Source of the DNA: a virus
Virus record (IMG/VR): IMGVR_UViG_3300035107_000125
Location: 1 to 40,575 of that record
Direction: 5' to 3' (one strand)
Length of the DNA: 40,575 bases
The position numbers were made by a program, and so were the translations under genes. Positions 1-40,575 of the stretch are shown piece after piece; position 1 is the stretch's first letter; each line of letters opens with the position of its first letter. The notes beneath the pieces are model-generated. The model was not told the origin of the DNA, did not search any database, and worked only from the letters and a program-made list of their open reading frames with translations.

Positions 1-1394
1 CTTTGTTTAATGATAACGTTAACATTGGTATCCTAGCAAACAAAGCACCAACTGCGAGAGAACTTCTCGGAAGGTTACAACTTGCATACGAGAACTTGCC
101 AACATGGTTGCAGCAGGGTATCATTGCATGGAACAAAGGATCAATGGAGCTTGAGAATGGCAGTAAAATTTTGGCATCTTCTACATCTGCGTCTGCTGTC
201 CGAGGTATGTCGTTTAACATCATCTTCCTCGATGAGTTCGCGTTCATTCCAAACCATATTGCAGAGCAATTCTTTAGCTCTGTTTATCCTACTATTTCGT
301 CTGGTAAAAGCACAAAAGTCATCATCATCTCAACGCCGAATGGGATGAATATGTTCTACAAGTTATGGCATGATGCCGAACTTGGTAGGAACGAATATGT
401 CACGACAGAAGTTCACTGGTCTCAAGTTCCTGGTAGGGACGAAAACTGGAAAGAACAAACGATTGCTAACACATCTCTACGACAGTTCACACAAGAGTTT
501 GAGTGTGAATTCTTAGGATCGGTTGACACATTAATCTCTGCTGCAAAGTTGAGGTCTATGTCATATGATGAACCTCTGTCAAGCAGCAAAGGATTAAAGA
601 TATACGAGAACCCTATTCCAAATCATGAGTATCTCATGACTGTTGACGTTTCACGTGGTACTAATAATGACTACTCTGCTTTTATTCTATATGATATTAC
701 CACTGTACCATATAAAGTTGTAGGTGTCTATAGGAACAATGAGATTAAACCAATGTTGTTCCCAAATATTATTCACCAGGTTGCTATCAATTACAACAAA
801 GCATTTATCCTTGTTGAGGTTAACGACATTGGAGATCAAGTAGCATCTATTCTTCAGTATGATCTTGAGAATGAGAATCTTCTCATGTGTGCTATGAGAG
901 GTCGTGCTGGTCAATTAGTTGGTCAGGGATTTTCTGGATCTAAAACTCAACTTGGAGTTAAGACAAGTACAACAGTTAAGAAAATTGGTTGCTCTAACTT
1001 GAAGCAATTAATTGAAGCAGATAAACTACTTGTTAATGACTATGAAATTATTTCTGAACTAACTACCTTTATTCAAAAGAAACAATCCTTTGAAGCAGAA
1101 GAAGGATGTAATGATGACCTTGCAATGTGTTTGGTTATCTTTGCATGGTTGGTCGCACAGGATTATTTCAAAGAGATGACGGACAATGATGTTCGTAAGA
1201 GATTATATGATGAGCAAAAGAATCAGATTGAGCAAGACATGGCACCATTTGGTTTTATTGATGACGGTCTAACAGATTATGAATCGGTAGATACTGAAGG
1301 TAATGTTTGGTATATTGCAGAAGATGGAACTGGTAAATTTGTAGATAGTGGAAGTGAGTATGGAGAACTTAATTACATGTGGGAGTATAGGTAA
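1..1394 (+). CDS. gp17: Terminase large subunit gp17 (5' end missing)
   Basis: ATPase and nuclease of the DNA-packaging motor that docks on the portal. The window opens inside the gene; the frame is open from base 3 and about 463 residues remain, against roughly 610 in T4 gp17, so the Walker A part is lost. Visible are the Walker B stretch IIFLDEFAF, the coupling motif IISTPNG, and the RNase H-like nuclease acids: Asp in TVDVSRGTNNDYSAF, Glu in VEVNDIGDQV and the Asp pair in GCNDDLAMC. It overlaps the next gene by one base (TAATG) and is followed by the tail sheath gene, the T4 order. Identification is firm; the true start lies upstream of the window. Confidence 0.96.
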   Translation, partial: LFNDNVNIGILANKAPTARELLGRLQLAYENLPTWLQQGIIAWNKGSMELENGSKILASSTSASAVRGMSFNIIFLDEFAFIPNHIAEQFFSSVYPTISSGKSTKVIIISTPNGMNMFYKLWHDAELGRNEYVTTEVHWSQVPGRDENWKEQTIANTSLRQFTQEFECEFLGSVDTLISAAKLRSMSYDEPLSSSKGLKIYENPIPNHEYLMTVDVSRGTNNDYSAFILYDITTVPYKVVGVYRNNEIKPMLFPNIIHQVAINYNKAFILVEVNDIGDQVASILQYDLENENLLMCAMRGRAGQLVGQGFSGSKTQLGVKTSTTVKKIGCSNLKQLIEADKLLVNDYEIISELTTFIQKKQSFEAEEGCNDDLAMCLVIFAWLVAQDYFKEMTDNDVRKRLYDEQKNQIEQDMAPFGFIDDGLTDYESVDTEGNVWYIAEDGTGKFVDSGSEYGELNYMWEYR

Positions 1395-1624
1395 TGGAAT
1401 TTGAAGATGAGTTTGATCTAAGTCATCTTCTTTTTAATGAGAGAATATGCAGAACTTGTTATGTAAAAAAAGATTTACTTACTGATTTTTATTTGATACG
1501 TAAGAATAGTAAAGGTTTACCCTCTGCATATTCTTATGAGTGTAAGCAATGTACGAAAAGAAGAGTAACTAATAATAGAAGAAGAAAATATGATATAGGT
1601 AACTGGCAATACCCTGACTGGTAG
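1394..1624 (+). CDS. Small putative zinc-ribbon protein
   Basis: A 76-residue basic protein with two CxxC pairs (CRTC near residue 19 and CKQC near residue 51) separated by about 30 residues, the spacing of a treble-clef or zinc-ribbon knuckle, then a strongly basic tail (KRRVTNNRRRKY). Similar folds occur in phage HNH nucleases and small nucleic-acid-binding proteins, but no His-Asn-His core is visible, so a nuclease role is not supported. It starts on the ATG sharing its A with the gp17 stop, suggesting translational coupling, and sits between genes 17 and 18, where T4 has no gene. Function unknown; zinc and nucleic-acid binding are inference. Confidence 0.75.
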   Translation: MEFEDEFDLSHLLFNERICRTCYVKKDLLTDFYLIRKNSKGLPSAYSYECKQCTKRRVTNNRRRKYDIGNWQYPDW

Positions 1625-1664
1625 AGGGTTCATGCAGTGTTTTCCCTTTGAAAGGTGTCAAAAT

Positions 1665-1672
1665 AATAAATA
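1665..1672 (+). promoter_or_regulatory. Probable late promoter (AATAAATA) for gene 18
   Basis: AATAAATA differs from the T4 late consensus TATAAATA at one base and lies 37 bases before the gene 18 ATG, followed by AGGAGA as ribosome site. Confidence 0.55.
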
Positions 1673-1708
1673 CTTTTAGAAAATATGACACATTTCTAGG
1701 AGATAAAC

Positions 1709-4450
1709 ATGGCAGTTTTACGCTCACCTGGGGTTGTTGTTAGGGAAAAAGACCTAACGAACGGCAGAGCGGATATTACCACAGCAAATATCGCTGGTTT
1801 TGCCGCACCATTTTTAAAAGGACCTATTGGAGAAGCAGTCACTGTCTCCAACGAAACAGAATTAGTTGCCACTTTTGGCGAACCAAACGGAGCAAATGCT
1901 GACTATTGGTTGTCTGCAACTAACTACTTAAACTACGGAGGAACTCTTTCAGTAGTCAGATCTGACTCTGCTGACCTCTTCAATTCAGTCGCTAGAGTTG
2001 GTAACTCTCTTAGCACTATTACAGTTACTAACGCATCTACAAACGGTAAGTATGTATCTGCTCCTGCTGTTTCCTTCACTGGTGGTGGTGGACAAGGCGC
2101 TGCTGCTACTGCACTGATTGATGCAAACGGTAAAGTAACCTCAATTAACATCACAAACACTGGTAGTGGATATACCTCTGCTCCAACTGTTGATATTGAT
2201 CCTGTTGGTACACCTGCTATTGCAACTGCCGCTCAAGGCGATGATGCAACTGCAACCGCTGGTGCAGGTAATGTCAGTGGTGGTGCATTAACTGGTACTG
2301 CAACAATTACTGCTGCTGGTACTGGATACTCTTCTGCTCCAAACATCACTGTAACAGGTGGTGGTGGAACTGCTGGATCTGCAGTTGCTACTGTAGTTGG
2401 TGGTCAAATCACATCGATTGCACTTTCTGGTGGTTCTGGTTACACTTCTGCACCAACTCTGGATATCGAATCCCCAACTGGTGTTGTTGTTACTGTTACT
2501 TCTGCTGGTACTAACTACGATCCTACTGGAACTTACACAGTTAACGTTTCTGGTGGTTCTACCGTAGGTGGTGCAACATTCACTGGAACACTGGTTGTAA
2601 ACCAAAGTGGAGAAGTTACAGGAGTTAACGTTGCTGATAATGCAGATTTTGGTAACTACTCTAGTTTCTCTGGTGTAACACCAATCGTTCCAATTCCTGG
2701 TACAACTGCTCTGGCAACTGCAACTATTGCAGCAGACCCAATTAAGATTTCAAGACCAGAAGTTTATGAAGCATCTTACTCTGGTAATACCAGTGGTTGG
2801 TTGTATGCTTCTAGATCTGCAGGTGCATGGGGCAACTCTCTGAGAGTTTGCACTGTTGACCGTGGTCCTGAGCAGTCACTGTATTTAACATCTAGTCCTG
2901 CAGCACCTGGTGTTGGTTCTTTCGTTACCTCTGGTACTAAGAAAGGAAAGGTTATTGATACTTCTACTGGAACTGATGGAAACTTAATCGTTCACGTTGT
3001 TATCGTAGATAGCGCAAATAACGATGCATATGTTTCTTGGCCATCAATGGCACAGAGATTTGCTGATGCTGATTCAGTAACTATTGGCGGTCAAGCATAC
3101 ACACTGAAATCAAGTGGTGGTGTTGATGACGGTTCCGAGTGGTATCTGAACAAAGAACTGTATGCTGGTTCTGGTGTAAAGTGGAACTCAATCGCAGCAA
3201 GACCAGGTACTTCAGATGATGCTGAGTCATTCAATGATAAGTATGCTTACGATAGTGTACACGTTGCTGTCATCGATGAGGATGGTTTAATCTCAGGTGC
3301 AAAGAATTCAATTCTTGAATCTTACACTTATCTGTCTAAGGCACATGATGCTAGAGGTCCACAGGGTGGATCTAACTACTATAAGAAAGTTGTTTCTGAT
3401 AGTAGCACAAATGTTTATGTTGGTGACACAGCATATACATATGCAGCAAAAACTGCAGATTTTGAACCAGCAGGTTCTAAATCCTACTCACTGACAGGTG
3501 GTGCTGATTATAACCTTCTTGGTGGTGGAGAGTTTGACGTTTCAGTTGGAGAACTGAATGCTGGTTATTCACTGTTTGCTGATTCAGATAACGTCACTCT
3601 TGACTATCTGATTATGGGTCCTGGCATGATCTCAGAAGCAGACACCAGACAAAAACTGACTCACATTGCAGGTATTGCTGCTGCAAGAAAAGATTGTATT
3701 GCGTTCGGTTCACCACACAAAGGAAATATTATTTCCGCAACTGGAACTGCATTATCCAATGCAGATATTACTAAGAACATTAAGTCGTTCTATGCTGCAG
3801 TAGGAAGTAACTCTTACCTGGTTCTCGACGGAAACTATAAGTACGTCTATGATCGTTGGAATGATGTATATCGTTACATCCCTTGTAACTCTGATGTTGC
3901 TGGTCTGGTAGCAGACACTGCTATTAGAAACGAACCATGGTTCTCACCTGCTGGTTTCTCTAGAGGTGGTATTCGCAATCTGGCAAAACTTGCTTGGAAT
4001 CCAGGCAAAGCAGACAGAGACGAACTTTATGCAAATAGAGTAAACCCAATCGCAACATTCCCTGGTCAGGGTGCAGTTCTCTTCGGAGATAAGACCGCAC
4101 TTGCTAACCCATCTGCGTTTGATAGAATCAACGTTCGTAAGTTGTTCTTGGTTGTCGAGAGAGCAATTGAGCAAGCAGCAAAAGCACAACTCTTTGAACT
4201 CAACGACGAGACCACAAGAAACATCTTTAGAGCTATCGTTGAACCATTCCTTCGTGATGTTCAATCAAGAAGAGGTATCACCGATTTCTTAGTTGTTTGC
4301 GATGAAACAAACAACACCCCACTCGTTGTTGACAACAATGAATTTGTCGCTGAGATTTATATCCAACCTGCACGTTCGATCAACTTCATTACCTTGACAT
4401 TTACTGCGACGAGAACTGGTATCTCCTTCGACGAGATTATCGGTAGATGA
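1709..4450 (+). CDS. gp18: Tail sheath protein gp18 with a repeat insert
   Basis: Contractile sheath subunit that surrounds the tail tube. The N-terminal start (MAVLRSPGVVVREKD), the central AGAWGNSLRV motif near residue 371 and a C-terminal domain ending FTATRTGISFDEIIG are typical of T4-type sheath proteins. At 913 residues it is far longer than T4 gp18 (659). The extra length is largely a Gly/Ala/Thr/Ser-rich block at about residues 100-345 with at least four copies of a GxGYxSAP unit alternating with GGGG and TSI segments. AGGAGA lies 8 bases before the ATG. The insert probably forms beta-rich surface domains; that is inference. Confidence 0.95.
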   Translation: MAVLRSPGVVVREKDLTNGRADITTANIAGFAAPFLKGPIGEAVTVSNETELVATFGEPNGANADYWLSATNYLNYGGTLSVVRSDSADLFNSVARVGNSLSTITVTNASTNGKYVSAPAVSFTGGGGQGAAATALIDANGKVTSINITNTGSGYTSAPTVDIDPVGTPAIATAAQGDDATATAGAGNVSGGALTGTATITAAGTGYSSAPNITVTGGGGTAGSAVATVVGGQITSIALSGGSGYTSAPTLDIESPTGVVVTVTSAGTNYDPTGTYTVNVSGGSTVGGATFTGTLVVNQSGEVTGVNVADNADFGNYSSFSGVTPIVPIPGTTALATATIAADPIKISRPEVYEASYSGNTSGWLYASRSAGAWGNSLRVCTVDRGPEQSLYLTSSPAAPGVGSFVTSGTKKGKVIDTSTGTDGNLIVHVVIVDSANNDAYVSWPSMAQRFADADSVTIGGQAYTLKSSGGVDDGSEWYLNKELYAGSGVKWNSIAARPGTSDDAESFNDKYAYDSVHVAVIDEDGLISGAKNSILESYTYLSKAHDARGPQGGSNYYKKVVSDSSTNVYVGDTAYTYAAKTADFEPAGSKSYSLTGGADYNLLGGGEFDVSVGELNAGYSLFADSDNVTLDYLIMGPGMISEADTRQKLTHIAGIAAARKDCIAFGSPHKGNIISATGTALSNADITKNIKSFYAAVGSNSYLVLDGNYKYVYDRWNDVYRYIPCNSDVAGLVADTAIRNEPWFSPAGFSRGGIRNLAKLAWNPGKADRDELYANRVNPIATFPGQGAVLFGDKTALANPSAFDRINVRKLFLVVERAIEQAAKAQLFELNDETTRNIFRAIVEPFLRDVQSRRGITDFLVVCDETNNTPLVVDNNEFVAEIYIQPARSINFITLTFTATRTGISFDEIIGR
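2036..2470 (+). repeat. GxGY-SAP repeats inside gene 18
   Basis: Within the gp18 insert, NGKYVSAP, GSGYTSAP, GTGYSSAP and GSGYTSAP start near residues 112, 152, 204 and 242. GGGG follows the first and third copies, and a VTSI or ITSI strand precedes the second and fourth. The DNA copies are similar but not identical, so this is an old protein repeat, not a recent tandem DNA duplication. Confidence 0.75.
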
Positions 4451-4459
4451 TCTGTAGGC

Positions 4460-4467
4460 AATAAATA
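4460..4467 (+). promoter_or_regulatory. Probable late promoter (AATAAATA) for gene 19
   Basis: AATAAATA lies 20 bases before the gene 19 ATG, just after the gene 18 stop; ACGGAG follows as ribosome site. Confidence 0.5.
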
Positions 4468-4487
4468 AAATTACGGAGACACAAACA

Positions 4488-5168
4488 ATGCCAAACATTA
4501 ACCAGTTCAAATCTAGATTACAGGGCGGCGTCCGCCCCAATCTATTCCAGGTAGATATTGTTTTCCCAAGAACATCATTTGACTTGGGAGAAAACAAAAC
4601 TACTGCATCTTCTCTTGCTGAGGCAGGAAGATATCTCTGCAGATCTGCACAAATTCCTGCAGCAAACCAAGGACTTATTGAAGTACCTTTCAGAGGTCGC
4701 TTCCTTAAAATCCCTGGTGATAGAACCTTTGAACCATGGACTGCAACCTTCTACAACACTACAGATTTCGATCTGAGAGCAGCATTTGAACAGTGGATCA
4801 ATATCGGCAATAAAGCTGATGAAGCACTGGGTACTTATGAATTTGGAAATGCTGGATCATTCTCTGAATATTTCCAGGATATTACTATTAGGCAACTTGA
4901 TAAGAATCCTGATTCTGCTGGTACTGCTGCTGCATTGAATGGACCTACTCCTGCAGATCCTAACAAAGTTCTGAGAGAGTACAAACTCATCGGCGCTTGG
5001 CCAACTAGTGTTGGTGCAATTAACCTTGCATATGATAGCAATGATCAGATTGAAGAATTTGATGTTGAGTTCCAATATCAGTATCTTGATGCTGGTGAGA
5101 AGAACTTCGCTCAAGGTCAGGGTGAATTCACTAAACTCAGAAGAGTTGGTTCCACAACTTCAGGTTAA
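4488..5168 (+). CDS. gp19: Tail tube protein gp19
   Basis: Subunit of the inner tail tube through which DNA passes. Length is 226 residues against 163 in T4. The N-terminal NQFKSRLQGGVRPNLFQVDI, the IPGDRTFEPWTATFYN strand pair near residue 75 and the closing EFDVEFQYQYLDAG region match the T4-like tube family. It directly follows the sheath gene and precedes the portal gene, as in other T4-like phages, and has its own late-type promoter, which fits the need for many copies. Confidence 0.95.
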   Translation: MPNINQFKSRLQGGVRPNLFQVDIVFPRTSFDLGENKTTASSLAEAGRYLCRSAQIPAANQGLIEVPFRGRFLKIPGDRTFEPWTATFYNTTDFDLRAAFEQWINIGNKADEALGTYEFGNAGSFSEYFQDITIRQLDKNPDSAGTAAALNGPTPADPNKVLREYKLIGAWPTSVGAINLAYDSNDQIEEFDVEFQYQYLDAGEKNFAQGQGEFTKLRRVGSTTSG

Positions 5169-5175
5169 TTAGGAT

Positions 5176-5183
5176 GATAAATA
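5176..5183 (+). promoter_or_regulatory. Probable late promoter (GATAAATA) for gene 20
   Basis: GATAAATA differs from TATAAATA at one base. Its last three bases begin the palindrome at 5181-5206. Confidence 0.55.
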
Positions 5184-5206
5184 GAGTAACGGTCCAGTTA
5201 CTCTAT
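5181..5206 (+). promoter_or_regulatory. Palindrome between late promoter and gene 20 start
   Basis: ATAGAGTAAC, a six-base loop GGTCCA, then GTTACTCTAT: a perfect 10-bp inverted repeat that ends seven bases before the gene 20 ATG. No Shine-Dalgarno sequence stands between it and the ATG. Its role could be an operator, an RNA leader structure or a terminator of upstream transcripts; the sequence alone does not decide. Confidence 0.7.
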
Positions 5207-5213
5207 ATTTGGA

Positions 5214-6824
5214 ATGGCGCAATTATTTGGATTTTCAATTAAAGATGAAGATCTCAAGAAGGGGGCGAAGGCAGCTACGTCCCCTGTTCCACCTACAGAC
5301 AATGACGCTAGTTCAACCATCACTCCTTACGGGGGATGGTTTGGTCATTATGTAGATCTTGATGATACTAAAAAACGTGACGAGATTAATCTCATCCGTC
5401 GTTATAGAGAAATGGCACTTGCTCCAGAAGTGGACAGTGCCATTGAAGATGTAACAAACGAAGCGATTGTAACTGATAAGGATGACAGTCCAGTAGAATT
5501 AGAACTGTCTAACTTAGAAGTATCAGAGTCGATCAAGAACCGAATGAGGGAAGAGTTTGATCATGTCAAACGCCTTCTCGATTTTGATAAATCTGCACAT
5601 CAAATCTTTAGACGTTGGTACGTCGATGGTAGATTATTTTATCATAAAGTTATCGATTTAGAAGATCCTTCAAAAGGTCTTTTAGAACTCCGTTATATTG
5701 ATCCTCTTAAAATTAAGAAGGTACGTCTGGTAGAAAAACCAGCGGTAGACGCAGATCAATTTAACAAATACGACTACGGTAAAGTCACAGAATTTTTCGT
5801 TTACAATGCAAAGGGTGTAAACAATACCAACCAAGGAATTAAAATTGCAAAAGATGCTGTTACATACGTAGCATCTGGTATTGTAGACCAGGGTAGAAAT
5901 ATGACCCTGAGTTATTTGCACAAAGCAATCAAGTATCTTAATCAGTTAAGAATGCTTGAGGACAGCATTGTCATCTATAGATTGTCAAGAGCACCTGAGC
6001 GTAGAATCTTCTACATCGATGTTGGCAATCTTCCTAAGATCAAAGCGGAACAATACCTGCGTGATGTGATGTCACGCTATAGAAATAAGATGGTATATGA
6101 CTCCAGTACTGGAGAAATCCGTGATGATAAAAAGCATATGAGTATGCTTGAGGACTTCTGGTTGCCTCGTCGTGAAGGTGGTCGTGGTACAGAAATTACC
6201 ACGCTGCCTGGTGGACAAAACCTTGGCGAACTGACTGACATTAAGTATTTCCAAACTCAACTCTATAAGGCACTCAACGTTCCGCCTTCTAGATTGGAAA
6301 GTGATAAGTCATTTGATCTGGGTAAATCTGAAGAGATCAATAGAGACGAAATTAAATTTACAAAATTTGTAGGTCGTCTCCGTAAAAAGTTCTCTGATCT
6401 TCTCCACGATCTTCTCAAAACTCAACTGATTCTGAAAGGTGTTATTGCACCTGAAGATTGGGAAGATATGAAAGAGCATATTCAGTATGATTATCTGTAT
6501 GATAATCAGTTTGCTGAACTTGCTGATCTTGAAATGATGGAGAAGAAAATGGAGGTTCTAGACAAACTAGATCTCTATGTTGGTAAGTACTTCTCTCAAG
6601 ATTATGTCATGCGTCAACTTCTGCACTTTACTGAGCAGGAAATTGAAGAGATGAAACAACAGATAAATAATGAGATCGAGGCGGGGCAAGTAATTGATCC
6701 TCTTGATACGGTTGCTCAAGAAAAGCAATCTGCGGAAATTGACATGGAAACCCAAAAAGTTAACTTGGACAATTTGAAAAATCCCCCTGAACCAAAAACG
6801 TCAGGATCCCAAAACACTAAATAA
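5214..6824 (+). CDS. gp20: Portal vertex protein gp20
   Basis: Forms the dodecameric portal at the head vertex, the channel for packaging and the site where gp17 docks. Length is 536 residues (T4: 524). Typical T4-like portal segments are visible: RRYREMALAPEVDSAIED near residue 63, IYRLSRAPERRIFYIDVGN near residue 254 and FWLPRREGGRGTEITTLPGG near residue 315. The C-terminus is charged and proline-rich. It lacks a recognisable ribosome site and follows a promoter-linked palindrome. This gene is the standard diversity marker for cyanomyoviruses. Confidence 0.97.
   Translation: MAQLFGFSIKDEDLKKGAKAATSPVPPTDNDASSTITPYGGWFGHYVDLDDTKKRDEINLIRRYREMALAPEVDSAIEDVTNEAIVTDKDDSPVELELSNLEVSESIKNRMREEFDHVKRLLDFDKSAHQIFRRWYVDGRLFYHKVIDLEDPSKGLLELRYIDPLKIKKVRLVEKPAVDADQFNKYDYGKVTEFFVYNAKGVNNTNQGIKIAKDAVTYVASGIVDQGRNMTLSYLHKAIKYLNQLRMLEDSIVIYRLSRAPERRIFYIDVGNLPKIKAEQYLRDVMSRYRNKMVYDSSTGEIRDDKKHMSMLEDFWLPRREGGRGTEITTLPGGQNLGELTDIKYFQTQLYKALNVPPSRLESDKSFDLGKSEEINRDEIKFTKFVGRLRKKFSDLLHDLLKTQLILKGVIAPEDWEDMKEHIQYDYLYDNQFAELADLEMMEKKMEVLDKLDLYVGKYFSQDYVMRQLLHFTEQEIEEMKQQINNEIEAGQVIDPLDTVAQEKQSAEIDMETQKVNLDNLKNPPEPKTSGSQNTK
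6816..6823 (+). promoter_or_regulatory. Possible late promoter (ACTAAATA) before 67-21
   Basis: ACTAAATA overlaps the end of gene 20, 17 bases before the next ATG. It deviates at two bases from TATAAATA but keeps TAAATA; the same variant occurs at 29487. Confidence 0.35.
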
Positions 6825-6838
6825 TATCGAGGTTAATT

Positions 6839-7039
6839 ATGGAACCTACTAAAATTGTGGATATGATCATGAAGGATCAACTTGCTGATGCTTCTGATGC
6901 AGTGAAAGATATGATTATGAACAAGGCAGCGCAAATCTTAACTCTTGAAAAAGAGAAGGTTGGTGCAAACATGTTCAATCATTTAAACGAACCCGAAGAA
7001 ACAGAGACCGAAAATGAAACTGATCACGGAACAGATTGA
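6839..7039 (+). CDS. gp67: Prohead core protein, gp67-like
   Basis: A 66-residue protein with a helical N-terminal part (MEPTKIVDMIMKDQLADA) and a Glu/Asp-rich tail, the layout of T4 gp67 (short helix, an LIKEEKIAIARNF-like segment, then an acidic tail). Position between portal and protease also matches T4. gp67 helps assemble the inner core of the prohead and is processed by gp21. GAGG lies eight bases before the ATG; the 3' end overlaps gene 21 by 26 bases. The assignment rests on position and layout. Confidence 0.7.
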   Translation: MEPTKIVDMIMKDQLADASDAVKDMIMNKAAQILTLEKEKVGANMFNHLNEPEETETENETDHGTD

Positions 7040-7658
7040 AGCTGTAGAATTCCTTGTCGAAGATAATGGTTCTAAAAAGAATCATTTTATCGAAGGGGTC
7101 TTTCTCCAAGCAGATATCAAAAATAGAAATGGTCGTGTGTATGCGATGAACGTTCTTGAAAAAGAAGTTGGTCGTTACACTGAGTCATACATTTCTAAGG
7201 ATCGTGCTCTCGGTGAACTCGGTCACCCTGAGGGACCTACCGTTAATTTGGATAGAGTGTCTCATAAAATTGTATCACTTCAAAAAGAAGGTAGCAATTT
7301 TATTGGCAAAGCAAAAATTCTTGATACCCCTATGGGCAAGATTGCTAAAAATCTAATTGATGAGGGGGTTAAGTTAGGAGTTTCATCGCGTGGTGTTGGA
7401 TCAATTGCCGAAAGGAATGGTGCAGCATATGTTCGTGATGACTTCATGCTCGCAACTGCTGCTGATATTGTAGCAGATCCTTCTGCACCTGATGCATTTG
7501 TTGAAGGTATTATGGAAGGAAAAGAATGGGTATGGAACAATGGCATTCTTACAGAACGTCATATTGAATCTATTAAGAACGAATTAGACGCTGCAACTTG
7601 GCATAATCTCCAAGAGCGCAAAGTTTCCGCGTTTGCCAAGTTCTTAAAAGGATTATAA
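7014..7658 (+). CDS. gp21: Prohead core protease gp21
   Basis: Serine-type maturation protease that degrades the scaffold and trims capsid proteins after prohead assembly. 214 residues, as expected for the family (T4: 212). Likely catalytic residues are His71 in GELGHPEGP and a serine in LGVSSRGVGS (residues 121-130). It starts inside the gp67 gene and is followed by scaffold and capsid genes, its substrates. Confidence 0.95.
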   Translation: MKLITEQIEAVEFLVEDNGSKKNHFIEGVFLQADIKNRNGRVYAMNVLEKEVGRYTESYISKDRALGELGHPEGPTVNLDRVSHKIVSLQKEGSNFIGKAKILDTPMGKIAKNLIDEGVKLGVSSRGVGSIAERNGAAYVRDDFMLATAADIVADPSAPDAFVEGIMEGKEWVWNNGILTERHIESIKNELDAATWHNLQERKVSAFAKFLKGL

Positions 7659-7660
7659 TG

Positions 7661-7668
7661 TATAAATA
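7661..7668 (+). promoter_or_regulatory. Late promoter (exact TATAAATA) for 22-23
   Basis: Exact T4-type late consensus two bases after the gene 21 stop. Gene 23 has no such motif directly upstream, so this site probably serves scaffold and major capsid genes together. Confidence 0.75.
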
Positions 7669-7707
7669 AAACATAGAATCTAACAGATTATATTAGGAGA
7701 ATAGCAC

Positions 7708-8748
7708 ATGTCAGCATCAGTTGACCAACAATTTGACACCTTCGTAGAAGAAACTCTTGAGGAAAAAGCGCCAACTGATGGTGCCAAGGGTGCAGACCCT
7801 ATGGTAGCTGCAGCAATTCCCGCTCCTCAAGATACTGCAAAGGACAACCTTGGCGGTCCTACAAACCAAAACTACAAGCAAGACAACGATTCATCCAAGA
7901 TTGCCAACAAAGGCACATCGAAGGTTAGCGACGGTCATGTCACCAAGAACGCTAAACCAGGCGATGCTGCTCCTGGCAAACTGAAGGAAGAAGAAGAAAC
8001 AACCGAAGAGGTAGTTGCAGAAACTACTGAGGTTGAAGAGTTTAGCGTAGAAGAAGATGTTAACGCACTTCTGACTGGCGAAGAACTCTCCGAAGAATTC
8101 AAAGAAAAAACCAAGACAATCTTCGAGGCAGCAGTTAAGTCAAAGATTGCTGAAGAAACTAAGAAGATTGAAGAAACTTTCGAGGCACGTTTTACTGAGC
8201 AAGTTGAGACCGTTAAGTCGGAACTTGCTGAGAAAATGGACAAGTTCCTCACCTATGTTGCTGAAGAGTGGAAGAAAGAGAATGAAATCGAACTCCACAA
8301 CGGCATTAAACTTGAGATGATGCAGTCCTTCATGGACGGCATGAAGAATCTTTTTGAAGAAAATTATGTAGAACTCCCTGAAGAAAAATATAATGTTATG
8401 CAAGAGATGACAGACAAACTTGATGAAATGGAAGCAAAGCTCAATGAGCAAATTGAAACCAATATGTCTCTCAACGGTAAGGTCAACTCTTTTGTTAAAG
8501 AGTCGATCGTAACCGAAGTTTCCAAGGGTCTCGCAGATACCCAAGCAGAGAAGTTCGCTTCACTCGCAGAAGGTGTTGAATTTGAGTCCGAGGAATCCTT
8601 TAAGTCCAAACTGGAAACCATCAAGGAATCTTATTTCCCTAAGGCAAAAGTAGAACTTAAGGAAGACATTGCAACTGGTGAAGTTGCATCCCCTGTAGAG
8701 GGTACGATGTCTGCGTATGTAAACGCGATCTCCCGCTACGGGAAATAA
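7708..8748 (+). CDS. gp22: Prohead scaffold protein gp22
   Basis: Main internal scaffold around which the prohead shell forms, later digested by gp21. 346 residues, somewhat longer than T4 gp22. It is very rich in Glu and Lys, with long predicted coiled-coil stretches from about residue 115 to 265. The N-terminal 100 residues are Pro/Ala/Asp-rich and probably disordered. TAGGAGA precedes the ATG. Position between protease and capsid supports the call more than any motif. Confidence 0.92.
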   Translation: MSASVDQQFDTFVEETLEEKAPTDGAKGADPMVAAAIPAPQDTAKDNLGGPTNQNYKQDNDSSKIANKGTSKVSDGHVTKNAKPGDAAPGKLKEEEETTEEVVAETTEVEEFSVEEDVNALLTGEELSEEFKEKTKTIFEAAVKSKIAEETKKIEETFEARFTEQVETVKSELAEKMDKFLTYVAEEWKKENEIELHNGIKLEMMQSFMDGMKNLFEENYVELPEEKYNVMQEMTDKLDEMEAKLNEQIETNMSLNGKVNSFVKESIVTEVSKGLADTQAEKFASLAEGVEFESEESFKSKLETIKESYFPKAKVELKEDIATGEVASPVEGTMSAYVNAISRYGK

Positions 8749-8788
8749 TTATTAACTAACCACTTACTTTCAATCTAAGGAGAACAAA

Positions 8789-10249
8789 ATGTTAGGTTTA
8801 TCCCAACAACTCCAGGAGAAGTGGGCACCTGTTCTTGAGCACGGTGATCTTCCTGCTATTGAAGATAACTACAAGAAAGCTGTCACTTCGATCCTCCTGG
8901 AAAACCAAGAGCGTGTAATTCGTGAAGAGCGTCAGATCCTGTCTGAAGCAATTCCAACGATGAGCACTGGTTCAAACTCTGCTACTGGTGCAGGTTCAGG
9001 CAACGCTGGTTTTAGCTCTGATGCTACCGCTGCTGGTCCTGTCGCAGGTTTCGACCCAGTTCTGATCTCCCTGATCAGACGTGCAATGCCAAACCTGGTC
9101 GCATATGACCTCGCAGGCGTTCAACCAATGTCTGGTCCTACTGGACTGATCTTCGCAATGCGTGCTCGCTACGATGGTCCTGCAACCTCCAATGCTGAGA
9201 CCTTCTACAACGAAGTCAATCCTAACCAATCTGGTACTCAGGGTGCTAACGATGTCTCTGGTGCTGCTGATGCACTGACTGGCAACAACCCTGCAGTTCT
9301 GAACGACGGATTCACTGGTTCTAACGAAGCAACCGCTCAAGGTTACTATGGTGCTCCTGGCGCTATGGGCACTGAGGATTCTGAAGGACTGGACAGCGAC
9401 GGTTCCGCACCTGACTTCCGTCAGATGGGATTCTCGATCGAGAAGATTTCGGTCACCGCTAAGTCCCGTGCTCTGAAGGCAGATTACAGCATCGAATTGG
9501 CACAAGACCTTCGTGCGATCCACGGTCTTGATGCTGAGTCGGAGCTGGCAAACATTCTGTCCTCTGAGATCCTTGCTGAGATCAACAGAGAAGTTGTCAG
9601 AACCATCTACAAGTCCGCTAAGCGTGGTGCTCAGCACGACACCGCTACTGCTGGTACTTTCGACCTCGACGTTGACTCCAACGGTCGTTGGTCAGTTGAG
9701 AAGTTCAAAGGACTTCTGTTCCAAATCGAGCGTGATGCGAACGCAATCGCACGCGAAACTCGTAGAGGAAAGGGCAACATGATCATGTGCTCTGCTGACG
9801 TTGCATCCGCACTTGCAATGGCAGGCGTACTTGATTATGCTCCTGCTCTGGAAGGCAACAACCGCCTTGCAGTTGACGAAACTGGTAACACCTTCGCTGG
9901 TGTTCTGAACGGTCGCTATCGCGTCTACATCGATCCTTATGCAACTATCACCCGTGGTGGTTCTGCTGCATCTGGTACTTCAGGTAACCAGTACTACGTC
10001 ATCGGTTATAAGGGTTCTTCACCTTATGACGCTGGTCTGTTCTACTGCCCATATGTACCTCTCCAGATGGTACGTAGCGTCGGTCAGGATGACTTCCAGC
10101 CACGTATCGGGTTCAAGACCCGTTATGGCATGGTCCTCAACCCATTCGCAAAAGGCGAGGCAGCACTGTCCGACAGCAACCCACTTGCTGCTGGCAACCT
10201 GTCAACCAACGCATACTACAGAAGAGTTTCTGTTGCAAACCTCATGTGA
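8789..10249 (+). CDS. gp23: Major capsid protein gp23
   Basis: Builds the hexamers of the head shell. 486 residues. The N-terminal part resembles T4 gp23 (a KW-P-LE motif at residues 11-17, LLENQE near 36) and contains a likely gp21 cleavage site LSE|A after residue 53, aligned with LTE|A in T4. RRAMPNLVAYDLAGVQPM near residue 100 is the conserved core. GC-rich codons appear more often here than in neighbours, as expected for a very highly expressed gene. AAGGAG lies before the ATG and a strong terminator follows the stop. Confidence 0.98.
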   Translation: MLGLSQQLQEKWAPVLEHGDLPAIEDNYKKAVTSILLENQERVIREERQILSEAIPTMSTGSNSATGAGSGNAGFSSDATAAGPVAGFDPVLISLIRRAMPNLVAYDLAGVQPMSGPTGLIFAMRARYDGPATSNAETFYNEVNPNQSGTQGANDVSGAADALTGNNPAVLNDGFTGSNEATAQGYYGAPGAMGTEDSEGLDSDGSAPDFRQMGFSIEKISVTAKSRALKADYSIELAQDLRAIHGLDAESELANILSSEILAEINREVVRTIYKSAKRGAQHDTATAGTFDLDVDSNGRWSVEKFKGLLFQIERDANAIARETRRGKGNMIMCSADVASALAMAGVLDYAPALEGNNRLAVDETGNTFAGVLNGRYRVYIDPYATITRGGSAASGTSGNQYYVIGYKGSSPYDAGLFYCPYVPLQMVRSVGQDDFQPRIGFKTRYGMVLNPFAKGEAALSDSNPLAAGNLSTNAYYRRVSVANLM

Positions 10250-10271
10250 TCCTCTTGCATCACATTATATC

Positions 10272-10297
10272 AAGGACCCTTCGGGGTCCTTTTTTTA
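10272..10297 (+). terminator. Rho-independent terminator after gene 23
   Basis: AGGACCC, tetraloop TTCG, GGGTCCT, followed by six T. It closes the 22-23 transcript. The same GACCC-TTCG-GGGTC core recurs at 10624. Confidence 0.92.
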
Positions 10298-10391
10298 TGT
10301 TTAGTTATTTTTAGTTTTGTAAAAAAGCAATAAATGTATACTACGATACATAAAGTTGCATAGATACTACAGAATTATGCGAGGTGTAAAA

Positions 10392-10475
10392 ATGAACCCT
10401 TCCTTTAAATTACATTATGAGTTAACCGTAATGGAGAGTGAAGATGCACAATCTATTATCCCGAGCACAATTTGA
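10392..10475 (+). CDS. Tiny ORF, 27 residues, unknown
   Basis: Reads MNPSFKLHYELTVMESEDAQ and seven more residues. A good ribosome site (GAGGTG) lies six bases before the ATG. It overlaps the next small ORF by 32 bases in another frame and could serve as its leader peptide or coupling ORF. No recognisable domain. It may be a chance ORF; the ribosome site is the only real support. Confidence 0.3.
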   Translation: MNPSFKLHYELTVMESEDAQSIIPSTI

Positions 10476-10617
10476 TGAATGGAGGCATTTAGAAGAAACA
10501 ATTGATGAGTTAGAATCAGAAAATCAAAAGATAAATGATTACTACGAATGTATTATCGAGTGCGATTCTTTAAACCAACACGAATGTAAAAGGATATGTA
10601 AGAGATTATTAGATTAG
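10444..10617 (+). CDS. Small Cys-containing protein, unknown
   Basis: A 57-residue protein starting MHNLLSRAQFDEWRHLEE, with a heptad-like helical first half (LEETIDELESENQKI) and four cysteines in the second half (C36, C40, C48, C52). The Cys spacing could bind metal, but it matches no motif I know. GGAGAGTGA lies just before the ATG. It sits alone between two near-identical terminators, downstream of the capsid gene. Function unknown. Confidence 0.6.
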   Translation: MHNLLSRAQFDEWRHLEETIDELESENQKINDYYECIIECDSLNQHECKRICKRLLD

Positions 10618-10623
10618 TATTCT

Positions 10624-10645
10624 GACCCTTCGGGGTCTTTTTTTT
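10624..10645 (+). terminator. Rho-independent terminator
   Basis: GACCC, loop TTCG, GGGTC, then eight T. Starts seven bases after the stop of the 57-residue ORF and directly precedes a late promoter. Confidence 0.88.
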
Positions 10646-10648
10646 GTC

Positions 10649-10656
10649 TATAAATA
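10649..10656 (+). promoter_or_regulatory. Late promoter (exact TATAAATA)
   Basis: Exact late consensus 22 bases before the ATG at 10678, directly after the terminator; GAAGGA follows as ribosome site. Confidence 0.75.
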
Positions 10657-10677
10657 AAAGTGTGAAGGACTAACCAC

Positions 10678-11220
10678 ATGACACTCTGCAACGAAAACTT
10701 TCTATCACCAGCAGGTTTTAGATTAGACATCCCAGGATTTAAAAGCGTTGGTTTTCAATGCACCAACGTCAACGTGCCTGGAATTAGTATGAATGGTCCC
10801 GTAGCAGCAACTCCATATAATGATTTTCAATTAGGTGGTGATAAACTTAATTATCAAGAACTTCAACTTACGTTCTTAATTGATGAGAACTGTGCTAACT
10901 ATGCTTTGATCCATAACTGGATGGTTGGCATTACATACCCACAAAAATCAGATCAGTGGGGTAACTTTGTAGAGGAGATGAAAGATAAAGATTTTCAAAA
11001 TGAAAGATTTATTGAACAACTTGATCTATACTTACATATCTTAAATAGTAATTTTAACACCGCATTTAAACTGCATTTTTATGATGCGTTTCCTGTAAGT
11101 TTGAATTCATTAGAGTTTAGTACAGACCAGACAGACATCCAATACATGAAAGCACAGGTGACATTTAAGTACACCTACTTTAAACTTACCAATAGTAATG
11201 ACAAAGAATTGACTTTATGA
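10678..11220 (+). CDS. Tail-tube-fold protein in the gp3 position
   Basis: 180 residues. In cyanophages the gene between 23 and uvsY is usually annotated gp3 (tail completion and sheath stabiliser; T4 gp3 is 176 residues), so position and length agree. The sequence itself recalls the tail-tube family: a VPGISM-P-LGGDKLNYQELQLTFLID core followed by a helix with W parallels VPF-IPGDRTFEPWTATFYN in gp19 of this phage. It could therefore be a tube terminator (gp3) or a tube-initiator-like protein (gp54). It has its own late promoter, which fits a virion part, and overlaps uvsY by four bases (ATGA). Confidence 0.65.
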   Translation: MTLCNENFLSPAGFRLDIPGFKSVGFQCTNVNVPGISMNGPVAATPYNDFQLGGDKLNYQELQLTFLIDENCANYALIHNWMVGITYPQKSDQWGNFVEEMKDKDFQNERFIEQLDLYLHILNSNFNTAFKLHFYDAFPVSLNSLEFSTDQTDIQYMKAQVTFKYTYFKLTNSNDKELTL

Positions 11221-11630
11221 GTTTACATCAACAATTGATCGATGAGTGGCACAAAGATTGTGTCATGGATGATGACTTGTTTGAAGAAGCAAGAAGGATT
11301 CCAGTTTTACATGCCAAATGGTTAGACAAGTACTTAAGAGTACAATTATTACGTAAAGAAAAAGAATACGATTACAACTGTCTGTATAGACAGAAGTATA
11401 GTTTTTACATGGGCAGAGAAGAAACTGCACCTGATGAAAAAATTATTAAGACCGAAGTGCCAATCTATATCAAGGGAGATCCTGATATAATCAAAGCACA
11501 GGCAACGATGGACCTCTATGAAAAATTAGAGGATGCTCTAAAACAGGTTCTAAATAATATTAACAATCGTTCATTCCAAATTAAGAATGCAATTGATTGG
11601 TTAAGGTATTCGCGAGGAATAGATGAGTGA
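11217..11630 (+). CDS. uvsY: Recombination mediator UvsY
   Basis: Helps load UvsX on ssDNA coated with gp32 during recombination-dependent replication. The length, 137 residues, equals T4 UvsY, and the LHAKWLDKYLRVQ segment aligns with LYSKWLNKHSSIK of T4, followed by a similar Y-x-G motif. It starts on the ATGA overlap with the previous stop and overlaps uvsW by eight bases. No late promoter precedes it, so read-through or an unseen early/middle promoter must express it. Confidence 0.92.
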   Translation: MSLHQQLIDEWHKDCVMDDDLFEEARRIPVLHAKWLDKYLRVQLLRKEKEYDYNCLYRQKYSFYMGREETAPDEKIIKTEVPIYIKGDPDIIKAQATMDLYEKLEDALKQVLNNINNRSFQIKNAIDWLRYSRGIDE

Positions 11631-13089
11631 CGTTATTATCCGAAAGAAAAATGAAGTTTATCTGCAATTAAAAACACCACCACATATTTCATACGAATTA
11701 TCTGACCACTTCACATTTGAAGTTGAAGGTGCAAAGTTTATGCCTGCATACAGGCAGAAGTATTGGGACGGTAAAATTAGGTTGTTCTCTCCAGGCACTG
11801 GTGAAATCTATGCTGGACTGAGAGAATACATTGAGCAGTTCTGTCAAGAGCGAGGATACGCTTATGATTATGCTGACAATGAATACTTTGGTATGCCTGA
11901 TGCTGAGGATGAACTAGTATCATTCGATGGTGTAAAATCATTCACAAAGAAATTTTCTGCACTCAAAGCAAGAGATTACCAATACAAAGGAATCTATGAG
12001 GCACTGAGGAAGAAAAGAAAACTGATCGTGTCACCAACAGGATCAGGTAAATCTTTTATGATCTATTCTATCGTTCGTTTTTTACAAGAGACGGGACAAA
12101 AGATTCTAATTGTTGTTCCTACTACATCTCTTGTAGAGCAGATGTATAAAGATTTCTTTTCTTATGGATGGGACGTAGAAGATCATTGCCATAAAGTTTA
12201 TGCTGGTCATGAGAAGGTATCTCCTAAACCAGTAACCATCACCACATGGCAGTCGATCTATAAACAAAAGCGCCAGTATTTTGAATGCTTTAGTGCAGTA
12301 ATCGGTGACGAGGCACATCTGTTCAAAGCAAAATCTCTTACAGATATCTTGACCAAACTGCATCATGCAAAATATCGCATTGGATTTACAGGAACACTAG
12401 ACGGGAGCAAGACAAATAAACTTGTTCTTGAAGGTTTGTTCGGTCCTCACGAAAAGATTACAAACACAAATGAACTAATTAAACAAGGACATTTGTCTAG
12501 GTTAAAAATTAAGATTATTTCTCTAAGGCATCGTCATGTTAATTTTGATAGTTATCATGATGAGATCGATTACCTGGTCTCACATCCAAGAAGAAATAAC
12601 TTTATTAAAAACCTTGCATTAGATCTTGGTGGTAATTCTCTAGTGTTGTTCAATTATGTTGAACGTCACGGTGAACCACTTTTTGATCTGATAAATAGTA
12701 GCGTAAAGAATGGAAGAAAGGTTTTCTTTGTACACGGTGGTGTTGATGTAAAGGACCGAGAAGAGATCCGAGCAATCACTGAGCAGGAGTCCAACGCAAT
12801 CATCATCGCAAGTTATGGAACTTTCTCCACTGGTATTAACATCAAAAACTTACACAATATCATTTTTGCGAGTCCATCAAAATCAAGAGTAAGAAACCTG
12901 CAATCTATTGGTAGGGTCTTGAGGAAGGGGGAAAACAAAAACACAGCAGTGCTGTACGATATTGCAGACGATACCTCCAAGGATTCTAACAATCCAAATT
13001 ATACGTTAAGACATTTGTTTGAGCGGGTTAAAATTTATAACCAAGAAAATTTTGACTATGAGATAATCAACGTAAAATTAAAGCAGTAA
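11623..13089 (+). CDS. uvsW: DNA/RNA helicase UvsW
   Basis: Superfamily 2 helicase that branch-migrates recombination intermediates and removes R-loops, ending origin-dependent replication. 488 residues (T4: about 500). Walker A is PTGSGKS at residues 138-144, motif II is DEAH in VIGDEAHLF near residue 229, motif III lies in GFTGTLDG, and motif VI is QSIGRVLRKG near residue 427. The N-terminal 110 residues form the small substrate-binding domain of UvsW (RQKYWDGKIRLFSPGTGEIY). Follows uvsY as in T4. Confidence 0.96.
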   Translation: MSDVIIRKKNEVYLQLKTPPHISYELSDHFTFEVEGAKFMPAYRQKYWDGKIRLFSPGTGEIYAGLREYIEQFCQERGYAYDYADNEYFGMPDAEDELVSFDGVKSFTKKFSALKARDYQYKGIYEALRKKRKLIVSPTGSGKSFMIYSIVRFLQETGQKILIVVPTTSLVEQMYKDFFSYGWDVEDHCHKVYAGHEKVSPKPVTITTWQSIYKQKRQYFECFSAVIGDEAHLFKAKSLTDILTKLHHAKYRIGFTGTLDGSKTNKLVLEGLFGPHEKITNTNELIKQGHLSRLKIKIISLRHRHVNFDSYHDEIDYLVSHPRRNNFIKNLALDLGGNSLVLFNYVERHGEPLFDLINSSVKNGRKVFFVHGGVDVKDREEIRAITEQESNAIIIASYGTFSTGINIKNLHNIIFASPSKSRVRNLQSIGRVLRKGENKNTAVLYDIADDTSKDSNNPNYTLRHLFERVKIYNQENFDYEIINVKLKQ

Positions 13090-13091
13090 GT

Positions 13092-13535
13092 ATGGAAGCA
13101 TTTTTCGCAAACATCAAGTTAAAAACAGGTGAGGAATTACTTTGCATAGTAAAAGAGGCGGACCCTGAAGAGGATTACCTCTTAGTGTCACACCCCATTG
13201 AAGTTGAAGAGATCGAGATTCCTGGTGCGTTTCATGGTCTAAAGATCAAGAACTGGATGAAACTCTCACACCAAACTGAATTCTATATTGATGGTGAAGA
13301 ACTAGTTACACTCAAAGAAATCAAAGGATTTCCAGTCGAGTTTTATAAAGACAGTTTAATTAAACTCGCTCATCAAGAAGAAGAGAAACAACGTTCTAAA
13401 CTTAAAAATAAACTACGTAAAAGAAAAGGTCGCGTTCCATTGGATGAAGATATGGGACTCTTATCATCTATTGATGATGCAAGAGAACTACTAGAGAATA
13501 TCTTCCTCTTAGATAATGATCCAAAGGAATCATAG
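13092..13535 (+). CDS. Sm-like-looking phage protein (family member A)
   Basis: 147 residues. The start (IKLKTGEELLCIVKEAD, then YLLVSHPIEV) resembles small Sm-like beta barrels and is shared with three proteins encoded at 29114, 30221 and 30558. A second shared part has the form LKIKNWMKLSHQTEFYIDGE...VTL. The C-terminal 50 residues are basic then acidic (KLKNKLRKRKGRVPLDED) and are private to this copy. It follows uvsW by two bases and precedes the sigma-factor gene. Function unknown; RNA binding is only a guess from the barrel-like pattern. Confidence 0.8.
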   Translation: MEAFFANIKLKTGEELLCIVKEADPEEDYLLVSHPIEVEEIEIPGAFHGLKIKNWMKLSHQTEFYIDGEELVTLKEIKGFPVEFYKDSLIKLAHQEEEKQRSKLKNKLRKRKGRVPLDEDMGLLSSIDDARELLENIFLLDNDPKES

Positions 13536-13606
13536 TATCTAAAGTATTAAAGCTATAGAGTGTTTTCTGAACTCTGACCGAGTTATTATACACAGATCCA
13601 GGGTAC

Positions 13607-13635
13607 TTGTCAAGCTCTGAGTATTGTGCTATGAT
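13607..13635 (+). promoter_or_regulatory. Sigma70-type promoter for gene 55
   Basis: TTGTCA (13607-13612), exactly 17 bases, TATGAT (13630-13635), with TG one base before the -10 (extended -10). Five of six bases match at both boxes. It lies 23 bases before the ATG of gene 55, so the host RNA polymerase could express the phage late sigma factor, as early control would require. Confidence 0.8.
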
Positions 13636-13658
13636 ATTATGAGAAGACCAACATACTA

Positions 13659-14123
13659 ATGGCAAAATCTAAAGAGCACTACGTAAACAACAAGGACTTC
13701 TTACACGCTATTATTCAGTATAAGAATAAAGTGGAGAAGGCAAAAGAAACGGGCGACAAAAAACCACCAGTGGGTGAGTACATAGGGGGGTGCTTTCTAA
13801 AGATTGCACAGCACTTATCCTATAAACCGAACTTTGTCAACTACATGTTCAAAGATGACATGATCGGTGATGGTATTGAAAACTGCATCACTTACATCGA
13901 TAACTTTGATCCAGCGAAGTCCAGCAATCCGTTTGCGTATTTTACTCAGATCATTTACTATGCATTCTTGCGTAGGATTCAGAAAGAGAAGAAGCAGGTA
14001 GATATTAAAAACAAGATGATTGAGAAGTCAGGATACAGTGAGGTATTTACTGGCGATGAGTATGGGTGTGATTCCTCATACGAACAGATTAAGAATTCAC
14101 TTGAGCAGAAAATGAGGTATTGA
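13659..14123 (+). CDS. gp55: Late-transcription sigma factor gp55
   Basis: Highly diverged sigma-70 relative that directs host RNA polymerase to TATAAATA-type late promoters, with the clamp gp45 as activator. 154 residues (T4: 185). The segment from FLKIAQHLSYKPNF to NFDPAKSSNPFAYFTQIIYYAFLRRIQKEKKQ is the region-2-like core that binds the polymerase and the -10 element. It has a strong sigma70 promoter of its own and overlaps gene 47 by four bases. The many TAAATA-core sites in this window are its expected targets. Confidence 0.94.
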   Translation: MAKSKEHYVNNKDFLHAIIQYKNKVEKAKETGDKKPPVGEYIGGCFLKIAQHLSYKPNFVNYMFKDDMIGDGIENCITYIDNFDPAKSSNPFAYFTQIIYYAFLRRIQKEKKQVDIKNKMIEKSGYSEVFTGDEYGCDSSYEQIKNSLEQKMRY

Positions 14124-15163
14124 TGAAAGTCGCTATTATTACGGACCAGCACTTTGGAATGAGGAAAGGTAGTCAAATTTTTCACGACTACATGAATAAA
14201 TTTTATGAAGAGGTGTTCTTTCCTTTTTTGGAGAAGAACAAAATTACTACAGTGCTTGATCTGGGCGATACTTTTGACAATAGGAAATCAATTGATTTCT
14301 GGTCACTGGATTGGGCAAAGAAAAACTATTATGATGTTTTAGCAAACCGAGGCATCCAGGTGTACACAGTAGTAGGTAATCATACTGCTTACTTTAAAAA
14401 CACTCTTGGTATCAATGCTATCAACTTGCTACTCCAGGAATATGATAATGTACATTTAATTGAGAGACCTGAAACTATTGAGGTTGGTGGTCTTGATATT
14501 TGTTTCATTCCATGGATATGTGTAGACAATGAGACAGAGACCTATGAAGAGATCTCTAATACCTCAGCAAACATTTGCATGGGGCATTTAGAACTGTCTG
14601 GGTTTGAGGCACACGTTGGTTATTACATGGATCATGGTATGAGTCGTGATGTGTTTTCTAAATTTAAGAAAGTGTTCTCTGGACACTTCCACCATAGATC
14701 ACATTCAGATAACATTTATTACTTAGGTAATCCTTATCAGATGTATTGGAATGACTTTGGTGATGTCAGAGGTTTCCACCTCTTTGATACTCAGAGTACA
14801 AAACTTAAATTCATTCCAAATCCTTTCAAGATGTTTGAAAAGATTTATTATGATGACAGCACGATGTCACCAGATGAAATTGATACAGATCAATTTAAGG
14901 ACAAGTTTGTAAAACTGATCGTTGAAAAAAGAACTAACTATTATGCGTATGATAATTTAATCGAACGTCTTTATCAAACAGGTGTCCATGATCTTAAAAT
15001 CATTGACAACTCTCATGAAGAAATCAATCCCTCTGGAGACATTGAGATTGAAGGAACTCTTTCCTTCTTAGAAAAATATGTTGAGGAGATTGACTACGAA
15101 GATAAAGACACGTTAAAATCTATCATTGGATCAATTTATTCAGAGTCACTTCAAATTGAGTAA
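14120..15163 (+). CDS. gp47: Recombination nuclease subunit gp47 (Mre11-like)
   Basis: Metal-dependent nuclease that resects DNA ends with gp46. 347 residues (T4: 339). Calcineurin-like phosphoesterase motifs are in order: DQHFGMR near residue 8, LDLGDTFDNR near 49, VVGNHTAYF near 87, MGHLELSGF near 155 and SGHFHHRS near 190. Starts on an overlap with gene 55. Genes 47 and 46 are separated here by one small gene. Confidence 0.96.
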   Translation: MMKVAIITDQHFGMRKGSQIFHDYMNKFYEEVFFPFLEKNKITTVLDLGDTFDNRKSIDFWSLDWAKKNYYDVLANRGIQVYTVVGNHTAYFKNTLGINAINLLLQEYDNVHLIERPETIEVGGLDICFIPWICVDNETETYEEISNTSANICMGHLELSGFEAHVGYYMDHGMSRDVFSKFKKVFSGHFHHRSHSDNIYYLGNPYQMYWNDFGDVRGFHLFDTQSTKLKFIPNPFKMFEKIYYDDSTMSPDEIDTDQFKDKFVKLIVEKRTNYYAYDNLIERLYQTGVHDLKIIDNSHEEINPSGDIEIEGTLSFLEKYVEEIDYEDKDTLKSIIGSIYSESLQIE

Positions 15164-15426
15164 TGTACATACTAGCAATCAAAGGAAAAGAAACAGAGGG
15201 GGCATATGCTCCCACGGTAGATAGTGGTCAAATACTATATCTTTTCTTAGAAGCAGAGGATGCTGAGAGGCATTCAGAATTACTTGCTGCTGACGACTAT
15301 CCTGAGATGTCAGTGGTTGAAGTTGATGATGACGTTGCTATCCATATCTGTGAAGAGAATGGATACTCCTATTGTATTGTAACACCTGAAGACATTATTA
15401 TTCCGCCTAAAGAATCTGATGATTGA
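15163..15426 (+). CDS. DUF3110-like small protein between 47 and 46
   Basis: 87 residues. The pattern MYILAIKG...EGAYAP...GQILYLFLEAEDAERHSELL, then DYPEMSVVEVDD and CEENGYSYCIV, recalls the DUF3110 family of cyanobacteria and plastids (a short alpha/beta protein with a conserved EDAxRxAxLLEAQDFP core). I recognise this from memory, not from a search. It overlaps gene 47 by one base and gene 46 by eight, so it is tightly coupled to the nuclease pair. Its role is unknown; placement hints at a link to DNA-end processing. Confidence 0.7.
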   Translation: MYILAIKGKETEGAYAPTVDSGQILYLFLEAEDAERHSELLAADDYPEMSVVEVDDDVAIHICEENGYSYCIVTPEDIIIPPKESDD

Positions 15427-17152
15427 ATTTAAAACTATTAAATGGAAGAATTTCCTGAGCACGGGAAATAACTTTACTGAAGTGAATTTAAATGATCACA
15501 ACAAAACATTAATCATTGGTGAAAACGGCGCTGGTAAATCTACAATTTTAGATGCGCTGTGTTTTGGTTTGTTCAACAAACCTTTTAGAAAAATTACCAA
15601 ACCACAACTAATCAACTCTGTTAATCTCGCTGACTGTAGAGTAGAAATCCAATTCACCATTGGTAAAGTTGATTGGCAGATTAATCGTGGTATGAAACCA
15701 ACAGTATTTGAGATCTATAAAAATGGTGTGCAATTAAATCAAAGCGCATCTGCAGCAGAGCAGCAGAAATGGTTTGAACAAAACGTTCTTAAATTGAACT
15801 ACAAATCATTTACTCAAATTGTTGTTCTTGGATCTTCTACGTTCGTTCCCTTCATGCAGTTACCTGCAGCAGGACGTAGAGAAGTTATTGAGGATATCCT
15901 AGACATCAGAATTTTCTCTGCAATGAACACTGTTCTGAAAGATAGGATTAAAGAAAATAAAGAAGCAGTGTCTGAGATTGATTATTCTATTTCTTTGTTA
16001 AAAGACAAAGTGGATGTTCAAAAAAGATTTATTGAAGATCTTAAAAAACAAGGAGAAGACAACGTAACTCTTTGGCAAGAAGAAATTACTAAATTGGAAC
16101 TGGACATCAAATCTAGTCATCTTGAATTAGAACGTTACATGCGTGATATTGACACGATGACACATCAGATGAATGATCTTCCTAATCCACAAAAAGAACT
16201 TGATAAGTTGAATGAGTTTCACATTAAGTTCAGGTCTAAGATTAAAGACATGGAAAGTTCGATTAAGTTCTTGACTTCTAATGATGTTTGTCCTACATGT
16301 AATCAAGATATTACTGAGGAGTTTAAAAATTATAACATCACTAGTGGTAAGGAAAAGATTAGTAAATTAGAATCTGCTTTAGAGGATATTGATTCTAAGG
16401 AAAAAACTTTGACTGATTCTTTAAACCAACGTAATACGATTCAAAAAGAGATCAATCAGGTTCAAAATAAAATCAATAACTGTTTCTCTGCAATCAATTG
16501 GAAACAAAACAAAGTAAAGGAAACTGAGAATCAAATTCAATCTATAAAATCTAATACTGATAACGTTGATCGTGAGCGTGAAAAGATGAAGACCCTGATT
16601 GAACAGGGTAAAGGTCAAGAACTTCAACGTAGACAAATCTCTAAACGATCTACAGAGTTGAAAATTATTGCTGACATTCTCAAAGATGGTGGTGTCAAGA
16701 GTACAATTATCAGGAAGTATCTTCCTGTAATGAATACTTTGATTAACAAACATCTACAAGAACTTGAGTTCTATGTCAATTTTAATCTAGATGATACCTT
16801 TAATGAAACTATTAAGTCACGTTTTAGAGATGAGTTTTCTTATGCTTCATTCTCTGAGGGTGAAAAGATGAGGATTGACTTGGCACTGTTGTTCACCTGG
16901 AGGGAAGTTGCTAAACTTAAGAACTCTGTCAATACGAACATACTGATCCTTGATGAGATCTTTGATAGTTCTCTAGATGGAAATGGTACGGCGGACTTCA
17001 TAAATATTCTCAGAACTGTTACCGATGGTAACAATGTGTTTGTGATCTCACACAAGGAAGACATGCTACACGATAAGTTTGATAATGTGATACAGTTCAA
17101 GAAGGTCAAAAACTTCTCTAAACCATTTCAGACCAATGGCACAACTACCTAA
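15419..17152 (+). CDS. gp46: Recombination ATPase subunit gp46 (Rad50-like)
   Basis: SMC-type ATPase partner of gp47. 577 residues (T4: 560). Walker A GENGAGKST at 34-42, a long coiled coil interrupted by the zinc-hook CPTC at residues 291-294, ABC signature SFSEGEKMRIDLAL near residue 480, and Walker B ILILDEIFDSSLD near 508. The hook is the dimerisation point in Rad50 proteins. All key residues appear intact. Confidence 0.96.
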   Translation: MIEFKTIKWKNFLSTGNNFTEVNLNDHNKTLIIGENGAGKSTILDALCFGLFNKPFRKITKPQLINSVNLADCRVEIQFTIGKVDWQINRGMKPTVFEIYKNGVQLNQSASAAEQQKWFEQNVLKLNYKSFTQIVVLGSSTFVPFMQLPAAGRREVIEDILDIRIFSAMNTVLKDRIKENKEAVSEIDYSISLLKDKVDVQKRFIEDLKKQGEDNVTLWQEEITKLELDIKSSHLELERYMRDIDTMTHQMNDLPNPQKELDKLNEFHIKFRSKIKDMESSIKFLTSNDVCPTCNQDITEEFKNYNITSGKEKISKLESALEDIDSKEKTLTDSLNQRNTIQKEINQVQNKINNCFSAINWKQNKVKETENQIQSIKSNTDNVDREREKMKTLIEQGKGQELQRRQISKRSTELKIIADILKDGGVKSTIIRKYLPVMNTLINKHLQELEFYVNFNLDDTFNETIKSRFRDEFSYASFSEGEKMRIDLALLFTWREVAKLKNSVNTNILILDEIFDSSLDGNGTADFINILRTVTDGNNVFVISHKEDMLHDKFDNVIQFKKVKNFSKPFQTNGTTT

Positions 17153-17315
17153 CTGGCAACACCATTCTAAGAAGGACAAGCATGGTAAGGGTACTTGCAA
17201 GGGAAGAATCCGTGCAAGTAAACAACGCCTTAGACACTTAAAAAACTGTCACAAGACCTCTCGTAATGGGAGGTCTTTTTTTGTATATTGTGTTCAGTTC
17301 AAAGAGGTTCCATGA
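17136..17315 (+). CDS. Tiny basic ORF over a terminator, doubtful
   Basis: Frame of 59 codons that begins inside the end of gene 46 (MAQLPNWQHHSKKDKHGKG), highly rich in Lys, Arg and His for its first 42 residues. The frame then runs through the terminator hairpin and T-run at 17253-17282, so a transcript ending there would lack the stop codon. No clear ribosome site. Either a real short basic protein whose end is encoded in the terminator, or a chance ORF. Confidence 0.3.
   Translation: MAQLPNWQHHSKKDKHGKGTCKGRIRASKQRLRHLKNCHKTSRNGRSFFVYCVQFKEVP
17253..17282 (+). terminator. Rho-independent terminator after gene 46
   Basis: AAGACCTC, nine-base loop, GAGGTCTT, then a run of seven T. It ends the 55-47-46 transcript. 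Confidence 0.88.
17284..17289 (+). promoter_or_regulatory. Possible -10 box before the CobT-like gene
   Basis: TATATTGTGTTCA follows the terminator and reappears as TATATTGTATTCA at 19493, before the cobS-like gene. Both sit directly after a stem-loop and 23-27 bases before an ATG. No good -35 box is seen 17 bases upstream (TCGTAA here, GTGACT at 19470). Weak, but the repeat is suggestive. Confidence 0.3.
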
Positions 17316-19450
17316 AGTTTGAAATCAAAGAAACTCTTGCCAAACTTCTGGCAACTGAGAATTTGATTGTTGAGCACCGTAAGGTTAGCACTGCATCTTT
17401 TGATGTGGAGAACCGTGTGCTCACTCTCCCCATGTGGGAAAAAGCATCTAATCTTGTCTATGATCTGCTGGTCGGACACGAAGTAGGTCATGCACTTTAC
17501 ACTCCTAATGAGAATTGGAAGAAAGATAAGTATGCCAAAGTTCCAATGAGTTTTGTCAACGTTGTTGAGGATGCTCGTATTGAGAAGATGATGAAGCGTC
17601 GTTATGCTGGTCTTAGTAAGACCTTCTATAATGGATATCAAGAATTGCATGAAGATGATTTCTTCTCTGTAGAGGATGAAGATATGTCTGAAATGGCATT
17701 CATTGATCGTCTCAATCTCTACTACAAGATTGGTGCTTATCACATGATTGAGTTCTCTTCAGAGGAAAAACCGTTTGTTGATCGTACTGGTAAGGTTGAG
17801 ACCTGGGAAGAAGTTCTTGATCTGAGTTTGGATATCTACTGCTACCTTAAGAGTAAGCAAGAAGAGATGACTAAAACTAAAGTCAATCTTGATGATATCA
17901 AGCAAAGCAGTGATGAAGAACAACAAAACGTTGAAACCGAGGTAGAATCACCTGAAGACATTCCGAGGGGTGCTGTAGACGATTCTGAGGGGGTCTCAGA
18001 GCACGAAGAAGAGGAAGAGGAAGAGAGAGAAACTTCTGGAAATTCTGGTGGTCAAACTAATGAGTTTGAATCTTCTACAGATTCTGCCTTTACAGAAAAC
18101 CAACAGGATCTGATCAGTAAGTTTGGTCAAGAAACTTCTTACCTTAATGTTCCTGAAAGCATCGACATTGATCGTATCGTTGTTGATTGTGAAATGCTCC
18201 AAGAATATATTTCTGAGTTCTATAACGGTGATCAATTTAAACAGGACTCTTATGATAGTCGTCTTCTAGAATCAACTAATGAGCAATATGTTAAGTACAA
18301 GAAAAGTGCTGCCAAGGGAGTCAACTATCTTGTCAAAGAGTTTGAGATGAAAAAATCTGCAGATGCATATTCTCGCTCTGCAGTTTCTAGAACTGGTGTC
18401 CTTGATACTGGTAAGTTGCATACTTACAAATTCAATGATGACTTGTTTAAGAAAGTCACTGTTCTGCCTGACGGTAAAAACCATGGTCTAGTTTTTATTC
18501 TTGACTGGTCTGGTTCTATGGGTAACGTTATTCATGATACTGTCAAACAACTTTTGAACCTTGTGTGGTTCTGTAAGAAAGTGAATATTCCTTTTGAGGT
18601 TTATGCATTCACTTATGAGTTCCCTTACTCAGATAAAGATTTTGATGAAGAGGGACTTAAGGATCTTCAAGAACTTAAAGTCAATGATCTTTATCTGCAT
18701 AAGACATTCCGACTGTTGAATCTTCTTTCTCATACTCGGTCATCTTCTGAGTTTGATCGTGATTGTTTGAACTTGTGGCGTCTCTCTAATTTCACTCGTT
18801 ACTATGGATCCACTCTGGTTCCTAATGGACTGACTCTTTCTGGAACTCCTCTCAATGAAACCATTGTTGCTCTCCACAAGATTCTGCCTAAATTCATCCA
18901 AGAAACTGGAGTTGATAAAGTCAATACTATTTTCTTGACCGATGGTGAATCTAATGGTATTGGTCGTGTGGTTAAAATGAGTGAAGAGTATTTCCCTGAC
19001 GGTCGCTTTGGGAAAGTTTCTGTCACCACCAATTGCCAACTACGTGATACAAGGAAAGGTCGTACATATACAACCTTCAACAACACTCACTGGGATACAA
19101 GTGTCACTCACATCTTGTTGTCTAACCTTAAAGATAACTTCCCTAAGGTCAACTTCATCTCATATCGTGTTGTAGAATCACGTGATGTTGCTGGTGTTCA
19201 CTGGTACTATACTGGTAATTATTCTGAAACCAACAAAAAGAAGTGGGCAAAGGAAAGGTCTGCTATCTTAAATACTACAGGTTATGATGCCATGTATGCC
19301 ATTGCTTCAACATCGTTGAATCAATCTGATGACTTCCAAGTTTCTGATGATGCAACCACTGCACAGATCAGAGCAGCATTTAAGAAGTCACTCAAGTCCA
19401 AGGCAGCAAACAAGAAGATTCTCTCTTCATTTGCTACGATGGTCGCTTGA
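17312..19450 (+). CDS. CobT-like VWA protein with HExxH motif
   Basis: 712 residues from the ATG at 17312, chosen because AAAGAGG lies just before it; an in-frame TTG at 17288 has no such site. N-terminal part: HEVGH at residues 56-60 followed by VVEDARIEK near 84, as in zinc metallopeptidases with an HExxH plus distal Glu/Asp. Middle: acidic low-complexity linker (about 195-250). C-terminal: von Willebrand A domain with MIDAS motif DWSGS at 398-402 and FLTDGES further on, as in cobaltochelatase CobT. It is followed by a MoxR/CobS-like AAA+ protein, its expected partner. A role in cobalamin synthesis is doubtful, since no CobN-like subunit or other cobalamin gene is in this window; a chaperone or protease-like complex is equally possible. 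Confidence 0.85.
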   Translation: MKFEIKETLAKLLATENLIVEHRKVSTASFDVENRVLTLPMWEKASNLVYDLLVGHEVGHALYTPNENWKKDKYAKVPMSFVNVVEDARIEKMMKRRYAGLSKTFYNGYQELHEDDFFSVEDEDMSEMAFIDRLNLYYKIGAYHMIEFSSEEKPFVDRTGKVETWEEVLDLSLDIYCYLKSKQEEMTKTKVNLDDIKQSSDEEQQNVETEVESPEDIPRGAVDDSEGVSEHEEEEEEERETSGNSGGQTNEFESSTDSAFTENQQDLISKFGQETSYLNVPESIDIDRIVVDCEMLQEYISEFYNGDQFKQDSYDSRLLESTNEQYVKYKKSAAKGVNYLVKEFEMKKSADAYSRSAVSRTGVLDTGKLHTYKFNDDLFKKVTVLPDGKNHGLVFILDWSGSMGNVIHDTVKQLLNLVWFCKKVNIPFEVYAFTYEFPYSDKDFDEEGLKDLQELKVNDLYLHKTFRLLNLLSHTRSSSEFDRDCLNLWRLSNFTRYYGSTLVPNGLTLSGTPLNETIVALHKILPKFIQETGVDKVNTIFLTDGESNGIGRVVKMSEEYFPDGRFGKVSVTTNCQLRDTRKGRTYTTFNNTHWDTSVTHILLSNLKDNFPKVNFISYRVVESRDVAGVHWYYTGNYSETNKKKWAKERSAILNTTGYDAMYAIASTSLNQSDDFQVSDDATTAQIRAAFKKSLKSKAANKKILSSFATMVA

Positions 19451-19488
19451 CAAACTGGCACATTAGGGGGTGACTTACCCCCAGTTTG
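19451..19488 (+). other. Stem-loop between CobT-like and cobS-like genes
   Basis: Outer stem CAAACT/AGTTTG encloses inner GGGGGT-gactt-ACCCCC with a nine-base bulge on one side. Only three T follow it, so it is a weak terminator at best; it may be an mRNA processing or stability element separating the two genes. Confidence 0.5.
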
Positions 19489-19524
19489 CCTTTATATTGT
19501 ATTCATACACAAAACAAATTCATC

Positions 19525-20616
19525 ATGCCTTTCGCTCCGATTCCCGTTTCAACTGAAGATCTTGTTTCTTACCTCACCAACTCCTGTGGTACTGAGGTAG
19601 GCACCTCTCACCTGCTTGAAGCATCAGAGCACTTTGATTGCTCTCTTGCTACTGTAAAGAATCGTCTTTATAGGTACAAAAATGGTATTGGTAAGTGGGA
19701 TCTTACTATCCAAGAAGCACGTAAACAACTTGAAAACACTGTAACTCTCAAGCAAAACCTTATCCCTCAGATCGATGATTCCTTCGTCAAGTTCGGTAAT
19801 TACAACGATGTACGCAAAATTATTCAATCGAAACTGTTTTATCCGACGTTCATTACGGGAATGTCTGGTAACGGTAAAACGTTCTCTGTTGAACAAGCGT
19901 GTGCCCAACTCGGACGGGAACTCATCCGTGTAAACATTACAATCGAAACCGATGAAGATGATCTTATTGGCGGTTTCCGCCTTGTTGATGGCAACACCGT
20001 CTGGCACAATGGCCCAGTCGTGGAGGCACTCGAACGAGGTGCTATCCTGCTCCTTGACGAGATCGACCTCGCCTCTAATAAAATTCTCTGTCTCCAGTCA
20101 ATTCTTGAAGGGAAAGGAGTATTCCTTAAAAAGATCGGCAAACGGGTTGACCCTGCAAGTGGATTCAACGTCTTCGCCACTGCCAACACTAAAGGTAAAG
20201 GTTCAGACGACGGACGATTCATTGGAACTAACGTGCTCAACGAAGCATTCCTAGAGCGTTTCCCTGTTACCTTTGAGCAAGAGTATCCTTCTGCTTCTAT
20301 TGAGAAGAAGATTCTCTCTGCTTCCTGTGATGATGAGAAGTTTGTTTCTCACCTGGTTGATTGGGCAGGCATCATTCGTAAGACATTCTATGATGGTGGT
20401 ATCGATGAGATTATTTCTACTCGTCGTCTCGTTCACATCATTCGTGCTTACAGCATTTTCTCTGATAAAGCAAAGGCAATTAAGGTCTGCCTGAATCGCT
20501 TTGACGATGAAACAAAACAATCCTTCCTTGAACTCTATGATAAAGTCGATGCAGACATCCAACTTGAAGAATCTGTGGAACCAGTACAAGCAGGTTCTGT
20601 GGGAGACATTTCCTGA
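19525..20616 (+). CDS. cobS: CobS-like AAA+ ATPase
   Basis: 363 residues from the ATG at 19525; an upstream in-frame TTG at 19486 lies inside the stem-loop and is unlikely. Residues 10-60 look like a small helical DNA-binding-like or adaptor region (HFDCSLATVKNRLYRYKNG). The MoxR-type AAA+ core has Walker A GMSGNGKTF at 112-120, Walker B LLLDEID at 175-181 and a sensor region FNVFATANTKGKG. cobS is a common cyanophage gene, often named for cobalt insertion into cobalamin; MoxR/VWA pairs elsewhere act as chaperones or remodelling machines. The 3' end overlaps pebS. Confidence 0.9.
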   Translation: MPFAPIPVSTEDLVSYLTNSCGTEVGTSHLLEASEHFDCSLATVKNRLYRYKNGIGKWDLTIQEARKQLENTVTLKQNLIPQIDDSFVKFGNYNDVRKIIQSKLFYPTFITGMSGNGKTFSVEQACAQLGRELIRVNITIETDEDDLIGGFRLVDGNTVWHNGPVVEALERGAILLLDEIDLASNKILCLQSILEGKGVFLKKIGKRVDPASGFNVFATANTKGKGSDDGRFIGTNVLNEAFLERFPVTFEQEYPSASIEKKILSASCDDEKFVSHLVDWAGIIRKTFYDGGIDEIISTRRLVHIIRAYSIFSDKAKAIKVCLNRFDDETKQSFLELYDKVDADIQLEESVEPVQAGSVGDIS

Positions 20617-21190
20617 TCTCCAACTAGATGATAACTGGGCAGAGTGGTCTAACAAAGATGCTAACCTCTCTGCCAACATCTATACCAATCAATACATCAT
20701 CAAGTCCAGAGAAGTTGAGATATGGGATAACAAGTCCTCTATCTACAACAACATCATCTATCCAAAGACAGGACAAAACTTACCTTGCTTTGGAATGGAC
20801 TTGATGGGGTTTTTTGAAAAGAAAGTCATTTTAGTATTTGACTTCCAACATCCTGTAGAGAATCATTTGTTCTCAGTTCCTGGGTTGCCGAAAGCAGAAG
20901 GGACATTTAGATTCTTTGAACCAGGCAATCACTTCTCTGAGAACGTGTATGTTCGTAAATGCACAATGTCTGAAGTCAACAATTACCTTGATGATTTCCG
21001 TGCCTATTTACAAGCATACAAATCTATGCTAGAATCAGAGAAACCCAGTGGGTTTGCAACATACTCTACTTACGGGGACTTCGACAGATACATGAAGAAG
21101 TTAGATCCCGTGAGTGGTTATCTTGACAGCAAGTTTGGCAAAGAGAAATCTGAGTCACTTGTAAATGATTTTTTATTTTGCTATGACTAA
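20501..21190 (+). CDS. pebS: Phycoerythrobilin synthase PebS
   Basis: Ferredoxin-dependent bilin reductase that turns biliverdin into phycoerythrobilin in two two-electron steps; a phage-specific enzyme that does the job of host PebA plus PebB. 229 residues from the first ATG, close to PebS of cyanophage P-SSM2 (233). Both catalytic aspartates are present: Asp100 in LPCFGMDLM (PebS Asp105) and Asp202 in KKLDPVSGY (PebS Asp206), which separates it from PcyX-type enzymes lacking the second. Family-typical ILVFDFQHP and FRFFEPGNHFS occur. The start is uncertain (ATG at 20501, 20507, 20537 or 20549, none with a clear ribosome site), but similarity to PebS already begins upstream of the cobS stop, so the two genes truly overlap in different frames. 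Confidence 0.93.
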   Translation: MTMKQNNPSLNSMIKSMQTSNLKNLWNQYKQVLWETFPDLQLDDNWAEWSNKDANLSANIYTNQYIIKSREVEIWDNKSSIYNNIIYPKTGQNLPCFGMDLMGFFEKKVILVFDFQHPVENHLFSVPGLPKAEGTFRFFEPGNHFSENVYVRKCTMSEVNNYLDDFRAYLQAYKSMLESEKPSGFATYSTYGDFDRYMKKLDPVSGYLDSKFGKEKSESLVNDFLFCYD

Positions 21191-21539
21191 TTCCTGGTCC
21201 TTACTTTATGATGTCTTAAACGAAATGGATGACATGACTAACCAAAACCCTAATAGATTTAAATACAGTGAAGAGAAGATCCTCAAAGAATTGAGTGATT
21301 ACATCTCTGGTACTTACAACGCACATTACTCTGCTGGTAATGACAAGATTCAAACTCTTGACTTGATTGATGCCTGTGGTGATGCTGAAGCATTCTGCAG
21401 ATCTAACATCCTCAAGTATGCCTCTCGCTATGATAAGAAAGGCACTGCCCGTCGTGACATTATGAAGATCCTGCACTATGCTGTGCTTCTGATGCATTTC
21501 AGCGACATGTCCTCCCAACGTGAAACCTATCCTCAATGA
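21183..21539 (+). CDS. DUF3310-like protein
   Basis: 118 residues from the ATG at 21183, which overlaps the pebS stop by eight bases; an in-frame ATT at 21165 is not a likely start. The segment HYSAGNDKIQTLDLIDAC, then FCRSNILKYASRYDKK and DIMKILHYAVLLMHF, fits the DUF3310 pattern common in phages (HY...N-x-KY-x-R...K...D-x-x-K), sometimes called SaV-like or nucleotide-kinase-like. Activity is not established. It is coupled to gene 45 by an ATGA overlap. Confidence 0.8.
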   Translation: MTNSWSLLYDVLNEMDDMTNQNPNRFKYSEEKILKELSDYISGTYNAHYSAGNDKIQTLDLIDACGDAEAFCRSNILKYASRYDKKGTARRDIMKILHYAVLLMHFSDMSSQRETYPQ

Positions 21540-22234
21540 GTATGCAAATCTCTGAACGTACAAAATTCATTCTTGAGAATTTTGCACAGATCAATAATTC
21601 AATCTACATCAAACCAGGATCTAAGATCTCGACCATTGCAGTCACTAAGAATGTTTTTGCTAAGGCAGAAGTAAGCGAAGAGTTTCCTGAAGCATTTGCA
21701 ATTTACGATCTTGGTCAGTTTATCAACGGTTGGGATCTCTTTAACCAGTCCAGAGATGTTGATTTCCAATTCAACAATGAATCTTTTCTGACTATCAAAT
21801 CTGGGAGGAGTAAACTTAAGTACTTCTACTGTGATCCTGATGTATTGATTCTTCCTCCAGACAAAGAACTTGGTCTTCCAGAAACCCAGTTTACTTTTCA
21901 ACTGAATGAAGATGTTATTGTCTCCCTTGTCAAAGCATCTAGAATTCTACATCTTCCTGATCTCTGCCTTGAATGTAAAGGTGGTGATGTTACTCTTGCA
22001 GTAAAGGACAAAGACAACGAGACATCTAACACTGTTTCATATGTTGTTGGTAAGTCAGATGTTTCATTCTGTTTTAACTTTAAGATGGAAACTATTAAAA
22101 TCATCCCTGGTGATTATAATGTTGATGTCTGTACGAGGGCAGCAAAGTTCAATCGTATCACTGATCCAAAAGATCTCTTGAAGCATCTTGAGTACTTTAT
22201 TGCTCTTGAACCTGATTCCACTTACGGTAATTAA
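21536..22234 (+). CDS. gp45: Sliding clamp gp45
   Basis: Trimeric processivity ring for DNA polymerase gp43 and also the mobile activator of late transcription through gp55. 232 residues (T4: 228). The start MQISERTKFILENFAQINNSI and the segments FAKAEVSEEFPEAFAIYDL and KIIPGDYNVDVC match the clamp family. Followed by the clamp loader genes. Confidence 0.94.
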   Translation: MSMQISERTKFILENFAQINNSIYIKPGSKISTIAVTKNVFAKAEVSEEFPEAFAIYDLGQFINGWDLFNQSRDVDFQFNNESFLTIKSGRSKLKYFYCDPDVLILPPDKELGLPETQFTFQLNEDVIVSLVKASRILHLPDLCLECKGGDVTLAVKDKDNETSNTVSYVVGKSDVSFCFNFKMETIKIIPGDYNVDVCTRAAKFNRITDPKDLLKHLEYFIALEPDSTYGN

Positions 22235-22239
22235 TTTCC

Positions 22240-23187
22240 ATGTCTCGTAATGAATTTCTCTGGGTTGAAAAGTATCGACCCAGGAAGATTGACGATTGTA
22301 TTCTTCCAGAAACAACGAAGAATACATTCAATGAATTTTTGAACACTGGACAGATTCCTAACCTTCTTCTGTTCGGCACCGCTGGTATCGGTAAAACTAC
22401 TGTCGCAAAAGCACTCTGTGAACAACTGGGTGCTGATTATATTGTTATTAACGGATCTGACGAAGGACGTGCAATTGACACAATACGGAACAAGGTCAAA
22501 GATTTTGCTTCGACCCTCTCACTTTCTAGTGACTCCAAACACAAAGTCGTTATTGTTGACGAAGCTGACAACACAACCAGTGATGTACAACTCGCTCTAC
22601 GGGCAAACATTGAGGCGTTTTATGGTAACTGTAGGTTTATTTTTACCTGCAACTACAAAAACAAACTCATCGAACCTCTTCACTCCCGATGTGCAGTCGT
22701 CGATTTTTCCATCCCAGGAAAAGAAAAGAAACTTCTGGCAGGAACCTTCTTCGACCGTCTCAGGTTTATACTTGAGGAAGAAGGCGTACAATATGATCCA
22801 AAAGTACTTCCACAAATCATCCTGAAGTTCTTCCCTGACTGGCGTCGTACTCTTAACGAGTGTCAACGTTATGCAGTCGGTGGAGTTATTGATAGTGGTA
22901 TTCTTTCTAGTTTGTCTGATGTCAGGTTCAATGAATTGACTCAAGCACTGAAGAGTAAACAGTACACGACTGTTAAGAAGTGGGTGTCGAGTAATCTTGA
23001 CAACGAACCTTCTCATATCTTTAGGTCCATTTATGATAATCTTTATCAGTGTCTGGAACCTAGAACCATTCCTCAAGCGGTATTGATTATTGGCAAGTAT
23101 CAATATCAATCTGCATTTGTTGCAGATCAGGAAATCAATTTACTTGCTGCCCTTACTGAAATGATGGTGGAGTGTGAATTCAAATGA
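22240..23187 (+). CDS. gp44: Clamp loader large subunit gp44
   Basis: AAA+ ATPase that opens and loads gp45 with gp62. 315 residues (T4: 319). FLWVEKYRPRKIDDCILP at the start, Walker A GTAGIGKTT at 46-54, Walker B VDEAD at 106-110, and the SRC arginine finger at 149-151 are all intact. It overlaps the following gene by four bases. Confidence 0.96.
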   Translation: MSRNEFLWVEKYRPRKIDDCILPETTKNTFNEFLNTGQIPNLLLFGTAGIGKTTVAKALCEQLGADYIVINGSDEGRAIDTIRNKVKDFASTLSLSSDSKHKVVIVDEADNTTSDVQLALRANIEAFYGNCRFIFTCNYKNKLIEPLHSRCAVVDFSIPGKEKKLLAGTFFDRLRFILEEEGVQYDPKVLPQIILKFFPDWRRTLNECQRYAVGGVIDSGILSSLSDVRFNELTQALKSKQYTTVKKWVSSNLDNEPSHIFRSIYDNLYQCLEPRTIPQAVLIIGKYQYQSAFVADQEINLLAALTEMMVECEFK

Positions 23188-23708
23188 ATCTTGATTTTTC
23201 TCGTATTAATTTAAAAGAGTTCTTTGGTTGTTGCAATGCAACCAACACCAAAGAGATGAAGTCCAACACATTTAAATCTTTCCGAACATATCTTCAAGAG
23301 AAGTCGTTTGCAAAGTGGAGTGATAACCAAGTTCGTTATGTTGGAGATCACATGGATGGAGTTGATTTTATTGGTGAAGATGAAACACATTATGAGATGA
23401 AAGGATCTCTCAAACTCTTCAATAAGAACGGATCTACAAAGGTAATTACTTTGAAGAACTTTCAAGGTAACTCAAAGAAAGTAGAAAAAACATTTGAGTA
23501 TATGTTCTTGGTAGATACTGAGAACATGTCTCTTGCATATACTGACTGGGACACTGTTGAGAAACGTGTTTATTTTACTCCCAGTTCTCCAACAGCAAAG
23601 GTTAAGTTTCTTCCAGGGGACTTTACAATGCTTGCTACAAATATTGAACCTGCACCCAAAAGCATCACTGCATCTGATATACTTGACGGCGTTGAGCGTA
23701 TCCTGTAA
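23184..23708 (+). CDS. Putative PD-(D/E)xK endonuclease beside dam
   Basis: 174 residues, not resembling gp62, which normally follows gp44. Residues 58-73 read DGVDFIGEDETHYEMK: Asp61, then Glu71-x-Lys73, preceded and followed by predicted strands, the arrangement of the PD-(D/E)xK fold of many type II restriction enzymes. It overlaps gp44 (ATGA) and shares one base with the start of a Dam-type methyltransferase (TAATG). Together they look like a restriction-modification pair or a host-DNA-degrading nuclease with a self-protection enzyme. The nuclease call is inference from one motif plus neighbourhood. Confidence 0.6.
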   Translation: MNLDFSRINLKEFFGCCNATNTKEMKSNTFKSFRTYLQEKSFAKWSDNQVRYVGDHMDGVDFIGEDETHYEMKGSLKLFNKNGSTKVITLKNFQGNSKKVEKTFEYMFLVDTENMSLAYTDWDTVEKRVYFTPSSPTAKVKFLPGDFTMLATNIEPAPKSITASDILDGVERIL

Positions 23709-24559
23709 TGACAAAATTTAAAACACCCCTTCGATATCCTGGTGGAAAATCCAGGGCAATTAAATTTTTAGATCAGCATCTCCCACAATTTGACAAGTTC
23801 TATGAACCATTCCTAGGTGGTGGTTCTATGGCACTCCACGTGACCCAGACCCGTCCTAGGACAGAGGTGTGGGTCAATGACTTGTATTACCCTCTATATT
23901 GCTTTTGGTTGACTCTCCAGCAGCATGGTGAGCGTCTTACTCATGACCTCAGAGAACTGAAGACAGAACTAGGTGAGAGTTTGACTGCTCATCGTGAAGC
24001 ATTCGAGAACTCTAAGGCAGCACTGGTAGGCACGGATCAATACACTATTGGATTTAACTTCTATGTTGTGAATAAGTGTTCCTTTAGTGGGTTATCTGAA
24101 TCATCTTCTTTTAGCAAGATGGCATCACAGCAGAACTTTACCTTCAGAGGTATTGATAAACTTCCATACATTTCAGAACTGATTCAGTTTTGGAGAATTA
24201 CTAATCAGGATTATTCTGAATTGCTTTATGGTGATGATGCATTTGTATTCCTAGATCCTCCTTATGACATTAAGGATAACTTGTATGGTAAAAAAGGATC
24301 TATGCACAAAGGTTTTGATCATGAACTCTTTGCTGCTCAATGCAATAACTCACAACAAACATGCATGATCACTTACAATTCTGATGCATTTGTCAAGGAA
24401 AGATTTCCTGGATGGACTGCACAAGAATGGGATCTTACATATACTATGAGATCTACGACCACTTACACACGTGACCAAAAGAAACGTAAAGAACTTCTTT
24501 TAACTAATTATGAGCAAGTACCAGTATCCCTTGACGGATTATTTAAAGACGATCAATGA
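23708..24559 (+). CDS. dam: Dam-type DNA adenine methyltransferase
   Basis: D12-class N6-adenine methyltransferase. 283 residues (T4 and E. coli Dam are 259 and 278). AdoMet motif I is FYEPFLGGGSM near residue 32, preceded by the family-typical TPLRYPGGKSRA; the catalytic motif is DPPY in VFLDPPYDI near residue 182. The family often methylates GATC, which is frequent in this window, but the target cannot be read from sequence alone. It lies between the clamp-loader genes 44 and 62 and overlaps gene 62 by 50 bases. Confidence 0.92.
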   Translation: MTKFKTPLRYPGGKSRAIKFLDQHLPQFDKFYEPFLGGGSMALHVTQTRPRTEVWVNDLYYPLYCFWLTLQQHGERLTHDLRELKTELGESLTAHREAFENSKAALVGTDQYTIGFNFYVVNKCSFSGLSESSSFSKMASQQNFTFRGIDKLPYISELIQFWRITNQDYSELLYGDDAFVFLDPPYDIKDNLYGKKGSMHKGFDHELFAAQCNNSQQTCMITYNSDAFVKERFPGWTAQEWDLTYTMRSTTTYTRDQKKRKELLLTNYEQVPVSLDGLFKDDQ

Positions 24560-24908
24560 GTCCAAGAACAATTTGATGGATGGTGATGATCCAGGTTGGG
24601 AAAAAGAATATCCTGCCTGGGTCATTACTAAGTGCTTGTCTCATCATTATGACACTGTGCTACTAGCGAATGAGATGAATCTCAACTCGCAACTCCCAAG
24701 TAAACTTCAGTATGATTTTTATATAAATATCGTTAGGAAGAGAAAGCGTTTCTCGCCCTGGGATAAGAAAGTAAAACTAGATGATCTTGAGTGTATCAAG
24801 GAATACTACAACTATAGTACCGAGAAAGCACAAGCAACTCTAAAGATACTAAATAAAAAACAAATTGAGTTTATTAAATTGAAATTAAACCGTGGAGGAA
24901 AAGCATAA
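24510..24908 (+). CDS. gp62: Clamp loader small subunit gp62
   Basis: Non-ATPase subunit of the clamp loader. 132 residues, shorter than T4 gp62 (187). The central stretch CLSHHYDTVLLANEMNL followed by RKRKRFSPWDKK aligns with ALSQFPECMPAVYAMNL and PRGKRYGKWAKL of T4 gp62. The start inside the dam gene (50-base overlap) fits the MSKYQYPLTDYLKTIN opening typical of cyanophage gp62. It shares one base with regA. Confidence 0.88.
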   Translation: MSKYQYPLTDYLKTINESKNNLMDGDDPGWEKEYPAWVITKCLSHHYDTVLLANEMNLNSQLPSKLQYDFYINIVRKRKRFSPWDKKVKLDDLECIKEYYNYSTEKAQATLKILNKKQIEFIKLKLNRGGKA

Positions 24909-25339
24909 TGTCTCAAGTTGCTGAGGTTCAGTGGACTCGTGAAAGTATGGTAGAGGTGAAACTTTCTCAACCAGATGACTTTCTCAAAGTAAGAGAGACC
25001 CTTTCAAGAATCGGGGTTGCCTCTCGTAAAGAAAAGAAGTTGTATCAATCTTGCCACATTCTACACAAGCAAGGTAAGTATTATATTGTACACTTTAAAG
25101 AATTGTTTGCTCTTGATGGTAAGACCGCAAACTTGACTCAGAATGATGTTCAGCGTCGTAATAGAATTACCCAACTGCTTTCTGATTGGGGATTGATTTC
25201 TATTGTTAAGACCGACGAAGTTCTTGACATTGCACCACTTAATCAAATCAAAGTTCTTTCATACAAAGAAAAGGGTGAGTGGGAACTAGAGTCAAAATAC
25301 AATATTGGTAAAAAGAAAACTACTCCTGTAGCACAATAA
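24908..25339 (+). CDS. regA: Translational repressor RegA
   Basis: RNA-binding protein that blocks translation of early phage mRNAs, including its own. 143 residues; the part from MVEVKLSQPDDFLKVRETL onwards aligns well with T4 RegA (122 residues), including LYQSCHILHKQGKYYIVHFK. The start at 24908 adds 13 residues relative to T4, but GGAGG lies ten bases before it, while the internal ATG at 24947 has no ribosome site, so the longer form is preferred. Confidence 0.95.
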   Translation: MSQVAEVQWTRESMVEVKLSQPDDFLKVRETLSRIGVASRKEKKLYQSCHILHKQGKYYIVHFKELFALDGKTANLTQNDVQRRNRITQLLSDWGLISIVKTDEVLDIAPLNQIKVLSYKEKGEWELESKYNIGKKKTTPVAQ

Positions 25340-25340
25340 C

Positions 25341-25348
25341 TATAAATA
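25341..25348 (+). promoter_or_regulatory. Late promoter (exact TATAAATA)
   Basis: Exact late consensus right after the regA stop. Its TAAATA runs into the 5' arm of the palindrome at 25344-25370. Confidence 0.75.
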
Positions 25349-25370
25349 GAGGAGTTACACTCCTCTATTT
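25344..25370 (+). promoter_or_regulatory. Palindrome on late promoter; also terminator-like
   Basis: AAATAGAGGAGT, loop TAC, ACTCCTCTATTT: a perfect 12-bp inverted repeat followed by TT and the ATG at 25373. As RNA it resembles a terminator for regA read-through, since T residues follow the stem. It ends two bases before the next ATG, which lacks any ribosome site. Confidence 0.75.
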
Positions 25371-25372
25371 TT

Positions 25373-25672
25373 ATGTCTGAAAATAAATCAGACGTGACTA
25401 CAGAAGAGAAGCAACAAGATGAAGACAAAAGTGAAGTTCTTGGTAATCTGGTGAAAGTTGTAGTCCTTATCTGGTCTGCATCCCTTCTCACATTTAGTTA
25501 CGTTCGACTTCCCAACGGTCAAAAGATCTTAGATTTCGATCCAACTTTTATAGCTTCGGTGTTCAGTGGATCGTTAGCTGCGTTTGGATTGAGTCCTGCT
25601 AGAAATGGTAGCACTCCAAAGAAAGCACCTACAATCGGAAAAAAAGAGGAAGAAAATGCAAAAACTAATTAA
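25373..25672 (+). CDS. Small membrane protein, unknown
   Basis: 99 residues: acidic N-terminus (1-23), a hydrophobic helix at about 25-45 (NLVKVVVLIWSASLLTFSYV), a second weaker one at about 59-74 (FIASVFSGSLAAFGLS) and a Lys/Glu-rich tail. Late promoter directly upstream. Two short helices and a charged tail are seen in some holins, but nothing specific supports lysis. It overlaps the next small membrane gene by 17 bases. Function unknown. Confidence 0.75.
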   Translation: MSENKSDVTTEEKQQDEDKSEVLGNLVKVVVLIWSASLLTFSYVRLPNGQKILDFDPTFIASVFSGSLAAFGLSPARNGSTPKKAPTIGKKEEENAKTN

Positions 25673-25919
25673 CGCATTAGCGGTACTGTCGTTCTTAGGA
25701 ACAGCAAGTATCATTGGCGGAGGTGTATATGTATACCTCCAGAAAGATGCCATCATTGAAGGCGTCAAAGAAAGAGTAACCAAAGCAGCAGTTGGTGCTA
25801 TTGGAGACGCTCTGCCTGGCATGTTAGATTCAGCAGTTCCCAAGTTACCTGAAGTAACTGGTCCTGCTGTCCCAAGTGCTGCTGGTGGAAATGTTAGCGG
25901 AACAGCACTGCCTTTCTGA
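25656..25919 (+). CDS. Small signal-anchored protein, unknown
   Basis: 87 residues from the ATG at 25656, chosen because AGAGGAAG lies just upstream. N-terminal helix (LINALAVLSFLGTASIIGGGVYVYL) would anchor or export it; residues 30-52 form an amphipathic helix, and the rest is Pro/Ala/Gly-rich and ends in Phe (SGTALPF). It is co-transcribed with the preceding membrane protein. No family recognised. Confidence 0.75.
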   Translation: MQKLINALAVLSFLGTASIIGGGVYVYLQKDAIIEGVKERVTKAAVGAIGDALPGMLDSAVPKLPEVTGPAVPSAAGGNVSGTALPF

Positions 25920-25935
25920 GAATTTGCTGAGAGCA

Positions 25936-25943
25936 GTTAAATA
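25936..25943 (+). promoter_or_regulatory. Possible late promoter (GTTAAATA)
   Basis: Keeps TAAATA followed by G, as at 5178 and 25343, and runs into the palindrome at 25941-25968. Confidence 0.4.
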
Positions 25944-25968
25944 GTAACGTGGTGTACTACGTTACTAT
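25941..25968 (+). promoter_or_regulatory. Palindrome overlapping an ATG
   Basis: ATAGTAACGT, eight-base loop, ACGTTACTAT: perfect 10-bp inverted repeat. Its last two bases are the A and T of the ATG at 25967. No ribosome site is present. Third example of the arrangement seen at 5181 and 25344, with a different arm sequence. Confidence 0.7.
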
Positions 25969-26083
25969 GGCACAAAGCACGTACAAAAGGCAACAAAAGA
26001 AGGAAGCAAGAGATACATTTTTTCTATATGTTTTCTTTCATTCTGTATGGAATGGCATATTCAATATGTTCAATGATGATTAA
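25967..26083 (+). CDS. Tiny basic/aromatic protein, unknown
   Basis: 38 residues: a basic start (TYKRQQKKEARD) then an aromatic hydrophobic stretch (TFFLYVFFHSVWNGIFNMF). It could be a membrane-active peptide. Its ATG sits at the end of a promoter-linked palindrome, and its TAA shares one base with the next ATG, which suggests coupling and supports it as a real gene. Confidence 0.5.
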   Translation: MAQSTYKRQQKKEARDTFFLYVFFHSVWNGIFNMFNDD

Positions 26084-26886
26084 TGGAAATTCCAATTATA
26101 TCTTCTCCTGATATTAAAATTCAGGAGATTGAAATACCAACGGTAGTATCACCTACACAATACTATACATCTCAACCACTTCCTCCACCAGTTGTGGTAA
26201 ATATTGGTGTGCCTGTAGTTGATATTCCTGGGTGCGTTGAGGCACATCAAACCAACAACGCTAAGAACAATGCAATCAAAGAGGAAGATCCCAAGGGAAC
26301 TTATACAATTTGTGACGCTGGCGTTCCCAGTTTTAATCCTATTAATTATGAACCTGAACAGATGATCTTTACTCGTCCTGCTCCTGTTCCTAAGAGCAAT
26401 GCAGAGACACCAGCACCAGCAGTTCCTGAAACTGAAGAAGCACTTCCACCTCCACCTAAAACTGTTAAAGTGGAGTGTCCTACAAAAGTCCAAAAAGCAC
26501 AATATCCTGTTGGTACTTTTATAGAAGGATATAGAAAGAAGGTTGTCGGTTATGAACTCATCGATAACACATGCGTTCAACTCACAGAAAAAGTTGCACT
26601 CCCACAACAGATTGTCGCTGGACTTCCTAGTGGCGGTCAGGTCGTGCAGGTTGGCGGCGTTGCTGTCATTGCAACGACATCAGCACTTGTAGCAAAACCG
26701 CTGGCAGATCTGCTATTGAAAGCAGTCAGACCAGCGGTTAAGAAGATTATGAAAAAGATTGCTAGTATACGTGGAAAGACACCACCTACTTTATCGACAG
26801 GGGAGCGCCGAGCAGAGCAGCGTCAGATGAACCATGCTGTTCGTGCCCTTCGTTCTGTTTTCCCGAGGAAGAAGAAGAAGGGATAG
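26083..26886 (+). CDS. Proline-rich probable virion protein
   Basis: 267 residues. N-terminal 130 residues rich in Pro, Ile and Val with extended PAPAVP and LPPPPK stretches; four Cys in total. A small central domain (VGTFIEGYRKKVVGYELIDNT) is followed by a hydrophobic segment at about 187-212 and a very basic C-terminus (FPRKKKKG). Its context of late promoters suggests a structural or morphogenesis role; no family recognised. The last 101 bases overlap, tail to tail, the minus-strand gene ending at 26786. Confidence 0.75.
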   Translation: MEIPIISSPDIKIQEIEIPTVVSPTQYYTSQPLPPPVVVNIGVPVVDIPGCVEAHQTNNAKNNAIKEEDPKGTYTICDAGVPSFNPINYEPEQMIFTRPAPVPKSNAETPAPAVPETEEALPPPPKTVKVECPTKVQKAQYPVGTFIEGYRKKVVGYELIDNTCVQLTEKVALPQQIVAGLPSGGQVVQVGGVAVIATTSALVAKPLADLLLKAVRPAVKKIMKKIASIRGKTPPTLSTGERRAEQRQMNHAVRALRSVFPRKKKKG

Positions 26887-27676
26887 CGTGGACGTGTGGA
26901 TGAGTGTGCCCTGGTGGGTTATTCACAATGACATCTGCACACACAGAATAATATGGACTCTTAGGATGGAACTGAATTCCCTCCTTTAATAAATTTCCAC
27001 AATTTTTTAATCTTCCGATCTCAAAATCTAATCTTTTATTAGCAGTCAGTTGTCTCATCATTGCGATGTTAGCAGCGGCTGCTTCTTTGCATTTTGCCTG
27101 TAATTCTTTATCTAAAGGTTTACTCCATGTCATAGAGAAACCTATACCTAAGTTATAGTTATCTTTTTGTCCAGTTCTTACAGGAACTTGATATAATATG
27201 GAGCCAGGATTATCGGGTGCTCCATCCTCATCGAGATCTCGCATATCATATACGGGATCATAATAATATGGTTCGTAAGGTTTTGTAGCACTTGCACTTC
27301 CAGTGACATAGGGAGTAAAGTTTACAGTGGGTCCTTGGCATTGAATGCCGTTTCCATAAGTATTAGTAATATATGGACCCTGTAAAACCTGGATCGCCTG
27401 ATTGGTCACCGAGCCAGAGCTATTTGCGATTGGAGATGCTGTTGCACTTACACCCCCTACAGATTCCGCCAGAGTGGCAGGGGCAGTCGCAAGGTTGGAT
27501 AGACATAGAATTACTGGGAGAAGATACTTGTTGTGTCGGTTACGGATTGAATTTCCGTTGTTCTCTGGATAATTGTTTGATTTTGTAAACCAGGACCTGA
27601 ATACGTTTCCGTGAATTGGAACGCTGCTCCTGGTGTTGTTTGTACGAATGTCGGTTTGGATGTCACTCCTGTCCAT
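26786..27676 (-). CDS. Exported His-rich-tailed protein, start uncertain
   Basis: Third of three minus-strand genes. A signal-peptide-like helix (KYLLPVILCLSNLATAPATLA) begins about 47 residues after the only canonical start (ATG at 27676), so either the leader is unusually long or a non-canonical start near 27560 or a frameshift from the upstream gene is used. Between the helix and the ATG there is no ATG, GTG or TTG in frame. The mature part has Tyr/Pro-rich YEPYYYDPVYD, an acidic DLDEDGAPDN turn that could bind calcium, four Cys, and a C-terminal PPGHTHPHVHAIP plus serine run. No family assigned. Confidence 0.75.
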   Translation of the reverse strand: MDRSDIQTDIRTNNTRSSVPIHGNVFRSWFTKSNNYPENNGNSIRNRHNKYLLPVILCLSNLATAPATLAESVGGVSATASPIANSSGSVTNQAIQVLQGPYITNTYGNGIQCQGPTVNFTPYVTGSASATKPYEPYYYDPVYDMRDLDEDGAPDNPGSILYQVPVRTGQKDNYNLGIGFSMTWSKPLDKELQAKCKEAAAANIAMMRQLTANKRLDFEIGRLKNCGNLLKEGIQFHPKSPYYSVCADVIVNNPPGHTHPHVHAIPSSSSSGKQNEGHEQHGSSDAALLGAPLSIK

Positions 27677-27948
27677 GTTGATGTCACTCCATCGATAGTT
27701 ACATTATTAGTTCCTGTTCCTGGGGAAAGATTCCCACTTGCTGATACTCCAGATCCTGTTGCAGAGTATTGATACCCTGTGGAGTAGTCCATCGAATTGA
27801 TGGTTTCTGTTACTTTTGTGGTGGTCTCTGTATGGCTCGACATCGAACCCTGTGTAAAGTTTGGGACTACTGGGACTGCATTTGCGACAGTCCCATGTAA
27901 TGCACCAAGAACCAACCCGAGACCGATTGCTTCTTGTAATCTAGTCAT
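27511..27948 (-). CDS. Exported protein with TPGAAFxF motif, copy 2
   Basis: 145 residues with an N-terminal hydrophobic export segment (EAIGLGLVLGALHGTVANA) and a Thr/Ser/Gly-rich beta-type body. TPGAAFQFTETYSG resembles TPGAAFSFSQSYTQG of the neighbouring gene, so the two are probably paralogs. It begins on the TAATG overlap with that gene. Its last 166 bases overlap the open frame of the third gene. Function unknown; secretion or virion surface is inference. Confidence 0.8.
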   Translation of the reverse strand: MTRLQEAIGLGLVLGALHGTVANAVPVVPNFTQGSMSSHTETTTKVTETINSMDYSTGYQYSATGSGVSASGNLSPGTGTNNVTIDGVTSTWTGVTSKPTFVQTTPGAAFQFTETYSGPGLQNQTIIQRTTEIQSVTDTTSIFSQ

Positions 27949-28445
27949 TAGTCGATAACAGTAATTTCGCTAACAAATTGTCCGACAGCACTAGTACCTG
28001 CTCCACCTGCCGTTACAGTTAGAACACCTGCACTGGTTACAGTACCTGCTAAATCACCAGCAGATCCAGATGCATAAGAAGTGGTGTTAGAGAAGTTAGG
28101 AACTGTTCCTACAGTTGCAGCACTAGTAGGTACTGCATCACCTTGTGTATAAGATTGACTGAAACTAAATGCTGCTCCAGGAGTATCTTGGGTAGCAGCA
28201 ATAGTACCAGGTGCATAAATTCCACTGGTAATAGTTCCAGCAGAAACTGTGTTTGCAGTTGATCCGTCCGTAGTATCAATATTTGATCCACTGATACTGA
28301 AGGTTGAACCAATTCTAGTTGCTTGAGTTCTTGCTGCATCTACAGTTAGTTGTACAGAAGATGCATGTTTTGATACAAGTCCGCCAGCATTTGCTGCACT
28401 TGCGGTCATCAGTAACATACCAAAAGCAAACAATGCTTTTTTCAT
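27948..28445 (-). CDS. Exported protein with TPGAAFxF motif, copy 1
   Basis: 165 residues. Clear signal peptide MKKALFAFGMLLMTASAANA with AxA cleavage site, then a Ser/Thr/Gly/Ala-rich body typical of beta-sheet surface or fibre-like proteins. Shares TPGAAFSFSQSY with the downstream gene. First gene of the only minus-strand operon in the window, behind a late-type promoter in a divergent arrangement. Export by the host Sec pathway would be unusual for an ordinary phage structural protein. Confidence 0.82.
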   Translation of the reverse strand: MKKALFAFGMLLMTASAANAGGLVSKHASSVQLTVDAARTQATRIGSTFSISGSNIDTTDGSTANTVSAGTITSGIYAPGTIAATQDTPGAAFSFSQSYTQGDAVPTSAATVGTVPNFSNTTSYASGSAGDLAGTVTSAGVLTVTAGGAGTSAVGQFVSEITVID

Positions 28446-28473
28446 TTGAATTAAAAATATTCAACGCTAATTT

Positions 28474-28481
28474 TATTTAGA
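28474..28481 (-). promoter_or_regulatory. Possible late promoter (TCTAAATA), minus strand
   Basis: Read on the minus strand, TCTAAATA lies 29 bases before the start at 28445. It abuts CATAAATA on the plus strand, so the two form the inverted repeat TATTTA-GACA-TAAATA. Confidence 0.45.
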
Positions 28482-28489
28482 CATAAATA
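28482..28489 (+). promoter_or_regulatory. Probable late promoter (CATAAATA)
   Basis: One base from consensus. No protein gene follows before the terminator-like hairpin at 28538 and the next promoter at 28580. Confidence 0.5.
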
Positions 28490-28494
28490 GATGC

Positions 28495-28570
28495 GAGACC
28501 TTTCGTGCGGTCTCTACGAAAGTCGGAACACCCCATGTAGTGGTACGGTTTATACCATACCACTATTTTT
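28495..28570 (+). ncRNA. Candidate small RNA between promoter and terminator
   Basis: About 75 bases bounded by a late-type promoter and a hairpin followed by T residues. The first part can fold in two exclusive ways: GAGACC (28495) with GGTCTC (28509), or GAC plus TTTCGT (28497-28506) with ACGAAAGTC (28516-28524). The only ATG inside is followed at once by TAG (28535-28540). It could instead be an unused leader or relic. No known RNA family recognised. Confidence 0.4.
28538..28570 (+). terminator. Probable terminator hairpin
   Basis: TAGTGGTA and TACCACTA form an 8-bp stem, extended inside by GGT/ACC after a mismatch, followed by five T. It would end transcripts from 28482. Confidence 0.6.
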
Positions 28571-28579
28571 GTGTTAGGA

Positions 28580-28587
28580 TATAAATA
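28580..28587 (+). promoter_or_regulatory. Late promoter (exact TATAAATA) for hsp20
   Basis: Exact consensus, 55 bases before the hsp20 ATG. Confidence 0.72.
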
Positions 28588-28642
28588 TAACGGTTGCCTT
28601 CGGGGACCACAAAATCAAACTCGCTTATTTAAGGAGCATAAA

Positions 28643-29089
28643 ATGACTGGACTTAGAAAGTTCGGCACCAAAGATTTGGGTGCCATCGTAGATGCTGTAG
28701 AAAGATACAGTGTTGGTGTAGATGATCTATTCTATCGATTGCATTCGTATGGAATGGGCACACCACAGAATTCGTATCCACCATATAATATGGTCAAAGA
28801 ATCTGAGACCAAATGGAGGATCGAACTAGCACTTGCGGGATTTTCAAAAGAAGACATTGAAGTTAGCACCGAAACTAATGTCTTGATTGTCTCGTCCAAG
28901 GCGGCGAAGGACAAGGGGGATGGAGAGTACATGCACCGTGGGGTTGCAACTCGAACCTTCGCTAGAGGTTTCAACTTAGCTGACGACGTTAATGTTGGCG
29001 AAGTTAAATTTGAGAATGGTCTTTTGATTATTGAATTGAATAGAATCGTTCCTGAACATCAGAAACGAAAGGTTTATGATATCCAATAA
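28643..29089 (+). CDS. hsp20: Small heat shock protein Hsp20
   Basis: 148 residues from the ATG at 28643, chosen for AAGGAG seven bases upstream. Alpha-crystallin domain at about 45-140: PPYNMVKESETKWRIELALAG, then FSKEDIEV, VLIVSSKA, an HRGVATRTFARGFNLADDV strand, and ENGLLIIELNR. Such ATP-independent chaperones are common in cyanomyoviruses and may protect host or virion proteins late in infection. Confidence 0.93.
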   Translation: MTGLRKFGTKDLGAIVDAVERYSVGVDDLFYRLHSYGMGTPQNSYPPYNMVKESETKWRIELALAGFSKEDIEVSTETNVLIVSSKAAKDKGDGEYMHRGVATRTFARGFNLADDVNVGEVKFENGLLIIELNRIVPEHQKRKVYDIQ

Positions 29090-29092
29090 ATA
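29085..29092 (+). promoter_or_regulatory. Probable late promoter (AATAAATA)
   Basis: Overlaps the hsp20 stop, 21 bases before the ATG at 29114. AATAAT and ATTATT form a weak AT stem ending on the base before that ATG, which has no ribosome site. Confidence 0.45.
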
Positions 29093-29113
29093 ATTACATC
29101 CATTGATATTATT

Positions 29114-29491
29114 ATGGCAATCAAAGTAGCAAGATTAAAATCAGGAGAAGATGTTATTGCTGACATCTCCGAAGTTCAACAAAAAGATACAGGAATTAGA
29201 CAAGCGTTTATCTTCACACACCCTTTCAACATTATTGTTGAAAAGGAAATTGTCCCTGGAACTGAGGAGCGTAATCAACAATACACTGGTAGAATCCTGA
29301 TGGACAAGTGGCAACCATTGACACTTGATGAAGAAATTGCAGTGAATCCAGATTGGGTGGTTTCTATTGTGGAACCATCCCTTTCTGTTCTCGAAGCATA
29401 CGGACAGACGATTAAACCTCAGGAAGAGGCAAAGGCAGTATTTGGTACGGATACTGTAACTGAACCAAACATTAGCATCGTCGAGGACTAA
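29114..29491 (+). CDS. Sm-like-looking phage protein (family member B)
   Basis: 125 residues. First part IKVARLKSGEDVIADISEVQ, then FIFTHPFNIIVEKEI; second part DKWQPLTLDEEIAVNPDWVVSIVEPSLSVLEAYG. The same order of blocks is found in the proteins at 13092, 30221 and 30558. The LKSGEDVIA-turn-strand pattern recalls Sm/LSm-like barrels, but I cannot confirm it. Has a late-type promoter, unlike the others. Function unknown. Confidence 0.82.
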   Translation: MAIKVARLKSGEDVIADISEVQQKDTGIRQAFIFTHPFNIIVEKEIVPGTEERNQQYTGRILMDKWQPLTLDEEIAVNPDWVVSIVEPSLSVLEAYGQTIKPQEEAKAVFGTDTVTEPNISIVED

Positions 29492-29494
29492 ATA
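29487..29494 (+). promoter_or_regulatory. Possible late promoter (ACTAAATA)
   Basis: Overlaps the preceding stop codon, 22 bases before the GTG at 29517. Same variant as at 6816. Confidence 0.3.
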
Positions 29495-29516
29495 ATAATA
29501 AAGTGACAGTACGGCA

Positions 29517-30224
29517 GTGAAGACGTTCCAATCACTCAGGTTAACCCTGATGTATCACAACAAATTGAATATTAAGTTTTGGGATGAGCGTGGTCTCAGA
29601 CCTGAGGTAAAAGATAAACTTTTACAGATTGGAACCAAGTGGGCGGAGTTTGCTAAGATTCCATCCGCTGCAGTTAAAGATATGATTCTTGTTGGTGGTA
29701 ACGCTAACTATAATTACACAAGATTCTCCGACCTAGATCTACATTTGGTCGTAGATAAAAGTCAGATTGCTGACTGTCCAGAACTCTTGGATGATTATCT
29801 GAGAGACAAAAAGAAATTATGGGCATTAGTCCATGACATTAAGATTTATGCTCACCCTGTAGAGTTGTATGCTCAGGATGAGAACGATCCATTGCCTGCT
29901 AACCAGGGTGTATACTCAATCACCCAGGACAAATGGTTAATGGCACCAAACAAAGTCAAGGTTGATCTTGCAGACCCCTTGCTTATTCGCAAGGTTCGTG
30001 ATATGATGGAGAAGATTGACGACCTCATCGAGAACGAAGCAGATGATGCTGATGTTCTTAGAAAACTTCAGAAAAGAATTCGTGACATGAGAGCGTCTGC
30101 CATCCAGCAAGGTGGAGAGTTTGCACTTGAGAACTTAGTGTTCAAAGAGTTACGCAATCGTGGATACCTTGACAAACTTTCAAACCACATTAGACATTTA
30201 GAAGACACAAAACTATCGCTATGA
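29517..30224 (+). CDS. Predicted nucleotidyltransferase
   Basis: 235 residues from a GTG start (MKTFQSLRL); an ATG at 29550 gives 224 and neither has a strong ribosome site. Polymerase-beta-type motif: Gly60-Gly61 in ILVGGNANYNYTRF, then Asp72 and Asp74 in SDLDLHLVVD, with Glu116 in HPVELYAQ as a likely third metal ligand. This is the active-site layout of nucleotidyltransferases (hG[GS]...DhD...h[DE]h). Substrate unknown (tRNA, protein or small molecule). It stands between two members of the Sm-like-looking family. Confidence 0.75.
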   Translation: MKTFQSLRLTLMYHNKLNIKFWDERGLRPEVKDKLLQIGTKWAEFAKIPSAAVKDMILVGGNANYNYTRFSDLDLHLVVDKSQIADCPELLDDYLRDKKKLWALVHDIKIYAHPVELYAQDENDPLPANQGVYSITQDKWLMAPNKVKVDLADPLLIRKVRDMMEKIDDLIENEADDADVLRKLQKRIRDMRASAIQQGGEFALENLVFKELRNRGYLDKLSNHIRHLEDTKLSL

Positions 30225-30586
30225 CTGTAAAAGTTATTTTGATGAAATCTGGTGAAGATGTTATTTCTGACGCCAAAGAAATCCTGAACAAAAGTGAAGA
30301 CGGTATCGTTGCATATCATCTTTCACACCCATATGCAATGCAACTGACTACTACTGAAGAAGATGGAATTGCTGTAGAAGGTGAAGAATCAACACCCAAA
30401 ACTAAATTCCAAGTTGCATACACCCATTGGGCACCACTGTCCAAGCAGAGGGAATTCATCATCCCTGCAGATTGGGTTGTGACTATCTACGATCCTCACG
30501 ATAATATCCTTAGGGACTATTGTGCAAAACATGACATTAAAATTGAGGAGGAATCTGATGGAGATCAAACTGATCCTGCTTCGTAA
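30221..30586 (+). CDS. Sm-like-looking phage protein (family member C)
   Basis: 121 residues. VKVILMKSGEDVISDAKEIL, YHLSHPYAMQL, then THWAPLSKQREFIIPADWVVTIYDPHDNILRDY: nearest to member B at 29114. Starts on the ATGA overlap with the nucleotidyltransferase gene and overlaps the next family member by 29 bases. Acidic C-terminal tail. Function unknown. Confidence 0.82.
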   Translation: MTVKVILMKSGEDVISDAKEILNKSEDGIVAYHLSHPYAMQLTTTEEDGIAVEGEESTPKTKFQVAYTHWAPLSKQREFIIPADWVVTIYDPHDNILRDYCAKHDIKIEEESDGDQTDPAS

Positions 30587-30815
30587 TGGTACGTATTTAA
30601 TTTCTCAAATTTCTGAGATGGAGATGGAACCATCTTGTTTCCTGGCAGACCCCATGGAAATTGTTGATGGTGAACTTAGGAAGTTCCCTAGGTATGCTGA
30701 CCAAAGGAATGTCTTGCTTTATTCGGAATCTCTTGCTACACTAGCAACACCCGATCCTGAGATCCTCTCCGAGTACCAAGCGAACCTACCCCCTGATGAT
30801 GAAGTTCTACAGTAA
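30558..30815 (+). CDS. Sm-like-looking phage protein (family member D)
   Basis: 85 residues from the ATG at 30558, supported by GAGGAGG six bases upstream; an in-frame ATG at 30522 has none. Short member: MEIKLILLRNGTYLISQISEME, FLADPMEIVDG, then VLLYSESLATLATPDPEILSEY. The linker between the two conserved blocks is reduced. Its end overlaps the DNA polymerase start, so expression is probably coupled to gene 43. Confidence 0.78.
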   Translation: MEIKLILLRNGTYLISQISEMEMEPSCFLADPMEIVDGELRKFPRYADQRNVLLYSESLATLATPDPEILSEYQANLPPDDEVLQ

Positions 30816-33288
30816 TGTTTTCTTGACTGGAGACAAAATTCTCTATGTTGGATACGAAGATGGTCAACGTGTCCAGTATGAGCAGAATTTTTCTCCAGTT
30901 CTTTTTGCTCAGTGTAATAAAAAAACAGAATACAAAACTCTTGAGGGTAGTTATGCTCAAAAACTAGAGTTTGATTCTGTTAAGGATGCTCGACAATTTA
31001 TTGATGAATACAAACAGGTAGAGAATTTTAAGATCTACGGTAATGATAGATTTCTTTATCAATATATTAGTACTGAGTTTCCTGAAGAACGTATTGAGTA
31101 CGATGCTACTCAACTAAAAATTTATACAATTGATATTGAGACCTCCTCTGAAAACGGTTTCCCAAATGTTGGAGAAACTGCAGAGGAGATTCTTTGTCTT
31201 ACCATCAAGGATTTTACCAGCAAGAAACTAATTGTATGGGGAACACGTGAGTATCAACACTCTCGTTCTGATGTTGAGTATCGTGTCTTCTGGAAAGAAG
31301 AAGAGATGCTCAAAGATTTTCTTGCATGGTGGGCAGAGAATACTCCAGATATCTTGACTGGTTGGAACGTAAAGTTGTTTGACGTTCCTTACATTTGTCG
31401 TAGGATTGAACGTATACTATCTTCCAAGTATATGAAGTCCCTTTCTCCTTGGAATAAAGTATATGAAAAAGAAGTCGAAATCAAGGGACGTAATCAGTTT
31501 GTATATGATGTCATTGGTGTCAGTGTCCTTGACTATCTGGATCTTTATCAGAAGTTTACTTATACTAACCAAGAATCATACCGACTCGATCACATTGCCA
31601 ATGTAGAACTTGGTGAAAAGAAACTTGATCACTCTGAGTTTGAAACGTTCAAAGATTTTTACACTCAAGATTGGCAGAAGTTTGTCACCTATAACATTCA
31701 TGACGTGGAACTTGTTGACCGTTTGGAAGACAAGATGAAACTAATTGATCTTGCAGTTAACCTTGCATATGACGCTAAGGTTAATTTTGAAGATGTCTAC
31801 TATCAGGTACGGATGTGGGATAGTATCATCTATAATTACCTTACACCTAAAGGTATTGTTGTACCTCCCAATGAACGAAATGACAAAGATGCAAAGTATG
31901 CTGGTGCATATGTTAAAGAACCTGTCCCAGGACTTTATGAGTGGGTGGTTAGTTTTGATCTCAACTCCCTATACCCTCACCTCATTATGCAATACAACAT
32001 CTCGCCAGAGACGTTACTTCCAACAAAGCATCCATCGGCAACCGTAGATAGAATTCTGCAGAAGCAGATTACTATTGATGGTGAGTATTGTGTATGTGCT
32101 AATGGAGCACAGTACAGGAAAGATGTCCGAGGATTTCTTCCTGAGTTGATGGAGAAGATCTACAATGAACGTAAGATCTACAAGAAAAAGATGCTTCAAG
32201 CAAAACAAGAAAATGAAAAGAATCCTAGTCCACAACTGGTCAAGGACATTTCAAAATTCAATAACATCCAGATGGCACGTAAGATTCAACTTAACAGTGC
32301 TTATGGTGCTATTGGGAATCAGTATTTCAGGTATTACAAGCTTGCCAACGCAGAGGCGATCACCCTTTCTGGTCAGGTCTCAATCCGTTGGATTGAAGAT
32401 AAGATGAATGGATACCTAAATACTCTGTTAAAAACGGAGGATGTAGATTATGTCATCGCATCTGACACTGACTCAATCTATCTTAATCTTGGACCTCTCG
32501 TTACTAAATTTTTTAGTAATCGGGTTGGCGACAAAGCAGCAGTTGTATCCATACTTAACAAGGTATGCGAAGAAAAACTGGAACCTTTTATTCAGAGTTC
32601 ATATGAAGAACTGGCAGCGTTCGTTTCAGCGTATGACCAGAAGATGATTATGAAGCGTGAAAATATCGCTGACAAGGGAATCTGGACTGCTAAGAAGCGA
32701 TATATTCTTAATGTGTGGGATAGTGAAGGTGTTCGTTATGCAGAACCAAAACTTAAAATGATGGGTATTGAGGCAGTTAAATCTTCTACTCCTGCACCAT
32801 GTAGGACTAAGATTAAAGAAGCACTCAATATTATTATGACGCAAACTGAAGAAGATGTCATACGATTTATTGACAAATTCAAAGAAGAGTTTTTTAGTAT
32901 GCCACCAGAGGACATTGCATTTCCTCGTAGCGTCAATGGGTTGACAAAATGGTCTGACCCTGTTACGCTGTATAAGAAAAGTTGTCCCATCCATGTAAGA
33001 GGAGCACTCCTCTACAATTTTCAATTGAAGAAACGCAAACTGACTCACAAGTATCCTTTGATTCAAGAAGGAGAAAAGATTAAGTTCTGCTATCTACAAA
33101 AACCAAACACTGTTGGGGAGAATGTAATCTCATTCATTTCTAATTTTCCTACAGAGATTAACATTCATAAGAATGTTGATTATAAATTACAGTTTGAAAA
33201 ATCATTCCTATATCCACTCAAGATTATTCTTGATGCTATTGGATGGAAAACTGAAAAAGAAGTTAACTTGGAGTTTCTATTTACATGA
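30796..33288 (+). CDS. gp43: DNA polymerase gp43
   Basis: Family B replicative polymerase with proofreading. 830 residues (T4: 898). Exo I DIETSSENG near residue 114, Exo II in TGWNVKLFDVPYICRR, polymerase motif A FDLNSLYPHLIMQYN near 393, motif B KIQLNSAYGAIGNQYFR near 496, and motif C ASDTDSIYL near 555. Start is ATG 30796 or 30799; both lie inside the preceding gene. All catalytic residues appear intact and no intein or split is seen. Confidence 0.97.
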   Translation: MMKFYSNVFLTGDKILYVGYEDGQRVQYEQNFSPVLFAQCNKKTEYKTLEGSYAQKLEFDSVKDARQFIDEYKQVENFKIYGNDRFLYQYISTEFPEERIEYDATQLKIYTIDIETSSENGFPNVGETAEEILCLTIKDFTSKKLIVWGTREYQHSRSDVEYRVFWKEEEMLKDFLAWWAENTPDILTGWNVKLFDVPYICRRIERILSSKYMKSLSPWNKVYEKEVEIKGRNQFVYDVIGVSVLDYLDLYQKFTYTNQESYRLDHIANVELGEKKLDHSEFETFKDFYTQDWQKFVTYNIHDVELVDRLEDKMKLIDLAVNLAYDAKVNFEDVYYQVRMWDSIIYNYLTPKGIVVPPNERNDKDAKYAGAYVKEPVPGLYEWVVSFDLNSLYPHLIMQYNISPETLLPTKHPSATVDRILQKQITIDGEYCVCANGAQYRKDVRGFLPELMEKIYNERKIYKKKMLQAKQENEKNPSPQLVKDISKFNNIQMARKIQLNSAYGAIGNQYFRYYKLANAEAITLSGQVSIRWIEDKMNGYLNTLLKTEDVDYVIASDTDSIYLNLGPLVTKFFSNRVGDKAAVVSILNKVCEEKLEPFIQSSYEELAAFVSAYDQKMIMKRENIADKGIWTAKKRYILNVWDSEGVRYAEPKLKMMGIEAVKSSTPAPCRTKIKEALNIIMTQTEEDVIRFIDKFKEEFFSMPPEDIAFPRSVNGLTKWSDPVTLYKKSCPIHVRGALLYNFQLKKRKLTHKYPLIQEGEKIKFCYLQKPNTVGENVISFISNFPTEINIHKNVDYKLQFEKSFLYPLKIILDAIGWKTEKEVNLEFLFT

Positions 33289-34301
33289 GTATTTTTGACA
33301 CACTTGCTAAAGAGGCAAAAAATGATTATGCAAAACTTGTATCCGATGGTATTATTACTGGTGACGAGCAAAATTTTATCGGCACTGGATCCTATATCCT
33401 CAACGCTATGTTGAGTGGGAGTGTCAATGGTGGCATTCCTGATAACCGTGTAACTGCTATTGCTGGAGAACAAGCAACTGGTAAAACTTTTTATGCTATT
33501 GCGATTGCTAAAACCTTTCTTGATAGTAATCCTGATGGTGCAGTTTTCTACTTTGATAGTGAGGCAGCTGCTACAGCAGACCTGTTCAAGAACCGTGGAC
33601 TCGATGCCAATCGAGTATGGCATTTCCCAGTAGATACTATTGAAGAGTTTCGTACTCAAATCATTCGTATCCTGGACAATCTTCTTAAGACAAAAGAAGA
33701 GGATCGTAAACCTCTGCTGATTGTTCTTGATTCTCTGGGTATGCTTGCATCATCTAAAGAACTTACAGATGCTCTAGATGATAAACAAGTTCGTGACATG
33801 ACTAAATCACAAGTCCTTAAGTCAGTGTTCCGAATCATTACCAGTAAACTTGGTAAACTTAAGATCCCTATGATCGTTACCAATCACACATATAAGACCA
33901 TGAATCCTTATGGTGAATCATCTGATATGGGTGGTGGTAGTGGACTTAAGTATGCTGCATCTACTATCATGTATCTGTCTAAATCAAAAGAGAAAGATGG
34001 AACTGATGTTGTAGGTAACATCATCAAAGTTAAGGCAAACAAATCTCGTTTCACTAAGGAGAATTCACAAGTTGCAACACGCTTATTTTTCGACTCACGT
34101 GGACTTGACAAGTATTACGGGTTACTGGAACTGGGTGAGAAGTACGGAGTATTCACCCGTAAGGGGAATCGTATCGTCGTCGGTGAATCTTCTGTTTATC
34201 CTTCTGTTATTCTCAAGGATCCTGAAAAGTATTTCACCGAAGAAGTGATGGAGAAACTTGATTGGGCAGCAGGTCAGGAGTTTAAGTATGGAGTTGAGTG
34301 A
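33285..34301 (+). CDS. uvsX: RecA-like recombinase UvsX
   Basis: Strand-exchange protein of recombination-dependent replication; works with UvsY. 338 residues (T4: 391). Walker A GEQATGKT at 61-68, FYFDSEAA near 86, Walker B LLIVLDSLGML near 142 and the GGGSGLKYAAS loop L2-like region near 216. Overlaps gp43 by four bases. Confidence 0.95.
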   Translation: MSIFDTLAKEAKNDYAKLVSDGIITGDEQNFIGTGSYILNAMLSGSVNGGIPDNRVTAIAGEQATGKTFYAIAIAKTFLDSNPDGAVFYFDSEAAATADLFKNRGLDANRVWHFPVDTIEEFRTQIIRILDNLLKTKEEDRKPLLIVLDSLGMLASSKELTDALDDKQVRDMTKSQVLKSVFRIITSKLGKLKIPMIVTNHTYKTMNPYGESSDMGGGSGLKYAASTIMYLSKSKEKDGTDVVGNIIKVKANKSRFTKENSQVATRLFFDSRGLDKYYGLLELGEKYGVFTRKGNRIVVGESSVYPSVILKDPEKYFTEEVMEKLDWAAGQEFKYGVE

Positions 34302-34815
34302 TTACATTAAGGTCTATGATGATGTAGTCCCTGAATCAATATGTAAGAATCTTATTTCTACATACGAAAATTCAAATCCTGAATTTGTGAACAATGAAGG
34401 TAGACCTAAGTTTCATCACTTGGCACTAGACCCAGAGATGTCTAAATTCTTACTTGAGAATTTAAGACAATGCCTTTCTGATTACGCTTTGTCAACAGAG
34501 TTGACGAAGTGGATGCCAGGGAAGTATGCTGTTGAGGACTTTCGAGTCAAGAAGTATCGTAAGGGTACTGATGATCGCTTCTCTACACACGTAGACGTTG
34601 GTGATCATGCTAGTGCAAGAAGGTTTCTTGCTTTCTTCATTTATTTGAATACTATTGAGGAAGGTGGTGAAACTGCATTCCCTGGTATCAAGACAGTCAA
34701 ACCAAAATGTGGTAGAGTGTTAATGTTCCCACCTCTATGGACATTTCCTCATGAGGGAAGACCCACTATCAGTGACCACAAGTACATCGTTGGATCTTAT
34801 TTGCATTACATATGA
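34288..34815 (+). CDS. 2OG-Fe(II) oxygenase (prolyl-hydroxylase type)
   Basis: 175 residues from the ATG at 34288, chosen for AGGAG eight bases upstream. Iron ligands H101-x-D103 in STHVDVGD and H155 in WTFPHEGRP; Lys165 in SDHKYIVGSY is placed to bind 2-oxoglutarate. FLAFFIYLNTIEEGGETAFPG between them is typical for prolyl 4-hydroxylase-like enzymes. Cyanomyoviruses commonly carry several of these; the substrate is unknown. It lies in the replication operon, overlapping uvsX by 14 bases. Confidence 0.92.
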   Translation: MELSDYIKVYDDVVPESICKNLISTYENSNPEFVNNEGRPKFHHLALDPEMSKFLLENLRQCLSDYALSTELTKWMPGKYAVEDFRVKKYRKGTDDRFSTHVDVGDHASARRFLAFFIYLNTIEEGGETAFPGIKTVKPKCGRVLMFPPLWTFPHEGRPTISDHKYIVGSYLHYI

Positions 34816-36179
34816 ATTCTCTTGAGTTTACAATCATCAAGAACTTGGTTACCAACGATGAGTATCGTCGTCAGGTATATCCGTACTTAAAAAAGGAATA
34901 CTTTGAGAGTGACCACAATTCATTATTGTTTACTCTAGTATCAGAGTTTATCTCTACATATGAAAAGTGTCCAACCAAAGAATCTCTTGAAGTAGATCTT
35001 CAAAATAAGAAAAACATTTCAGAGGAGTCGTACAAAAATGTTAGTACGCTCATACAGCAGTTAGAACCTGACAACTGTGATTATAAATGGTTGTTAGATT
35101 CAACAGAAGAGTGGTGTCGCAATCGTGCTATCTACCTTTCTCTCGTAGAAAGTATTCAGATTGCAGATGGTAATGACAAAGAGAAAGACATGGGTGCTAT
35201 CCCATCTATTCTTTCTGATGCTATCTCAGTTTCTTTTGATAACAAGATTGGTCATGATTACCTAGATGATTATCAGGAGCGATTTGATTTCTACAACAGA
35301 GTAGAAACTAAGATTCCTTTTGACCTGACAATGTTTAATAAGATTACTAAAGGTGGTCTTACTAATAAGTCATTGAATGTTGCTCTGGCAGGCACTGGTG
35401 TGGGTAAATCCCTATTCATGTGTCATGTGGCAGCAGCAACTTTATTGCAAGGGAAGAATGTTCTGTACATCACATGTGAGATGTCAGAAGAAAAGATTGC
35501 AGAACGTATTGATGCTAATCTGTTGAGTGTACCAATTCAAGACCTTGCTGGATTACCTCAGCAGTTATATGAGAGCAAGGTTACCAATCTGATGAAGAAG
35601 ACAAATGGTAAACTTATCATTAAAGAATATCCTACTGCATCTGCACATGTGGGACATTTTAGGTCTCTTCTTAACGATCTGTCTCTTAAGAGGAGTTTTA
35701 GACCCGATATTATCTTTGTGGATTACCTTAACATATGCACTTCGCAGAGATTCAAAGCAAACTTTGTCAACTCATATACCTTGGTTAAAGGTATTGCAGA
35801 AGAACTTCGTGGTCTCGCTGTGGAACAAGGTGTGCCAATCGTCTCTGCTACTCAAACCACTCGTTCTGGTTATGGTAGCACTGATGTTGACCTTACTGAC
35901 ACTTCTGAATCCTTTGGTCTCCCTGCTACTGCTGATCTTATGTTTGCCCTTATTAGCACTGAAGAGTCAGAGCAACTGGGGCAGATATTAGTAAAACAAT
36001 TAAAGAATAGATACAACGATCTCACGGTTAATAAAAGGTTCGCCGTGGGTATTGACAGAGCGAAGATGAGGTTGTATGATTGTGAGCAATCTGCTCAGGA
36101 CAACTTCCTCGACGCAGGTAACAATGACGATGAACCACCTACTAACTCAAACAAATTTGGAGGATTTAATTTTGACTAA
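34812..36179 (+). CDS. gp41: Replicative helicase gp41
   Basis: DnaB-type hexameric helicase that unwinds the fork and, with the primase, makes primers. 455 residues (T4: 475). Walker A AGTGVGKS at 193-200, YITCEMSEEKIAERID near 220, Walker B IIFVDYLNI near 300, and a TQTTRSGYGSTDVDLTD loop near 346. Overlaps the oxygenase by four bases and mazG by eight. Confidence 0.95.
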   Translation: MNSLEFTIIKNLVTNDEYRRQVYPYLKKEYFESDHNSLLFTLVSEFISTYEKCPTKESLEVDLQNKKNISEESYKNVSTLIQQLEPDNCDYKWLLDSTEEWCRNRAIYLSLVESIQIADGNDKEKDMGAIPSILSDAISVSFDNKIGHDYLDDYQERFDFYNRVETKIPFDLTMFNKITKGGLTNKSLNVALAGTGVGKSLFMCHVAAATLLQGKNVLYITCEMSEEKIAERIDANLLSVPIQDLAGLPQQLYESKVTNLMKKTNGKLIIKEYPTASAHVGHFRSLLNDLSLKRSFRPDIIFVDYLNICTSQRFKANFVNSYTLVKGIAEELRGLAVEQGVPIVSATQTTRSGYGSTDVDLTDTSESFGLPATADLMFALISTEESEQLGQILVKQLKNRYNDLTVNKRFAVGIDRAKMRLYDCEQSAQDNFLDAGNNDDEPPTNSNKFGGFNFD

Positions 36180-36582
36180 GCACATTGATTTTAATCGGTA
36201 TGAGCAGTTTGTTTCTGCAGTTACTTCAGAGTGCTCAACGAACTTTGTTGATTTTGCTGATCGTATTGGCGAGTTGGATCGTGAGGGTGCCAATATTGAG
36301 CGTCTCCTTACTAGTGGTGTTGGGATTAATGCTGAAGGTGGTGAATTCCTTGAGATCATTAAGAAGATGGTATTCCAAGGAAAACCCTGGAATGAAGATA
36401 ACCGTGAGCATCTTATTATTGAGTTGGGTGATATCATGTGGTACGTTGCTCAGGCATGTATGGCACTTGAGGTATCATTCGATGATGTGATTGCCACTAA
36501 TGTTAAGAAACTTGAGAAGCGTTATCCTGAAGGAACGTTTGATGTTTACTTCTCTGAGAACCGTAAGGCAGGCGATCGGTAA
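36172..36582 (+). CDS. mazG: MazG nucleotide pyrophosphohydrolase
   Basis: 136 residues starting at TTG 36172, because GGAGG lies eight bases before it; ATG codons further upstream would sit deep in gp41. Metal-binding motif: Glu58 and Glu61 in EGGEFLEIIKK, then Glu84 and Asp87 in ELGDIMWYV, the E-E...ExxD signature. Phage MazG hydrolyses (d)NTPs, with GTP/dGTP preferred in studied cyanophage enzymes; an effect on host (p)ppGpp was proposed and questioned. Common cyanophage auxiliary gene. Confidence 0.93.
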   Translation: MTKHIDFNRYEQFVSAVTSECSTNFVDFADRIGELDREGANIERLLTSGVGINAEGGEFLEIIKKMVFQGKPWNEDNREHLIIELGDIMWYVAQACMALEVSFDDVIATNVKKLEKRYPEGTFDVYFSENRKAGDR

Positions 36583-36588
36583 TAATAA

Positions 36589-36596
36589 GATAAATA
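36589..36596 (+). promoter_or_regulatory. Probable late promoter (GATAAATA)
   Basis: One base from consensus, 13 bases before the ATG at 36610, so the mRNA leader would be only a few bases long. Confidence 0.5.
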
Positions 36597-36609
36597 CTTG
36601 CAAAAACCC

Positions 36610-37356
36610 ATGCGAGTAATTAAGCAAGGAACAGTAAGTGATAGTAATGAGAATGCTGCATACAGTTTCTTCTCTAGAAACAAGGATAGGTTTGATGAAA
36701 TCTCCCTTGTTTCTGTTGGTAAAACCATATCACTAAAGGGGGTTACTGATATTTTATTTGTAGGTGGACAAACTGGCAGTGGGTCAGGGGCAAAACCTAA
36801 AACTGATATCAGAATCATTCATGCTGGAGGCACCTATAATATTTCTTTAAAGAAAAGAAGTTTTGGTGCTTGGGAATCTGCAGATTCACTTGCTGGTGAT
36901 AGAGTATCTGAAAAGATTCTTGGTTATCTTATGGACAATTTGAATGGAACTGCTCCTTCCAGTAGACCATTTGATGTTATTGCATATGTTGATGGTGGAA
37001 GAGCAAAGTATAAAGTTGTTAGGAAAGGAACGGATACTACAGTTAAATTAGCATATAGGTGTAGTATTCAAGATGCTTCTACTGTTATTTTTGGAAGTGA
37101 TATTCTTGGACAAGGTGCTGTAGTTAGTGCAGAATTTCCAGGAGCATGTTTGCTTAAAAATAATATAGCTAGAATTAATTGTAGTAGTATTATTACAACT
37201 TTGTCAGAAGTTCCTAGAAATGCTTATCCATTCTTCTCTGTTAAATCTTCATTCTATAGAAAAGTAAGAAACGCTTATAGATTTCCTGGATTGAGAGTAC
37301 AGGCAATGCCTAGATCTGAGATCAAAGGATCTGTTGAGTTTTTACCAGAGTTATAA
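36610..37356 (+). CDS. Unknown protein, possible PD-(D/E)xK-like nuclease
   Basis: 248 residues from the ATG at 36610; an in-frame TTG at 36598 would fall on the transcription start of the adjacent promoter. Asp66 in KPKTDIRII and Lys81 in YNISLKKRSF, separated by a GG turn, resemble the core of nucleases with a D...(S/E)xK signature; Glu89 follows. The Gly/Ser stretch GGQTGSGSGAKPK precedes it. Codons are AT-richer than in adjacent genes (many AGA, TAT, AAT), which may mean recent arrival. No ribosome site, nearly leaderless. Function not established. Confidence 0.7.
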   Translation: MRVIKQGTVSDSNENAAYSFFSRNKDRFDEISLVSVGKTISLKGVTDILFVGGQTGSGSGAKPKTDIRIIHAGGTYNISLKKRSFGAWESADSLAGDRVSEKILGYLMDNLNGTAPSSRPFDVIAYVDGGRAKYKVVRKGTDTTVKLAYRCSIQDASTVIFGSDILGQGAVVSAEFPGACLLKNNIARINCSSIITTLSEVPRNAYPFFSVKSSFYRKVRNAYRFPGLRVQAMPRSEIKGSVEFLPEL

Positions 37357-37359
37357 ATA
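37352..37359 (+). promoter_or_regulatory. Late promoter (exact TATAAATA)
   Basis: Exact consensus overlapping the stop of the previous gene, 18 bases before the ATG at 37378. Confidence 0.72.
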
Positions 37360-37377
37360 ATAATAAAACATCTATTG

Positions 37378-38658
37378 ATGGACTTTAGTAATTTTAACAA
37401 GCAAGCAAAACAGACCTCGTATAGACATGGAAATCTATACGAGGTTGGTTCATATGTACAGAATTCAGATGGTGATGTAGGAAAAGTACACAGACGTGGA
37501 CCAAATTATGTAATTGCTTTGTCTGATGATGGCGACATGTTTAGAGCATGGGTGAGTGATATCAAAGAGTACAAACAATGGAATGATTCTGGTGCTACTG
37601 CTGACCATCGATTGGTAGGAACTGATGCTAATCGTAAATTCTTGGAGAAAATGACTCCTGGACATGATTACGATATGTGGAAAAAACCTGCTGAAGTAAA
37701 TAGACGTATAAATAAAACTAAACCGATTAAAGAAGAGACGATGACTGCTAATGTAAGATTGTCTGCGTGGATGCTGGGTTTATCTCTAGCAGAGCAGCAG
37801 GAAATTGCTTCAAAGATGGATAAGATTATCCTCGATGGGGATGTGATTGAAGGTATTCTTGAGTCCTTCGGGACAGAAAAGATGCAAGACCTTGCTGCTG
37901 AGTATGCAAGTATTGTTTCTGGTGAAGAACTGTCTGAGGGACTGAAGCAAGCACGTAAGAATGTCGGTGCTTCTAAGTGCTGGGATGGTTACAAGGCAAA
38001 AGGAACTAAAATGAAAGGTGGTAAGTCAGTTCCTAATTGTGTTAAGGAAGAGGAAGAAGAACTTGAAGAAGGTAAGAAGGGACTATACGCCAATATCCAT
38101 GCTAAGAGAAAGCGTGGAGAATCTCCTGCGAAACCAGGCGACGACGATTACCCTGCAAAAGATGCTTTTAAAAAGGCAGCAAAGACAGCAAAGAAAGAAG
38201 AAGTCGAGTATGTAGAGGAGAAGAAGAAACTTGATCCTGTCGGTAAAGAAGACGGAGACGTTGACAACGATGGTGATAAGGATTCTTCTGATTCCTATCT
38301 TCTTAAGAGACGTGCTGCAGTTAGTGCAGCAATCAAAGCAAAGAAAGGCACCAAGAAAGAGGGATACTCTGATTGGAGAACTGAACTTATTGAGAAGGAT
38401 GTTAAGGGTGTAGAAGTTAATCCTTCAATTGATGATGCAACCGATCCTATGTCAGTGTTCGACAAGAACAAGAAACTGAAAGGTGCTGATAAAGCAGTCA
38501 AGGAAGAGTGTGGATGTGACAAAGAAGATGATGGATCTGAGAAGGCACTTGCTAAGAAAGCAACTAAGGTCAAGCGTGTTAAGTATCAGGATGGTGTAAC
38601 TGAATCGCTTGCAATCCTCAGAGCAAACATTGATGAGTTAAAGTCACGTTATCTTTGA
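37378..38658 (+). CDS. Cyanophage virion/prohead protein, Lys/Glu-rich
   Basis: 426 residues. Residues 15-70 hold a small domain (YEVGSYVQNSDGDVGKVHRRG); a helical part around 120-190 follows. Then SKCWDGYKAKGTKMKGGK and VPNCVKEEEE, a block found in many cyanophage structural proteins, and DGDVDNDGDKDSSD near residue 300, an EF-hand or dockerin-like calcium loop. YSDWRTELIEKD is another cyanophage structural signature. The C-terminal half is highly charged and probably disordered. Role in the head or tail is inferred. Confidence 0.8.
   Translation: MDFSNFNKQAKQTSYRHGNLYEVGSYVQNSDGDVGKVHRRGPNYVIALSDDGDMFRAWVSDIKEYKQWNDSGATADHRLVGTDANRKFLEKMTPGHDYDMWKKPAEVNRRINKTKPIKEETMTANVRLSAWMLGLSLAEQQEIASKMDKIILDGDVIEGILESFGTEKMQDLAAEYASIVSGEELSEGLKQARKNVGASKCWDGYKAKGTKMKGGKSVPNCVKEEEEELEEGKKGLYANIHAKRKRGESPAKPGDDDYPAKDAFKKAAKTAKKEEVEYVEEKKKLDPVGKEDGDVDNDGDKDSSDSYLLKRRAAVSAAIKAKKGTKKEGYSDWRTELIEKDVKGVEVNPSIDDATDPMSVFDKNKKLKGADKAVKEECGCDKEDDGSEKALAKKATKVKRVKYQDGVTESLAILRANIDELKSRYL
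37414..37445 (+). other. 12-bp palindrome inside the start of a gene
   Basis: ACCTCGTATAGA, eight-base loop, TCTATACGAGGT: perfect inverted repeat beginning 36 bases after the ATG at 37378 and about 55 bases after the late promoter. In mRNA it would form a stable hairpin in early codons. Confidence 0.75.
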
Positions 38659-38686
38659 TATATAAGATAACCCGTATTTTTTAATC

Positions 38687-38890
38687 ATGGTAAAATTTCT
38701 ACTCCCATTAGCAATCAAAGTCATCGACGCTGCAGTTGATGCAATCCCCGAAAACATGGATGAAATCATCAAAAGATTTCTGATTGGACTTGCAAAAAAA
38801 GCAGTATCGAGAACTGATAACACGGTAGATGATCAATTAGTTGCAGCACTGGAAGCAGCACTCTTTCCCCCAACATCTGAGGAAGGTTGA
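38687..38890 (+). CDS. Small helical protein, unknown
   Basis: 67 residues, starting MVKFLLPLAIKVIDAAVDAI: one amphipathic/hydrophobic helix, then a basic helix (IIKRFLIGLAKKAVSRT) and an acidic end. No ribosome site is obvious before the ATG; the gene is followed 5 bases later by a good terminator, which supports a real unit. Function unknown. Confidence 0.65.
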   Translation: MVKFLLPLAIKVIDAAVDAIPENMDEIIKRFLIGLAKKAVSRTDNTVDDQLVAALEAALFPPTSEEG

Positions 38891-38895
38891 TCCTG

Positions 38896-38919
38896 AGGAG
38901 GGGTAACCCTCCTTTTTTT
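38896..38919 (+). terminator. Rho-independent terminator
   Basis: AGGAGGG, GTAA loop, CCCTCCT, then T residues to 38919. Ends the unit begun at 37352 and touches the next late promoter. Confidence 0.9.
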
Positions 38920-38926
38920 ATAAATA
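38919..38926 (+). promoter_or_regulatory. Late promoter (exact TATAAATA)
   Basis: Exact consensus whose first T is the last T of the terminator run; terminator and promoter are fused. AGGAG precedes the ATG at 38967. Confidence 0.75.
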
Positions 38927-38966
38927 TCTTTATAACGCAATCAACACGTATATTAGGAGTTTAACA

Positions 38967-39545
38967 ATGCCTCTCTGGGGAAAAACCGAATCGGACGAAT
39001 CAAAACCAAAGTGGTTGGACCGTGTGAATAAGAATGGTCTTGCTGAAGATTGCTTTGCGACTGAGCAAGGATGGGTCCTTCGCCACTACAAGGGTACTGA
39101 CAAGACAACTGCACGTTATTGGGATGAACTCCTGGTAGCAATCGGCGGTCTCGCTGGTGGTACTTCTGCAACAACTCTCCTCGGTGAGGCAGACGTTACT
39201 GCTGTATTCTTTGAGCAGGAAGCACTTTCACAAGGCGACACTGGAACCGTTGTTGTTATCTACAACGAGCAAGTTGATGTCACTGGTACTGTAACTCTTG
39301 CAGTTACTGGTTCTGTAACTGGTGCTATCACCGCAACATATGCACGTGGAACTGGATCAAACCGTCTTGAGTTTGACTTTACTGTTCCTTCTCAGGCAGA
39401 AGTTCTTTCTATTGCTGACCAAACCATCGGTGGTTCTGGTGCTGTTAAGGATAAGGGCACTTCTGTTGATGCTGAAGATGCATTTGCTGGTAAGACCATT
39501 GGTGCTGGTGGATCTGGTACTGACCTGACCCTCACTATTTCTTGA
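38967..39545 (+). CDS. Virion structural protein, Ig-like
   Basis: 192 residues. N-terminal head MPLWGKTESDESKPKWL and CFATEQGWVLRHYKG are shared by small structural proteins of cyanophages. From about residue 75 a beta-rich domain follows (VTAVFFEQEALSQGDTGTVVV, then VTLAVTGSVTGAIT), compatible with a bacterial Ig-like fold. Strong late promoter and AGGAG site imply high expression; a head decoration or surface role is plausible but not shown. Confidence 0.78.
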   Translation: MPLWGKTESDESKPKWLDRVNKNGLAEDCFATEQGWVLRHYKGTDKTTARYWDELLVAIGGLAGGTSATTLLGEADVTAVFFEQEALSQGDTGTVVVIYNEQVDVTGTVTLAVTGSVTGAITATYARGTGSNRLEFDFTVPSQAEVLSIADQTIGGSGAVKDKGTSVDAEDAFAGKTIGAGGSGTDLTLTIS

Positions 39546-39551
39546 TAATGT

Positions 39552-39917
39552 ATGAAGTTTACTGAGTTGAACGAGGATAACTACCTCTTTTTTGCTATTA
39601 AATATTATGATAATCCTCAAGCAGTAACCAAAGAGGACTTTTATGATGATCTTAAACGGTTTAAATATTTGAAGAGGTTGCTCAAGACATATGTCAAGAC
39701 GGGCAACCTTAAACTGCATTTGATTTTAAATCATATGATCATCATCTACAATGTATTTGGTGAAGCAGCAACACCTTTGCTGTTCTATAAAATTTCAAAT
39801 GATTATTGGTCCATATTGAAAAGTTTCATGGTGTATTTGAATAGATATCCCATCTGTTCTACTTTGGATCATATAAAATTAGATAAATATTGTATAGAGC
39901 AATTGCAAGATCTATGA
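39552..39917 (+). CDS. Conserved T4-like phage protein, unknown
   Basis: 121 residues beginning MKFTELNEDNYLFFAIKYYDNPQ, mostly helical (DLKRFKYLKRLLKTYVKTG, HLILNHMIIIYNVFG). I recognise this as a small protein widespread in marine T4-like phages but know no function. It overlaps the next gene by four bases (ATGA). No own late promoter; read from 38919. Confidence 0.75.
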   Translation: MKFTELNEDNYLFFAIKYYDNPQAVTKEDFYDDLKRFKYLKRLLKTYVKTGNLKLHLILNHMIIIYNVFGEAATPLLFYKISNDYWSILKSFMVYLNRYPICSTLDHIKLDKYCIEQLQDL

Positions 39918-40528
39918 AGGTGTTCACTTTAAAAATGAATGGTAGGGTATACACTGAAGAAGTGCCTACGATGAGTGCATCTAGTGGTGCAATCGCTGGT
40001 CTTCCTCCTGACGAACCTCCCGTTAGAAAGAGGAAGCGTAAATTTAAAACAGATATTTTTCAAAGGATTAGAAACGCTCGCTTAAAAGAAGAAACCATGG
40101 AAGACCAAAACATTATCTCTGAGGCAGACAACCAAAACACAGAAGTGTCGTCTGCTATGCGTATGATTCAAACTAAACGCAAACTTCAGAAGAAACAAGA
40201 ACGTGAGAAGCGTGCGGCAAACCGCAAGCAAGAGATTGCTGCGTTGTCAAAAGCAAAAGCAAAGGACTACCAGAAGAAAGCGGGAGAGCGTCAAAAGAAT
40301 GTCGCCAAAGATATTAACAAGGCGTCAGCATCGAGAGATAAGAAAGAAAGTTTTGATTGGCAAGGTGTATTTGCTGAATTGAACGAACAGTTTGCTACAC
40401 TGTCACAAGAACAGCAGGAGAAGTTTCTGAAGACCTGGTTACAAATGTCTGAAGAGAACCAGGACAAATTTGCAAACATGATTTCTGAGAATTTTGAGAG
40501 AGCATCCTCGTTTGTTGAGACACTCTGA
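39914..40528 (+). CDS. Charged coiled-coil cyanophage protein
   Basis: 204 residues from the ATG at 39914, which overlaps the preceding stop; an in-frame upstream start at 39890 is less likely. SSGAIAGLPPDEPPVRKRKRK near residue 23 is typical of cyanophage structural proteins. A long Lys/Arg/Glu/Gln helix spans about 80-150 and a helical C-terminal end follows (WQGVFAELNEQFATLSQEQQ). Probable scaffold or virion part; inferred. Confidence 0.75.
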   Translation: MKVFTLKMNGRVYTEEVPTMSASSGAIAGLPPDEPPVRKRKRKFKTDIFQRIRNARLKEETMEDQNIISEADNQNTEVSSAMRMIQTKRKLQKKQEREKRAANRKQEIAALSKAKAKDYQKKAGERQKNVAKDINKASASRDKKESFDWQGVFAELNEQFATLSQEQQEKFLKTWLQMSEENQDKFANMISENFERASSFVETL

Positions 40529-40575
40529 TGGCATTTGGTTTCGGCAAACTTGCCGTACTAGAATCTAAACTAAGC
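40528..40575 (+). CDS. Start of a further gene (cut by window end)
   Basis: MAFGFGKLAVLESKLS and onwards; 16 codons visible. The ATG shares one base with the preceding TGA (TGATG), the usual coupling here. Too short to identify; the context suggests another structural gene. Confidence 0.6.
   Translation, partial: MAFGFGKLAVLESKLS

What the first reader, a model, noticed from the sequence alone, without database searches (positions are those of the whole stretch)
23184..24559. Putative nuclease plus Dam pair inside the clamp-loader operon
In T4-like phages gp44 is followed by gp62. Here two genes separate them: a 174-residue protein with Asp61...Glu71-x-Lys73, the metal site of many type II restriction enzymes, and a D12-class adenine methyltransferase. 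All junctions are overlaps of 1-50 bases, so the pair is built into the operon. GATC, the usual Dam target, is common in the window, so the phage does not avoid it and would need protection. This could be a phage-encoded restriction-modification unit used against host or rival phage DNA, expressed with the replisome.
Basis: partly seen in the sequence, partly recalled or inferred. Interest (0 to 1): 0.72.

Follow-up and report, generated by a model that had tools for sequence, protein, structure and literature searches.

The report
Cyanophage replisome-operon restriction-type nuclease
Many uncultured cyanobacterial viruses carry, inside their DNA-replication gene cluster, a small protein that looks like a restriction enzyme and usually sits beside a DNA-modifying enzyme; it may let the virus cut DNA that lacks its own mark.

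Summary
The layout is real: gp44, a 174-aa ORF, a D12 methyltransferase, gp62, joined by 4-, 1- and 50-base overlaps. A methyltransferase in that place is ordinary in cultured T4-like cyanophages; only the 174-aa gene is unusual. It was not found in INPHARED phages, PLSDB plasmids or GTDB contigs, but 209 IMG/VR stretches encode relatives. Asp61, Glu71 and Lys73 are invariant, and the AlphaFold model (pLDDT 93) matches PD-(D/E)xK restriction enzymes (Eco15I, NhoI, DpnI, NaeI). In 85 of 106 contigs it lies directly before the methyltransferase; others adjoin a DruA-domain protein or another D12 methyltransferase. Against a simple restriction-modification pair: the methyltransferase is nearer to the GGCC m4C enzyme M.CbeI than to GATC Dam; nuclease and methyltransferase trees conflict; most sampled methyltransferase or DruA loci lack the nuclease; it leaves no avoided motif of its own. 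Best reading: a phage restriction-type endonuclease that works with whichever DNA-modification gene is resident, perhaps for host-DNA degradation (cyanophages reportedly lack T4 denA/denB). Activity, target and protection are untested. A strong RGCY avoidance found on the way does not track the nuclease.

The parts
22240..23187 (+). gp44 clamp-loader large subunit
   Evidence: phrog_168 E 3.7e-127; PF21328 Gp44_lid
23184..23708 (+). 174-aa predicted PD-(D/E)xK endonuclease ('nuc'); 4-base ATGA overlap with gp44
   Evidence: AlphaFold2 pLDDT 93, pTM 0.88; Foldseek Eco15I 1.3e-4, VIA Z 9.9 DpnI
23364..23366 (+). codon of Asp61, predicted metal ligand
   Evidence: invariant in 51 of 51 distinct homologues
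23394..23402 (+). codons of Glu71-Met72-Lys73, predicted ExK motif
   Evidence: invariant in 51 of 51 distinct homologues
23708..24559 (+). D12-class DNA methyltransferase, annotated Dam in relatives but closest to M.CbeI (GGCC, m4C); 1-base TAATG overlap with nuc
   Evidence: PF02086 3.8e-25; 7m6b E 3.9e-49; TIGR00571 below cut-off
24510..24908 (+). gp62 clamp-loader small subunit, 50-base overlap with the methyltransferase
   Evidence: PF16790 7.5e-11; phrog_225 1.7e-46

Best explanation
The 174-aa protein is a restriction-type PD-(D/E)xK endonuclease of T4-like cyanophages, translated with the clamp-loader genes. It cuts double-stranded DNA that lacks the phage's own modification (host chromosome, perhaps rival phages), while newly made phage DNA is protected by the DNA-modification enzyme encoded next to it. 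It is an optional module that docks beside whichever modification gene is resident (M.CbeI-like D12 methyltransferase, DruA/GNAT-domain protein, other methyltransferases) rather than one half of a fixed, co-inherited pair. Shown here: gene, fold class (predicted model), conserved active-site residues, selection, linkage, exchange of neighbours. Inferred: cleavage, discrimination by modification, use against host DNA.
For: Fold and active site. Purifying selection. Of 106 contigs: 85 methyltransferase directly 3', 3 after a gap, 3 DruA directly 3', 6 another D12 methyltransferase directly 5', 7 none seen in the flank, 2 end at nuc. Of those 7, three end within 1.1 kb of nuc; one has an SPPY-type methyltransferase about 1.0 kb 3'; one a PF01555 methyltransferase about 2.5 kb 5'; two a weak NPPF methyltransferase-like ORF 1.5 kb 5' (PF02384 E 0.062). 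In 15 of 80 DruA-bearing loci nuc is the next scored gene before DruA. DUF4338 (the DruA domain) is called a GNAT domain in PMC10853773 (passage). [quoted passage not shown]
Against: No activity, target or modification was measured. The methyltransferase and DruA occur without nuc in most loci sampled and in the cultured records, so they have other work. No 4- to 6-base motif was found to be avoided specifically in nuc-bearing phages. That DruA modifies DNA is inference. In the clamp-loader operon a modification gene was present with or without nuc, so adjacency there is weaker evidence than the six damB contexts and the few others. Two contigs have only a weak methyltransferase-like ORF in reach.
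Confidence: 0.42

Rival explanations
1. A true type II restriction-modification pair: nuclease and adjacent methyltransferase recognise the same site, as the first reader proposed (but probably not GATC).
For: Direct adjacency in 85 of 106 contigs, 62 of those with the window's own spacing; restriction-enzyme fold; methyltransferase kin to M.CbeI, the modification enzyme of a restriction system.
Against: Trees conflict: L009+L021+L113 has support 98 for the methyltransferase but is rejected for nuc (AU p 2.2e-5); L113 with L111/L116/L121 has support 98 for nuc but is rejected for the methyltransferase (p 0.017) (groups chosen after seeing the trees; a further conflict over L031/L106 was not significant, p 0.093). 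Nuc also neighbours DruA, another D12 enzyme and an SPPY-type enzyme. Distance correlation nuc-methyltransferase 0.64, methyltransferase-gp62 0.89.
Confidence: 0.2
2. A free-standing mobile (homing-like) endonuclease that spreads into the gp44-methyltransferase slot.
For: The slot takes many cargo genes in relatives, including HNH-like ORFs; nuc presence needs at least 9 changes on the best gp62+regA tree, 4 forced by starred branches; I-Ssp6803I, a homing endonuclease, matches at Z 6.6.
Against: Docking beside modification genes at different loci, purifying selection, weaker fold match than to restriction enzymes.
Confidence: 0.2
3. A replication or recombination nuclease (RecU/Hjc-like) working with the clamp loader.
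For: Position in the replisome operon; Hjc Z 6.2 and RecU-type entries Z 5.4-6.1.
Against: Lower Z than restriction enzymes; not found in cultured relatives with the same replisome genes; also found outside the operon.
Confidence: 0.08
4. A modification-dependent nuclease (DpnI/Eco15I-like) that cuts DNA carrying a foreign methyl mark, from host or rival phage.
For: DpnI, and Eco15I and NhoI solved with methylated targets, are the top fold matches.
Against: 3ndh (ThaI, name recalled) and NaeI match at Z 9.2 and 9.0, within one unit of DpnI; the model has no second, reader domain (DpnI has one, recalled); the phage's own methyl mark would have to be spared.
Confidence: 0.1

Closest known systems
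PD-(D/E)xK restriction endonucleases (Eco15I, NhoI, DpnI, 3ndh/ThaI, NaeI, PvuII)
   Same: Core fold and D...ExK active site; size near PvuII (chains of 150-157 residues)
   Different: No sequence-level homologue among them (phmmer best hit E 1.2, an unrelated capsid protein; best profile hit YdcD E 0.0053); encoded in a phage replisome operon
M.CbeI / DmtB alpha-class N4-cytosine methyltransferases (GGCC)
   Same: Closest solved relative of the neighbouring methyltransferase, residues 5-269
   Different: Target of the phage enzyme not known; its cultured relatives occur without this nuclease
Cultured T4-like cyanophage clamp-loader operons (S-RIM8, S-RIM12, ACG-2014b, ACG-2014g, S-SM1)
   Same: Methyltransferase between gp44 and gp62; no or one to three small genes before it
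   Different: No relative of this nuclease found; S-SM1 and ACG-2014g have an HNH-like ORF there, and S-SM1 a distant PD-(D/E)xK-like protein elsewhere
Chlorella-virus restriction enzymes such as CviJI, and T4 EndoII/EndoIV (all recalled)
   Same: Virus-encoded endonucleases used against host DNA
   Different: No homology tested; resemblance of role only, inferred

Membership tests
PD-(D/E)xK nuclease superfamily | Conserved Asp ... (Glu/Asp)-x-Lys | tested here: met
   D61, E71, K73 in 51 of 51 distinct sequences
PD-(D/E)xK nuclease superfamily | Common core fold | tested here: met
   predicted model: Foldseek E 1.3e-4 prob 1.00; VIA Z 9.9, 133 aligned, 3.5 A
PD-(D/E)xK nuclease superfamily | Metal-dependent DNA cleavage | not testable with these tools
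   needs protein
Type II restriction-modification system | REase and MTase genes together | tested here: met
   85 of 106 directly adjacent
Type II restriction-modification system | REase and MTase share one recognition site | not testable with these tools
   neither site is known
Type II restriction-modification system | Co-inherited as a unit (expected, not strictly defining) | tested here: inconclusive
   tree conflict over L113, groups named after seeing the trees; r 0.64
GATC Dam family (TIGR00571) | Score above curated cut-off | tested here: not met
   91.5 against 114.85 bits
M.CbeI/DmtB alpha-class m4C GGCC methyltransferases | Homology over most of the protein | tested here: met
   7m6b E 3.9e-49, residues 5-269 of 283
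M.CbeI/DmtB alpha-class m4C GGCC methyltransferases | N4-cytosine methylation in GGCC | not testable with these tools
   needs methylome or in vitro assay
Free-standing homing endonuclease | Spreads to one fixed site in lineages lacking it | tested here: inconclusive
   several gains or losses, but more than one genomic setting

The most novel reading that the evidence does not exclude
A partner-agnostic phage restriction system: a replisome-expressed restriction-type nuclease whose self-mark is supplied by whichever modification enzyme occupies the neighbouring slot, serving as the missing host-genome-degrading nuclease of some T4-like cyanophages.
Probability: 0.22. Interest if true: 0.75.

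Novelty: new variant of a known kind. Interest (0 to 1): 0.5.

Why it matters
T4-like cyanophages are reported to lack the T4 host-DNA-degradation genes, and how they break down the host chromosome is open (PMC2984593, passage). A restriction-type nuclease built into the replication operon next to a DNA modifier is a concrete, testable candidate. The finding also warns that the gene often annotated as Dam in cyanophages may not be a GATC adenine methylase.

Tried and rejected
GATC as the protected site: rejected as an assumption, because the methyltransferase is nearer to M.CbeI.

CCGG absence as a nuclease footprint: rejected. CCGG is absent in nuc-bearing and nuc-less cyanophages alike and near normal in some nuc-bearing ones.

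RGCY as the nuclease's site: rejected as unsupported. Ranked over 4-mers, AGCC, GGCC and AGCT were the most depleted in nuc-bearing relative to control phages, and a first comparison of 33 against 11 sets gave p 0.001. With more loci (80 against 46, medians 0.14 and 0.18) and a tree, 4 independent pairs on starred branches (9 on all branches) show no effect; that test has little power. DruA loci are as depleted with nuc (97/574) as without (309/2113). RGCY as the methyltransferase's site is also unsupported: the DruA loci have no M.CbeI-like gene in the stretches fetched, though it could lie elsewhere in those genomes except in G011, where PF02086 found none in 47.6 kb. C-to-T decay was not supported.

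EcoRI-like label for the ORF beside damB: a motif reading by eye and from memory; the model was poor (pLDDT 37) and no PDB match was found. AATT depletion in its carriers is the only independent support. That second model was not searched against fold libraries. HNH-like for slot ORFs is likewise partly by eye (best Pfam support PF21368 E 0.0037, below cut-off; one tblastn match to a record named PacI).

Dropped rows: one search used only loci of at least 6 kb (126 kept), another the 101 with gp62 and regA. One search used 47 of 106 contigs with all five genes, 30 after removing near copies. The search for related loci returned the best 80 of 165, 209, 164 and 162 nuc relatives, so the 105 contigs are not all of them.

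Full report
Setting. The window is a 40,575-base uncultured virus record. Its T4-like core genes (gp20, gp21, gp23, uvsW, gp55, gp46, cobS, gp45, gp44, gp62, regA, gp43, uvsX, gp41) match cultured cyanophage S-SM1 at 42-77% identity, so it is a T4-like cyanophage.

Observation. In five cultured Kyanoviridae the methyltransferase already lies between gp44 and gp62: directly in S-RIM8, after one to three small genes in S-RIM12, ACG-2014g, ACG-2014b and S-SM1. In P-SSM2 it lies downstream of gp44 after two small genes and denV; gp62 was outside the stretch seen. Relatives of the window methyltransferase occur in 423 of 50,697 phage records, nearly all cyanophages. The 174-aa protein has no match there at E 0.01, none among 72,556 plasmids and none confirmed in GTDB contigs, where 36 stretches matched a pattern. 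In IMG/VR, 209 stretches encode relatives.

What the protein is. D61, E71 and K73 never vary. The model is confident (pLDDT 93, pTM 0.88). Foldseek's first ten PDB rows are Eco15I, NhoI and DpnI. VIA gives DpnI 9.9, Eco15I 9.7, NhoI 9.3, 3ndh (ThaI, name recalled) 9.2, NaeI 9.0 and 8.7, then a drop to 6.8 and below. The top five are within one unit and do not tell a methyl-dependent from an ordinary restriction enzyme. A structural relative in S-SM1 (E3SI79 in BFVD, 170 aa) is probably SSM1_072, by its length and by being the best though weak profile match (E 0.077) among ORFs of the 115 kb of S-SM1 searched; it keeps D and ExK. It lies next to a helicase gene, not next to the methyltransferase. 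dN/dS of nuc is 0.04-0.14 in 7 pairs.

Who its neighbours are. Of 106 contigs (105 plus the window): methyltransferase directly 3' in 85; after a gap in 3; DruA-domain protein directly 3' in 3; another D12 methyltransferase directly 5' in 6, each with a further short ORF upstream; none seen in 7; contig end in 2. Of the 7, L014, L015 and L023 end soon after nuc. L024 has an SPPY-type methyltransferase about 1.0 kb downstream, L077 a PF01555 one about 2.5 kb upstream, L070 and L073 only a weak methyltransferase-like ORF 1.5 kb upstream. In most contigs other genes lie between gp44 and nuc, while the nuc-methyltransferase junction is tight.

Controls on that linkage. Among 80 loci nearest to the ACG-2014b methyltransferase, 3 show nuc; several of the rest are cut off upstream. 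Among 80 loci nearest to the L133 DruA-domain protein, none shows the M.CbeI-like gene in the stretch fetched; 15 have nuc next before DruA, 57 do not, 8 are cut off on that side. So modification genes occupy this place with or without nuc, and nuc docks beside either kind. The slot is also a general cargo site: HNH-like ORFs, 2OG-oxygenase-like ORFs and others occur there (read by eye).

History. Methyltransferase distances follow gp62 (r 0.89); nuc follows other genes less closely (0.64 with the methyltransferase, 0.57 with gp44, 0.72 with gp62; 30 non-redundant contigs). Trees of nuc and methyltransferase conflict over L113 (groups chosen after seeing the trees). A second apparent conflict, over L031/L106, was not significant (p 0.093), and the placing of L009, L010 and L021 is not a firm conflict, since the nuc tree allows both readings. 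Nuc presence needs at least 9 changes on the best gp62+regA tree, 4 forced by starred branches.

The methyltransferase is probably not a GATC Dam. Its nearest solved relative is 7m6b, M.CbeI, described as an alpha-class N4-cytosine methyltransferase protecting GGCC, with kin DmtB of Anabaena acting on the inner C of GGCC (passages of PMC8616854 and PMC3425538). The phage enzyme's target is unknown; the damB-type enzyme beside nuc in six contigs does pass the TIGR00571 cut-off (138.5 bits).

Footprints. If a phage nuclease cut an unprotected site, that site should be rare. In five sets carrying the short ORF beside damB-type methyltransferases, AATT is depleted (G003 168/673, G060 19/79, G061 31/66; S-RIM2 27/88, S-BM1 20/71), against 0.76-1.04 in the seven other cultured phages. 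For nuc no such motif was found. It is therefore protected, has a rarer site, or does not act on phage DNA.

Function. Cleavage of unmodified host DNA is the reading I favour, because of the fold, the neighbouring modifier and the reported lack of denA, ndd and denB in cyanomyoviruses (PMC2984593, passage). It is inferred, not shown. Searches for a prior description (no paper, of which 20 of 58, 2 of 2, 12 of 12 and 12 of 41 papers were listed) showed none that, by title and abstract start, describes this gene; no paper was read beyond the passages cited.

Noticed in passing
whole window; G001-G064 contigs; cultured T4-like cyanophages: RGCY (AGCT, AGCC/GGCT, GGCC) is strongly depleted against a synonymous-codon shuffle: window 24/258, G001 59/1003, S-PM2 17/51, P-SSM2 19/77; highest set 0.36; pelagiphage HTVC008M 56/139. 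Stretches of hosts WH7803 and RCC307 (1.07-1.09), podoviruses P-SSP7 and Syn5 (1.00-1.16, though GGCC alone is 4/29 in P-SSP7) and T4 (1.00) show none. It does not track nuc. Cause unknown.
   Followed up: partly
window (CCGG 0/22); G001 0/99; S-SM1 pieces CCGG 0/91 and GTAC 0/302; G009 TTAA 0/196; G027 ACGT 0/72; G029 CGCG 0/29: Single tetranucleotides are absent, different ones in different cyanophages.
   Followed up: partly
L034:4574-5107, L406:10001-10546 (S-RIM2), L407:8001-8537 (S-BM1): A hypothetical ORF found in 65 Synechococcus phage records, close to a DNA adenine methylase gene and a helicase gene in S-RIM2 and S-BM1, goes with AATT depletion; possible unannotated AATT restriction enzyme.
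   Followed up: partly
L408-L487: A cyanophage clade has a DruA-domain (DUF4338) protein before gp62 in place of the methyltransferase: 80 of 80 loci of that search, none with the M.CbeI-like gene in the stretch fetched.
   Followed up: partly
window 20501-21190: A ferredoxin-dependent bilin reductase gene (PF05996 1e-15) lies between cobS and gp45; its listed TTG start overlaps cobS.
   Followed up: no
pooled nuc-bearing and control contigs: GTCGAC, GACGTC and AGCGCT are almost absent (both strands counted: 0 of 158, 157 and 72 expected in nuc-bearing contigs; 4/80, 2/66, 2/61 in controls).
   Followed up: no
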